A stretch of DNA of 45,568 nt, taken from positions 1-45,568 of the forward strand of contig JAISYD010000258.1 of assembly GCA_031270145.1 (NCBI GenBank), in the 5' to 3' direction. The first letter of the stretch is position 1. Every line of letters starts with the position of its first letter. Positions 1-45,568 of this stretch are shown in pieces. The DNA comes from Planctomycetota bacterium. Its GTDB lineage: Bacteria > Planctomycetota > SZUA-567. Both the position numbers and the translations under genes were made by a program. The notes under the pieces are model-generated. The model did no database searches and was not told the origin of the DNA. It saw only the letters and a program-made list of their open reading frames with translations.

Positions 1-53
1 GAAACGCGGGAACGCGGCAAACGCCAAACGGCGGTTCCGCCCCGGGCGTCCAT
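1..53 (-). CDS. Possible start of a gene running off the left edge
   Basis: An ATG at 53-51 on the minus strand opens a frame that stays open to the window edge (17 codons). It lies about 20 bases downstream of a good sigma70-like promoter (74-102) and is in the same direction as moxR. MoxR ATPases are often followed by DUF58 or BatA-type genes, so a real gene here is plausible, but the visible residues show no recognisable motif and the ribosome binding site is weak. The true start could lie further downstream, outside the window. Confidence 0.25.
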   Translation of the reverse strand, partial: MDARGGTAVWRLPRSRV

Positions 54-73
54 TGCCGGCCTATGCCGCCGGC

Positions 74-102
74 ATTATAGCCGGAAATTGACCGCGAGGC
101 AA
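74..102 (-). promoter_or_regulatory. sigma70-like promoter reading leftward
   Basis: On the minus strand TTGCCT and a perfect TATAAT are separated by 17 bases. The promoter sits downstream of moxR and would drive whatever lies beyond the left edge. A bulged hairpin (GGCAAGGCGG / CCGCTTGCC, about 99-119) overlaps the -35 element and may act as a weak terminator for moxR. Confidence 0.55.
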
Positions 103-187
103 GGCGGTTCCGCTTGCCGGGGCATAACCCGGGCCGCCCCGCCCGGAAGGCCGGGGAGGATGGGCGCCCCGCGTCCGCGTCAGCCGC

Positions 188-1195
188 TCATCCTCCCGCG
201 ATCCGCGCGACCAGGGAACGCGGTTCCCCGCGATCCAGTTCCCCGACGGCCGCGATGATTTCGGCTACCGCTTGATCCTCGTCAAGCCCTTCCAGGCGGG
301 CCTGGTAGTCGAGGACGATCCGGTGGCGGAGGATCGGTACCGCCGCCGCCTTGACGTCCTCGAAGCCGACGGTGTCGCGCCCGTCCAGGAAGGCGCCCGC
401 CTTGGCCGCCGCCGCCAGGCCGATGACGGCGCGGGGGCTGGCCCCGAATTTGACTTTCCGGGCCGGGCCATCCGGCCCGGGGCGGGTGGCCAGGACCAGG
501 CGGGCGATGTAATCGGCCAGCGGGCTGGACAGGCTGATGCCGCGGACAGCCGCCATCGCCTTGGCGAAATCGCTTGGCGTCAGCTCCGCCGGCAAGTCCG
601 GCAACTCGCCCGCTTTGCCTAGGGCGATGTCCCGGAGTTCCTCCCGCCCCACCTGTCCGACCCGCAGCTTGAAGAGGAAGCGATCCAACTGCGCCTCGGG
701 CAGCGGATAGGTACCCTCAAGCTCAATGGGGTTCTGGGTGGCGAGGACGAAAAAAGGTTGCGGCAGACGATGGCTCTGTCCCAGCACCGTGACCTGGCCT
801 TCCTGCATGGCTTCGAGCAGGGCGGATTGGGTTTTGGGGCTGGCGCGGTTTATCTCGTCCGCCAGCACCAGGTTGGCGAAGATCGGGCCCGGGTTGAACT
901 CCAATTCCCGCCGTCCGTCGGTCTCGCGCAGCAGGTGCGAGCCGGTGATGTCCAGGGGCATGAGGTCGGGGGTGAACTGGATGCGGCCGGCCTTCAAGCC
1001 CGAGAGGCGGCAAAAGGCGCGCACCATTTGCGTTTTGCCCAGCCCCGGCAGACCTTCCAACAACAGATGTCCGCCCGCCAGCGTTCCGGCCAGGAGCAGC
1101 CGGAGCAAGCCCGGCTGTCCAAGGATCACCTCGTTCAGCCGCGCCTCGATCCGGCCTAGGGCCCGGCGGAGTTCGCCGTCGCGCTCATTCAACAT
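188..1195 (-). CDS. MoxR-family AAA+ ATPase
   Basis: Cytoplasmic AAA+ ATPase of the MoxR family (AAA_3), chaperone-like proteins that usually assist maturation of von Willebrand-domain or membrane complexes. Visible motifs are a Walker A (GLPGLGKTQ), a Walker B (LVLADEINRA), a sensor ATQNP and a C-terminal lid. The ORF track runs this frame upstream to 2209, but that extension is a shadow of the neighbouring gene. The ATG at 1195 is preceded by GGGAGAAG and gives 335 residues, normal for the family. It overlaps the end of the upstream membrane-protein gene by 11 bases, so the two are probably translationally coupled. Family assignment is firm; the partner and client are unknown. Confidence 0.93.
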   Translation of the reverse strand: MLNERDGELRRALGRIEARLNEVILGQPGLLRLLLAGTLAGGHLLLEGLPGLGKTQMVRAFCRLSGLKAGRIQFTPDLMPLDITGSHLLRETDGRRELEFNPGPIFANLVLADEINRASPKTQSALLEAMQEGQVTVLGQSHRLPQPFFVLATQNPIELEGTYPLPEAQLDRFLFKLRVGQVGREELRDIALGKAGELPDLPAELTPSDFAKAMAAVRGISLSSPLADYIARLVLATRPGPDGPARKVKFGASPRAVIGLAAAAKAGAFLDGRDTVGFEDVKAAAVPILRHRIVLDYQARLEGLDEDQAVAEIIAAVGELDRGEPRSLVARIAGG

Positions 1196-2429
1196 CTTCT
1201 CCCAGTTTGGAAAAATAGCGCTCGACCGCCCGGGCCCGCTCCGGGCCCAGCGCCGCCGTCCCGGTTCCGGCGAACACCCGCCCGGGAGCGTCCACGGCGC
1301 GCCGCCAGATCGGGCGGAACTCCTCCGGCGGCAGGGCGGCGGACGGCGCGATCCGTTCCAGCCGCAGTCTTTGTTTCGGCTCGGACGCCTCGCCTGGCGG
1401 CAGGGGGTGGTAGCGGAAACGTCCCCCGTCCGGCGGCCCGCCGCCGAAAACCAGGGGCGCCTCGCCCGGCTCCCGGCCCGCGCCGCCGCCGCCCGCCCGG
1501 CCGCCGGCCCCGAATTCCGCCATCCGCCCTTCCTGGCGCTCCAATGCCCGCCGCAACTCTTCCAGCGTCTCGCGGCTTGGCGGATAAGGCTGCGGCGAAG
1601 CGCCGGCCGGTCTTTCGGAGCTTGCCGCGCCGGCTTCGGAAAGCGTTTGCCGCCAAGCCTCCCGCAGTTCCGGCGGCAATTTGTCCGGGCCGCCCTCGTA
1701 TTGGGCCAGTTGTTCGAGCGCCTGGAACATTTCCGCCAGGGTTTCGTCCCTGTCCCGGCCCCGGTCCGGTTGGGAAGCGGCGGCATCGATCCGATCCAGG
1801 GCCTCGGCCAGTCGTTCCCGCCGTTCGGCCTGGGCGGTCCGGAGCCGTCCCGGCAATAGGGAGAGCGCCTCGGCGGCCGCCTCGGGGTTGTTTTCGGCCA
1901 AATCCCGCAACCGTTCCAACTGCCGGCGCAAGCTCTCGGCATCCGGTTGGGCCAGCGTCTCCGGCTCCGCCGCCGCCACTTCCCGTTCCAGCCGGGCGAT
2001 TTCCGGCGCCAACCCGGCGCCGGAAATGCCGACGCTCGCCTCCGGCGCCGGCGCCAACCAGGCCGCCAGCAGGAAAAGCGCGGGCCAAGCCAGACATTTG
2101 AGCAAATGGGTCGGCGAGAGCCCCGGCCTGACGCCGGTTGGCGGCGGCGCCTGTCCGGCGATGACGCTTCCCCCGGCGCGGTTATGCAGATCCAGCCAGG
2201 CCAGGGCATAGGCGGCGGTGAAACGCCGGGTTTTCCCGGGTATGGCCTGGATCAGGGCGGAAAGCAATGCCGCCAGGGCGGCCAGGCTGGGCAACGGCGG
2301 CGGAATCGCCGCCGCCAACCCCGGCAGTTTGCTTGCCAGCAGGAAACCGCCTAGGGCGTACATGCGCAGCGGCGCCGTCGCCGCCAAGCGATCCAGGAAC
2401 AGGGCCAGGTTGAATATGGTTGCCCGCAT
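1185..2429 (-). CDS. Membrane protein with long coiled coil, upstream of moxR
   Basis: I do not recognise a named family. The 414-residue protein begins with hydrophobic segments (roughly residues 20-65) and has another near 108-125 (CLAWPALFLLAAWLAPA). A long charged Glu/Arg/Ala-rich region with coiled-coil character follows (about 140-270), then a Gly/Pro/Arg-rich linker and a short C-terminal domain. The layout suggests a membrane-anchored protein with a large soluble part. Because it overlaps moxR, it is a likely partner or client of that ATPase. Such proteins are often annotated DUF4175-like, but I could not verify that. The start ATG at 2429 has GCGGGGA upstream. Confidence 0.75.
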   Translation of the reverse strand: MRATIFNLALFLDRLAATAPLRMYALGGFLLASKLPGLAAAIPPPLPSLAALAALLSALIQAIPGKTRRFTAAYALAWLDLHNRAGGSVIAGQAPPPTGVRPGLSPTHLLKCLAWPALFLLAAWLAPAPEASVGISGAGLAPEIARLEREVAAAEPETLAQPDAESLRRQLERLRDLAENNPEAAAEALSLLPGRLRTAQAERRERLAEALDRIDAAASQPDRGRDRDETLAEMFQALEQLAQYEGGPDKLPPELREAWRQTLSEAGAASSERPAGASPQPYPPSRETLEELRRALERQEGRMAEFGAGGRAGGGGAGREPGEAPLVFGGGPPDGGRFRYHPLPPGEASEPKQRLRLERIAPSAALPPEEFRPIWRRAVDAPGRVFAGTGTAALGPERARAVERYFSKLGEDVE

Positions 2430-2496
2430 GCCGATCCCCGCGCCAACCGCCGCCGATCCGATTTTAGTCGTTTTTCGGCGGCGGCCGGCGGCGGAA

Positions 2497-4089
2497 TCAT
2501 TGCTGTTTAAGCAGCAGGAAACGCTCGCTATCGCCGAGGCTGACCAGAAGCAGGAGCTTTTCCTTGGCCGCGTTGTCCTTGAGCAGCTTGCGGAAAGTCG
2601 CCACGTCGGACACCGGCAAGCGCTCGATTTGCAGAATCACCGCGCCTGGCCGCAGACCCTTCTCGGCCGCGTCGCTTCCCTCCTCCACCTTGGTTATGAC
2701 CACGCCGGAGGCGATCTTTTCCGGAAGATTGAACTCCTCCCGGGCCCGCGCGTCGAGATTCCTCACCGTGACGCCAATACGGGAGCCGGCGGTCTCGGCC
2801 TGGCCGTCGCCCGGTCCCCGGCCGTCGCCCGGCCGCCGGCCGCCGCGGGCGCGGGAATAGAGGTCGTTCGGCTGGAGGGCGATGTTGATCGCCAGCTTCA
2901 TTTTTTCGCCGTTCCGGATCGCCTCCACCGGCACGTCCCGGCCCGGCGCCGTTTCGGCCACCAGGTAGCGCAGGTGCTCGTTGTCCTTGATGGCGATGCC
3001 GTCGAAGTTGACGATCAAATCGCCCTGCCGGAGTCCGGCCTTGCCGGCCGGGCCGCTCGGGTCGATGCGGGCCACCAGGACGCCGGTGCCGTCATGCCCC
3101 AGTTCGCGGCTGATTTCCTCGTCCTCGGGGTTCATCTCGATCCCGAGCCAGCCGCGGGTGACCTCGCCCTTCTCAATAAGCTGGCTAATGACCGACTTGG
3201 CCTGGTTGATGGGGATGGCGAAGCCGATGCCGATTGAGCCGCCGCCGCCGCCGCGGGTGGAAATCATGGTGTTCAATCCCACCACCTCGCCGTCAAGGTT
3301 GACCAGCGGCCCGCCGGAATTGCCGGGGTTGATGGAGGCGTCGGTCTGGATGAAGCGCTCGTAGGCGATTTCCCCGAGCGTGCGGCCCTTGGCCGAAACC
3401 ACGCCCTGGGTGACGCTTTGCTTGAAGTTCAGCGGGGAGCCGATGGCCAGGACGATGTTGCCGGGCTTTATCTCGTCCGAGTCGCCCAGGCGGGCGAAGG
3501 GCATTTTGGCCGGGTGATCGGTCAGCCGGATGACCGCCAGATCGGAATTGGGGTCCCGGCCCACGACCTCGGCCTTGTAGGTCTTGCCCTTCTCGTTCGG
3601 GAATTCCACCTTGATGGAGTCGGCGTCGGCCACCACGTGGTTGTTGGTCAGAATGTGGCCCTGGGCGTCGATGATCACGCCGCTGCCCACGCCCTGGCTC
3701 CGGCGGGGCATTTCCGGGGAAAAGCGCCGGCGCAGCCTGGGGGCCAGTTCGCGCGGCAGTTGCGGAATCTGATCGAAAAAGCGGTCCAGGAAGTCCGGAC
3801 CATCGTCATCCTCTCCGCCGTCCCCGGATACGGGCAGGTTCTTTTCGGTTTCGATCCCGACCACGGCGGGGCCGACCCGTTCGACCACCTCGGCGAAGGC
3901 GTTGGACATGGCCTTGGCCACCTTGATGTTCTCGGACTCGCCGGCCGGCGTCCGGGCGGCGGCCGCCAGGGTCAGCAGGAAAAACAGGGCGAGGGCCGGG
4001 AACAGCCAGAGGGGCCGGACGAAGCCGGCGGCGAGCGGCATGACCGCGATGGGCCTGGCCAAACGCCGGCAAGCGAGGATGTGGCGCAT
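2497..4089 (-). CDS. HtrA/DegP-type periplasmic serine protease
   Basis: Envelope quality-control protease and chaperone. The start is the ATG at 4089, preceded by TTAGGAGAAAAA; the longer ORF in the track lacks such a site. This gives 530 residues: an N-terminal signal/anchor (hydrophobic 25-44), a trypsin-like domain with catalytic triad His151 (TNNHVV), Asp183 (NSDLAVI) and Ser258 (GNSGGPL), then two PDZ domains (about 290-395 and 430-525). An acidic stretch (GGEDDDGPD) lies before the protease core, in the region of the regulatory LA loop. Two PDZ domains make it DegP/DegQ-like rather than DegS-like. It follows gyrA on the same strand after about 150 bases. Function is sure; which paralogue is not. 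Confidence 0.93.
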   Translation of the reverse strand: MRHILACRRLARPIAVMPLAAGFVRPLWLFPALALFFLLTLAAAARTPAGESENIKVAKAMSNAFAEVVERVGPAVVGIETEKNLPVSGDGGEDDDGPDFLDRFFDQIPQLPRELAPRLRRRFSPEMPRRSQGVGSGVIIDAQGHILTNNHVVADADSIKVEFPNEKGKTYKAEVVGRDPNSDLAVIRLTDHPAKMPFARLGDSDEIKPGNIVLAIGSPLNFKQSVTQGVVSAKGRTLGEIAYERFIQTDASINPGNSGGPLVNLDGEVVGLNTMISTRGGGGGSIGIGFAIPINQAKSVISQLIEKGEVTRGWLGIEMNPEDEEISRELGHDGTGVLVARIDPSGPAGKAGLRQGDLIVNFDGIAIKDNEHLRYLVAETAPGRDVPVEAIRNGEKMKLAINIALQPNDLYSRARGGRRPGDGRGPGDGQAETAGSRIGVTVRNLDARAREEFNLPEKIASGVVITKVEEGSDAAEKGLRPGAVILQIERLPVSDVATFRKLLKDNAAKEKLLLLVSLGDSERFLLLKQQ

Positions 4090-4214
4090 TTTTTCTCCTA
4101 AGCAGAAATGCCGCATGAAAAATATCCTGACCGTGGGCCAAAAAACAGCGGTTTTTCGGCACACACAATAAAGTTTTGTCCGTCCGGCGGCGCCATCCTT
4201 CGCTTTTTCCCCTG

Positions 4215-4232
4215 CCGGGCCGCGCGGCCCGG
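4215..4232. terminator. GC-rich palindrome just after gyrA
   Basis: A perfect 18-base palindrome (CCGGGCCGCGCGGCCCGG) lies 4 bases past the gyrA stop codon. There is no U-tract behind it in the gyrA direction, so it may be a pause or RNA-stability hairpin instead of an intrinsic terminator. A second, imperfect hairpin (CCAAAAAAC / GTTTTTCGG, 4138-4159) lies closer to the protease gene. Confidence 0.35.
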
Positions 4233-4236
4233 GTCG

Positions 4237-6735
4237 CTAGCCCTCCTCGCCGCCGCCGGAAACGTATTCCGCCCCGTCGCCGTCCTTGTCGTCGCGGTCG
4301 CCGGGCGCCGCCCGCGCCACCGCCACCAGGGCGTCGTCGTCCTTCAGGCGTATGGCCTTGACCCCCTGGGTGTTGCGGCCGATGACCCGGATGCTGTTCA
4401 CCGGGATGCGGACCACCATCCCCTTGGAGGTGATGAGCATGACGTCGTCGTCCTCCCGCACCGTCATGCAGGCCACCACCGGTCCGGTCTTGTCGGTGAC
4501 GTTCATGTTGATGACCCCCCGGGCGCCGCGCCGGGTGAGGCGGTAATCGGCGAAATCGGAGCGCTTGCCGAAGCCGGAGGCGGAGAGGGTGAGGACGGAG
4601 CAGTTTGGCGCCAGCGCCAGCAGGCTGATGCAGACGTCGTCGTCCTGGAGGCTCATGCCGTTCACCCCGGCGGCGCCCCGGCCCATGCTCCGCACGTCCT
4701 CTTCCTTGAAGTGGCAGGCCAGGCCGTTCCGGGAGGCCAGCATCAGCTCGTCCGTTCCGCCGGTCATCACCACCCCGATCAGTTCGTCGCCGTCGCCGAT
4801 GTTGACGGCGCGGATGCCGCCCTTCTTGGGATGCTGGAAGGCGGAAAGCACCGTCTTCTTGATGACGCCCTGCCGGGTGGCCATGACCAGGAAGTGATCG
4901 TCGTCGAAGGTCCGCACCGGGATCATCGCCGACACCTTCTCCTCCGCGGCGAGGGAAAGGACGTTGGCGATGGAGCGGCCCTTGGCGGCGCGGCCCATCT
5001 CCGGCACGTCGTAGACCTTGAGCCAGTGGACCTGCCCCCTGGTGGTGAAGAAGAGGATGTAGTCGTGGGTGGCGCCGACGAAGAGGCGCTCGATGAAGTC
5101 GCCGTCCTTGAGGTTGGAGCCGGCGACGCCCTTGCCGCCCCGGCCCTGTTTCCGGTAGGCGTCCAGCGCCATGCGCTTGAGGTAGCCGTCGTGCGACACC
5201 ACCACCACCATCTCCTCCTCGGCGATCATGTCCTCGAGCGAGATGTCCTCGGCGGCGGCCACGATTTCGGAGCGGCGGCCGTCGCCGTATTTCTCGATCA
5301 GCTCCAGGCAGTCCTCGCGAATGATGGCGGTGACCAGGCCGCGGTCGGCCAGGATGGCCCGGTAGTCGGCGATTTTCCCGACCAACTCGGCGTATTCGTT
5401 CTCCAGTTCCCGGCGCTGCAGGCCGGTGAGGCGCGACAGGCGCATTTCCAGGATGGCACCGGCCTGGACCTCGGAAAGGGCGAAGGAGGCGATCAGGGCC
5501 GAGCGGGCGGCCGGGACGTCGGGCGAGCCGCGGATGACCCCGATGACCTTGTCGATGTCGTCGAGGGCTTTCAGGAGGCCCTCGAGGATATGGGCTCTGG
5601 CCTCGGCCCGCTTCAGGAGGTACACGGTCCGGCGCCGGATGACCTCGAAGCGGTGGTCGCGGTGGCACTCCAGCATCTGCTTGAGGTTCAGGGTCTCCGG
5701 CCGGCCCTTGACCAGGGCGATGTTGTTGATGGAGAAGTTGGACTGGAGCGGGGTGAGCTTGTAAAGCTGGTTCAGGACGATGTCCGAGTCCTCGCCCGCC
5801 TTCAGCTCGACGACGATGCGGATGCCGTCCTTGTTGGAGTAGTCGTGGATGTTGGCGATGCCGTCGATCCGGCCGTCCTTCACCACTTCGGCGATTTTCT
5901 CGACCAGGGTGGCCAGATTGACCTGGTAGGGGATTTCGGTGACCACGATAGACTGGCGGCCGTTCTTGGCGGTTTCGGTGTGGCAGCGGGCGCGCACGGT
6001 GACCTGGCCCCGGCCGGTGTGGTAAGCCTTGTGGATGCCCTCCCGGCCGCAGATGAGGCTGCCGGTGGGGAAGTCGGGGCCGGGGATGTGGCGGATGAGA
6101 TCCCGGATTTGGATGCCCGGGTCGTCGAGCAGGGCGATTAGCCCCTTGCAGATCTCGGCCAGGTTGTGGGGCGGGATGGAGGTGGCCATGCCCACGGCGA
6201 TGCCGGTGGCGCCGTTCAGCAGGAGCATGGGGGCCTTGGCCGGCATCACTTGCGGCTCTTGCGAGGAGTCGTCGTAATTGGGGACGAAGTCCACCGTGTC
6301 CTTGTCGAGGTCGGCCAGCATCTCGGCGGCGATTTTCGCCATGCGGCATTCGGTGTAGCGCTGGGCCGCCGCCGGGTAGCCGTCGATGGAGCCGAAGTTG
6401 CCCTGGGGATCGACCAGCGGGTAGCGTACCGAGAAGTCCTGGGCCAGCCGCACCAGGGCGTCGTAGATGGAGGCGTCGCCGTGGGGGTGGTAGTTGCCCA
6501 TGCAGTCGCCGACCACCTTGGCGCATTTGCGGTACTTGGCGCCGGCGGTGAGGTTCAGGTCGCTCATGGAATAAAGGATGCGGCGCTGCACCGGCTTCAG
6601 GCCGTCCCGGGCGTCCGGCAGGGCGCGGGAGACGATGACCGACATGGAATAGGTCAGGTAGGAATTTTTCAGCTCGTCTTCGATGGGCAGGGGCTTGACG
6701 CCCGCCGTCTGGGTATTGAAAAGGTTGGAGCTCAT
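4237..6735 (-). CDS. gyrA: DNA gyrase subunit A
   Basis: Breakage-reunion subunit of DNA gyrase (832 residues), which with GyrB introduces negative supercoils using ATP. Visible are the helix-turn-helix region [10 protein letters not shown] (83-92), the catalytic tyrosine Tyr127 in AAQRYTE, and a C-terminal six-bladed domain starting with a GyrA box (QGRGGKG), which identifies gyrase rather than topoisomerase IV. The residue equivalent to E. coli Ser83 is Ala88, while the Asp87 equivalent (Asp92) is kept. The gene starts 43 bases after the gyrB stop, so gyrB-gyrA form one operon. The tail ends in an acidic, glycine-rich stretch. Confidence 0.98.
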
Positions 6736-6778
6736 GGGTGGCGGTTCTCCCGGGTGTCGTTGCGGATGCGGTTTTTGC

Positions 6779-9427
<2,649 letters not shown>

Positions 9428-9614
9428 GGAAGAATTCGCCTGTTTTGCTGAAGCTCTCTTCCCCTCCCGTCTTCTCCCCTTTCTCCGGATCACAGTACTG
9501 AACGCGCCTTCGCTGCAAATTCCGCCTGAAATTTAACGGCAATCCCCGGGCCGGCGCGGACACTAACCCGGGGGATCGCGTTTCAATGGGCCGGGATCGG
9601 GGACTGGACAAAGC

Positions 9615-10469
9615 ATGAAAACCCTTCTTTTTACCCTGCCGATCGGGGACGGCTTCCCGGTATTCGGCTTTTTCCCGCCGCTGGCGCTGGGGATTGCGGT
9701 CGCTATCGGTTGGGCCTGGGCGAGAGCGAAAAAAAGGGGCCTGCCCGCCAATGCGGCAATCGACGCCGGCCTCTTGTCAACCTTCGTCGGGGTGGCGGGC
9801 GCCAGGTTTTTCTATCTCCATTTCGACTATTATCCGATCAGCGGCTCCGATCGAATTGATGTCGGCTGGTTTGAAATCGGGCAAGGCGGGCTGTCCTTTT
9901 TCGGCGGCCTGTTGTCCGCCGCCCTGGCCGTGTGGATTTACGCGCGGCTCCGGAAAATATCCTTCGGCGCGCTGGCCGACGCCTACGCCGCCCCCTTGGC
10001 CGCGGGCATGGCGATTGGAAGCGTCGGCTGTTTGCTCAGCGGCTGTTGCTGGGGCAAAATAACGCCTTTCGCATTTCCCCTGGGGATGCGCTTCCCCGAG
10101 GAAACGGAGGTCATGACCAGGCAATGGCTGGATTTCGTGGAACGGCCGGAATTTTGGGACGCCCTGACCCTAAGCCTGGGCTATCCCGCCGAAACCGCTC
10201 CCGAGCTGCCGGTTTATCCCACCCAAATCATCTCCGTCCTGGGCCTTTTCGGCCTGACGGGGCTTTTGCTTTGGCGCGAGCGGCGCTGGAAAAACCGCCG
10301 CCCCGGTCAAACCTTCGCGGCGTTTCTGCTCGGTTACGCCATTGGCCGTTTTTTCATCGAATTTTGGCGCGACGACACGCCGAACCTTCTGGGAATGGGT
10401 TCATTCGCCGGACTGCATTCCGGCCAATGGCTGGCGCTGGGGCTGTTCCTGGCGGTCGGCGCCGCGTGA
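9615..10469 (+). CDS. Lgt-like prolipoprotein diacylglyceryl transferase family protein
   Basis: Multi-pass inner-membrane protein (284 residues) of the Lgt family, whose founding member transfers diacylglycerol from phosphatidylglycerol to the lipobox cysteine. The late family signature is intact (YAIGRFFIEFWRD, supplying the Tyr, Arg and Glu of the E. coli 235-243 region), as is VYPTQ. The two most diagnostic earlier motifs differ: the HGG motif reads GGLSFFGG, with Phe in place of the important His, and the GRxGNFxNGE motif reads GSVGCLLSGCCWGK, replacing the Arg and Asn. A Cys-rich version of this motif occurs in a distant Lgt branch. It may therefore be a divergent Lgt or a relative with another acceptor. 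The ribosome binding site is weak. Confidence 0.75.
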   Translation: MKTLLFTLPIGDGFPVFGFFPPLALGIAVAIGWAWARAKKRGLPANAAIDAGLLSTFVGVAGARFFYLHFDYYPISGSDRIDVGWFEIGQGGLSFFGGLLSAALAVWIYARLRKISFGALADAYAAPLAAGMAIGSVGCLLSGCCWGKITPFAFPLGMRFPEETEVMTRQWLDFVERPEFWDALTLSLGYPAETAPELPVYPTQIISVLGLFGLTGLLLWRERRWKNRRPGQTFAAFLLGYAIGRFFIEFWRDDTPNLLGMGSFAGLHSGQWLALGLFLAVGAA

Positions 10470-10550
10470 GCGGGCCTGGGCCGAAAGCGCCGGGGAACGC
10501 CCCAACCACTCGCCGATCCCGGCGCTTGAGCAAAATAACGGGAATGGGTC

Positions 10551-10579
10551 TTGACGGATTTTTACCGGGCTGGTAAAAT
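10551..10579 (+). promoter_or_regulatory. Promoter of the first TRAP operon
   Basis: TTGACG, a 17-base spacer and TAAAAT, followed by dctP with a strong AAGGAGG site. The -10 element lies inside the left arm of the 10568-10599 palindrome, so a protein bound there would block transcription. Confidence 0.55.
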
Positions 10580-10599
10580 CAACGTTGATTTTACCAGCC
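10568..10599. repeat. Perfect 32-base palindrome with a T-run: operator and/or terminator
   Basis: GGCTGGTAAAATCAAC is followed directly by its exact reverse complement, then six T (10600-10605). As RNA it would form a long hairpin plus U-tract, fitting an intrinsic terminator for the lgt-like gene. As DNA it overlaps the -10 of the TRAP promoter, fitting an operator. Both roles are possible. I did not notice another copy elsewhere in the window. Confidence 0.7.
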
Positions 10600-10636
10600 T
10601 TTTTTGTCCGGCGGCATAAACCGAAGGAGGAATCAC

Positions 10637-11623
10637 ATGATCCGCGGATTTTCCCTGATCTTATTGTCGCTTTTGGCCCTGGCCATGGCGGCGCCGGTTG
10701 CCGGCGCGGCCCAATACGTCGTCAAGATTGGTTATGAAAACCATCCCGGCGAACCATTGGACGCCGCCGTCCGGCATTGGAAGAAATTGGCGGAGGAAAA
10801 AACCGGAGGCAAACTCGAAGTCCAGCTGTTCCCCAGTTCCCAGCTTGGTTCCAAAAAGGATCTTATCGAACAAATCCGCATGGGCGGCAACTTGGTGACT
10901 TTTGTCGACGGCAGTTTCCTGGCCGACTTTGTTCCGGACATGGCCATCCTCAACGGACCCTATCTGGCCGACGAGATGATGGATATCGTCAAGCTCCCAG
11001 AATCCGACTGGTGGAAGGGGCTGGAAAAGCAACTGGAAGCCAAGGACCTCCATATACTCGCCTTCAATTTCCTCTACGGCATTCGCAACATGGTCGTAAA
11101 AAAGCCTGTCCACGCCCCGGCGGATCTCAACGGCCTGAAGATACGCGTCCCCAACAACAAAATCCAGCTTGAGGGCATTTTGGCCATGGGCGCCATCCCC
11201 ACCCCCATGCCGCTGGCCGAGGTTTATCCCGCCCTGACCCAGGGCGTCATCGACGGCGCCGAAAATCCCATCCCCGTGCTTTACGGACAGAAACACCACG
11301 AGGCGGCCAAATACCTGATCCTCACCAAGCACCTGGACAACATCACCGGCTTCGTGGCCAATCCGGACTTCCTGAAGGAGTTGCCGCCGGAAATCGTCAA
11401 GGCTTTCGAGGAGGCGGCGTACGAGGCCGGCGAATTCAGCCAAAAATTGGCCCTGGACGCCGATCGGGAATACACGGAAAAAATCAAGGCGGAAGGCGGC
11501 GTGATCATCGAGGTGGACATCACACCCTTCCAAGAGGCCACCAAAGTCGTGTATAGCAAATTTCCCGAATGGACGCCCGGCCTTTATGAAAAAGTGAGAG
11601 GCATCATGTACGGCGGAAAATGA
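10637..11623 (+). CDS. TRAP transporter substrate-binding protein (DctP family), first system
   Basis: Periplasmic solute receptor of a TRAP transporter (328 residues), which delivers an organic acid or related anion to the DctQM permease. An N-terminal signal peptide (hydrophobic run ending PVAGAA) precedes the DctP fold, with the conserved GLKIRVPNN arginine segment and the AEVYPALTQGVIDGAEN motif. ATG 10637 follows AAGGAGGAATCAC; the track start at 10604 is upstream of this site and is wrong. dctQ and dctM follow on the same strand, giving a complete transporter. Base composition is GC-rich like the backbone, unlike the second system at 17.3 kb. The substrate cannot be named. Confidence 0.93.
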   Translation: MIRGFSLILLSLLALAMAAPVAGAAQYVVKIGYENHPGEPLDAAVRHWKKLAEEKTGGKLEVQLFPSSQLGSKKDLIEQIRMGGNLVTFVDGSFLADFVPDMAILNGPYLADEMMDIVKLPESDWWKGLEKQLEAKDLHILAFNFLYGIRNMVVKKPVHAPADLNGLKIRVPNNKIQLEGILAMGAIPTPMPLAEVYPALTQGVIDGAENPIPVLYGQKHHEAAKYLILTKHLDNITGFVANPDFLKELPPEIVKAFEEAAYEAGEFSQKLALDADREYTEKIKAEGGVIIEVDITPFQEATKVVYSKFPEWTPGLYEKVRGIMYGGK

Positions 11624-11696
11624 GATTCCGGCGCCGGGCGCGCGGCTTTCGCGGCCCGGCGCCGGCAGTTGGCCAATTCCCGACGGGTAACGATTC

Positions 11697-12278
11697 ATGG
11701 ATGACCAAGACGCGCCGGCATCGCGCCCCTCCCTCCGGCAAGACTGGCGGGGCTATGTCTGCCGGAACCCCGACGATTTGCTGGCTGCCCTTTGCCTGGC
11801 GGGCCTGATCGGCCTGATGTTTTTCTCCATCCTCATGCGTTACCTGTTCAAAACGCCCCTGATGTGGTCGGAGGAGGTAATTACCCTCCTGTTCATGTGG
11901 GTGATCGGACTGGGCGCGGTTTCGGCTCAGAAAACCCGCCGCCACCTGGTCGTCGATCTGCTGACGGCCGCCCTTCCCCCGCGCCTCCAGGTCGGGATCG
12001 GCATCCCGACCAAGCTGGTTTACCTGGCGGTCGTCGTCGCCACCGGCTATTACGGCTGGCTGCTTTCCCTCATGGCCCGCGACAAGATAACCAACATGCT
12101 TAGCATCCCCTACACCTATATGGACATCGCCATCCCCGTCGGCATGCTGGGTATGGCGGTTTTCATCCTGCGCGATCTCCGCCGCGATTTCCTGGCCCTG
12201 TTCCCGGGCCGGCCGGGGCCGCCGATCCAGGACATCGTCGCCGAGATCGAGGCCGAGGCGTTGCGGGACGGAAAATAA
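11697..12278 (+). CDS. TRAP transporter small permease (DctQ family), first system
   Basis: Four-helix membrane subunit (193 residues) that links the binding protein to the large permease. Hydrophobic segments lie near residues 27-47, 60-80, 100-125 and 140-160, with the family-typical SEEVITLLFMWVIGLGA stretch after the first helix. It begins with a hydrophilic extension of about 25 residues and ends with a charged tail. It sits 73 bases after dctP and 51 bases before dctM. The ribosome binding site is weak (GGGTAACGATTC), so expression may depend on coupling to dctP. Confidence 0.88.
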   Translation: MDDQDAPASRPSLRQDWRGYVCRNPDDLLAALCLAGLIGLMFFSILMRYLFKTPLMWSEEVITLLFMWVIGLGAVSAQKTRRHLVVDLLTAALPPRLQVGIGIPTKLVYLAVVVATGYYGWLLSLMARDKITNMLSIPYTYMDIAIPVGMLGMAVFILRDLRRDFLALFPGRPGPPIQDIVAEIEAEALRDGK

Positions 12279-12329
12279 TCCCCGGCAAAAATCTGGCGGC
12301 CGGTCCGCCGGAGCTGGAGAGCGGACGCC

Positions 12330-13613
12330 ATGGAAGTGTATCTCCCCGTCATACTGATGCTTTTGGGGTTGTTCCTAGGTCTACCCGTCTTCCCCTCGAT
12401 ATTCCTCGCGGTGTTGATCTATTTTCCGCTGGCCGGCAACCCCCGCGCGGCCATAGGGGTGCAGCGGCTGATCGGCGCGGCCGAGAATTCGGTCATCCTC
12501 GCCGTGCCTTTTTTTATCATGGTCGGTAGCCTGATGAACTATACGGGCATCACCCGGCGCATGCTCAATCTGGCCGATGTCCTCTCCGGCCGCTTGGCCG
12601 GCGGCTTGGCCCAGACCAACATCCTCCTCTCCACCCTCATGGGGGGCATATCCGCCTCCAACCTGGCCGATTGCGCCATGACCTGCAAAGTGCTGGCGCC
12701 GGAAATGGAGCGCCGCGGCTTCAGCCGGGAATACTCCGCCGCCGTCACCGCCGCCAGCAGCCTGATCACCCCGATCATTCCGCCGGGCATCGCCCTGATC
12801 ATCTACGGCTACGTAGCCGACGTCTCCATAGGCAGGATGTTCATGGCCGGCATCATCCCCGGCCTCTCCATCTTCCTCGCCATGGCCGTCGCCACCCACA
12901 TAATATCCCGCCGCCGAGGCTACAAGCCCAGCCGCGCGGCTTGGCCCACGCTAGGCGAATTGGCCGCGGCGGTCTGGAACGCCCTGCCCGGGCTGTCGCT
13001 GGTGCTGGTAATCATCGGCGGCATCCGCCTAGGCGTTTTCACGCCCACCGAGGCCGGGGCGGCGGCGGTGGTGTTCATCATCGCCATCGGGACCCTGGTG
13101 TACCGGGAGATGCGCCTGGAGCATCTTTATTACGCCCTGGTAGACTGCGCCCGCTCCACCGCCTCCATCATGTTGGTCATCATGGCCTGTTCCGCCTTCT
13201 CCTGGATATTGTCGTGGGAGCAGGTGACGCTCCACATCACCCGGTACATCACCGGCGTCACCGACGATCCTCGAGTTTTCCTGGCGGCGCTGAACATTTT
13301 CCTCCTGATCTGCGGCATGTTCATGGAGGGGAACGCCCTCCTCATCGTCCTGGTGCCGATCCTGAAGCCCACCGCCGTGGCCATGAACATCGACCTAGTC
13401 CAATTCGGCATCATCTTTATCATCAATCTGGCCATAGGCACCTTGACCCCGCCGATCGGGACGGTGACGCTCCTGGCCGTCAACCTGACCAATTCCCGGA
13501 TGGGGCCGTTCCTCAAGGAATTATTGCCCTATCTTGGCTGCCTGTTGTTGGTGCTGCTACTCTGTACCTATTGGCCGGCCTATGTCGCCTGGTTCCCCGA
13601 TCTGGCGCAATGA
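12330..13613 (+). CDS. TRAP transporter large permease (DctM family), first system
   Basis: Translocating subunit of the TRAP system (427 residues), an ion-coupled secondary transporter with about 12 membrane segments. Family hallmarks include the NSVILAVPFFIMVGSLMNYTGI segment, the STLMGGISAS loop, ITPIIPPGIALIIYGYVA, and GTLTPPIGTVTLLAVN near the C-terminus. A GGAGAG ribosome binding site precedes ATG 12330. It completes the first dctPQM set. No convincing terminator follows; the next 149 bases before the IS remnant look empty. Confidence 0.94.
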   Translation: MEVYLPVILMLLGLFLGLPVFPSIFLAVLIYFPLAGNPRAAIGVQRLIGAAENSVILAVPFFIMVGSLMNYTGITRRMLNLADVLSGRLAGGLAQTNILLSTLMGGISASNLADCAMTCKVLAPEMERRGFSREYSAAVTAASSLITPIIPPGIALIIYGYVADVSIGRMFMAGIIPGLSIFLAMAVATHIISRRRGYKPSRAAWPTLGELAAAVWNALPGLSLVLVIIGGIRLGVFTPTEAGAAAVVFIIAIGTLVYREMRLEHLYYALVDCARSTASIMLVIMACSAFSWILSWEQVTLHITRYITGVTDDPRVFLAALNIFLLICGMFMEGNALLIVLVPILKPTAVAMNIDLVQFGIIFIINLAIGTLTPPIGTVTLLAVNLTNSRMGPFLKELLPYLGCLLLVLLLCTYWPAYVAWFPDLAQ

Positions 13614-13762
13614 GGGATCGCGGCCGGCGGCGCGCAACAGATAGGCGACCGACGCGGCAAACCCCACCCTTGCCGTTTTCTCCCGCCTGCCGATGCTTTC
13701 CTGAATTTTTGGGAGAGTTGGCGCAGGTCGGGCCGGCTTGACCGGAAGGAAAGCGGGGCGGT

Positions 13763-14131
13763 TTGTCCGCTGTCGGCGGGATCGTGTCGGAGCGCTTGTT
13801 CGGCAAGGTCAAGAGCAAGAAGACGCGCCACTATGCTTTGAGCAAATGTTTCAACGCCGGGGAGGTTGCGAAGATCGCCCGGAATCGTTGGGGCATGGAG
13901 AATTCGCCGCATGGGATTTTGGACGCGGTGTTTCGTGAAGACGAATGCCGGGTGTGGGCAGGCTTCGCCGCCGAGAGTTTCGTGACGCTTCGTTATATGG
14001 CGCTCAATCTTCTGAAGCAAGGAACGCGAAGCAAACGCGGCGCCAAGACAAGACGCAAGGCGGTTGGAGGGGATGCAAGCCATCTCCTCGAACCGCTCAA
14101 AGGAAATTTTCAGGCGTTAGTCCTGTTATAA
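13763..14131 (+). pseudogene. ISAs1-family transposase remnant (C-terminal part)
   Basis: The frame encodes about 120 residues matching the C-terminal end of ISAs1-type (DDE) transposases: KKTRHYALSK, then RNRWGMENSPHGILDAVFRE, including the catalytic-region Glu and the N-x-LHW-like segment, then ALNLLKQ. The N-terminal two thirds, with the first catalytic aspartates, are absent. No terminal inverted repeats were recognised. It marks the left edge of the AT-richer catabolic island. An IS66-type remnant lies beyond the other edge. Confidence 0.8.
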
Positions 14132-14153
14132 ATCAAAACGATAAAAGGGGGTG

Positions 14154-14190
14154 GTCAGAATCTCCCTCACAGCCGAAAGGCGATTGAGAC
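14154..14190 (+). repeat. Solitary CRISPR-repeat-like sequence, 37 bases
   Basis: A 37-base stretch starting GTCAGAATCTCCCTCAC, with a short central stem GCC-GAAA-GGC, and ending CGATTGAGAC. Length, the small internal palindrome and the ATTGAGAC end all resemble known CRISPR repeats ending in ATTGAAAC or ATTGAGAC. Only one copy is visible, with no array and no cas gene in the window, so it may be the last relic of a locus or chance. It lies 23 bases after the ISAs1 remnant. Confidence 0.4.
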
Positions 14191-14230
14191 CGCAAGGCTT
14201 TTCCCTTTCCACGTAAAATCGCCCCAGCAT

Positions 14231-14258
14231 CTATAAATTTCAAGCGAAAATTTTATAG
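14231..14258 (+). other. AT-rich hairpin ahead of the island promoter
   Basis: CTATAAATTT and AAATTTTATAG form an inverted repeat with a one-base bulge and a 7-base loop, 17 bases upstream of the -35 element. It could stop transcription coming from the IS remnant or bind a regulator. The remaining 14132-14435 sequence holds the CRISPR-like repeat, this hairpin and the promoter. Confidence 0.35.
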
Positions 14259-14275
14259 GGAAAAATAAAATTCTC

Positions 14276-14305
14276 TTGACAAGCGGGGGAAAAATCATAC
14301 ACTAT
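14276..14305 (+). promoter_or_regulatory. Promoter of the island operon
   Basis: A perfect TTGACA is followed by TACACT after 16 bases or CACTAT after 18 bases. The AT-rich surroundings favour activity. It would transcribe the first iclR gene and probably the downstream catabolic genes, with a leader of roughly 125 bases. Confidence 0.6.
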
Positions 14306-14308
14306 GTT

Positions 14309-14327
14309 CATACGATATTACAGTATG
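14309..14327. promoter_or_regulatory. Possible regulator operator at the start site
   Basis: CATAC and GTATG arms enclose nine bases directly downstream of the -10. A further CATAC occurs at 14296-14300, so this pentamer appears in three places around the start site. This is a plausible IclR-type autoregulatory site. The evidence is only repeat symmetry and position. Confidence 0.4.
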
Positions 14328-14435
14328 AGGTTCATGGATTGTGTATGCGCTTTACATCCATGCGCCCTCGCTCAAAAAGCAACGCCTAGTTCCGGAAAAA
14401 TGCCCGCCTTTGCCGGGAAATGATGAGGTGAAACG

Positions 14436-15245
14436 GTGAACAACACCATTAAGCGGACGATGAACGTGCTGGCCCTGATTGCGGAGTCCAATCAATCGTT
14501 GAATATGGCGGAAATACGCAAGGCGCTCAATTTACCCAAAAGCACCGCCTCGGACATATTGAATTCGCTTGTGGAACTGGGAATTTTGAACTTCAACCCC
14601 GATGATGGTAATTCGTTAACGCTAGGCGAAGCGTTTTTCTGGTTGTCTGCGAAATTCGTCAACAATAACGGGCTTCTCTCGATTGCGAGAGGATGCATGC
14701 AGCCGTTGGCTGAAAAAATCGGATTATCCGTTTTCCTGTCCGTATTCAGGAATGGGAAAATGACTTTTCTTGAAAAAACCGATGCCGACAATGCATTGCA
14801 ACCTAATTATCTATCCGGAAGCGTATCTCCGCTGCACGCAAGTGCCTGCGGCAAGGCATTCTTGGCGATCCATGATTTCCCGGACATCAAGTCATTGGTG
14901 GGTTGTGAACCATTCGAGAGATTTACCAAAAATACACTGGTAAGTTATGGGGAACTTTTGATTGATATTGAAGCGGCGAGAGAGAGGAAATACAGCATTG
15001 AAAACATGGAACGGACGGATCAGATAGTGGGAGTTGCCGCCCCAATTCGACAGGCGGATAGTTCTGGAATCGCGGCCATATCGGTATTGGGTTTGTGCCA
15101 ACACATGCCTGACGACAGAATGGCCGTGATTGGATCGGAAATATCCATGGCGGCTCTGCGCATTTCCAAAAGATTGGGATTTGTGGGGAATAATGTCTTG
15201 GCGTCATTCGACGGCGCCCATGATAAACATACCCTGCGTCTATGA
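14436..15245 (+). CDS. IclR-family transcriptional regulator, upstream copy
   Basis: DNA-binding regulator (269 residues) with an N-terminal winged helix (LNMAEIRKALNLPKSTASDI, about residues 22-41) and a C-terminal IclR effector domain containing the conserved LHASACGKAFLA and VAAPIRQ segments. The start is GTG 14436 with GAGGTG upstream. It is the first gene of the island operon, 31 bases before the CoA-transferase, and probably senses the pathway substrate and controls its own promoter. A second IclR gene closes the cluster, so the pathway is bracketed by two related but clearly different regulators. The C-terminal tail of about 20 residues beyond the domain is unusual. Confidence 0.92.
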   Translation: MNNTIKRTMNVLALIAESNQSLNMAEIRKALNLPKSTASDILNSLVELGILNFNPDDGNSLTLGEAFFWLSAKFVNNNGLLSIARGCMQPLAEKIGLSVFLSVFRNGKMTFLEKTDADNALQPNYLSGSVSPLHASACGKAFLAIHDFPDIKSLVGCEPFERFTKNTLVSYGELLIDIEAARERKYSIENMERTDQIVGVAAPIRQADSSGIAAISVLGLCQHMPDDRMAVIGSEISMAALRISKRLGFVGNNVLASFDGAHDKHTLRL

Positions 15246-15276
15246 TGTGCGGGGAAGGATCGGGGAGGGAGAAAAC

Positions 15277-16455
15277 GTGATTGAAGGAGTTAGGATTCTT
15301 AGTTTTACGCATTACCTGCAAGGACCTTCGGCTGTGCAAAACTTGGCCGATTTGGGCGCCGATGTCATTAAAATCGAACCGCCCAAGGGTGCGTATGAGC
15401 GCCATTGGTCCGGGTGCAATACGTATGTCAACGGGATCAGCGTATTTTATATGCTTGCCGGACGCAACCAACGCGCCGTCGCCCTTGATTTGAAGTCCGA
15501 AGACGGGGTAAGGGTGATATATGAACTGGTGAAAAAATACGATGTCGTGGTCGAAAACTTCAAGGTTGGAGTCATGGATCGCCTGGGACTCGGCTACGAG
15601 AAGCTCAAGGAAGTCAACCCGCGCGTAATCTATTGTTCCTGCTCTGGCTATGGAGCCAGCGGACCAAAATCGAAGCAACCGGGTCAAGATCTTTTGGCGC
15701 AAGGCATGGGCGGACTGGCGGAACTGACCGGACCTGGGGATCGCCCCCCATCCGCCGTCGGGACTCCTGTCGTGGACCAGCATGCCGCTGTTCTGGCGGC
15801 CCTAGGCATTTTGGCGGCGATATATAACCGCGATAGAACCGGTGATGGCTGCAAGGTGGACAATTGCCTTCTTAACGCCGCCATAGATCTCCAACAGGAG
15901 CCCATTTGTTATTTTATGAACGGCGGCAAACTCACCGAGCGGCCGTCGACTGGCCTGAGTTCTAGGATGCATCAATCTCCATATGGGATATACAAGACGA
16001 AGGATTCCTCCATAACGTTATCCCTAACATCTTATTCCACCCTGAAGGAAATCTTTTCCCCGGGGTCTTTGGATAGTTTCAAGCCGGAAGATCAGATGGA
16101 AAACCGAATTGAATTCGACAGGGTAGTTGCGACGGAAATGCTGAAACGCACCACGGCGGAATGGACGGAAATATTCGAAAGGCATTCCATTTGGTATGCT
16201 CCGGTCAATTTTTATCCGGAACTCGTCAAGGACCCGCAGGTTATCCACAACGAGATAATATTGGAACTCGATACTCCTGAAGCCGGGCCGATCAAAGTTT
16301 TGAATCATCCCGTCCGTTACAATGGCAAGGCTCCGGAATTGCGCAGGAATCCCCCGAAATTAGGGGAGCACACCGTTGAAGTACTTAGGGAAATCGGGTA
16401 CGCCGACGAGGCGATCAAATCATTGCTTGCATCGGGAATTGCCAAAGGACTGTGA
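15277..16455 (+). CDS. Type III CoA-transferase (CaiB/BaiF/Frc family)
   Basis: Transfers CoA between an acyl-CoA donor and a free organic acid, the activation step of many catabolic routes (carnitine, oxalate, aromatic and branched dicarboxylic acids). The 392-residue length is typical. It starts VIEGVRILSFTHYLQGPSA and has LGADVIKIEPP and the conserved aspartate Asp138 in PGQDLLAQGMGGL, the residue that forms the acyl-anhydride in this family. GTG 15277 follows GGGAGAAAAC; the track ORF beginning at 15130 overlaps the regulator and is too long. The adjacent hydratase and TRAP genes suggest it activates the imported acid. The substrate is unknown; CaiB-like naming should be avoided without data. 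Confidence 0.92.
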   Translation: MIEGVRILSFTHYLQGPSAVQNLADLGADVIKIEPPKGAYERHWSGCNTYVNGISVFYMLAGRNQRAVALDLKSEDGVRVIYELVKKYDVVVENFKVGVMDRLGLGYEKLKEVNPRVIYCSCSGYGASGPKSKQPGQDLLAQGMGGLAELTGPGDRPPSAVGTPVVDQHAAVLAALGILAAIYNRDRTGDGCKVDNCLLNAAIDLQQEPICYFMNGGKLTERPSTGLSSRMHQSPYGIYKTKDSSITLSLTSYSTLKEIFSPGSLDSFKPEDQMENRIEFDRVVATEMLKRTTAEWTEIFERHSIWYAPVNFYPELVKDPQVIHNEIILELDTPEAGPIKVLNHPVRYNGKAPELRRNPPKLGEHTVEVLREIGYADEAIKSLLASGIAKGL

Positions 16456-16507
16456 CTCCGAAGGAAAGAACGATTTGTGTTTCCTGAAGCCCGGGGAGAG
16501 AGGGAAC

Positions 16508-17296
16508 ATGGACTATATCAATAAACTTGTGCGTATTGAAAAGAAAAACAAGGGCGTCTGCCTGGTGACTCTGAACAATCCGCCATTGAACCTTGTCACG
16601 CTTCCGTTGAGGGATGAATTTAATGACGCGTTGCGGAAACTGGATGTTGACGGAACCGTACGGGTAGTCGTATTGACCGGATCCGGATCGCGCGCCTTTT
16701 GCGTGGGTTCTGACGTCAAGGAATTTCCTGAAGTTTGGGACGACGTCGTGGGAAAGAAACTGCAGAAGGAGAATGAAACCTTCAACGCCATTGAATTTCT
16801 TTCTCGCCCGGTATTATGCGCCATGGAAGGCGTAGTCTGCGGCGGCGGGTTCGAAATAGCCATGGCCTGCGACATGCGGATACTGTCGGAACGGGGCAAA
16901 ATAGCCATGCCTGAAATCAATTTGGGCGTTTTTCCCGGCAGCGGCGGCCTATTCCGCCTGCCTAAGTTGGTCGGACCCTCCAAAGCCATGGAAATGATGT
17001 ATCTCGGAGAGTTCGTGGAAGCCGAGGAATGTGTGCGCATTGGATTGGTGAACCGCCTGGCCCCGGAAGGGAAAGCGGTGGAAAAGGCGTTGGAGATCGC
17101 CGAGGAAATTGCCGTCAAGCCTTTCGAGGCCGTCAAGTTAATCAAACGAGGAGTTCGAGACCTTGGCCGGAAGTCCACGGAGGAATCCTTTATTGATAAT
17201 CTCCGTTACAGTAAGGAGATATTCAAAACTCCCGATTGCGCCGAGGGTGTGGACGCTTTTCTCCATAAGCGCAAACCGGCATTCAAACAGGTATAA
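16508..17296 (+). CDS. Enoyl-CoA hydratase/isomerase (crotonase family)
   Basis: Crotonase-fold enzyme (262 residues) acting on a CoA thioester. The oxyanion-hole segments are present (SRAFCVGSDV and VVCGGGFEIAMACD). Both glutamates needed for syn-hydration are kept: Glu116 in GGGFE and Glu136 in MPEINLGVFPGSGG, which favours a true hydratase over an isomerase. ATG 16508 has GGAGAGAGGG in front; the track start at 16376 overlaps the CoA-transferase. It lies 52 bases after that gene, so the two probably act in sequence, with the CoA-activated acid (or its dehydrogenated product) being hydrated to a beta-hydroxyacyl-CoA. Confidence 0.93.
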   Translation: MDYINKLVRIEKKNKGVCLVTLNNPPLNLVTLPLRDEFNDALRKLDVDGTVRVVVLTGSGSRAFCVGSDVKEFPEVWDDVVGKKLQKENETFNAIEFLSRPVLCAMEGVVCGGGFEIAMACDMRILSERGKIAMPEINLGVFPGSGGLFRLPKLVGPSKAMEMMYLGEFVEAEECVRIGLVNRLAPEGKAVEKALEIAEEIAVKPFEAVKLIKRGVRDLGRKSTEESFIDNLRYSKEIFKTPDCAEGVDAFLHKRKPAFKQV

Positions 17297-17352
17297 TATA
17301 TTTTCGGCCGAAGCCGAAAATAATTTCATCGTTCGTGTCAGGAGGAATCAGG

Positions 17353-18330
17353 ATGAGAAAATTGTGTGGTGTCGTAATGATTGGATGCTTTTGCATTTTC
17401 GCGCTGTCCCAATCATTGGTTTACGCCGGGCAATACACATTGAAAATGTCGACGTCGCAAGGTGAAACCCATCCCCTGGTGGAGGGATTCAGGGAATGGG
17501 CGAAACGAGTGGCTATCCGCACCAATGGCAATTTGAATATCGAAGTGTATCCGAGTTCGCAACTCGGCAACGACGAAGATGTCATTGAACAGGCCATCAA
17601 CGGCCTCAACGTCGCCATCCTCACCGATGGTGCGCGCATGGCCAACTACGTGAAGGAAATGGGCATCATCATGTTGCCTTATTTCTCCGATTCATACGAC
17701 GAGTTCATGCAGGTGTGCAATTCGGCGGAATTCAAGGAATGGGAAGATCGCCTTACCAGCGAGGGCCTGAAAGTCATCAATTTCAATTGGACCGACGGCT
17801 TCCGCCATTTCCTCAATAATGTTCCGGTCCGCAAGCCCGCCGATCTGAGAGATCAGCGAGTCCGTACGGGAGGATCCCCCGTCTATATCGAATCCGTGGC
17901 GTCGCTGGGCGCTACCCCGGTCGCCATGCCGCTCACCGAGGTCTATCCCGCCGTACAGCAAAAGGCCATTGACGGAGTGGAACAACAAAACACGGCCAAC
18001 TATACCTATCGCTTTTATGAAGTGTTGCATTATCTCAATAAAACTTCGCATATCCTCCTCATCAACGGGATAGTTTGTTCCAATTCATGGTATGAGGGAA
18101 TTCCGGACGAATACAAGAAAGCCCTGACTGATGAGGCGGTGGCGATAGCGGAAGTTACCTCGAGGAAGATTCTTGGTTTGTCGGATGATTATGAGAAGAA
18201 GATGATCGAGGCGGGCATGGAATTAGTGGAAGTGGATTTGGATGCATTTAAAAAATCCAGCGAGGCGGTGTATAATAAACTGGGCTACGCCGATCTCCGT
18301 GACCGCATATACAAACAGATAGGAAAATGA
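17353..18330 (+). CDS. TRAP transporter substrate-binding protein (DctP family), island system
   Basis: Periplasmic receptor (325 residues) with a signal peptide ending near SLVYAG and the DctP core: YPSSQLGNDEDVIEQ, RDQRVRTGGSP (conserved arginine) and LTEVYPAVQQKAIDGVEQQN. ATG 17353 follows AGGAGGAATCAGG; the track ORF begins six codons earlier. Its stop overlaps the dctQ start (ATGA), so the three transporter genes are coupled. It is clearly different in sequence from the first DctP at 10.6 kb and shares the lower GC of the island, so it likely carries the acid handled by the neighbouring CoA-transferase. Confidence 0.93.
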   Translation: MRKLCGVVMIGCFCIFALSQSLVYAGQYTLKMSTSQGETHPLVEGFREWAKRVAIRTNGNLNIEVYPSSQLGNDEDVIEQAINGLNVAILTDGARMANYVKEMGIIMLPYFSDSYDEFMQVCNSAEFKEWEDRLTSEGLKVINFNWTDGFRHFLNNVPVRKPADLRDQRVRTGGSPVYIESVASLGATPVAMPLTEVYPAVQQKAIDGVEQQNTANYTYRFYEVLHYLNKTSHILLINGIVCSNSWYEGIPDEYKKALTDEAVAIAEVTSRKILGLSDDYEKKMIEAGMELVEVDLDAFKKSSEAVYNKLGYADLRDRIYKQIGK

Positions 18331-18857
18331 TGTTAGCCGGCATCAGACGAGTCTACGGTTTTGTGACGGCCGCCGAAGCCATGATAATCCAGGCATTTGT
18401 CATTGTCATCGCCTTCATGGTTTTCATTTCCGCCATGGCGAGGACTCTGGGGTATCCTTTGAATTGGAGTGTAGATATTTCCTTGCTGTTGCTTGGCTGG
18501 ACGGTCGGCCTCGGAGGCGACTTGGCATTGCGCCGGAATCGGGTGGTGAGCGTCGATATGATAGTGAATCTTTTTCCATTGAAAATCAGGAAAATCATCG
18601 CCCTTCTCTGGTGTATGGTCATGGCCGTTTTCCTGATATACCTCGTTAAGTTTGGCATTGATTTATGCCTCTCCAATCGAAAAAGAGTGTACCAGACTCT
18701 TCAAATAGGGTATATTTGGGCGACGGCGTCTGTTCCGACCGGAGCTTTTCTAATGTTGGTGACCACTGTGATTCGCTTTTTCAAGATATGGTTGGATATG
18801 CCGTTGACAACTCCGGATGCCGGTTCGAACGACGACGCGCCGGGAGGGTCGTTCTGA
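18327..18857 (+). CDS. TRAP transporter small permease (DctQ family), island system
   Basis: Small membrane subunit (176 residues) with about four hydrophobic helices (near 20-40, 50-68, 88-110 and 128-150). NWSVDISLLLLGWTVGLGGDLALRRN is the typical conserved central stretch. It overlaps dctP by 4 bases and dctM by 1 base, which implies coupled translation at fixed ratios. It ends in a short hydrophilic tail. Confidence 0.9.
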   Translation: MMLAGIRRVYGFVTAAEAMIIQAFVIVIAFMVFISAMARTLGYPLNWSVDISLLLLGWTVGLGGDLALRRNRVVSVDMIVNLFPLKIRKIIALLWCMVMAVFLIYLVKFGIDLCLSNRKRVYQTLQIGYIWATASVPTGAFLMLVTTVIRFFKIWLDMPLTTPDAGSNDDAPGGSF

Positions 18858-20140
18858 TGCTTATTGTGACATTGGCGTTCGTTGTATTTCTCGTTTTCGG
18901 CATGCCGGTGGCGTTTGTCATAGGCATATCTGGTTTTCTATATTTTCTTTGCAATTCGGATGTTCCCACCGCCATTGCGGTACAGCGGTTTCTTGCGACT
19001 ACCCAATCGTTTACCATGCTGGCCATACCGCTTTTCATTTTTGCGGGACATTTGATGAATCACACGGGGATCACGCAACGTATGGTAAAACTTTCCGATG
19101 TCCTTACCGGTCACATGTACGGGAACATTGCGCAAATCAGTTGCGTCTTGTCTACGCTGATGGGCGGCGTGTCGGGTTCGGCCGTTGCCGACGCCGCCAT
19201 GGAATCCAGGGTTCTCGGACCAGCTATGATCAAGCGGGGGTATTCGCGCGGATGGAGTGCCGCCATCAACGGACTGTCTTCAATCATCACCTCCACAATT
19301 CCTCCGAGCATGGGGCTTATCCTGTTCGGATCCGTGGGAGAAGTATCGATAGGGCGACTTTTCGCCGGAGGCATTCTCCCGGGAATTCTCATGATGGCGG
19401 CACTTATGGCAACGGTATCGATTTCCGCCAGGCGTCGTAATTACCTTCCCGAGAGGGCGCGCGGACCAACTTTGCGCGAAGTGTTCACGTCCTTCTATGA
19501 TTGTTTGTGGGCGTTGTTATTCCCGATTATTCTCATTTTCGGCATACGTTTCGGATTGTTCACTCCGTCTGAGGCCGGAGCTTTCGCCGTCGTGTATGCC
19601 GTTTTCGTGGGGAGGGTCATACATCGGGAACTCACTTGGGAAAAATTTCGTACGGCGGTTTTCGAAAGCGGAGTGGACATTGGCGCAGTAATGCTGATTA
19701 TCGCCTGCGCCGGCATTTTCGGATTCGGGATAGTATATGACCGCGTTCCCCAGTTTTTGGCCGGATTTCTTATTTCTTTTACCAATAATTCCTATTTAAT
19801 GTTTCTGGCGATTATCATATTCCTGATCTTGGCCGGTATGTTCATGGAAACCACTGTTATAACTCTGTTAATGACGCCCATACTCCTGCCTGTGGCGATA
19901 AAGGTGGGAATTGATCCGGTTCATTTCGGCCTTGTGATGATGACGACGGTTCAGCTTGGCATCATGAGTCCGCCGGTTGGCGTGGCCTTATATACCGTGT
20001 CTGGAATATTGGAATGCAGCCCCCAAGAGACGGCGCGGGAGGCAATCCCGTTTTTTATCGCCATTCTTGTTCTCATTGCGGTTATGGTTTTTTGGCCGGG
20101 TCTGGTCCTATTCATTCCCAATCTGATTTTTGGCGTTTAG
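18857..20140 (+). CDS. TRAP transporter large permease (DctM family), island system
   Basis: Large translocating subunit (427 residues) starting MLIVTLAFVVFLVFGMPVAF, which is typical for DctM. Conserved parts include TMLAIPLFIFAGHLMNHTGI, STLMGGVSGSAVADAAME, ITSTIPPSMGLILFGSVG and GIMSPPVGVALYTVSGI. ATG 18857 overlaps the dctQ stop and is preceded by GGGAGGG. The track ORF from 18665 is an upstream extension inside dctQ. With the two preceding genes it forms a complete TRAP transporter dedicated to the island. Confidence 0.94.
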   Translation: MLIVTLAFVVFLVFGMPVAFVIGISGFLYFLCNSDVPTAIAVQRFLATTQSFTMLAIPLFIFAGHLMNHTGITQRMVKLSDVLTGHMYGNIAQISCVLSTLMGGVSGSAVADAAMESRVLGPAMIKRGYSRGWSAAINGLSSIITSTIPPSMGLILFGSVGEVSIGRLFAGGILPGILMMAALMATVSISARRRNYLPERARGPTLREVFTSFYDCLWALLFPIILIFGIRFGLFTPSEAGAFAVVYAVFVGRVIHRELTWEKFRTAVFESGVDIGAVMLIIACAGIFGFGIVYDRVPQFLAGFLISFTNNSYLMFLAIIIFLILAGMFMETTVITLLMTPILLPVAIKVGIDPVHFGLVMMTTVQLGIMSPPVGVALYTVSGILECSPQETAREAIPFFIAILVLIAVMVFWPGLVLFIPNLIFGV

Positions 20141-20148
20141 GGTTTGTT

Positions 20149-20228
20149 CGAAATAACTATGCCGAATTCATCGGCAAAGGCGCTGGTGCGACTCGTTCCG
20201 CGCGGATCCTGGCGATACAGTTATTTCG
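20149..20228. repeat. Inverted repeat spacer between dctM and the flavoprotein gene
   Basis: CGAAATAACT (20149-20158) and its exact complement AGTTATTTCG (20219-20228) flank 60 bases that contain a small GCCGA/TCGGC hairpin (20161-20175). The 80-base unit resembles a small non-coding mobile repeat or a processing/attenuation element. It interrupts an otherwise tightly packed operon. Confidence 0.5.
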
Positions 20229-20260
20229 TAACATATTTTGGTTGATTGAGAGGCCGGAAC

Positions 20261-21949
20261 ATGGAACGTTTGCTGACGGACGTGCTGGTGATTGGCGGCG
20301 GCGGCGCCGCAATGCGGGCCGCCATCGCCGCCTGCGATGCGGGAGTATCTGTCCTGATGGCGGTTAAAGGCGGAACGGGAGGCGGAGCCACCGGGTTCGG
20401 GGTGTCGGAAATGGCGGGATACAATTCTCCGGACGGCGCCGTCGATCCATCGGATAGTCCGGAAGCGTATTATGACGACATCATAGAGGCGGGAATGGGT
20501 ATGGCCATTCCGGACGTTGCCCAAGTGGTGGCGGACAACGCCGAAGCGACGGTCCGGCAACTGGAAGAATGGGGCGTGCGTTATGAGCGCAATCCGGATG
20601 GCGGGCTTTATGCTTTCAAGAGTTGTTACTCCAACAAAGCGCGTACCCATGTTATTAAGGGCCACGGGGAACCAATTGTCAAGGCGATGGATGAACAAAT
20701 CGGTAAGCGCGACATATCAATAATCGAAAATATCCAGGTGGTGTCCTTGACGATCAGGGACGGCATGTGTGTTGGAGCTGTAGCCGTGACGCGGAATGGT
20801 GGTTATTTGTTCATCTCGGCCAAGGCGACGGTATTGGCGACCGGCGGCGCTTCCCGGATAATGGCCAAGAATATGAATCCCCCCGAGGTTACCGGGGACG
20901 GCTATGCGATGGCTTTCAAAGCCGGCGCCGAGTTGATTAATATGGAATTTATGCAGGCCGGGATCGGATTTATCTATCCGGCCGTAAGCCTTATCAACGC
21001 CTATATATGGGGTGGACATCCGACTCTACGCAATGTTGAGGGGAAGGAATTCATGTCCTCGCTTCCGGCTGGCGTTAATTGGAAGGATGTCATGGATGAA
21101 CACCGCAGGCATTTCCCTTTCAGTTCTCGGGATATTTCCAGGCATCTGGAAGTATGCATACAACGAGAAATATCGGATGGAAGGGGAACCGCGAACGGCG
21201 GCGTATACGCCGATTTCACAATGATGACGGATGCGTATGTCGGCGGCCTCTCGAATGAATACGGCATTCATCGCATGTGGCCCTTGGCGAAGGATTATTT
21301 CCTTTCGAAAAAGATAAGGGTTGACGCGGACAAAAAGACGGAAATCGCCTGTTTTTCCCATGCCATAAATGGCGGCGTCAGGATTGACGCGAACGCTGAA
21401 ACTTCCATACCCGGATTATACGCCGCCGGAGAAACGGCGGGCGGTCCGCATGGAGCGGATCGGCTTGGCGGAAACATGCTGGTGACATGCCAGGTATTTG
21501 GACGAATCGCTGGGGAACGGGCAGCCGCAGTGTCAGCATCCAGTCATGCGCATGCCGCCGAGCTCGCCGATTTCAGGAACGCCCTCGATGAGACGAGGAA
21601 TATCCTGTCCCGAAAAATCGACGCGTGCGCCATTCGCGGCGAACTGTCGGCGATGACGCAAAATTGCCTTTTGGTCAGGCGTACTGCCGCCGGACTCGAT
21701 TCGCTTTCGCGACGCATTGACGGACTTGAAATGCAAATATTGGCGGCGCCGGGTTCCGATACTGTCCATCCTGAAAATATGGAAACGGCAAATCTCCTGT
21801 TATGCGCGAAAATTATGGCGTATTCCGCCATGTGCCGCGAGGAAAGCCGCGGCAGCCATTTCCGCGAGGACTTCCCCGTCGTTAATCCTAACTTTGGGAA
21901 GCCCAGGATCGTTGACAAAAGAATATTTCCGACTCGTATTCTCGAATAA
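20261..21949 (+). CDS. FAD-dependent oxidoreductase, fumarate reductase/SdhA-like flavoprotein
   Basis: Soluble flavoprotein (562 residues) of the FAD-binding 2 family. The N-terminal Rossmann motif GGGGAAMRAAIAA (12-24), the GGASRIM and late GPHGADRLGGNML (about 394-407) elements and the C-terminal ESRGSHFREDFP motif place it with SdhA, FrdA, aspartate oxidase and AprA. Fumarate-reductase substrate motifs are not conserved: QFHPTG is replaced by MQAGIGF, RGEGG is not seen, and the covalent-FAD His motif is absent. No signal peptide, FMN-binding domain or adjacent Fe-S subunit is present. It probably catalyses a cytoplasmic dehydrogenation or enoate reduction in the island pathway. ATG 20261 follows GAGAGG; the track start is a TTG 15 bases earlier. 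Confidence 0.88.
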   Translation: MERLLTDVLVIGGGGAAMRAAIAACDAGVSVLMAVKGGTGGGATGFGVSEMAGYNSPDGAVDPSDSPEAYYDDIIEAGMGMAIPDVAQVVADNAEATVRQLEEWGVRYERNPDGGLYAFKSCYSNKARTHVIKGHGEPIVKAMDEQIGKRDISIIENIQVVSLTIRDGMCVGAVAVTRNGGYLFISAKATVLATGGASRIMAKNMNPPEVTGDGYAMAFKAGAELINMEFMQAGIGFIYPAVSLINAYIWGGHPTLRNVEGKEFMSSLPAGVNWKDVMDEHRRHFPFSSRDISRHLEVCIQREISDGRGTANGGVYADFTMMTDAYVGGLSNEYGIHRMWPLAKDYFLSKKIRVDADKKTEIACFSHAINGGVRIDANAETSIPGLYAAGETAGGPHGADRLGGNMLVTCQVFGRIAGERAAAVSASSHAHAAELADFRNALDETRNILSRKIDACAIRGELSAMTQNCLLVRRTAAGLDSLSRRIDGLEMQILAAPGSDTVHPENMETANLLLCAKIMAYSAMCREESRGSHFREDFPVVNPNFGKPRIVDKRIFPTRILE

Positions 21950-21952
21950 GTG

Positions 21953-22087
21953 ATGAACGCATCAATCCATATTCGGAACAATGCGTTGATTCTCGCGCTC
22001 GCCCATTTGCGCGCGGAAGCCGCATTTTCCCGGCATTGCTCCAACCGCCCGATTGACGGGTCGGTGGCAATTTCCATCGAGGGATGA
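21953..22087 (+). CDS. Possible 44-residue protein filling the gap before iclR
   Basis: This ORF, absent from the track, starts 3 bases after the flavoprotein stop (ATG 21953, or GTG 21950 directly adjoining it) and its TGA directly abuts the ATG of the second iclR. It encodes a 44-residue protein with a short hydrophobic run (ALILALAHL). It has no recognisable motif. The exact tiling suggests a coupled small protein or translational bridge, but a gap this short could be open by chance. A 7-base inverted repeat (AACGCAT at 21956-21962, ATGCGTT at 21981-21987) inside it could instead be an operator. Confidence 0.3.
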   Translation: MNASIHIRNNALILALAHLRAEAAFSRHCSNRPIDGSVAISIEG

Positions 22088-22831
22088 ATGATCAACAGCG
22101 TGATCAGGGCCATTGGAATACTCTATCTGTTCCGCGAACATAAGCGCCTGTCGTTGGCCGAGATTGCCGATTTGAGCGGCTTGCATAAAACCACCGCCCA
22201 CGGCTTGGTTCTTACCCTCCTTTCGGAACATTTTTTAGAACAGAACAAAAGGACGAGGCGCTATTCGTTGGGTGCAACGTTGTTTGAACTTGGCGGTCTG
22301 TACAGAGCCCGGCTCGACGCTTTCGGATTCTGTCTTCCCTATATGCGCGAATTGAGCCAGATCACCGGGAAGACGGTTCAACTCGCCACTCTTGTCGACA
22401 GCGATGTCGTATATCTTTCCAGGGTGGTAACCAAGGACTTTTTGGGTTTTTCCGTGGCCGACGGGGTAAGAAGAGCCGCACACTGTACCTCAACGGGAAA
22501 AGCCATGCTTGCATTGCTTGCCGACGCGGATCTGGACGGAATATACCCGACCGACGATTTGCGCGCTCGGACCTCTCACAGCATACGAACGCGTGAAGGA
22601 TTGAGGGAAAATATAAGAAAGATACGGGAGCAAAAATATGCTGTGGATTATCAGGAGGCGGAATTGGGATTGTGCGGTATGGCGATTGGTTTTCGGGCAG
22701 ACCGCCCCATGGCCATTTCCATTTCTTGTACCGCCGACATCATGGATAGCGGACAAAGCCGCGCCTATATAGAGCCGTTACTTGAACTGCGTTGCAAAAT
22801 TCAAGAACAATTCGGCGCCGTTTCGATATAA
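22088..22831 (+). CDS. IclR-family transcriptional regulator, downstream copy
   Basis: Second IclR regulator of the island (247 residues), with a winged helix (LSLAEIADLSGLHKTTAHGL, about 20-39) and an effector domain with VRRAAHCTSTGKAMLA and the GLCGMAIGFRAD segment. It starts at ATG 22088, with GAGGG upstream, immediately after the 44-codon ORF. It reads in the same direction as the operon, so it may be co-transcribed with the catabolic genes or have its own promoter. It differs clearly from the first IclR, so a recent duplication is unlikely. It is the last intact gene before the IS66 remnant. Confidence 0.92.
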   Translation: MINSVIRAIGILYLFREHKRLSLAEIADLSGLHKTTAHGLVLTLLSEHFLEQNKRTRRYSLGATLFELGGLYRARLDAFGFCLPYMRELSQITGKTVQLATLVDSDVVYLSRVVTKDFLGFSVADGVRRAAHCTSTGKAMLALLADADLDGIYPTDDLRARTSHSIRTREGLRENIRKIREQKYAVDYQEAELGLCGMAIGFRADRPMAISISCTADIMDSGQSRAYIEPLLELRCKIQEQFGAVSI

Positions 22832-22935
22832 TCATCAAGTCGCCGTGACGCCATGCCTCGAACGGCAACTCGTATAAGGATGTTGCCAAGGCGTCGGCGG
22901 CGCATAGCGACGCGCTCGGGTCTTGCGTCGTTCCC

Positions 22936-23215
22936 GTGAAGATGCCTTTCGCCTCCGGCGCCTTCGGGGAGCGGCTGAAGGGGAGGGAGCGGGTAATTCC
23001 GCCCAAGTCGCCCTTGGGCGAAGCGACGGCCCATTGCCGGAACAACTGGGCGACGCCGACGGTTTACGCATCGGACGGCGAACTGTCCATCGCCAACAAT
23101 CCGGCGGAACGCATGCTTCGTCCGGTGGCGGCGGGGCGGAAGAACCGCCGGTTTTTCGGCTCGGACAAGGGAGGCGAAACCGCCGCAAACCGCCGGTCCG
23201 TCGCCGCCCCTCGCC
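22936..23215 (+). pseudogene. IS66-family transposase remnant (C-terminal part)
   Basis: The frame reads PPKSPLGEATAHCRNNWATP, then SDGELSIANNPAERMLRPVA and GRKNRRFFGSDKGGETAA, closely matching the C-terminal catalytic region of IS66 transposases (KSPLGKA, the IDNNAAER-ALRPVALGRKN segment, GSDRGGE). Homology fades after GGETAA and there is no upstream transposase, so it is a remnant. The in-frame stretch just before it (22849-22935, containing SYKDVAKAS and SCVVP) is not IS66-like and may be debris of another gene. The rest of 22832-23489 shows no gene I can support. It marks the right edge of the island. Confidence 0.8.
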
Positions 23216-23489
23216 GGACGCGCCATATGCGGCGGCGCTGCCGAGGAGCGTTTTTTGTCCCGCCGGAGCGGAGGAAGGGAGCTGCCCGGCCAAGGAAGCC
23301 GCGGCGGCCGGCCTGCCCCGCCGCGGTCCGGCGGGCCGGACGCGCCGGAGGCGCCGGATTGTCGCAAGATATTGAAAAAGCGGAGGAAACAGAAAACGCT
23401 GGCGGGGGCCGGCCGCAAAAATAAAAGCGAAATGTCCGCCGATCAAAAAACCGGGGAACCCGGAATCGCCGGCAAATCCGTCCCGGGCC

Positions 23490-23518
23490 TTGCGCGGCCG
23501 GCCGGCCGGCGGTATAAT
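23490..23518 (+). promoter_or_regulatory. Promoter of alaS-rseP
   Basis: TTGCGC, a 17-base spacer made of repeated GGCC units, and a perfect TATAAT. It lies 73 bases before the alaS start and probably serves both alaS and rseP. The style (TTGCxx plus TATAAT) matches the gyrB promoter and the one at 74-102. Confidence 0.65.
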
Positions 23519-23591
23519 GCGAGTCGGCGGCGTCCGGCCCGGCGGCCGGGGCGCCGCGGGTTGTTTCGACGCCGGCGAAGGATGCCGCTCC

Positions 23592-26240
23592 ATGAGAACC
23601 GACGATATCCGCGACAAGTACCTTGGCTTTTTTGCCGGCAAGGGCGCCCGAATCGTGGCGTCCGACTCCCTGGTCCCGCATAACGACCCCACCCTGCTTT
23701 TCACCGGCGCGGGCATGAACCAGTTCAAGGATCAGTTCATGGGCCTGCGCATCGAGTACCGCGCCGCCGCCACCTGCCAGAAGTGTCTGCGCACCGGCGA
23801 CATCATGAACGTCGGGGTCACCCCGGCACACCACACTTTTTTTGAAATGCTCGGCAACTTCTCCTTCGGCGACTATTTCAAGCCGGAGGCGATAGGCTGG
23901 GCCTGGGAATTCCTCACCGGCGCCATGGGCATCCCGGAAAGCCGCCTCCAGGTCTCGGTCCACGATTCGGACGATGAAGCCTTTGGCATCTGGGAAAAGA
24001 GCGTCGGCCTGCCTCCGGAAAAAATCGCCCGCCTGGGCGATCACGACAATTTTTGGCCGGCCGACGCCCCGAAACTCGGCCCCAACGGTCCCTGCGGCCC
24101 TTGCTCCGAGATTTTCTATGATCGCGGGGCCGAATTCGGCTGCGGCGGGCCGGACTGCGGCATAACCTGCGATTGCCGGCGCTGGGTCGAAATCTGGAAC
24201 TTGGTCTTCACCCAGTTCAACCGGCAGCCCGACGGCGGGTTGCTCCCCCTGCCGCAAAGGAACATCGACACCGGCATGGGCCTGGAGCGCATGGCCGCCT
24301 GTCTCCAGGGCGCCGCCACCAACATGGACATCGACATTTTCCGGCCCATCGTCGCCGCCATCGCCGAAACCGCCGGCAAAAGCTACGGCGCCAGGCGCGA
24401 GGACGACGTACTGATGCGGCGGTTGGCGGATCACGTGCGGGCCGTGACCTTCTGCATCGCGGACGGCGTGCTGCCGGCCAATTCCCACCGCGGCTATGTG
24501 CTTAAGCGCCTGCTGCGCCGGGCCGTCCTGGACGGCCGGAACCTGGGCATCCGCGAGAGCTTCCTCCCGGCTCTGGTCCCGGTGGTGGGCCGGGTCATGG
24601 CCAAGCCGTATCCGGAAATACAAGCCCGCTCCGCCGCCCTGGCCGAAACGATTGGCCTGGAGGAGGCGAAGTTCCTGGCCACCCTGGATCGCGGCCTCGC
24701 CCGCATCGGCCAGGCGGTGGAGGAAACCCGGAAGGCCGGCCGCCAGAGCATTTCCGGCGCCGCCGCCTTCGAATTGTACGACACCTACGGCTTCCCCCGC
24801 GAGTTGGCCGAGGAGCTGGTGGCGCGGGAGGGGCTGGCCGTTGACGCGACCGGCTTCGACGCCGCCATGGCCGAGGCCCGGGCCAAGGCCCGGGAAGGCG
24901 CCAGGATGAAGGGCGACGTTTTCGCCAAGGGACCCCTGCAGGAGGTCAAGAAACTCACGGCCGGCAGCGAATTCCTCGGCTACGACGCGTTGGAGGCCGA
25001 GTGCGGGGTCTTGGCGGCGGTGGTTGGGGACGCCCTGGCCGACGCGGCCGGCCCCGGCGCCCAGGTGACGGTGATCCTGGATCGGACGCCCTTCTACGGC
25101 GAATCCGGCGGCCAGGTCGGGGACACCGGACTCCTGGTCGGCCCCGGCAACCTGGTCGTCCGGGTTGACGACACGCAGAAATTGGACGGCATCCACCTTC
25201 ATTCGGGCGAAGTGGAAACGGGAGTCCTCCGGCCCGGGGTCGGGATCAGCGCGAAAGTGGACGCCGCCCGTCGCCAGGACATCAGGCGCAACCACACCGC
25301 CGCGCATTTGCTGCACCACGCGCTCCGGAGCGTTCTGGGCGACAAGGCGGAACAGAAGGGCTCCCACGTCGGGCCGGATCGCCTGCGCTTCGACTTCCAG
25401 CATCCCTGCGCCCTTACCCAGGCCCAGCGGGAAGAGGTGGAGGAAATCATCAACCGCCGCATCCTGGAAAACTCCCTGGTGGTCACCCGCGTCCTGCCCC
25501 TGGCGGAGGCGAAGAAGAGCGGCGCCATCGCCCTGTTCGGCGAAAAATACGGCGACACGGTCCGGGTGGTGTCGGTGGGCGATTATTCGGTGGAGTTTTG
25601 CGGCGGCACCCATATGCGGGAGGTGGCGCCCATCGGCAGTTTCCGCCTGACGGCGGAGGAGTCGGTGGCGGCCGGGGTGCGGCGGATCGAGGGGGTGACC
25701 GGGCTGGCCGCTTTCCGCCTGTCGCGGGAACAGGGGGCGCTCCTGTCCGGAGTGGCCCGGGCGCTCAAAACCTCGCCCGGCGAAGCCGGGGAGCGGGTCA
25801 TGGCCTTGACCAGCCAGATCCGCGAGCTGGAAAAGAGCCTGGCCGCCGCCAGGCTGGCCCAGGCCCGGGACAAGTTGGCCGCCGCCGCCGCCATCGAGCT
25901 TGACGGCGGGATCCGCCTGCTGGCGGCCGACGCCGGCGAAATCGGCGGCAGGGAATTGGGCGAGCTGGCCCTTTCGCTGCTCCGGCGCCTGGGCGGGTTG
26001 GGGGTGGCGGTCCTGGCCAGCCGCGACGGCGGCAAGGCCGCCCTGGCGGTGGCGATTGGCAAGGACTTGGCGCCGGCCAGGCTGAAGGCGGGCGAGGTGG
26101 TGAAGCGGCTGGCCGGCATCATCGGCGGCGGCGGCGGCGGCAAGGCGGACTTCGCCCAGGCCGGCGGCCGGAAGCCCGAATGTCTGCCGGAATTGCTGGC
26201 CGCCGCGCCCGGGGCGGTCAAGGATCTGTTTATGTTATAA
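23592..26240 (+). CDS. alaS: Alanyl-tRNA synthetase
   Basis: Charges tRNA-Ala with alanine and edits mischarged Ser/Gly (882 residues, normal length). In order: a class II catalytic core starting IRDKYLGFFAGKGARIVASDSLV with the GAGMNQFKDQF motif, the tRNA-recognition region, the editing domain with zinc-binding HTAAHLLHH (about 567) and CGGTHMREV (about 670), and the C-terminal C-Ala domain with a poly-Gly IIGGGGGGKADFAQAGG segment. ATG 23592 follows GAAGGA; the in-frame extension from 23490 overlaps the promoter. rseP begins 15 bases after it and is likely co-transcribed. Confidence 0.98.
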   Translation: MRTDDIRDKYLGFFAGKGARIVASDSLVPHNDPTLLFTGAGMNQFKDQFMGLRIEYRAAATCQKCLRTGDIMNVGVTPAHHTFFEMLGNFSFGDYFKPEAIGWAWEFLTGAMGIPESRLQVSVHDSDDEAFGIWEKSVGLPPEKIARLGDHDNFWPADAPKLGPNGPCGPCSEIFYDRGAEFGCGGPDCGITCDCRRWVEIWNLVFTQFNRQPDGGLLPLPQRNIDTGMGLERMAACLQGAATNMDIDIFRPIVAAIAETAGKSYGARREDDVLMRRLADHVRAVTFCIADGVLPANSHRGYVLKRLLRRAVLDGRNLGIRESFLPALVPVVGRVMAKPYPEIQARSAALAETIGLEEAKFLATLDRGLARIGQAVEETRKAGRQSISGAAAFELYDTYGFPRELAEELVAREGLAVDATGFDAAMAEARAKAREGARMKGDVFAKGPLQEVKKLTAGSEFLGYDALEAECGVLAAVVGDALADAAGPGAQVTVILDRTPFYGESGGQVGDTGLLVGPGNLVVRVDDTQKLDGIHLHSGEVETGVLRPGVGISAKVDAARRQDIRRNHTAAHLLHHALRSVLGDKAEQKGSHVGPDRLRFDFQHPCALTQAQREEVEEIINRRILENSLVVTRVLPLAEAKKSGAIALFGEKYGDTVRVVSVGDYSVEFCGGTHMREVAPIGSFRLTAEESVAAGVRRIEGVTGLAAFRLSREQGALLSGVARALKTSPGEAGERVMALTSQIRELEKSLAAARLAQARDKLAAAAAIELDGGIRLLAADAGEIGGRELGELALSLLRRLGGLGVAVLASRDGGKAALAVAIGKDLAPARLKAGEVVKRLAGIIGGGGGGKADFAQAGGRKPECLPELLAAAPGAVKDLFML

Positions 26241-26255
26241 GGAACCCCATTCCCC

Positions 26256-28466
26256 ATGATCGATTTTCTGCCCGGCATCGGCGCCGTCAATCAGGCCCTG
26301 ATCGTCGTCGCCGCCTTTTCCGCCCTCATCTTCGTCCACGAACTCGGACATTACCTGGCCGCCAGGCTGACCGGGGTCAAGGTGGAGCGGTTCTTCGTCG
26401 GCTTCGACATTTTCGCCCTGTCCCTGGAAAAGGAATGGCGGGGCACGGTTTACGGCATCGGCATTCTGCCCCTGGGCGGCTACTGCGCCCTGGCCGGGCA
26501 GAACGACGATCCGAGGAAGGAGCGCCGCACCGGCTCCCCGGACGAGATCCAAGCCAAACCCCTGTGGGCCAGAGGGCTGGTTTTCAGCGGCGGGGTGCTG
26601 ATGAATTTCATCTTCGGCTTCCTGATCCTGGTCGCCGCCTTCATGTACGGCATACCCTTCATCCCGCCGGTTCTGGGAGAACTGGAGCCCGGGGGGCCGG
26701 CGGCCCTGCACGGCTTTCGCTCCGGCGACCGGATCGTCCGGGTGGACGGCCGGAACATCGAATCGTTCGAGGAGGCGGCCGAGGCCATAGCCCTCTCCGG
26801 CGCCGGCGGCGAGATCGCGGTGGAATTGGAGCGCCGCGACGATGCTGGGAACTTGCGGCAACTGACCATCCGGGTCAAGGGGCGGGCCTCGGGCGGCCGC
26901 GGCAACCTCAACTCCATCGGCGCCGAACCCGAGCGTTCCCGCCGCGTCGGCGGAATCATAGAGGATGCCGTCTTCGCCGACGCCCTGGCCGGCAAACTGG
27001 CGGTGAACGACGAAATCCTCGCCGTCAACGGCGTGGACATCCCCGAAAACCAGGGTCAAATGATCCAAAGCCTGCTGGCGAGGCGGCCGGGCGAGGACGC
27101 TGTCCTCAAGATCCGGCGGGCCGAGGACGGAGCGATTCGTGAAGTCAGGGCGCCTCTGGAGACTTACGGCGAATGGGACCTGGGGCTTAGGCTCGGGGTG
27201 GAAATCGCCGGCGTGCTTCCGGGCGGCCCGGCCGATTTGGCGGGTCTGCGGCCCGGCGATTTGGTGACGGCGGCCGAGATTTCCGGCCCGAAGTCGGGCG
27301 GCATCCGGCGTTTCGCCAATACCCAGCAATTCATGGAGGCGGTGTCCGAGGCCGCCCTGAAGCCTGTCGACATCCTGCTGAAAAGAGGCGGGGAAACCCT
27401 GACGGTGGCGGCGACCCCCAGGCTGGAAGCGAACATCGGGGATCCCGAGCGGGACACGCTCCTGGGGATCGAGGGACTGATGCAGGGGGACGACGGCTTT
27501 CACATTGAGCGGACGCTGCCCGGCTCGCCCCTGGAAGGCTTGGCCAGGGAGGGCGATTTCCTGGTTGGCCTGGCCGGACGGCCCCTGCCTAGGGGCAAGT
27601 CGTTGCGCGAGGCGGTGGAGGCGGCGGCGACGCGGAGCATCCGGCTGTTTGTCCGGCGCAACCCGGCCGACGGCGTTCCGCCCGCCCCCCTGGCGGAAGT
27701 TCCGGAAGCCAATCTGGCGATCCGGCTCTCGCCCCGCGTCAATAGCGAGCACCGGCGGCCGATGATCGGGGTCGATCTGCTTTCGGGCCCGGTGACCTCG
27801 GTGGCGCCGGGCAGCTTCGCCGACCTCAGCCTCGGCGGCGCCGCGCGCCTGGTCGGCTCGCGCCTGGTCGCCCTGCAATACTCGCCCGACCTCTCCTCGA
27901 CCATCCTCCGCTTCGTCTTCCCCGCCGGCTCGCCCTATGGGGGCGGACTAAAGACCCTGGTGGCCGAGACCCCCGAGGCCATCCGGAGCGATCCGGCCGC
28001 CGCCGGGTTGCGCAGCCGCCTGCCGGTGTCGCTGAAAACCGCCGAGGATATCCGCCCCCTGCCCTTCGCGGCGGCGCTGGTGGCGGCTGGCCGCAAGTGG
28101 GTGGATTTGTCGCTCATGGTGTACCGGGTGCTGCACAAGCTGGCGATCCGGACGCTGCCCCTCGACGCGGTGGGCGGGCCGGTGCAGCTTTTCCGCATCA
28201 TCAAGATCGCCGACGATCGCGGCTTCGCCTATTTCCTGTACGTCGTCGCGCTGATCAGCGTCAACCTGGGGGTATGCAACCTGCTGCCCTTCCCGGTGCT
28301 GGACGGCGGCCACCTGATTTTCCTGCTGATCGAATGGCTGATCGGCGGGCCGCCGCCCCGGATGCTGCGCGACACGGCGCAATGGATCGGGCTGGCCTGC
28401 CTGCTGGCCCTGATGCTGACCGTCACCGGGTACGACATTTTGCACCTTTTGCGGGGAACCGGCTGA
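26256..28466 (+). CDS. rseP: RseP-type site-2 intramembrane metalloprotease with tandem PDZ modules
   Basis: Inner-membrane zinc protease that cleaves transmembrane substrates such as anti-sigma factors. The first helix holds HELGH (28-32) and the C-terminal membrane part holds the metal-ligand motif FPVLDGGH. The protein has 736 residues, well above the roughly 450 of E. coli RseP. The extra length is the periplasmic region, where I count four PDZ-like units (beginning near VLGELEPGG, GGIIEDAVF, IAGVLPGGP and IERTLPGSP) and possibly a degenerate fifth (TSVAPGSF), against two in E. coli. The ribosome binding site is AAGGA. Assignment to the site-2 protease family is firm; the substrate is not known. 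Confidence 0.93.
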   Translation: MIDFLPGIGAVNQALIVVAAFSALIFVHELGHYLAARLTGVKVERFFVGFDIFALSLEKEWRGTVYGIGILPLGGYCALAGQNDDPRKERRTGSPDEIQAKPLWARGLVFSGGVLMNFIFGFLILVAAFMYGIPFIPPVLGELEPGGPAALHGFRSGDRIVRVDGRNIESFEEAAEAIALSGAGGEIAVELERRDDAGNLRQLTIRVKGRASGGRGNLNSIGAEPERSRRVGGIIEDAVFADALAGKLAVNDEILAVNGVDIPENQGQMIQSLLARRPGEDAVLKIRRAEDGAIREVRAPLETYGEWDLGLRLGVEIAGVLPGGPADLAGLRPGDLVTAAEISGPKSGGIRRFANTQQFMEAVSEAALKPVDILLKRGGETLTVAATPRLEANIGDPERDTLLGIEGLMQGDDGFHIERTLPGSPLEGLAREGDFLVGLAGRPLPRGKSLREAVEAAATRSIRLFVRRNPADGVPPAPLAEVPEANLAIRLSPRVNSEHRRPMIGVDLLSGPVTSVAPGSFADLSLGGAARLVGSRLVALQYSPDLSSTILRFVFPAGSPYGGGLKTLVAETPEAIRSDPAAAGLRSRLPVSLKTAEDIRPLPFAAALVAAGRKWVDLSLMVYRVLHKLAIRTLPLDAVGGPVQLFRIIKIADDRGFAYFLYVVALISVNLGVCNLLPFPVLDGGHLIFLLIEWLIGGPPPRMLRDTAQWIGLACLLALMLTVTGYDILHLLRGTG

Positions 28467-28524
28467 TTCCCCGGGAGGCCTTGCCCCGCCGCCGTCGGCG
28501 ACGAACCGGCCGTCGGAGCGGCGT

Positions 28525-28968
28525 TTAGGGGGGATGCGGGGCGGACCCTTCCGGCAGGATGCGCCCGAGCGCCTCGACCGCGTCGTCGATGTGGCAGGCG
28601 AAGGGCTGGTTCTTGACGCCGACGACGCGGAGCTGGCAGCGGTTCAGGGGGATGAGGATCTTCTCGGCCCGGCTGGCGCCGATGGCGGCCGCCATGGCGG
28701 GGGTGAGTTCGCCGAGCATCGAATTGGCGGCGACGATGCCCACGGCGCCCAGGATGGCGTCGACGCTCCCCGCGTTCACGGCGATGGCGTTCTCCCCGGT
28801 GGCGCCCTCGTTCGCGCCGGCCTTGAGCATCAGCGAGGTGGCGAGGGAATTGGTTCCCAGGGCGATGATGTGGAGCCGCCCGCCGAAGACATGGCGCATT
28901 TTTTCCACCAGGGCCTTGCCAACCCCGCCGCCCTGGCCGTCAACCACCGCCGCCCGCGGAATGCCCAT
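28525..28968 (-). CDS. DUF3842 family protein
   Basis: Small protein of 147 residues matching the DUF3842 family as I remember it: an N-terminal AAVVDGQGGGVGKALVEKM nucleotide-binding-like loop, then IALGTNSLATSLMLKAGAN, GATGENAI and ANSMLGELTP, ending in LIPLNRCQLRVVGV. Its function is unknown; the glycine-rich start suggests a Rossmann-like fold binding a dinucleotide or nucleotide. It is the last gene of the leftward tig-clpP-clpX-glycosyltransferase string and overlaps the preceding glycosyltransferase by 29 bases. It converges with rseP, 58 bases away. Confidence 0.85.
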   Translation of the reverse strand: MGIPRAAVVDGQGGGVGKALVEKMRHVFGGRLHIIALGTNSLATSLMLKAGANEGATGENAIAVNAGSVDAILGAVGIVAANSMLGELTPAMAAAIGASRAEKILIPLNRCQLRVVGVKNQPFACHIDDAVEALGRILPEGSAPHPP

Positions 28969-29707
28969 GCCGCAGCCCCCAGAGTTTTATGTACTTTATG
29001 AAGGTATACATCACGGAAAGCGTGGCGGTCAACAAGCCGTATTTGCCGTCGAGGATCTCCCCCCGGATGAAATAGTTGTGCAGGAAGCGCCAGCCGGATC
29101 GCAGGAAAATGGCTGGCAGGCCGGCGCGGACGCCGTTGGCCTGGGCGTTTTCCGCCCACAGGGTGGTGTAGAGGTCGAATTTCCGGAAATACTGCGCCAT
29201 GTCCCGGTAGGTGTAGTGCAGAAGCCGGCCGGGCAGTTTGCCCAGCGGACGCCCGCCGCTGTCCGCGACTGGGTGCACCAGCCCGCGATAGGTCAGGCTG
29301 CCCTTGCGGAACAGCCGGGGAAGGGGTTCGCCGCTCCAGGACGACGCCCGCATCCGGTGACCGAGGAAGAAGGCGTCCCGCAGCACCTGGTAAACCTCCA
29401 ATTCCGGTTCCGAGGCCATGAGGCGGCGGATGGCGGCGGCCAACTCCGGGTCCACGACTTCGTCTGCGTCCACGATGAACAGCCAGGGATGGGCGGCTTG
29501 CCCGATCCCCCAATTGAATTGCGCCGAAAACCCTTCGAAGGCGTGGGTCAACACCCGGCAGCCCGCCGCCCTGGCTATTTCCAGCGTGCGGTCGGTGGAA
29601 CCCGAGTCCACCAGCAGGATTTCGTCGGCCCAGGACAGGCTGGCGAGGCAGGCCGGTAGCATCTCCTCCTCATCCTTGGCGATGATCTGCGCGGTTATTT
29701 TCGGCAT
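28940..29707 (-). CDS. Family 2 glycosyltransferase (LPS core type)
   Basis: GT-A fold sugar transferase (255 residues) with the N-terminal TAQIIAKDEEEMLPACLASL motif and the metal-binding VDADEVVD (DxD). The SWADEILLVDSGSTDRT segment and overall length resemble the WaaE/KdtX subgroup, which adds glucose to the inner core of lipopolysaccharide. The acceptor here is unproven. The C-terminal part carries amphipathic or hydrophobic stretches for membrane association. It begins 4 bases after the preceding glycosyltransferase gene and overlaps DUF3842, so these genes form one transcription unit. Confidence 0.88.
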   Translation of the reverse strand: MPKITAQIIAKDEEEMLPACLASLSWADEILLVDSGSTDRTLEIARAAGCRVLTHAFEGFSAQFNWGIGQAAHPWLFIVDADEVVDPELAAAIRRLMASEPELEVYQVLRDAFFLGHRMRASSWSGEPLPRLFRKGSLTYRGLVHPVADSGGRPLGKLPGRLLHYTYRDMAQYFRKFDLYTTLWAENAQANGVRAGLPAIFLRSGWRFLHNYFIRGEILDGKYGLLTATLSVMYTFIKYIKLWGLRHGHSAGGGG

Positions 29708-29711
29708 GGCC

Positions 29712-30539
29712 TTAGCCCTTGCCGCCGGCCGGGGCGGCGGCGCCTTCCGGCTTGCCGCCCTGGTGCAGATTCAAGCCGCGTTCGCAAAAAACCGCCTTTC
29801 CGGCCACCGCCCGCTCCAGCTGCCGGTCGTTTTTAGCCAAGCCGTTCCGCGAACGCGCGGGATGATGCAGATGGCAGACCAGGCCGGCGCAATGGAGATT
29901 CCGCCGCCTCACCCCGCGGTTCAGCAAACGGGTCGCGAATTCGCTGTCCTCCCGGCCCCAGCCGATGAAGTCCTCGTTGAAGCCGTTGACTCCGGCGTAA
30001 TCCTCCCGCCATACGGCGAAATTGCAGGTCCGGATGCCCTTGAGCCCCTGGCGGCGGGACGGCAGGCGGCGGGCCAGGCCGGGCCAGCGGAGGAGGTTTT
30101 TCCGGTTGCCGATCCCGGGGCGGAAAAACGACGGCCAAAAGGCGTCGGCGGCGATGGCCAGCCTGGTGTCGGCCTCGTTCAAAAGCGCCCGGGAGCCCTG
30201 GACGAAAAAGCCCTTTTCGGCCGCCGCCGCGTGGTCGGCCACAAAATCGGGATGCAGCAGCACGTCCCCGTCCACGATGATCAGATAGTCGCCGCCCGCC
30301 GCCGCCGCGCACAAATTGCGCATCCGCGCCAGCCGGTAGCCCTGGTGGGGTTCCCACTCGTGGCGGAGCGGCAATCCCCTCGCCCTGGCCGCCTGGATGG
30401 CCGCCGCCGTGGCGGGGCCGGAACCGTCGTCGCCGATCACAATATCGAAAGGCTTCAGGGTTTGGCGCCCTAGACTGCGCAGAACCGCCGCCAAGGCGTC
30501 CGGCCGCTCATAGGTCGAGATCAAGAGCGATATGCGCAT
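29712..30539 (-). CDS. Family 2 glycosyltransferase with C-terminal GT7-like domain
   Basis: Sugar transferase (275 residues). The N-terminus SLLISTYERPDALAAVLRSL and the metal-binding IIVDGDVLLH are typical of GT2. The second half has CNFAVWREDYAGVNGFNED followed by GWGREDSEFATRLLNRG, the galactosyltransferase-type C-terminal (Glyco_transf_7C) motif seen in chondroitin-synthase-like and capsule or O-antigen enzymes. It starts 20 bases after the clpX stop, an odd position for an envelope polysaccharide gene. The ribosome binding site is weak. The donor sugar cannot be deduced. Confidence 0.88.
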   Translation of the reverse strand: MRISLLISTYERPDALAAVLRSLGRQTLKPFDIVIGDDGSGPATAAAIQAARARGLPLRHEWEPHQGYRLARMRNLCAAAAGGDYLIIVDGDVLLHPDFVADHAAAAEKGFFVQGSRALLNEADTRLAIAADAFWPSFFRPGIGNRKNLLRWPGLARRLPSRRQGLKGIRTCNFAVWREDYAGVNGFNEDFIGWGREDSEFATRLLNRGVRRRNLHCAGLVCHLHHPARSRNGLAKNDRQLERAVAGKAVFCERGLNLHQGGKPEGAAAPAGGKG

Positions 30540-30559
30540 AAATGTTTTTCCGGGTGCCC

Positions 30560-31912
30560 TTAGGCCGGGATTTCCTTGTTTTCAACCGCCTCCAGCCGGC
30601 GCTTGCGGTTTTTCCCCCGGAGGGACGCGTCCTCCGGCTGCAGATAGCCGTGCTTGACTCCCCAGCGGTCCCAGCCCTCGTCGATAAGCTCCTCGTCGAT
30701 GATGTATTTGTGCGGCCTTGGCAGATCCGGCAACTCGAACATCAGGCCGATCAGGATGTCCTCCACGATGCTCCGGAGCGCCCGGGCGCCGGTGCCCTTT
30801 TTCAGGGCCTTTTTGGCTATGGAGCGAAGCGACTCCGCGGTGAACTCGATCTCCGCGTTCTCCAGGGCGAAAAGATGCTCGTATTGCTTCAGGAGGGCGT
30901 TCCTGGGCTCGCGCAGGATGCGGATCAGGCCGTCCTCGTCCATGGGGCGTATTGGGGCGATGACCGGCAGGCGGCCCAGGAGTTCGGGTATGAGGCCGAA
31001 TTCCAGGAAATCGTCGGAATCCACCTGCTCCAGGAGGTCGCCCAGCTCCTGGTCGGCCGACTTTTCCTGTTCCCGGTGGAAGCCGATGGATTTCTGCCCG
31101 ACCCGGCGGCCGATGATCTCGTCAATCCCGTCGAAGGTGCCGCCGCAGATGAAAAGGATGTTGGTGGTGTTGATGGGGATGTAGCGCTGCTCGGGATGCT
31201 TGCGGCCGCCCTGGGGCGGGACGTTGCAAACCGTACCCTCGAGCATTTTCAGAAGCGCCTGCTGCACGCCCTCGCCGGAGACGTCGCGGGTGATGGAGAC
31301 GCCCTGGGTCTTTTTGCCGATTTTGTCGATTTCGTCGATGTAGACGATGCCTTTCTCCGCCTTGGCCACATCGCCGTCGGCGGCCTGGATAAGCCGGAGC
31401 AGGATGTTCTCGACGTCCTCCCCGACATAGCCGGCTTCGGTGAGGGTGGTGGCGTCGGCGATGGCGAACGGGACGTCCACCACCCCGGCCATGATGCGGG
31501 CCATGAGGGTTTTGCCGCAGCCGGACGGGCCGACGATGAGGACATTGGACTTTTCCACCTCGACGTCGTCGCCCTTGCCGGCCACCAGCCGCTTGTAATG
31601 GTTGTGCACCGACACGGACAGCACCTTCTTGGCGTGATCCTGGCTGATGACGTATTCGTCCAGGGCCCGCTTGAATTCGCGGGGGGAGGGGACGCGGGCG
31701 ATCTTGACGCGCTCCTCGCCCCGGCGGCCGAATTCGTCCTCGTCCATCAGGGTGACGCACATTTTGACGCAGTCGGAGCAGATGCAGGCGTCCCGGTAGC
31801 CCTGGATAACCCTGCGGCGGCTGTCCGGCGGCCGGCCGCAGAAGGCGCATTTCTGATCCCCCCGCTTGGGGCCTCCGGAATCCATGGTTCCGGACGGGTT
31901 GTGCTTGGACAT
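30560..31912 (-). CDS. clpX: ClpX, ATPase and substrate-recognition subunit of ClpXP
   Basis: AAA+ unfoldase (450 residues) that feeds tagged proteins into ClpP. It has an N-terminal zinc finger (CAFC ... CSDC), Walker A GPSGCGKT, pore loop GYVGED, Walker [11 protein letters not shown], an RKH loop, and the IGF tripeptide (KSIGFHRE) needed to dock on ClpP. The N-terminal extension before the zinc finger is about 20 residues. ATG 31912 follows GGGGGAAGCGGA. It lies 12 bases downstream of clpP in the usual tig-clpP-clpX order, with glycosyltransferase genes following instead of the common lon. Confidence 0.98.
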
Positions 31913-31924
31913 TTCCGCTTCCCC

Positions 31925-32587
31925 CTAAGACGGCTTTTTGTCGATCGGCGTCTTGGCGCCCGGATGCAGGACCTCGTCGATCAAGCCGTATTCAACCGCC
32001 TCCTTGCCCGACATGAAGAAATCGCGGTCCGTGTCCTTCTCCACGACGGCCAGCTCCTTGCCGCTGTGCTTGGCCAGGATGCCGATCAAAAGCGCCTTCA
32101 GGCGGTTGATTTCCGCCGCCTGGATGTTGATGTCGGTCGCCGTGCCCTGGGCCCCGCCCCACGGCTGGTGGATCATGATGCGGCTATGGGGCAGGCTGAA
32201 GCGCTTGCCCTTGGAGCCGGCGGCGAGGAGGACGGCGCCCATGCTGGCCGCTTGGCCGATGCAATAGGTGGACACGTTGCAGGACAGGTGTTGCATGGTG
32301 TCGTAAATGGCCAGGCCGGCGGTGACGCTGCCGCCGGGCGAGTTGATGTAGACCTGGATGTCGGATTCGCGGTTGACTAGATCCAGGTACAGCATCTGGG
32401 CGATATACAGGCTGGCGTTGTGATCCTGTATTTCCGAGCCGATGATGATGATCCGGTCGGAAAGGAGCCGGGAAAAAATGTCGTAGCTCCGCTCGCCCCT
32501 GCCGGTGCGCTCAATGACGAAGGGTACCAGGTCGGCCATGGCTTCCCGGCCTATTCCGGCCGACGGACTGACGGGATTGCTGGACAT
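31925..32587 (-). CDS. clpP: ClpP, proteolytic subunit
   Basis: Serine protease (220 residues) that forms the barrel of ClpXP. The triad is Ser115 (GQAASMGA), His140 (SRIMIHQP) and Asp189 (DTDRDFF), with the [17 protein letters not shown] segment conserved. The N-terminal stretch before [22 protein letters not shown] probably includes a short propeptide; an internal ATG at codon 17 is an alternative start. ATG 32587 follows AAGGAAAAAAG. It is located between tig and clpX. Confidence 0.98.
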
Positions 32588-32658
32588 GCGCTTTTTTCCT
32601 TATGGGTTTGTCTGCGGTGGGCATTCCGGGAACGCCGGCGCGGTTTTCCGTCCGCGGC

Positions 32659-34047
32659 TCAGGCTTCCGCCCCGATTGGGGTTTGGTTGACGCTTTCGGC
32701 CGCCTCGGCGTTGGCGGAGCCGGTGTCGGCCGCCGGGCGGCCGGAGCCGAGCCGGCCCGATTTGGCGTTGATCCGGATCATCTCAACCACCTTCATGGAC
32801 AGGATTTCCTCCATCATGGCCTCGACGCCGTTGAACTCGCGGATGCGGCGGATGATTATGGCGGCCGAGGTTTTGTAGGCTCTGGCCAGCGACTCGATGT
32901 GGTTGGCCATGTCCCCCTGGGTGGCTTCGATATTCTCAAGCCTGGCGATTCGCTTGACCAGGATGAACCATTTGGCGGCGCGCAGAGCCTCCTTCTCCGC
33001 CTCCGGGCGGTATTTCTCCAGCGCCGTCTCCAGCGCCTCATCCCCCGGGGCGGGCTCTTGCTCATGCTTCCGCTCCCAGTCCGACTTGAACTGGCTCAGC
33101 AGCCGGGCAAGGTGGTCTTTGGTCACTTCGGCGGGGGGGGCGAAAGCGGCGGCGGTCGTCAGTTTGTCGATGATCTCGACCTCCTGTTGGGCGACGGCCT
33201 CCCGCAGGGCGATATTGATCAGGTTTTCCCGAGTGCGGCGGCGGAGTTGCTCCACCGTCTCGGCGCCTAGGATGCCGGCGAAGGAGTCGTTCAATTCCGG
33301 CAACACGGTGCGCTCCACCATCTTCACCTTCGCCTCCACCTCGGCCGGCCGGCCGCGCAGCTCCGGGGTGGGGTGATCCCCTGGCAGGGTAAGGATCAGG
33401 CGGACGACGTCCCCCGGCCGGGCTCCGGTGAATTTTTCGATCAGATCGGGGCAGGGAAGATCGAAAAGGATGTCGCCGGCTATCCGGAGCCGCTGGTCTT
33501 GAAGGTTTTTCAATTCGCTTTCGCCGCAGGCGACCCGGATGTCGACATTGACGATGTCGCCGGGCTCGGCCGGGCGGCCCGCGTCCTCGTGCCGCGCGAA
33601 TATCTGGCGGAAGCGCTCAATCGCCGACTCGACCTCGGCGTCCTCCACCCGGATCGGCCGCTCCTCCAATTCCATCCCCTTGTAGGGCGGCAATTCGAAG
33701 GGCGGTTCCACCGTCATCTCCAGCTCGACCGTGAAGGGCTGGCCGGGCTTGGGCGTTTCGGCATGGTTTTTTTCCGTCAGGGCGCCGACGGGAGCCAGTT
33801 CCCCGTCCTTGATCGCCTTGAACAGGTTTTTGTCGATAAGCCATTTTTTGGCGGCGGCGGCGGCGTCGCCAGCGAACATTTTTTCCAATGTCCGCCTAGG
33901 CGCCTTGCCGGGGCGGAATCCCTTGATCCGCACCTGGTTGTTTATGCCCCGGTATCCTTCCTCCAAGGCCGCGGCCACCTCCCCGGCGTCGAAGACGAGG
34001 CTCATTTTCCTGCGGCAATTCCCGACATCCGTGAGTTCAAGCTTCAT
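32659..34047 (-). CDS. tig: Trigger factor, ribosome-associated chaperone
   Basis: Binds the ribosome exit tunnel and folds nascent chains (462 residues). The N-terminal ribosome-binding domain contains the signature region VRIKGFRPGKAPRRTLEK, a variant of the usual GFRxGxxP. The PPIase (FKBP-like) domain lies at about 160-245, followed by the long helical C-terminal arms. The track begins at ATG 34053, but AGGTGA sits directly against that codon and is better spaced for the ATG two codons later (34047), which I prefer. A Gly/Ala-rich tail of about 30 residues ends the protein. It is the first gene of the leftward tig-clpP-clpX unit. Confidence 0.95.
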   Translation of the reverse strand: MKLELTDVGNCRRKMSLVFDAGEVAAALEEGYRGINNQVRIKGFRPGKAPRRTLEKMFAGDAAAAAKKWLIDKNLFKAIKDGELAPVGALTEKNHAETPKPGQPFTVELEMTVEPPFELPPYKGMELEERPIRVEDAEVESAIERFRQIFARHEDAGRPAEPGDIVNVDIRVACGESELKNLQDQRLRIAGDILFDLPCPDLIEKFTGARPGDVVRLILTLPGDHPTPELRGRPAEVEAKVKMVERTVLPELNDSFAGILGAETVEQLRRRTRENLINIALREAVAQQEVEIIDKLTTAAAFAPPAEVTKDHLARLLSQFKSDWERKHEQEPAPGDEALETALEKYRPEAEKEALRAAKWFILVKRIARLENIEATQGDMANHIESLARAYKTSAAIIIRRIREFNGVEAMMEEILSMKVVEMIRINAKSGRLGSGRPAADTGSANAEAAESVNQTPIGAEA

Positions 34048-34137
34048 CAACATTCACCTGAAAAAGAAAACAAAATAAAGGCGATCCTCGCCGCCCCGGC
34101 AACCCCGCCGTCCGCGGGGGAAAGCGAATTTTCGTCC

Positions 34138-34165
34138 ATCCTATTTATCCTGGCGCGGTTGTCAA
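34138..34165 (-). promoter_or_regulatory. Promoter of tig-clpP-clpX
   Basis: On the minus strand a perfect TTGACA, a 16-base spacer and TAGGAT, giving a leader of roughly 85 bases before tig. It is arranged back to back with the rpsB promoter, 73 bases between the two -35 elements, in the 34048-34413 intergenic region. Confidence 0.6.
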
Positions 34166-34238
34166 GAATTTTCGGGCGGAGGGGAAATTTTGCCGCGTCG
34201 CCGCGCGGGCGTCCGCCGGCGAATCTTTCAAACGCGGC

Positions 34239-34267
34239 TTGACACGCCGGCGGCGTTGTGGTAGAGT
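34239..34267 (+). promoter_or_regulatory. Promoter of rpsB-tsf-kduD
   Basis: A perfect TTGACA, 17 bases and TAGAGT. Transcription would start near 34274, leaving a leader of about 140 bases before rpsB. Confidence 0.65.
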
Positions 34268-34342
34268 GGGCGTACTGGACGCGGCGGGCGCCGCGTGGTG
34301 TTTTTATCGCCTCATTTTCAGCCAGCGGGCGCCGGAAACCTG

Positions 34343-34365
34343 CCGCCGTACAATAGGGACGGCGG
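34343..34365 (+). promoter_or_regulatory. Hairpin in the rpsB leader, possible autoregulatory site
   Basis: CCGCCGT and ACGGCGG form a perfect 7-base-pair stem with a 9-base loop, 48 bases before the rpsB start. A second GC-rich hairpin (GCGGC/GCCGC, near 34282) lies earlier in the leader. Ribosomal protein S2 represses its own mRNA in other bacteria, so structured RNA here could be its binding site. This is structure and position only. Confidence 0.35.
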
Positions 34366-34413
34366 TTTAAAGGCTCCAATGACGCCTGGGCACGGCAAAG
34401 GGAAAGGCATGGC

Positions 34414-35247
34414 ATGGCAATCGCGTCACTGAAGGAAATGGTCGCGGCGGGGGTGCATTTCGGCAGCGCCGCCTCCCGCTGGAACCCCAAGATGAAGCCC
34501 TTCATCTTCTCCAAGCAAAATAAAATCCACATCATCGATTTGCGGGAAACCCTCAAGTGGCTGATCCGATCCTGGCATTTCCTCGCCCAGACCGCCGCCA
34601 ACGGGAAACAGATCCTGTTCGTGGGCACCAAGCGCCAGGCCACCGACATCATCCGCCAGGAAGCCATGCGCTGCGAGTCCTATTTCGTCTCCAACCGCTG
34701 GCTGGGCGGTACCCTCACCAACATGAACACCATGCGCCGCCGCATCACCCGCCTCCAGGAACTGGAGGAGTTGGAAAAAAGCGGCCAGCTCCAGGAATTT
34801 TCCAAGAAGATGATCGCCTCGCTCACCCGCGAGCGGAAGAAGATATTCCGCAATTTCGAGGGCATCCGCGACATGAAGGAGTTGCCGGGCGCCATCGTCA
34901 TGGTCGATCCCGCCACCGAGCACATCGCCGTGGCCGAGGGGATGCGGCTGGGGGTGCCCCTGGTCGCCCTAATCGACACCGACGACGATCCGACAAACCT
35001 GGATTTCGCCATTCCCGGCAACGACGACGCCTTCTGCTCCATCCAATATATCGTTTCCAAGCTGGCCAACGCGATCATCGAGGGCAAGAAGCGCTTCGCC
35101 CTCCAGGGGACGGTGCGGCAGCGGGCCGAAGGCGGCGGAGGCGAACCCGCCCCGGCCGAGCCGGCGCCGGCCGCGGCCAAGGAGATTGAAACCCCGAGCG
35201 ATTTCAGCCAGGTGGGCGGCTTCTCTTACGGCGGCGGCGCCGAGTAG
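34414..35247 (+). CDS. rpsB: Ribosomal protein S2
   Basis: Small-subunit protein S2 (277 residues), needed for S1 binding and translation initiation. Conserved segments are AGVHFGSAASRWNPKMKPFI, NRWLGGTLTN, and DPATEHIAVAEGMRLGVPLVALIDTDDDP followed by IPGNDDAFCSI. An Ala/Pro/Glu-rich C-terminal extension of about 45 residues (EPAPAEPAPAAAKE) goes beyond the E. coli length. ATG 34414 follows GGGAAAGG; an overlapping ATG at 34409 is out of frame. tsf follows after 29 bases, the classic order. Confidence 0.98.
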   Translation: MAIASLKEMVAAGVHFGSAASRWNPKMKPFIFSKQNKIHIIDLRETLKWLIRSWHFLAQTAANGKQILFVGTKRQATDIIRQEAMRCESYFVSNRWLGGTLTNMNTMRRRITRLQELEELEKSGQLQEFSKKMIASLTRERKKIFRNFEGIRDMKELPGAIVMVDPATEHIAVAEGMRLGVPLVALIDTDDDPTNLDFAIPGNDDAFCSIQYIVSKLANAIIEGKKRFALQGTVRQRAEGGGGEPAPAEPAPAAAKEIETPSDFSQVGGFSYGGGAE

Positions 35248-35276
35248 ACCGGGCGATAACCAGGAGACATGACATC

Positions 35277-36137
35277 ATGGCCATTGACGCCAAACAAATC
35301 AAGGAGTTGCGGGAAAAGACCGGCATGGGCATCTCCCAATGCAAAAAAGCCCTGGAAGAAGCCGGCGGGAACATGGACGAGGCGGAAATGATTCTTAGGA
35401 AACAGGGGATCGACAAGGCGGCCAAAAAGGCGGATCGCCCGACCGGGCAGGGCGTGGTGGCCATCCGGATCGAGGGGCCCGCCGCCGCCATGATCGAGTT
35501 GGCCTGCGAACAGGAGCCCACCGCCGGCAACGAGCGCTTCGTCGGCCTGGTGAAGCTGGCGCTTGACCTTTGCCTGGCGGGAAAGCTCCGCTCGGCCGAG
35601 GCCGTCATCCAAGCCAAGACCCCGGAGGGGACCTTCGCCGACTCGGCGAAGGCGGTCATCGGGGTGGTGGGCGAAAACATCATCCTGAAAAAAGCCATTT
35701 GCGTCGAGGCCCCCGCCGGCGGGCTTATCGGGGCCTACGCCCATTTCAACAAGAAAGCCGGCGCCCTGATTGCCCTGTCCCTGGAAGGCGCGGATCCCGC
35801 CGCCCCCGCCCTGAAAACCGCGGCCAACGAAATCGCCATGCACGCGGTGGCGGCCCGCCCCCTGGCCTGGAACCGGAAAGGCATCCCGGCCGAGACGGTG
35901 GCGAAGGAGAAGGAAGTCTTCCTGGAAGGGGTGAAGAACAGTCCGGAGCAGTTGCGCGAGAAGATACTCGCCGGCAAGCTCCAGAAGTTTTATGCCGACA
36001 AGGTGCTGGTTGAGCAAATTTTCGTCAAGGATCCGGACGGCAAGGCCACGGTGCAACAGACCCTCGACAACGCCGCCAAGTCGGCCGGCGGCAAGGCGAA
36101 AATCGCCGATTTCGCCAGGTTCGAACTGGGTTTGTAA
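35277..36137 (+). CDS. tsf: Elongation factor Ts, with altered TDFV motif
   Basis: Guanine-nucleotide exchange factor for EF-Tu (286 residues). The N-terminal UBA-like domain (IKELREKTGMGISQCKKALEE) is clear and the core domains follow. The segment normally reading C-x-TDFVA-x-N, whose Asp and Phe insert into EF-Tu to release Mg-GDP, here reads CEQEPTAGNE (77-86), so TDFV is replaced by QEPT. From memory a similar Cys-Glu-x-x-Pro-x-Ala-x-Asn variant occurs in planctomycete EF-Ts, which would make this a lineage trait and not a defect. AGGAG precedes the start. kduD follows after 31 bases without a terminator. Confidence 0.95.
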   Translation: MAIDAKQIKELREKTGMGISQCKKALEEAGGNMDEAEMILRKQGIDKAAKKADRPTGQGVVAIRIEGPAAAMIELACEQEPTAGNERFVGLVKLALDLCLAGKLRSAEAVIQAKTPEGTFADSAKAVIGVVGENIILKKAICVEAPAGGLIGAYAHFNKKAGALIALSLEGADPAAPALKTAANEIAMHAVAARPLAWNRKGIPAETVAKEKEVFLEGVKNSPEQLREKILAGKLQKFYADKVLVEQIFVKDPDGKATVQQTLDNAAKSAGGKAKIADFARFELGL

Positions 36138-36168
36138 GCCTGATCCGCCCAATTTGAGGAGGGGTGCG

Positions 36169-36930
36169 ATGATTCTCGACATGTTTTCGCTGAAAGGCAG
36201 GGTGGCGGCGGTCACCGGAGCCAACACCGGCTTGGGGCAGGGCGTGGCGCTGGCCCTGGCCGAGGCTGGCGCCAAGGTGGCGCTGGTCGGGCGCTCGCCC
36301 ATGGACGACACGCTGGCGCGATTCAAGGCCTTCGGCGGCGATGGCTTCCCCGTCAAGGCGGATCTGGCCAACACGGCGGTCTGCCGGAAAATCATCGATG
36401 AAACCGTCGCCAAATACGGCGGGCTCGACATTCTGGTCAACAACGCCGGCATCATCCGCCGCGGCGACTCCATTGATTTCACCGAAAAGGACTGGGACGA
36501 CGTGATGAACGTCAATCTCAAGTCGCTTTTCTTCCTGTCCCAGGCGGCGGCGAAAGTGTTCATCAAGCAGGGCCGGGGCGGCAAAATCATCAACATCGCC
36601 TCGCTCCTGTCCTACCAGGGCGGAGTCCGCGTCCCCAGCTACACCTCGGCCAAAAGCGGCGTCATCGGCCTCACCCGGCTGTTGGCCAACGAGTGGGCCG
36701 CCAAGGGCATCTGCGTCAATGGCATCGCTCCGGGCTACATGGTCACCAACAACACCGAGGCGCTGCGCAAGGACCCGGTCCGCTACCAGGCCATCCTGGA
36801 TCGCATTCCGGCCGGCCGCTGGGGCGTCCCCGCCGATTTGGCCGGGGCGGCGGTGTTCCTCGCCTCGCCCGCCTCCGACTACCTGCAAGGCTTCACCATC
36901 GCCGTCGACGGCGGCTGGCTGGGCCGCTGA
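36169..36930 (+). CDS. kduD: 2-dehydro-3-deoxy-D-gluconate 5-dehydrogenase (KduD-like SDR)
   Basis: NAD(P)-dependent short-chain dehydrogenase (253 residues) acting in hexuronate/pectin-type sugar breakdown. The N-terminus MILDMFSLKGRVAAVTGA and the blocks NNAGIIRRGDSIDFTEKDWD, FLSQAAAKVFIKQG, IAPGYMVTNNTEALR and DRIPAGRWGVPADL match E. coli KduD closely as I remember it. The cofactor loop TGANTGLG (16-23) and catalytic Ser, Tyr-x-x-x-Lys (SYTSAKSG) are present. GAGGAGGGG precedes ATG 36169; the track ORF from 35992 runs into tsf. No other uronate gene is in the window, so its place behind rpsB-tsf is unexpected. Confidence 0.88.
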   Translation: MILDMFSLKGRVAAVTGANTGLGQGVALALAEAGAKVALVGRSPMDDTLARFKAFGGDGFPVKADLANTAVCRKIIDETVAKYGGLDILVNNAGIIRRGDSIDFTEKDWDDVMNVNLKSLFFLSQAAAKVFIKQGRGGKIINIASLLSYQGGVRVPSYTSAKSGVIGLTRLLANEWAAKGICVNGIAPGYMVTNNTEALRKDPVRYQAILDRIPAGRWGVPADLAGAAVFLASPASDYLQGFTIAVDGGWLGR

Positions 36931-36959
36931 CCCTTCGCTTCGGCCCAATGCTTTCCCCG

Positions 36960-36989
36960 CCTCCCGCTCCGTCCGGCGGGAGGTTTTTT
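36960..36989 (+). terminator. Intrinsic terminator of rpsB-tsf-kduD
   Basis: A perfect 8-base-pair stem CCTCCCGC / GCGGGAGG with an 8-base loop, followed by six T. It lies 30 bases after the kduD stop and shows that kduD belongs to the rpsB-tsf transcript. Confidence 0.9.
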
Positions 36990-37014
36990 CCGTCCCGCGG
37001 AAGGATGATCGTCG

Positions 37015-37854
37015 ATGCTCGCCCGCGAGGAGCTGCTCCGGGGCGCCCGCCGCCTGGCCAGCCGGGCCAATCCGAAAATTAAGGATTGGGCCGCGCTTTC
37101 GCAGCGCCAGGCGCGCGACTCCCTCGGGCTGACCCTGGCGGAGGGCGCCAGGCTGGCGGAGGAGGCGCTGCTGGCGCCGGCCGGCGGCCGCTTCCGCCCG
37201 GCCGCCCTGTTGCTTTCGGATTCCGGCGCCGGCCGGGAGGCGGCGGGCCGGCTTTTCGCCTTGGCCGGCGAACGCGGGCTGGAGCGCTACAGCCTGACGG
37301 ATGACTGCTTCGCCAAGATTTCCGGCTTGCGGAACGCCGAGGGTCTGGCCCTGGTCCTTTCCCTCGGGCCGGAAGAGCCGGACTTCTCCGCCGCTTGGCG
37401 CCTCCCCGGCGCCCGCTGGCTGGTGGCGGCCGGAGTGCAGGATCCCGGCAACGCCGGGGCGCTTGCCCGCACCGCCCTGGCGGCCGGCTTTTCCGGCTGC
37501 CTGTTCCTGGAGGGGGCGGATCCGCGCGCCCCGAAGTTCCTGCGCGGCAGCATGGGCGCCGCCTTCCGCCTGCCCTGCCTGTCCCGCGCCATCGCGGATT
37601 TCCTCGCCGCCTGGGACGCCGCCCCGGCCGGAATCGCCCTAATCCAGGCGACCGCCGATCCTTCCGCCGGGGATTACCGGGAACTTCCCTACCAGCCGCC
37701 TTTCCTGTTGCTGCTCGGGGGGGAGCGCGGCGTTCCGCCGGAGTTGGCCGGACGGGCGGCGCAAACGGCGCATATACCCTTGGCGGGCGGAGTGGAGAGC
37801 CTCAACCTGGCGGTGGCGGCCGGCATCATTATTTTCGAGGCCAACCGGCGGTGA
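37015..37854 (+). CDS. TrmH/SpoU-family RNA 2'-O-methyltransferase
   Basis: SAM-dependent methyltransferase with the trefoil-knot SPOUT fold (279 residues), acting on a ribose 2'-OH of tRNA or rRNA. The three motifs are visible: QDPGNAGALARTALAAG (motif 1), LLGGERGVP (motif 2) and IPLAGGVESLNLAVAAGI (motif 3). The N-terminal part is a substrate-binding domain as in RlmB-type enzymes. GGAAGGA precedes the ATG. It is transcribed alone between the terminator at 36989 and the convergent dctM. The modified nucleotide cannot be predicted. Confidence 0.9.
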   Translation: MLAREELLRGARRLASRANPKIKDWAALSQRQARDSLGLTLAEGARLAEEALLAPAGGRFRPAALLLSDSGAGREAAGRLFALAGERGLERYSLTDDCFAKISGLRNAEGLALVLSLGPEEPDFSAAWRLPGARWLVAAGVQDPGNAGALARTALAAGFSGCLFLEGADPRAPKFLRGSMGAAFRLPCLSRAIADFLAAWDAAPAGIALIQATADPSAGDYRELPYQPPFLLLLGGERGVPPELAGRAAQTAHIPLAGGVESLNLAVAAGIIIFEANRR

Positions 37855-37871
37855 AATTCGCGCCGGCGAGC

Positions 37872-39176
37872 TTACACCGGCCAGCCAAACCAGGCCGGCA
37901 GCCACAGGGAAAGCTCCGGCACGGCGGCGGTGGCGGCGAGGCAGAGGAGCAGGGCGGCGAGGAAGGGCAGGCTGGCCCTGGCGCTTTGCCGGCTTCCCGT
38001 CCCGGCCTCCCGGGCGGCGGCGGCGAGATTGGCGGCCTGGGGCGGGGTAAGCAGGCCGACCGCGACGTTCACCGCGAGCATGGCTCCGAAATGCGGCGGC
38101 GACAGGCCGCATTTCGCGGCCAGCGGCAACAACAGCGGCGCCGCCAGGGCGACGATGGCGGGCAGATCCAGGAGGCAACCGGCCGCCAACAACAATAAAT
38201 TCATCAGGATTATGGCCCCGCCGGAGCCGCCGGCCAGGGCGAATAGCCTTTCCGCCAGCCGTTGCTGGAAGCCCGCCGCCTCCAGCAGGGACAGGAACAG
38301 GCCGGCCACCCCCACCAGCAGCAGGATTTCCGCGGCGGCTAGGGCGGCTTGGCGCATGGCGTCCATGATGGCGGCCAGCCCGGCCGGGCGGCGGAGGCAG
38401 GCAATCGCCGCGTAGGCCGAGGCGAAGGCGGCCGCCTCCGGGGCGTTGAAAAAACCGCTGAACAAGGTTGCGAGCGTCAAGACCGGCAACAGGATTGACC
38501 ATTTTGCCCGCCATAGCGCGGCCCGGCGCCGGATCGGCGGAATTTCCGCGGCGACGGCCGGATTGTCCGCTAGGCGCGGGAAAAAGCGGCTGGCCGCCAG
38601 AAGCGCCGCCGCCGCCAGGACGCCGGGCAGGAAACTGGCGGTGAAGACGATATTCGCCGGCAGGCCGGCGGCGGCGGCGTAAATGGTGAGCGCCGGGCTG
38701 GCCGGGATGATGACGCAAAGCCCGGCGGCGGCGGCAATGGCGCCGGCGGCATCCTCCCGCCTGAATCCGTCTGGCGGCGGGGAGCGAAGCAGCCGCCGGG
38801 TTTGTTCCCTCGCCGCCGCCGGACCCATCCCCGACACGGCGCCCAGGAAGGCGCAGCCGAGGATGGCCCTGGCGCCCACGCTCCGGCGACCCGTTCCGGC
38901 GATGGCGTCGGCGGTTTCCAGCAAACCGGCGGCATGGCCCGACGCCAGAGCCAGTTCGCCGGCCAGGGCGGCAAGCGGAATGGATATCAAGGCGGGCGAA
39001 TTCAGCCGCATGGCCAGACTGTAATTCAGGAAAAAGCCGTCCGGCAGCGGATTCGGGTTGAGGCAGACGAGAAGGGCGGCGGCGAAGAATGTCGCCGCCG
39101 CCAGAGGCACGGCGGATAGCGCCATAAGAGCCAGGACGGCGAAGGCCAACGGGATGAGGCCGGGCTCGATAATCAT
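37872..39176 (-). CDS. TRAP-type large permease (DctM-like), third system
   Basis: Very hydrophobic protein (434 residues) with about 12 membrane segments and recognisable but divergent DctM features, such as GCAFLGAVSGMGPAAA in place of STLMGGVSGS, VIIPASPALTIYAAAAGLPA in place of IPPS-type motifs, and AVNVAVGLLTPPQAANLAAA near the end. It is Ala/Leu-rich. Its start overlaps the upstream dctQ-like gene by 4 bases (ATGA). No DctP binding protein is present nearby, so the receptor must be encoded elsewhere or the system works without one. Confidence 0.8.
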   Translation of the reverse strand: MIIEPGLIPLAFAVLALMALSAVPLAAATFFAAALLVCLNPNPLPDGFFLNYSLAMRLNSPALISIPLAALAGELALASGHAAGLLETADAIAGTGRRSVGARAILGCAFLGAVSGMGPAAAREQTRRLLRSPPPDGFRREDAAGAIAAAAGLCVIIPASPALTIYAAAAGLPANIVFTASFLPGVLAAAALLAASRFFPRLADNPAVAAEIPPIRRRAALWRAKWSILLPVLTLATLFSGFFNAPEAAAFASAYAAIACLRRPAGLAAIMDAMRQAALAAAEILLLVGVAGLFLSLLEAAGFQQRLAERLFALAGGSGGAIILMNLLLLAAGCLLDLPAIVALAAPLLLPLAAKCGLSPPHFGAMLAVNVAVGLLTPPQAANLAAAAREAGTGSRQSARASLPFLAALLLCLAATAAVPELSLWLPAWFGWPV

Positions 39177-39613
39177 GCGGCGGCGTCCCGGCGACGCCCA
39201 TAAATCCGGATCATGGTCAAAAGCGATCCGGCCGGCGGGGCGGCGTAGACCAGGGGATGGCCGGGAAAACCGCGGCCCAGCGCCAAGTAGAAAACCAGGC
39301 CGCCTATGGCCAGGGTGGCGAGGGAAAAAGCGAAAAAAAGCAGGTCCGCCAGCCGGAGCAAACCCCGCCGCTCCGCTTCCGGCGCCAGGGTAACTAGGGA
39401 CAGCGTCTTGATATGAGTTCCCAGAGCCGCCGCCCTGGCCATGCCCAGCGATACCAGCCAGGCGAGGCAGGCGGAGGCGAGGCGGAGCAAATACCCTTCC
39501 CAGACCGGGTTGAGCTGGCGCACGACCCCCGCCGCCAGCATCAGGACAAGAAGCGCCGCTAGTAGGGCGGCGATGGCGTCCCGCTCCAGGTTTTCGGGCA
39601 GGCGGAGTTTCAT
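39173..39613 (-). CDS. TRAP-type small permease (DctQ-like), third system
   Basis: Small membrane protein of 146 residues with about four hydrophobic segments (near 14-31, 44-62, 85-110 and 125-140). Sequence support for DctQ is weak; the call rests on size, topology and the ATGA overlap with a DctM-like gene. ATG 39613 is preceded by GAAGAGGCGG; the track ORF from 39853 starts inside the upstream gene. It begins 17 bases after the YdcF-like gene. Confidence 0.65.
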   Translation of the reverse strand: MKLRLPENLERDAIAALLAALLVLMLAAGVVRQLNPVWEGYLLRLASACLAWLVSLGMARAAALGTHIKTLSLVTLAPEAERRGLLRLADLLFFAFSLATLAIGGLVFYLALGRGFPGHPLVYAAPPAGSLLTMIRIYGRRRDAAA

Positions 39614-39630
39614 GGACGGCCGCCTCTTCT

Positions 39631-40581
39631 TCACAATTCCGCCAATTCCGGATAAACCCGCATCAGGGGTATGCCGTAGACGCGCAAGGCGTCGCGGTAC
39701 AGTTTCCGGCGATCCGAGCCGTCGTCGGCGAAGACGGCGGCCGATTCGTCCGAGGCCGCCGCCGCTACCCGTCGCCAGGACGCGCCCCCGTTCCAGCCGG
39801 CTATCTCCATGCCGGCGCCGGCCCGCCTCGCGGCAGCGGCCGAAACGACGCAAAGCACCTCCCCGACGCCCAGTCCGGCGAGAATCTGCCGCGAATAAAT
39901 GACGTTCTCCGCCAAATCCCGGGCGTAACCCTCCTCAAGGAGGCGATCCGCCGGCAGGCCACGCCCGATAAGCCAGCGGCGCATCTCCACCGCCTCCACC
40001 CGGCCGGCTCTCGGCGCGCCGCCGGTCGCCACAACGACCGCCCGGGGAAAACGCCGCGCCGCCTCCAGGGTTTTTTCCAGCCGGGAAACAAGGAACGGGT
40101 GCATGCTCCCGTCCGGTTCGAGACGATAGCCGAAAACAACGATGGCGGCCGGGACGTCGGCCGCCAATGGCTCCGGGATGGGGGCGATCGCCGGCCGGGA
40201 CAGCCAGGCGTCGATGATCCTCAGGATGGCGCCGAGATCCGCGGCCTTTTCCGGACGGCGGGCGGCCAGGCGGTTTTCCGCCTCCCGCCCTTCCGCCGGG
40301 CATTTGGCGAAATGGTTCCAATAGGCCAGATGGAAAAGGACTTCGGCGTCGTCCGGGGCGATGCGGCTTAATTCGCGGAATGCTTCCAGCGCCAGATCCG
40401 GGCGTCCGGTCTGGATATGGTCGTTGGCGAGGGCGAAGCGGATATCCAGGCGTTGCGGGGCCATGGCGATGGCTTGTTCGAGCAGGAGGCGGAAACGATC
40501 GTCCTCATGCCGCCGGTAGGCCCGGCCCGCCTCCGCCAGGATGCCGGCGAGATCCGGGGAGTAAGCGGCCGGCGCCGTCAT
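39631..40581 (-). CDS. TPR protein with YdcF/SanA-like DUF218 domain
   Basis: 316 residues in two parts. The first (about 1-120) shows helical repeats of TPR type, for example LDIRFALANDHIQTGRPDLALEAF followed by PDDAEVLFHLAYWNHF. The second is a DUF218 (ElyC/SanA/YdcF-like) domain, with AIVVFGYRLEPDGS, VVVATGGAPRAGRVEAVEM and AENVIYSRQIL. DUF218 proteins act at the envelope or bind nucleotides or SAM; no single reaction is established. There is no clear signal peptide. Its start overlaps the stop of the U32 gene (ATGA). Confidence 0.8.
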   Translation of the reverse strand: MTAPAAYSPDLAGILAEAGRAYRRHEDDRFRLLLEQAIAMAPQRLDIRFALANDHIQTGRPDLALEAFRELSRIAPDDAEVLFHLAYWNHFAKCPAEGREAENRLAARRPEKAADLGAILRIIDAWLSRPAIAPIPEPLAADVPAAIVVFGYRLEPDGSMHPFLVSRLEKTLEAARRFPRAVVVATGGAPRAGRVEAVEMRRWLIGRGLPADRLLEEGYARDLAENVIYSRQILAGLGVGEVLCVVSAAAARRAGAGMEIAGWNGGASWRRVAAAASDESAAVFADDGSDRRKLYRDALRVYGIPLMRVYPELAEL

Positions 40582-42719
40582 TTAAGCCCCCGGTCGTAAT
40601 TGAAGAGGAAGCCGGGCCGGCCGCCCGGCCGGAGGAAGCCCTTCCAGGCGTCCAGCGGGGACGCCTCGCCCGACAAATCCAGGCTCAGGCGGGCGACGCG
40701 GATGTCGTCGTTCCGGAGGCTTTTCCAGTCAAAGGGGACGAGACTCCGGAAAACCGTGACCGAACTGGCCGACTCGGGGCTAAGCCGCATGCCCCGGCGA
40801 TCCGTCCAGGCGCCGCCGCCGCCGCCCGGCAGGAGCTCGCCCCTGGGTATGCGGGTGTAGGCAAGGATGGGGCGGGCGAAGATCATTAGTGAAAGGGGGA
40901 GCGGCGCGGCGCGGCAGATGTCCTCGATCTGGCGGCGGTCCGCCTCCATCGACACGGCGGCGCCGAGCGCCCCCCGTTCCCGCAGGCTTTTCACCGCCAA
41001 GTGGTTGAGGACCGCCAGGCCCGGGCCGGCGACAAAGGCCAGGCCGGCCTCCCGACACAGGCAAAGCGAGCCCCAGCAGTTGGCTTCGGCCCGGATGCCG
41101 CGCTCCCGGCAGCCTTGGGTCAACTCCAGCATGGCGGCGCTTTCGTTCGGGAAATAGACTTCGGGGAAGGATACGACCAGCCGCCTCGGATCGGCGCATT
41201 TCAGGATGGAAGCCAAATCTTCCGCCTTGGCGCCCGAAACGACCAATTCCGCCTCGCGGATGGCGTTGGCGACGGCCGGAGTGAGCTGCCGCAGGGACAG
41301 GCGAACCTGATTCGGCGGCTCGCCCAGACGGCGGCGGTTGTCCGGATGCGCTTCCGGGGCGGCAAGGGCGGCGCGCAGCCCCGGGGACAGCGGCGCCTTC
41401 AGCAGCGCGTCCACCCCGTCGTCGTCCTGCCCGGTCAGGCGGTTGACGAAGGCCGCCGCCTGGGACATCACGGTCTTGACGTTCCGGGGCGGCAGGAGGA
41501 AATCCGGCTCGTTCGAGTAGCTGTCCGCCAGCCGCACCCCGCCGAAGGGCGAGGCGGCGAGGCGCTCAAAAAGTTCGGCGATGCTGGCCGCCTTTTTCTC
41601 CCGCCGGATCCGGGTCCGCGGCATGCGCCAGCTTTCGCTGCGGCCGGCATAGCGGCAGCGGCAGGACAAACCCTTGTCGGCGACGGTTATTTCCAACGAA
41701 TAACCGCCTTCCCTCTCCGCTTCGTCTTCGTCCCGCCCGGAAGCGCCGACGCTGTCCAGGAACGAGTCCACGGCCTCGCGGGAAGCGGCGCCGGATTTGC
41801 GGGCGGCGACGCCGGTGAGGCCGGAGAATTTGCCGTCCAGGTAGGCGGAGGTATTGTCGCGCCCGGCATAGGCGGCCAGGCGCCGGGCGAAATCCCCGGC
41901 CTGGCTTCCGGTCAGGCCGGGCCGGGCGGCGGGGCTTTCCCTGGGGCCAAGGGCTTGGCGGTAGAGGCCCACCGCCTCGCGCACCCATTCCGGCTTTTTC
42001 AGCCTCCCCTCGATCTTCAGGGCGTCCACCCCGGCCGCCCTCAAATCCGCCAAGCGGTCGATGGTGGCCAAATCCCGCATGGACATGGCGGGGCCGACCG
42101 CTTCCCCGTCAACCGCCCAGGGAACCCGGCAAGGGCTGGCGCACAGACCTCGGTTGCCGCTGCGGCCGCCGCCCCAGCTCGACATGAGGCAGCGGCCCGA
42201 CACCGAATAGCAAAGGGCGCCCTGGGCAAAAGCTTCCAATTCCAGCTCGGCGGCGGCGATGGCCTGGATTTCGGCGAGGGAGAGTTCCCGCGCCAGGACG
42301 ATGCGCCGCGCCCCGATTTGCCGGGCCAGGCGGGCGCCCTCGGCGTTGGTAACCGCCGCCTGGGTGCTGAGGTGCAGGGCGGGGCGGCGGGGGCCGGCCA
42401 TGGCTTGCCAAAGGCCGACGGCGGCCCAGTCGCGGACAATCACCGCGTCCGCTCCGATCTCCCGGGCCAGGGACAAGATGCGGGCGGCGGCCCCGGTCTC
42501 CCGGCCGGCGATGTCGATATTGACCGTGAGATGGATGGCGACGCCATGGCCGTGCGCCAATTCCGCCGCCCGCCCGGCTTCGGCCGGGGTGAAATTCCTC
42601 GCCCCGCGCCTGGCGTTCAGGAGGGAGAGGCCGAAATACACGGCGTCGGCCCCGGCGTCGATGGCGGCTTCCAGGCAATCGAAGTCCCCGGCCGGAGCCA
42701 GCAGTTCCATCGCCGTCAT
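40578..42719 (-). CDS. Peptidase U32-family protein, RlhA-like
   Basis: 713 residues. The N-terminal U32 TIM-barrel begins MELLAPAGDFDCLEAAIDAGADAVYFG, and the family signature EAFAQGALCYSVSGRCLMSS and following cysteines (GLCASPC) are intact; these cysteines bind an Fe-S cluster. The long C-terminal extension fits the DUF3656-containing subgroup. In E. coli, U32 members RlhA and TrhP hydroxylate rRNA or tRNA with prephenate as partner, so RNA hydroxylation is more likely than peptidase activity. ATG 42719 overlaps the def stop (ATGA); ATG 42710, three codons on, is better spaced from the GGGGGG and is a real alternative. Confidence 0.88.
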   Translation of the reverse strand: MTAMELLAPAGDFDCLEAAIDAGADAVYFGLSLLNARRGARNFTPAEAGRAAELAHGHGVAIHLTVNIDIAGRETGAAARILSLAREIGADAVIVRDWAAVGLWQAMAGPRRPALHLSTQAAVTNAEGARLARQIGARRIVLARELSLAEIQAIAAAELELEAFAQGALCYSVSGRCLMSSWGGGRSGNRGLCASPCRVPWAVDGEAVGPAMSMRDLATIDRLADLRAAGVDALKIEGRLKKPEWVREAVGLYRQALGPRESPAARPGLTGSQAGDFARRLAAYAGRDNTSAYLDGKFSGLTGVAARKSGAASREAVDSFLDSVGASGRDEDEAEREGGYSLEITVADKGLSCRCRYAGRSESWRMPRTRIRREKKAASIAELFERLAASPFGGVRLADSYSNEPDFLLPPRNVKTVMSQAAAFVNRLTGQDDDGVDALLKAPLSPGLRAALAAPEAHPDNRRRLGEPPNQVRLSLRQLTPAVANAIREAELVVSGAKAEDLASILKCADPRRLVVSFPEVYFPNESAAMLELTQGCRERGIRAEANCWGSLCLCREAGLAFVAGPGLAVLNHLAVKSLRERGALGAAVSMEADRRQIEDICRAAPLPLSLMIFARPILAYTRIPRGELLPGGGGGAWTDRRGMRLSPESASSVTVFRSLVPFDWKSLRNDDIRVARLSLDLSGEASPLDAWKGFLRPGGRPGFLFNYDRGLK

Positions 42720-43240
42720 CCCCCCGGATGCAGCGCCGCGTAGGCCTGTTCCATTTCCTCCAAATCGTGGCGGAGGCTTTGCCGGTCGGACGGGCCCACC
42801 TTGTCGACGAACAGCAGGCCGTCCAGGTGATCCAACTCGTGCTGGACGGCCCGGGCGGTCAAACCCTCCACCTCGTATTCCAACTCCTCGCCCCGCAGAT
42901 CCTGGGCCTGGCAGAGCAAACGGGGGCTGCGCTTGACTTGGCTGCGCAGATCCGGAAAGCTCAGGCACCCCTCCTCCCCCAACTCCCTGCGGCCGAAGCG
43001 CTTGACGATGACGGGATTGATCAGGACGCGGGGGTCGCGCTTCTCCGGATCGAAATCCACCAACGCTAGCCGGACGGGAATCCCCACCTGGGAGGCGGCC
43101 AGGCCGACGCCATTGGCCGACCGCATGGTTTCGATCATGTCGGCCGCCAACTGGCGTATTTTCGCGTCAATCGCCGTTATGGGCCGGGCGGTCTCGCGGA
43201 GGACGGGATCCGGGTATTTCCTTATTTCAAGAATCGCCAA
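42716..43240 (-). CDS. def: Peptide deformylase
   Basis: Metallo-enzyme (174 residues) that removes the N-formyl group from new proteins. All three motifs are present: GVGLAASQVG (44-53), EGCLSFP with metal ligand Cys92, and QHELDH with His134, Glu135 and His138. The start codon is TTG at 43240, with AAGGAAG eight bases before it. It lies 39 bases after cheR and overlaps the U32 gene. Its pairing with an RNA-modification protein fits a translation-related cluster. Confidence 0.97.
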   Translation of the reverse strand: MAILEIRKYPDPVLRETARPITAIDAKIRQLAADMIETMRSANGVGLAASQVGIPVRLALVDFDPEKRDPRVLINPVIVKRFGRRELGEEGCLSFPDLRSQVKRSPRLLCQAQDLRGEELEYEVEGLTARAVQHELDHLDGLLFVDKVGPSDRQSLRHDLEEMEQAYAALHPGG

Positions 43241-43279
43241 GGCGCATGCTTCCTTTCAAAACGGCTGTCGGCTCCCGCC

Positions 43280-44164
43280 TCATCGGCTTGCGGCCGGTTT
43301 CTGGTAAATGGTCGGTTTGACGTATTCGAACTTGTGGCTTATGCTCGACAGGCTTTCCGAATGTCCGATGAACAGATAGCCGCCCGGGGTCAACACCTCG
43401 AAGTAATGGTTGATCAGGCTTTCCTGGGTCGGCCGGTCGAAGTAAATCATCACGTTGCGGCAGAATATCAGGTTGAACTTGCGCTTGAAGGGCCAGTCGC
43501 TGAACAGGTTCAGGTGCCGGAAGGTTATGAGCCGTCGCAGCGTGTCCTTGACCTGGTAAGCCTCGCGGCCGTTCTCCTTGAGGCAGGGGGTGAAATATTT
43601 GTCGATCAGGGAGCGTTTGACGCCGCTATCCACCCGTTCCCGGTCATAGACGCCGCGCCGGCCGTGCGCCACCACCTCGGTGTCTATGTCGGTGGCCAGG
43701 AGTTTGATGTCCCATTCCTCGGGCTTGGCGATGGTTTCGGAAATGACGATAGCCGCGGTGTGGACCTCTTCTCCGGTGGAGCAGCCGGCCGACCAGACCC
43801 GGAAATGGATTTTTCCGCCGCTGCGCGCGGTCGGATTTTTCGCCAGCTCCGGCAGGATGGTGTTGGCCAGGAAGACGAAATGATCGTTTTCCCGGAAAAA
43901 CGAGGTCAGGTTGGTTGATATGGCGTTCAGCATTTCCCGGAGCGCGTCGCCCGAGGCGTCGGCCCGGACCCAGTTGAAATAATCATGGAAGCCCTTCAGC
44001 TGGCGTTGGCGGATAATCTTGCCGAACCTGGCCCTGACCAGCTCCATCTTGTTGTCGCCTAGGTTGATTTTAGCCTTTTCGTAGACGTATTTGCGGATTT
44101 TCGCGAAAAGCGCCGCGTCCAGGTCGTCTCCCTGCTTGTACGGCTGAACAAGGTCGTCGTTCAT
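43280..44164 (-). CDS. cheR: CheR-type chemotaxis protein methyltransferase
   Basis: SAM-dependent methyltransferase (294 residues) that methylates glutamates of chemoreceptors. It has an N-terminal helical CheR_N domain and a SAM-binding domain with FRVWSAGCSTGEEVHTAA, LLATDIDTEVV and FNLIFCRNVMIYFD. The usual EEPYS tetrad reads EEVHT. It ends GGYLFIGHSESL as in the family. ATG 44164 follows GGGAGAG; the track start at 44248 overlaps rex. No other chemotaxis gene is in the window, so it may serve distant receptors or a non-motility signalling system. Confidence 0.92.
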   Translation of the reverse strand: MNDDLVQPYKQGDDLDAALFAKIRKYVYEKAKINLGDNKMELVRARFGKIIRQRQLKGFHDYFNWVRADASGDALREMLNAISTNLTSFFRENDHFVFLANTILPELAKNPTARSGGKIHFRVWSAGCSTGEEVHTAAIVISETIAKPEEWDIKLLATDIDTEVVAHGRRGVYDRERVDSGVKRSLIDKYFTPCLKENGREAYQVKDTLRRLITFRHLNLFSDWPFKRKFNLIFCRNVMIYFDRPTQESLINHYFEVLTPGGYLFIGHSESLSSISHKFEYVKPTIYQKPAASR

Positions 44165-44244
44165 TTGGCTCTCCCGGCCAGTCTGGATGGAGTTCGGGCC
44201 CCGCTTCCGGGAATCAGGCGGAAATCCCGGACGCGCCCCGCCCG

Positions 44245-44931
44245 TCACCGGCTTCGTCGGGCCGGCGGGCGCTGGAAGGGGGGCGCCGCTTCCGGGCTCT
44301 CCCGTTTCAGGTCTACCGACAGGACGGCGAGGCTGCTTGTCAGCAGGGCGTTTTCCACCCGCACCCGAGGCGGCAACTCAAGCCGGATCGGGGAAAAGTT
44401 CCATATGCCGCTTATCCCGCTCTTGACCATGACGTCGGCGACCTCCTGGGCGGCGACGGCGGGGACGGTGATGACGCCGACGCTTACCCCCAGCTTCGGG
44501 GTCAAGGCCGGCATTTCGGCCGGATGGTAAACGCGGCGGCCGAAAACCTCGCCTCCGATTTTGCCGGCGTCGATGTCGAAGGCGGCGACGATGTCCAGGC
44601 CGCAGCGGCGGAAATCCTCGTAGCCGATGATGGCCCGGCCCAAATTCCCGACGCCGGCGAGGAAGGCCAGGGCGCGTTGGTCCCAACCGAGGAATTTTTC
44701 AATCGCTTGGACGAGATCCGTCAGCACGTAGCCGATGCGGGGCCGGCCGACGATCCCGGTGAGGGCGAGATCCTTTCTTACCTGGGTGGAATCGAGGTCC
44801 AGCTCCCGCGCGATGCGGGTGCAGGAGATCTTTTGCGAGCCGGCGTCGCGCAACTGCTTCAGGAAACGCAGGTATAACGGTAGCCGCCGGATGCTGGGAT
44901 GGGGAAATGGATGTCTGGATGCAACCCGCAT
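44245..44931 (-). CDS. rex: Redox-sensing transcriptional repressor Rex
   Basis: Repressor that leaves DNA when NADH is high, controlling fermentation and anaerobic respiration genes (228 residues). The N-terminal winged helix includes SCTRIARELDLDSTQVRKDL and GRPRIGYVL, and the C-terminal Rossmann domain has GVGNLGRAI (93-101) and FDIDAGKIG. I start at ATG 44931 (MRVASRHP, CAGGA upstream); the track's TTG at 44985 lies in the promoter. It is the first gene of a leftward string with cheR and def, 80 bases from cheR. No clear Rex operator (TTGTGA...TCACAA) was seen upstream. Confidence 0.93.
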   Translation of the reverse strand: MRVASRHPFPHPSIRRLPLYLRFLKQLRDAGSQKISCTRIARELDLDSTQVRKDLALTGIVGRPRIGYVLTDLVQAIEKFLGWDQRALAFLAGVGNLGRAIIGYEDFRRCGLDIVAAFDIDAGKIGGEVFGRRVYHPAEMPALTPKLGVSVGVITVPAVAAQEVADVMVKSGISGIWNFSPIRLELPPRVRVENALLTSSLAVLSVDLKRESPEAAPPFQRPPARRSR

Positions 44932-44984
44932 GAGCCATGGAATCCTGTAAACGCCAAAAAGCCGCCAACCAATCTCCCTTTTCA

Positions 44985-44990
44985 ATTATA
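44985..44990 (-). promoter_or_regulatory. Possible -10 element of the rex promoter
   Basis: A TATAAT on the minus strand in an AT-rich stretch, 54 bases upstream of rex; the matching -35 (TGGATT) is poor. The 202-base region between rex and tRNA-Asp also holds the tRNA promoter on the other strand. Confidence 0.35.
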
Positions 44991-45082
44991 TGTCATAATA
45001 GGGGAAAAATCCATATTTCTTTTGGCGGCGCGCCGGGATCCGTCACCGGGGCGGAAAAGCGGCGATTTTCCCAAACTTCCGG

Positions 45083-45110
45083 CTTGACAAGGCCGAATCG
45101 CCGCGTATAC
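45083..45110 (+). promoter_or_regulatory. Promoter of tRNA-Asp
   Basis: A perfect TTGACA, 16 bases and TATACT, 23 bases before the tRNA. This near-consensus layout is typical for stable RNA genes. Confidence 0.75.
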
Positions 45111-45133
45111 TTTCCGCCTTCGCTTCGATAAGG

Positions 45134-45210
45134 GATCGCGTAGCGCAATTGGTTAGAGCACCAGACTGTCGATCTGGAGGTTGCGGGTTCGAGTCCCGTC
45201 GCGATCGCCA
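45134..45210 (+). tRNA. tRNA-Asp (anticodon GUC)
   Basis: The 77-base cloverleaf has acceptor stem GATCGCG/CGCGATC, D-arm GCGC...GAGC, anticodon stem CCAGA/TCTGG with loop CTGTCGA (anticodon GTC), T-arm GCGGG-TTCGAGT-CCCGT, discriminator G and an encoded CCA. The promoter lies upstream and a terminator downstream. The 3' half is also the likely attachment site of the neighbouring integrase. Confidence 0.96.
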
Positions 45211-45568
45211 AACATCACCGCCCTTGTAACCTCTTCGGTTGCAAGGGGTTTTGATTTTCCAGACGAGGCGGAAAATTCACGTAACTTGACATTTTGGCAA
45301 CTTTGTTCGTCGCTGTAAGTCTTTATTTTATCCTCAAAGTCTTGGGCAAAGGTGACCATTTGGGTGACCATGTTTTCGGCCGGTTTCCCGTCCGTCCCCG
45401 TCGCCTTCGCCGCCTCGCTCTCTGGCCCGGCCATCGGGATGAAATCCGGAATCTTGGCAAGTTCCGCCGCCTCGTCCACCAGCCGCCAATGGGTGTAGAC
45501 GCCAGCCGTCAACTTCGGATCGCTGTGCCTCATGAGCTTCTGCATAAAGGCCAGGGGAATCCCCGCCT
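45153..45568 (-). CDS. Tyrosine recombinase/phage integrase, C-terminal part (runs off the edge)
   Basis: The frame is open from the right edge. It shows GIPLAFMQKLMRHSDPKLTA then GVYTHWRLVDEAAELAKIPD, the C-terminal box of phage-type integrases, with the HSD-region and the catalytic tyrosine in VYTH. The rest of the catalytic domain lies outside the window. The ORF continues about 90 codons past this core, across the tRNA terminator and into the tRNA-Asp gene on the opposite strand; the last residues (DGTRTRNLQIDSLVL) are merely antisense tRNA. An integrase ending at a tRNA gene marks an integrated element that extends right. The real C-terminus may lie earlier if the element has decayed. 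Confidence 0.78.
   Translation of the reverse strand, partial: AGIPLAFMQKLMRHSDPKLTAGVYTHWRLVDEAAELAKIPDFIPMAGPESEAAKATGTDGKPAENMVTQMVTFAQDFEDKIKTYSDEQSCQNVKLREFSASSGKSKPLATEEVTRAVMFGDRDGTRTRNLQIDSLVL
45221..45252 (+). terminator. Terminator of tRNA-Asp
   Basis: CCCTTGTAACC and GGTTGCAAGGG form an 11-base-pair stem (one G-T pair) with a TCTTC loop, followed after one base by TTTT. It starts 11 bases after the tRNA CCA end and lies inside the antisense integrase frame. Confidence 0.8.

Follow-up and report, generated by a model that had tools for sequence, protein, structure and literature searches.

A lone CRISPR repeat, probably the relic of a lost array, beside a low-GC catabolic segment in an uncultured Planctomycetota lineage

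Introduction

CRISPR arrays shrink by recombination between their identical repeats, and collapse of an array to one repeat is an expected outcome (PMC8047081). Degraded CRISPR loci have been described in Escherichia and Salmonella, with loci and cas genes lost beside IS elements and insertion of a metabolic operon that replaced a CRISPR (PMC2886076). CRISPR repeats also occur outside arrays, in intergenic positions, as the ectopic repeats of CreTA and scaRNA; these are strongly degenerated, co-occur with their cas systems, and carry guides that match a target (PMC9458426).

Here, we describe a 37-nt sequence at position 14,154 of a 45,568-nucleotide stretch of DNA from a Planctomycetota bacterium (the window). 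The locus resembles the collapsed or degraded loci of Escherichia and Salmonella (PMC2886076; collapse, PMC8047081) in that a single repeat is left or the locus lost, no cas genes were detected, and IS and metabolic-operon insertions lie nearby, but loss is proven there by orthologous intact loci, whereas no orthologous array was found for the window. It resembles the CreTA and scaRNA repeats in being a CRISPR repeat in an intergenic position outside an array; however, the degeneration, accompanying cas system, and target-matching guide that characterize those elements are not seen at 14,154.

Results

The 37-mer corresponds to the repeat of a CRISPR array in a same-family genome

The sequence at 14,154–14,190 on the plus strand, GTCAGAATCTCCCTCACAGCCGAAAGGCGATTGAGAC, is 37 nt long. 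It contains a GCC-GAAA-GGC stem, begins with GTC and ends with GAC, and has a handle-like 3' terminus, ATTGAGAC. A length in the CRISPR range, an ATTGA(A/G)AC-type 3' end, and a short internal stem together give it the form of a typical CRISPR repeat, and the letters of the window confirm all three features on which the original prediction was built. As RNA, the 37-mer is predicted to form a small hairpin (−9.3 kcal/mol, z −1.9); the sequence around it shows no unusual folding.

We scanned 84,980 bacterial and archaeal genomes with the degenerate pattern TCCCNNNCAGCCNAAAGGCNATTGAGA, and all 12 matches fell on one contig, JAISXA010000250.1, of the Planctomycetota MAG Nc350_bin156. This genome (G015) belongs to the GTDB family of the window and to a different genus. 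The contig (C256) carries an array of 37-nt units, CCGAGAATCTCCCCCACAGCCGAAAGGCGATTGAGAC, comprising 12 near-identical units and a degenerate terminal (13th) unit, with spacers of 35–40 nt that are all different; terminal repeats of arrays are often degenerate (PMC8047081). The lone copy agrees with this repeat at 33 of 37 positions and differs at bases 1–3 and 14 only, with GAATCTCCC-C/T-CACAGCCGAAAGGCGATTGAGA otherwise invariant between them. Because the positions immediately adjoining the 37-nt register are not constant from unit to unit, the repeat in G015 is itself 37 nt long, in the register of the lone copy. The likeness thus extends to length, register, GCC-GAAA-GGC core, and ATTGAGAC end, whereas the window has one unit and no spacers. 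Given this same-register match to the repeat of a 12- or 13-unit array, in which near-identical units are regularly spaced by unique spacers, the 37-mer is, as judged from its sequence, a genuine CRISPR repeat, belonging to a repeat family present in the uncultured Planctomycetota lineage of the window. The original reading of the sequence as CRISPR-repeat-like is supported.

G015 has a second array, of eight units, on contig C47, where the 37-nt repeat GTAGCACGATGCCTCTTACCCCACTGGGGATTGAGAC also ends in ATTGAGAC and cas1-cas2 adjoin (Pfam). One spacer of this array and one of the C256 array, whose repeats differ, have CGTACTCGTCCCA in common, which suggests that both arrays took spacers from related invaders with a common target; no protospacer for the shared motif was found in viral contigs. 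On C47, a gene for an SNF2-type helicase related to the DpdE/DrmD/ZorD helicases precedes cas1-cas2 and the array, and no effector was recognized on the contig.

The repeat is solitary at its locus and has few further copies in the genome

At up to three mismatches, the window contains a single copy of the 37-mer (shuffle expectation 0). No second repeat lies at an array-like distance from it: the best other match within ≈230 bp reaches 18 of 37 positions on the plus strand and 17 of 37 on the minus strand, and even with degenerate copies nearby included, the locus does not hold two repeats split by a spacer. The sequence in the first-spacer position (14,191–14,228, plus strand) shows no sign of being a spacer, as no repeat follows within 230 nt, phage records gave no match, and its longest seed in the window, 8 nt, equals that of control 40-mers. 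The search of the flanks for protospacer hits that had been proposed with the original prediction was run against phage records and came back empty, and no spacer remnant was recognized in either flank.

The genome of the window (G000), a MAG with an estimated completeness of 84.8%, comprises 369 contigs totaling 2.96 Mb and has no assembled array. A near-intact second copy, GTCGGAATCTCCCCCACAGCCGAAAGGCGATTGAGA, occupies the final 36 bases of contig C70 (10,795–10,830), which stops one base short of the end of the repeat; it matches the lone copy at 34 of 36 positions. On contig C160 (6188–6209), a 20/22 match to the 3' part of the repeat lies where a truncated YdiF/FadX-like CoA-transferase gene breaks off. 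In a simulated 3-Mb sequence of similar composition, the best matches were 23 to 24 of 37 positions and 17 to 18 of the last 22, so the C70 copy, the array of the relative, and probably the C160 piece exceed chance (maxima 24/37 and 18/22). The C70 copy is thus certainly a real repeat copy and the C160 piece probably a real repeat fragment. The statement that the 37-mer occurs once is thus accurate for the window and not for the genome; of the outcomes that had been named as refuting the original reading, a sequence matching none of the repeat classes or an abundance of genomic copies without spacing, neither was found. Because the C70 copy sits at a contig end, the genome may still hold an array at another site, and this copy may be the edge or entry of an array left unresolved by the assembly. 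The C70 copy lies upstream of a corA-like gene.

An ISAs1 remnant and a compositional border flank the repeat

To the left, at 13,763–14,125 on the plus strand, lies a degenerate 3' remnant of an ISAs1-family IS, ending in the right end ...TTAGTCCTG. Its transposase matches NCBIfam NF033564 (transpos_ISAs1; E = 1.8e-15), below the curated cut-off, and DDE_Tnp_1 (E = 1.2e-4). The IS right end was placed at ≈14,125, the point beyond which the sequence no longer resembles five other copies of the element. The next 28 nt (14,126–14,153, plus strand), AT-rich and then G-rich, are non-IS by this alignment and constitute a putative leader end or spacer remnant, with no other match in the genome itself or in phage records. 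The claim that the 37-mer stands next to an IS remnant is thus correct, at a distance of 28 nt. An identity of the 37-mer as an IS end was considered and rejected, as the six aligned IS copies diverge after ≈14,125. Farther left, an intergenic stretch of 71 to 73 nt (13,662–13,732) is 88 to 89% identical to two places in G015 (contigs C65 and C69) and is probably another mobile-element fragment.

To the right of the repeat, GC content falls from 0.62 to 0.50, stays at ≈0.50 to 0.54 until ≈22.8 kb, and then rises to 0.67 at alaS. The lone repeat lies at the left border of this low-GC segment of catabolic genes (14,191–22,831), which is set between high-GC core genes and looks laterally acquired. 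The segment encodes two flanking IclR regulators, a CoA-transferase, an enoyl-CoA hydratase, a TRAP transporter, and a flavoprotein, names that, except for the first IclR, come from reading of the ORFs without a family search. The first gene (14,436–15,245, plus strand) is an IclR-family regulator (Pfam IclR_C, 4.8e-26; HTH_IclR, 5.3e-11), preceded by a sigma-70-like promoter, TTGACA-16-TACACT (14,276–14,303, plus strand; 10 of 12 matches), which lies 3' of the lone repeat and separate from it. No orthologous locus was found in same-genus genomes; the lgt neighborhoods of two of them (G001 and G002) lack the other genes of the window.

Searches for cas genes and for the repeat in other sequences

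Cas1 was found neither in the genome of the window nor in six same-genus genomes, Cas3-HD neither in the former nor in G015, and no RAMP gene was found in the former, which, at 84.8% completeness, may hold cas genes or an array in its unassembled part, the missing 15% limiting these negative results.

Searches with the repeat gave no match in Escherichia coli and 17-nt chance matches only in phages. The 21-mer matches in four viral contigs were discarded as chance or coding sequence, because they are single copies with unrelated flanks, and longer repeat patterns had no match in viral contigs. A match to a Sinorhizobium plasmid (85.7–87.5% identity, E 0.07 to 0.4) is ordinary sequence and not an array. 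An Rfam search of 13,000–15,600 yielded nothing above noise.

Discussion

We consider the 37-mer to be probably a relic, the last repeat remaining after the loss of an array. The observations behind this reading are the identity of the repeat, its isolated position in the assembly, the failure to detect cas genes, and the adjoining IS and border in composition. Three origins had been offered in the original prediction, and with no repeat at array spacing, no cas genes found, and the IS remnant and border adjoining, a lost-array relic is the best fit. A trapped repeat carried with the island could not be separated from it, and an origin as an unrelated hairpin is rejected on account of the spaced array repeat in the relative. 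An array once present at this locus, or carried in with neighboring DNA, would have lost all of its spacers. Recombination or slippage between the first and last repeats would leave exactly one repeat; alternatively, a deletion may have accompanied insertion of the adjacent ISAs1 element or acquisition of the catabolic segment. We infer rather than observe both the presence of an array at this exact spot, for which no relative with an intact orthologous array was found, and the route of its collapse. The lone repeat is probably without function now.

An assembly artefact, in which the assembler reduced a real array to one repeat or wrongly joined two contigs across a shared repeat, strikes us as unlikely. 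The MAG is fragmented, the C70 copy ends one base short at a contig end, as when an assembler halts within an array, the C160 piece likewise lies at a broken edge, and composition is unlike on the two sides of the lone repeat; moreover, the 22-base 3' part that is identical in the lone and C70 copies would permit a join at small k. What lowers the probability of an artefact is that 2 of 36 positions distinguish the lone repeat from the C70 copy, so that it is not simply that copy acting as a bridge, and that the contig runs into high-GC core genes on both sides, with the low-GC segment returning to them at its far side, on the same contig, without any repeat. The flanks abutting the lone repeat are, furthermore, found nowhere else in the assembly.

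We think it very unlikely that the locus is a minimal leader-repeat unit, a spacer-less CRISPR still able to acquire spacers. The repeat is full length, at 37 nt, with intact GTC and GAC ends, its 5' flank is AT-rich as in leaders, and naive adaptation after array collapse has been discussed (PMC8047081), but the failure to find Cas1 in this genome or in the six others of its genus argues against acquisition, as does the IS that cuts the 5' flank after 28 nt.

Still less probable is an ectopic repeat that gives rise to a crRNA-like regulator, similar to CreA or scaRNA, of a neighbor such as iclR. Such roles of ectopic repeats are known (PMC9458426), and the lone repeat is intergenic, upstream of the regulator gene and co-oriented with it. 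However, no cas effector was found in the genome, the fold of the surrounding stretch is unremarkable, and known ectopic repeats are strongly degenerated (PMC9458426), which the lone repeat is not. A CreA-like guide is without support because the downstream sequence has no phage-record match and no seed above 8 nt in the window, no better than controls. We give only a marginal chance to the specific version in which the undegenerated repeat, in a genus poor in cas genes, works ectopically, and a cas system encoded elsewhere, in the missing 15% or in trans, uses it to make a single guide RNA controlling the neighboring catabolic regulator. If the lone repeat were shown to be in use, it would exemplify a repeat retained for a regulatory role.

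An origin outside CRISPR, as an IS end, a REP or MITE element, or an unrelated regulatory hairpin, can be dismissed as barely conceivable, for although an IS adjoins and the sequence forms a small hairpin (z −1.9), the IS similarity ends 28 bp before the 37-mer, the genome holds just two or three copies, Rfam gives no match at a usable score, and the same sequence serves as a spaced array repeat in a relative.

Read as the relic of a lost array, the lone repeat places a CRISPR repeat family in an uncultured family of Planctomycetota and informs genome history rather than defining a new type of system. A step of CRISPR loss within the family is likely: members in other genera keep cas1 and arrays, and searches of seven genomes from the genus of the window turned up no Cas1. 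Because solitary repeats normally escape array finders, relics of this kind can locate lost immunity.

As a separate observation, one genome of the same genus (G003), in which neither Cas1 nor an array was seen, carries, on contig C429, a RAMP-rich cluster of type III effector genes.

Follow-up and report, generated by a model that had tools for sequence, protein, structure and literature searches.

A clade of fumarate reductase-like flavoproteins with a partly replaced active site, encoded beside CoA-transferase and enoyl-CoA hydratase genes

Introduction

Flavoproteins of the Frd/Sdh/NadB superfamily are usually described with one catalytic kit arranged around an arginine proton donor. A gene in a Planctomycetota assembly (GenBank accession number GCA_031270145.1, contig JAISYD010000258.1, positions 1 to 45,568; this stretch of 45,568 nt is called the window below) encodes a member of the superfamily in which motifs of that kit were not recognized. 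What chemistry could such a protein carry out, on what kind of substrate, and where would its electrons go? The initial annotation, made from the sequence alone, had proposed a substrate and an electron carrier different from those of fumarate reductase, possibly in a soluble enoate reductase or dehydrogenase acting on the acid of the surrounding gene island. Here we describe the gene, its relatives, the residues of its active site and its gene neighborhoods, and weigh the functions that these suggest.

Results

The ORF at 20261 to 21949 (+ strand) is a real gene with its start at ATG 20261, and a ribosome-binding-like site, GAGAGG (20248 to 20253, + strand), lies 7 nt upstream. By Pfam domains, alignments and fold the 562-aa product is an FAD flavoprotein of the Frd/Sdh/NadB superfamily. 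The FAD-binding and C-terminal features of SdhA/FrdA read from the sequence at first sight were recovered as the Pfam domains FAD_binding_2 (2e-51) and Succ_DH_flav_C (8e-12), and the C-terminal RxESRGxHxRxD motif common to FrdA/SdhA and the archaeal TfrA is found in the alignment. The N-terminus, MERLLTDVLVIGGGGAAMRAA, is already the dinucleotide-binding strand itself, so a signal peptide is absent, and the Pfam scan detected no FMN-binding domain in the protein; both agree with the initial annotation. The best NCBIfam matches are the TfrA, SdhA and NadB models, with scores of 291, 225 and 215 bits against curated cut-offs of 718, 567 and 453, respectively.

An AlphaFold2 model (seven sequences) was obtained with a mean pLDDT of 74 and a pTM of 0.81; residues 42-80, 196-210, 240-245, 366-369 and 399-404, which are active-site loops, have pLDDT below 50. 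In Foldseek searches the model matched SdhA/FrdA over the full length (TM about 0.7, E down to 1e-28), followed by NadB and, more weakly, AprA. This placement agrees with the C-terminal helical domain and sets the flavoprotein apart from the UrdA/Fcc3 branch. In the tree, the flavoprotein falls in a supported clade apart from the FrdA/SdhA and NadB groups (support 100/98 and 97/93), and clade support is 99 after adding AprA and removing long rows. A different gene of the same genome, of the NadB type (at G000:C193), groups with E. coli NadB. The flavoprotein is a member of an uncharacterized clade of a known superfamily, beside the L-aspartate oxidase and FrdA/SdhA groups.

The protein is not a lone oddity, as its relatives form one widespread clade. 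Relatives with 40 to 52% sequence identity are found in Synergistales, Desulfallas, Halalkalibacter, Ammoniphilus, a Clostridiaceae MAG, an Agrobacterium plasmid and a member of the host's own genus. The distribution is rare and patchy (e.g., five of 399 genomes sampled from the Desulfallas phylum at E <1e-100). The sole annotated relative is named just "FAD-binding protein". Searches of mostly non-subscription literature on the gene set, on the flavoprotein family and on isosaccharinate catabolism brought up no description of it.

For the residue survey, 20 clade members were aligned with 21 outgroup proteins of the FrdA/SdhA/NadB type, and the flavoprotein was separately aligned directly with E. 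coli FrdA, SdhA and NadB (E. coli FrdA numbering is used for reference positions). The position of the covalent-FAD histidine (His44) is occupied by Phe or Gly depending on the alignment; across the clade it is Gly, Tyr or Phe by register and never His (0/20). His232 of the HPTG motif corresponds to Gly234 (Gly in 19 of the 20 members), Arg248 of the RGEGG motif to Trp250 (Trp in 19/20), and Thr244/Glu245 to Asn246/Ala247, with Glu245 lost in all 20. The outgroup retains Arg248 in all 21 proteins and His232 and Glu245 in 20 each. The three absences first noticed in the single protein (HPTG, RGEGG and the FAD-linking histidine) are therefore real and clade-wide. The substitution pattern cannot be put down to chance, since 19 to 20 of the 20 relatives share it and the outgroup retains each residue in 20 or 21 of its 21 proteins. 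A lone mutant or degenerate gene was ruled out, as the relatives carry identical substitutions in intact ORFs.

The other half of the site is unchanged. The carboxylate clamp of the FAD domain (His355/Arg390) is present as His367/Arg401 and is kept in 20/20. Judged by alignment, the cap-side kit appears dismantled and the flavin-side clamp preserved across the clade. The description of the active site as non-canonical thus stands for His232, Glu245 and Arg248, which are gone, and fails for the clamp, so that the site is only half non-canonical. The catalytic proton donor of FrdA, Arg287, aligns to Arg290 of the flavoprotein, although a 3-residue insertion makes the register uncertain; the clade has Arg in 9/20 at this position, with six Ser, three Tyr and two Ala. 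All 20 members share a new motif, H-[FY]-P-F-[ST] (His284-[Phe/Tyr]-Pro286-Phe287-[Ser/Thr]), which reads His284-Phe-Pro-Phe-Ser288 in the flavoprotein. Other clade-wide new residues are Cys122, Asn227, Pro254, Ser293, Asn370, Asp400, Met406 and Gln411.

We take Arg248, Glu245, Arg287 and His232 of FrdA (established numbering) to be the counterparts of the proton path and the substrate-binding histidine of flavocytochrome c3. In the latter enzyme, the proton path consists of Arg380/381, Glu377/378 and Arg401/402, and a carboxylate of fumarate is bound by His364/365 (PMC7921117). A milder precedent for the pattern seen here is UrdA of Shewanella (PDB 6T85), in which, as in the flavoprotein, the HPTG His is replaced and the Arg/His clamp of the FAD domain is kept; the proton-path Glu is also lost, so that UrdA takes a one-carboxylate substrate (PMC7921117). 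Unlike the flavoprotein, UrdA retains both proton-path arginines (Arg390 and Arg411) and has a covalent-FMN domain (PMC7921117). The flavoprotein differs in turn by its Succ_DH_flav_C helical domain, by a fold closest to complex II subunits and only weakly similar to Fcc3, and by having neither an FMN-binding domain nor a secretion signal. It shares with FrdA/SdhA and TfrA the fold, the FAD motif, the H355/R390 pair and the C-terminal motif; it differs from them in lacking the covalent-FAD His, HPTG, TE and RGEGG, in the unconserved Arg287 of its clade and in that no FrdB-type partner was found. AprA and archaeal PAPS reductase share the superfamily fold, and AprA, like the flavoprotein, has a Trp at the flavin (A234; PMC2211403). 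AprA was nonetheless rejected as nearest kin: the AprA proteins of two of the same genomes lack all signature motifs as well as HGADRLGGN and branch far away.

The gene order around the flavoprotein is IclR, class III CoA-transferase, enoyl-CoA hydratase, DctP, DctQ, DctM, flavoprotein and IclR, all on the + strand. The family III CoA-transferase (CaiB/BaiF; 15190 to 16455, start uncertain) has the GQD motif with the catalytic Asp. The enoyl-CoA hydratase (crotonase; 16376 to 17296, real start probably downstream of 16376) has both active-site Glu (GGGFE and PEINLG). The TRAP transporter genes encode the solute-binding protein DctP (17335 to 18330), the small permease DctQ (18327 to 18857) and the large permease DctM (18857 to 20140; its ORF is open from 18665 and ATG 18857 overlaps the dctQ stop). 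The closest solved binding proteins to DctP are named DctP only, and the literature search found no paper giving their ligands. No sugar-acid gene is present in the window's own operon.

On either side of the operon lies a gene for an IclR-family regulator (14436 to 15245 and 22088 to 22831); the two regulators differ, and both genes are on the + strand. A second full TRAP system (DctP, DctQ and DctM; 10604 to 13613) lies just upstream on the same strand and has no catabolic gene associated with it; at 37872 to 39176 (- strand) there is a third DctM-like gene. This catabolic island sits between housekeeping genes, with gyrA/gyrB (4237 to 9346, - strand) on one side and alaS, an M50 peptidase gene, rpsB, clpX and the trigger factor gene on the other.

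No Fe-S or cytochrome gene was recognized among the scanned ORFs of the window and none adjoins the flavoprotein gene, whose neighbors are those listed above, as the initial annotation had stated. An Fe-S partner encoded elsewhere, which would have spoken against that annotation, was rejected: no Fer2_3 domain of the SdhB/FrdB type turned up anywhere in the assembly, whose completeness is 85% (the same search was positive in 11 of 14 control genomes). The tricarballylate dehydrogenase TcuA, an FAD-dependent free-acid dehydrogenase of the wider superfamily encoded in a catabolic operon, works with the Fe-S protein TcuB. The flavoprotein differs from it, as it scores 94 bits with the TcuA model (cut-off 369) and a TcuB-like protein is absent here. 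Like the flavoprotein, NadB is a single soluble subunit with non-covalent FAD, has the same domains, the C-terminal helical one included, and works without an Fe-S partner; unlike it, NadB still has the dicarboxylate-site residues His, Thr, Glu, Arg and Arg, and it forms a separate supported clade. A missing partner is not unusual by itself, because L-aspartate oxidase and yeast Osm1 are soluble single-subunit members of the superfamily (PMC10238741). The proposal of a substrate and carrier different from those of FrdA draws its support from the clade-wide loss of the distal carboxylate site (His232) and the apparent dismantling of the Arg248-Glu245-Arg287 path, together with the failure to find an Fe-S partner nearby or in the assembly. 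The single electron transfer flavoprotein (ETF) of the genome, which lies together with an acyl-CoA dehydrogenase gene on another contig (G000:C316), is a candidate electron carrier.

Gene neighborhoods of 18 clade loci were compared with those of five control loci (FrdA-like or distant relatives; the controls have long flanks and all come from one phylum). A CoA-transferase of class I or class III is present in 16/18 clade loci and in none of the controls (Fisher p 0.0006), and an enoyl-CoA hydratase in 14/18 against 0/5 (Fisher p 0.004). A MaoC protein is encoded at 11 and an acyl-CoA dehydrogenase at seven of the 18 loci (0/5 controls for both). TRAP systems occur in 12/18 (0/5 controls); in others the transport system is tripartite-tricarboxylate-like or a sugar-type ABC system. 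Both catalytic Glu are present in 12/12 crotonases, and the Asp of GQD in 4/4 class III CoA-transferases. The arrangement closest to that of the window is locus L057 (CoA-transferase III, crotonase, flavoprotein, DctPQM). The window's CoA-transferase III is 54 to 55% identical to the flavoprotein's neighbor in Halalkalibacter and Ammoniphilus, and loci L006 and L008 repeat the gene set with a CoA-transferase at this level of identity. The recurrence in distinct phyla, in different gene orders and with transferases of either class suggests that the flavoprotein is functionally linked to the CoA-transferase and crotonase. That TRAP, CoA-transferase and crotonase genes are linked to the flavoprotein again and again supports a catabolic role for the island's acid. 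In half of the loci (9/18) sugar-acid genes are also found, namely KDG kinase with or without KDPG aldolase, UxuA (mannonate dehydratase), UxaA (altronate dehydratase), a DHDPS-type aldolase or AraD1, and this sugar-acid connection in the relatives is suggestive.

Discussion

The fold, the clade, its residue signature and the gene linkage are direct observations. As to function, we hold with roughly even confidence that the flavoprotein is a soluble cytoplasmic enzyme with non-covalent FAD which acts before CoA activation and oxidizes or reduces a C-C bond adjoining a free carboxylate. The substrate is probably an organic acid and perhaps a sugar-derived one. The free acid would enter through the TRAP system, and its carboxylate would be bound by His367/Arg401 on the FAD domain, beside flavin N5, so that hydrogen could be added to or taken from the adjacent C-C bond. 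Gly234, Trp250 and His284-Phe-Pro-Phe-Ser288 may form a pocket rebuilt for a part of the substrate other than a second carboxylate. The proton would be carried by a residue other than FrdA Arg287, the first candidate being the invariant His284. In the desaturase direction the acid would become an enoate, the class III CoA-transferase would convert it to the enoyl-CoA and the crotonase would add water. Electrons might leave through a diffusible acceptor (the single ETF would be one), or pass to a second organic substrate in ping-pong fashion, the way L-aspartate oxidase uses fumarate. For several relatives, the genes nearby suggest a sugar-derived acid that would enter at 2-keto-3-deoxygluconate.

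Desaturation is preferred over reduction by a small margin, because the minimal operons (window, L057 and L077) would otherwise lack a source of enoyl-CoA for the crotonase. Two points weigh against it. Seven of the 18 loci encode an acyl-CoA dehydrogenase, beside which a further desaturase would be superfluous unless it worked on another part of the molecule. The lack of a covalent flavin bond predicts a flavin potential lower by about 100 mV, which favors reduction over oxidation (PMC10238741).

The main rival is accordingly an enoate reductase, which would saturate an α,β-unsaturated free acid and draw its electrons from reduced flavin, ETF or ferredoxin. The purpose would be to dispose of reducing equivalents, or to make the acid ready for activation with CoA and dehydrogenation of the acyl-CoA. 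Besides the flavin potential, this rival is favored by the lone soluble homologs such as yeast Osm1, which are fumarate reductases (PMC10238741), by UrdA with the same partial substitution (PMC7921117), and by the same acyl-CoA dehydrogenase genes, whose products could supply the oxidative step. The enoyl-CoA problem of the minimal operons counts against it; furthermore, the arginine proton donor that FrdA, Fcc3 and UrdA have in common is found in just 9/20 clade members, and the protein has neither an NADH nor an FMN domain, nor a donor gene dedicated to it. We consider an enoate reductase rather unlikely. A redox-neutral flavoenzyme, in which a hydride passes to FAD and then back to the molecule it came from (an isomerase, epimerase or dehydratase of a sugar-derived acid), would need no electron partner. 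Such a mode fits the lack of a nearby partner and of a detected SdhB-type subunit in the genome, the loss of the usual proton path, and neighboring sugar-acid genes that need 3-deoxy or epimerized acids. We know of no Frd/Sdh/NadB superfamily member that works in this way, and we regard the idea as improbable. An ordinary L-aspartate oxidase or fumarate reductase/succinate dehydrogenase, diverged in sequence with its function kept, is very improbable in spite of the shared fold and the TfrA, SdhA and NadB best matches, given scores far under the curated cut-offs, the clade-wide loss of the dicarboxylate-binding His, Glu and Arg, and the separate NadB-type gene of the genome.

Returning to the desaturase reading, a bolder version can be drawn, to which we give little credence: the clade would represent a new type of enzyme, serving a CoA-dependent pathway for acids derived from sugars. 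Its substrate would be a free acid resembling a 3-deoxy-aldonate, desaturated or rearranged by the flavoenzyme at the position adjoining the carboxylate; something other than the family arginine would carry the proton, and no dedicated electron partner would be involved. The product would be the enol of a 2-keto-3-deoxy acid entering at KDG, while the CoA-transferase, MaoC and crotonase would handle related acids by beta-elimination.

Compared with the initial annotation, the finding is stronger in that it defines an uncharacterized clade, and weaker in that the canonical site is half preserved and homologs that are soluble and lack a partner are known. A widespread clade that has only the flavin-side clamp, with the cap-side kit discarded and the arginine unconserved, would show that the scaffold can do its chemistry differently. 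The gene set (CoA-transferase, crotonase, MaoC and TRAP) recurs in Synergistales, Bacillota and Pseudomonadota as a catabolic module that seems not to have been described. The clade proteins are at risk of being misnamed as fumarate reductase or aspartate oxidase.

Some genomes carry two flavoprotein copies. In Ammoniphilus (L048 and L008; G101 contig C7) the clusters that contain them are neighbors separated by about 18 kb and differ in the class of their CoA-transferase (III in one, I in the other), and at L010 the two copies are within 10 kb. A long-branch relative with 36% identity (L042; G031 C226) displays a partial signature, with Gly at H232, Val at R248 and an HHWPVS motif, and has no CoA genes nearby; it is a possible intermediate. 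At L041 (G005, same genus as the host), the flavoprotein gene adjoins cis-3-hydroxyproline dehydratase-like, DHDPS-type and MocA-type genes instead of CoA genes, which is possibly a second use of the clade.
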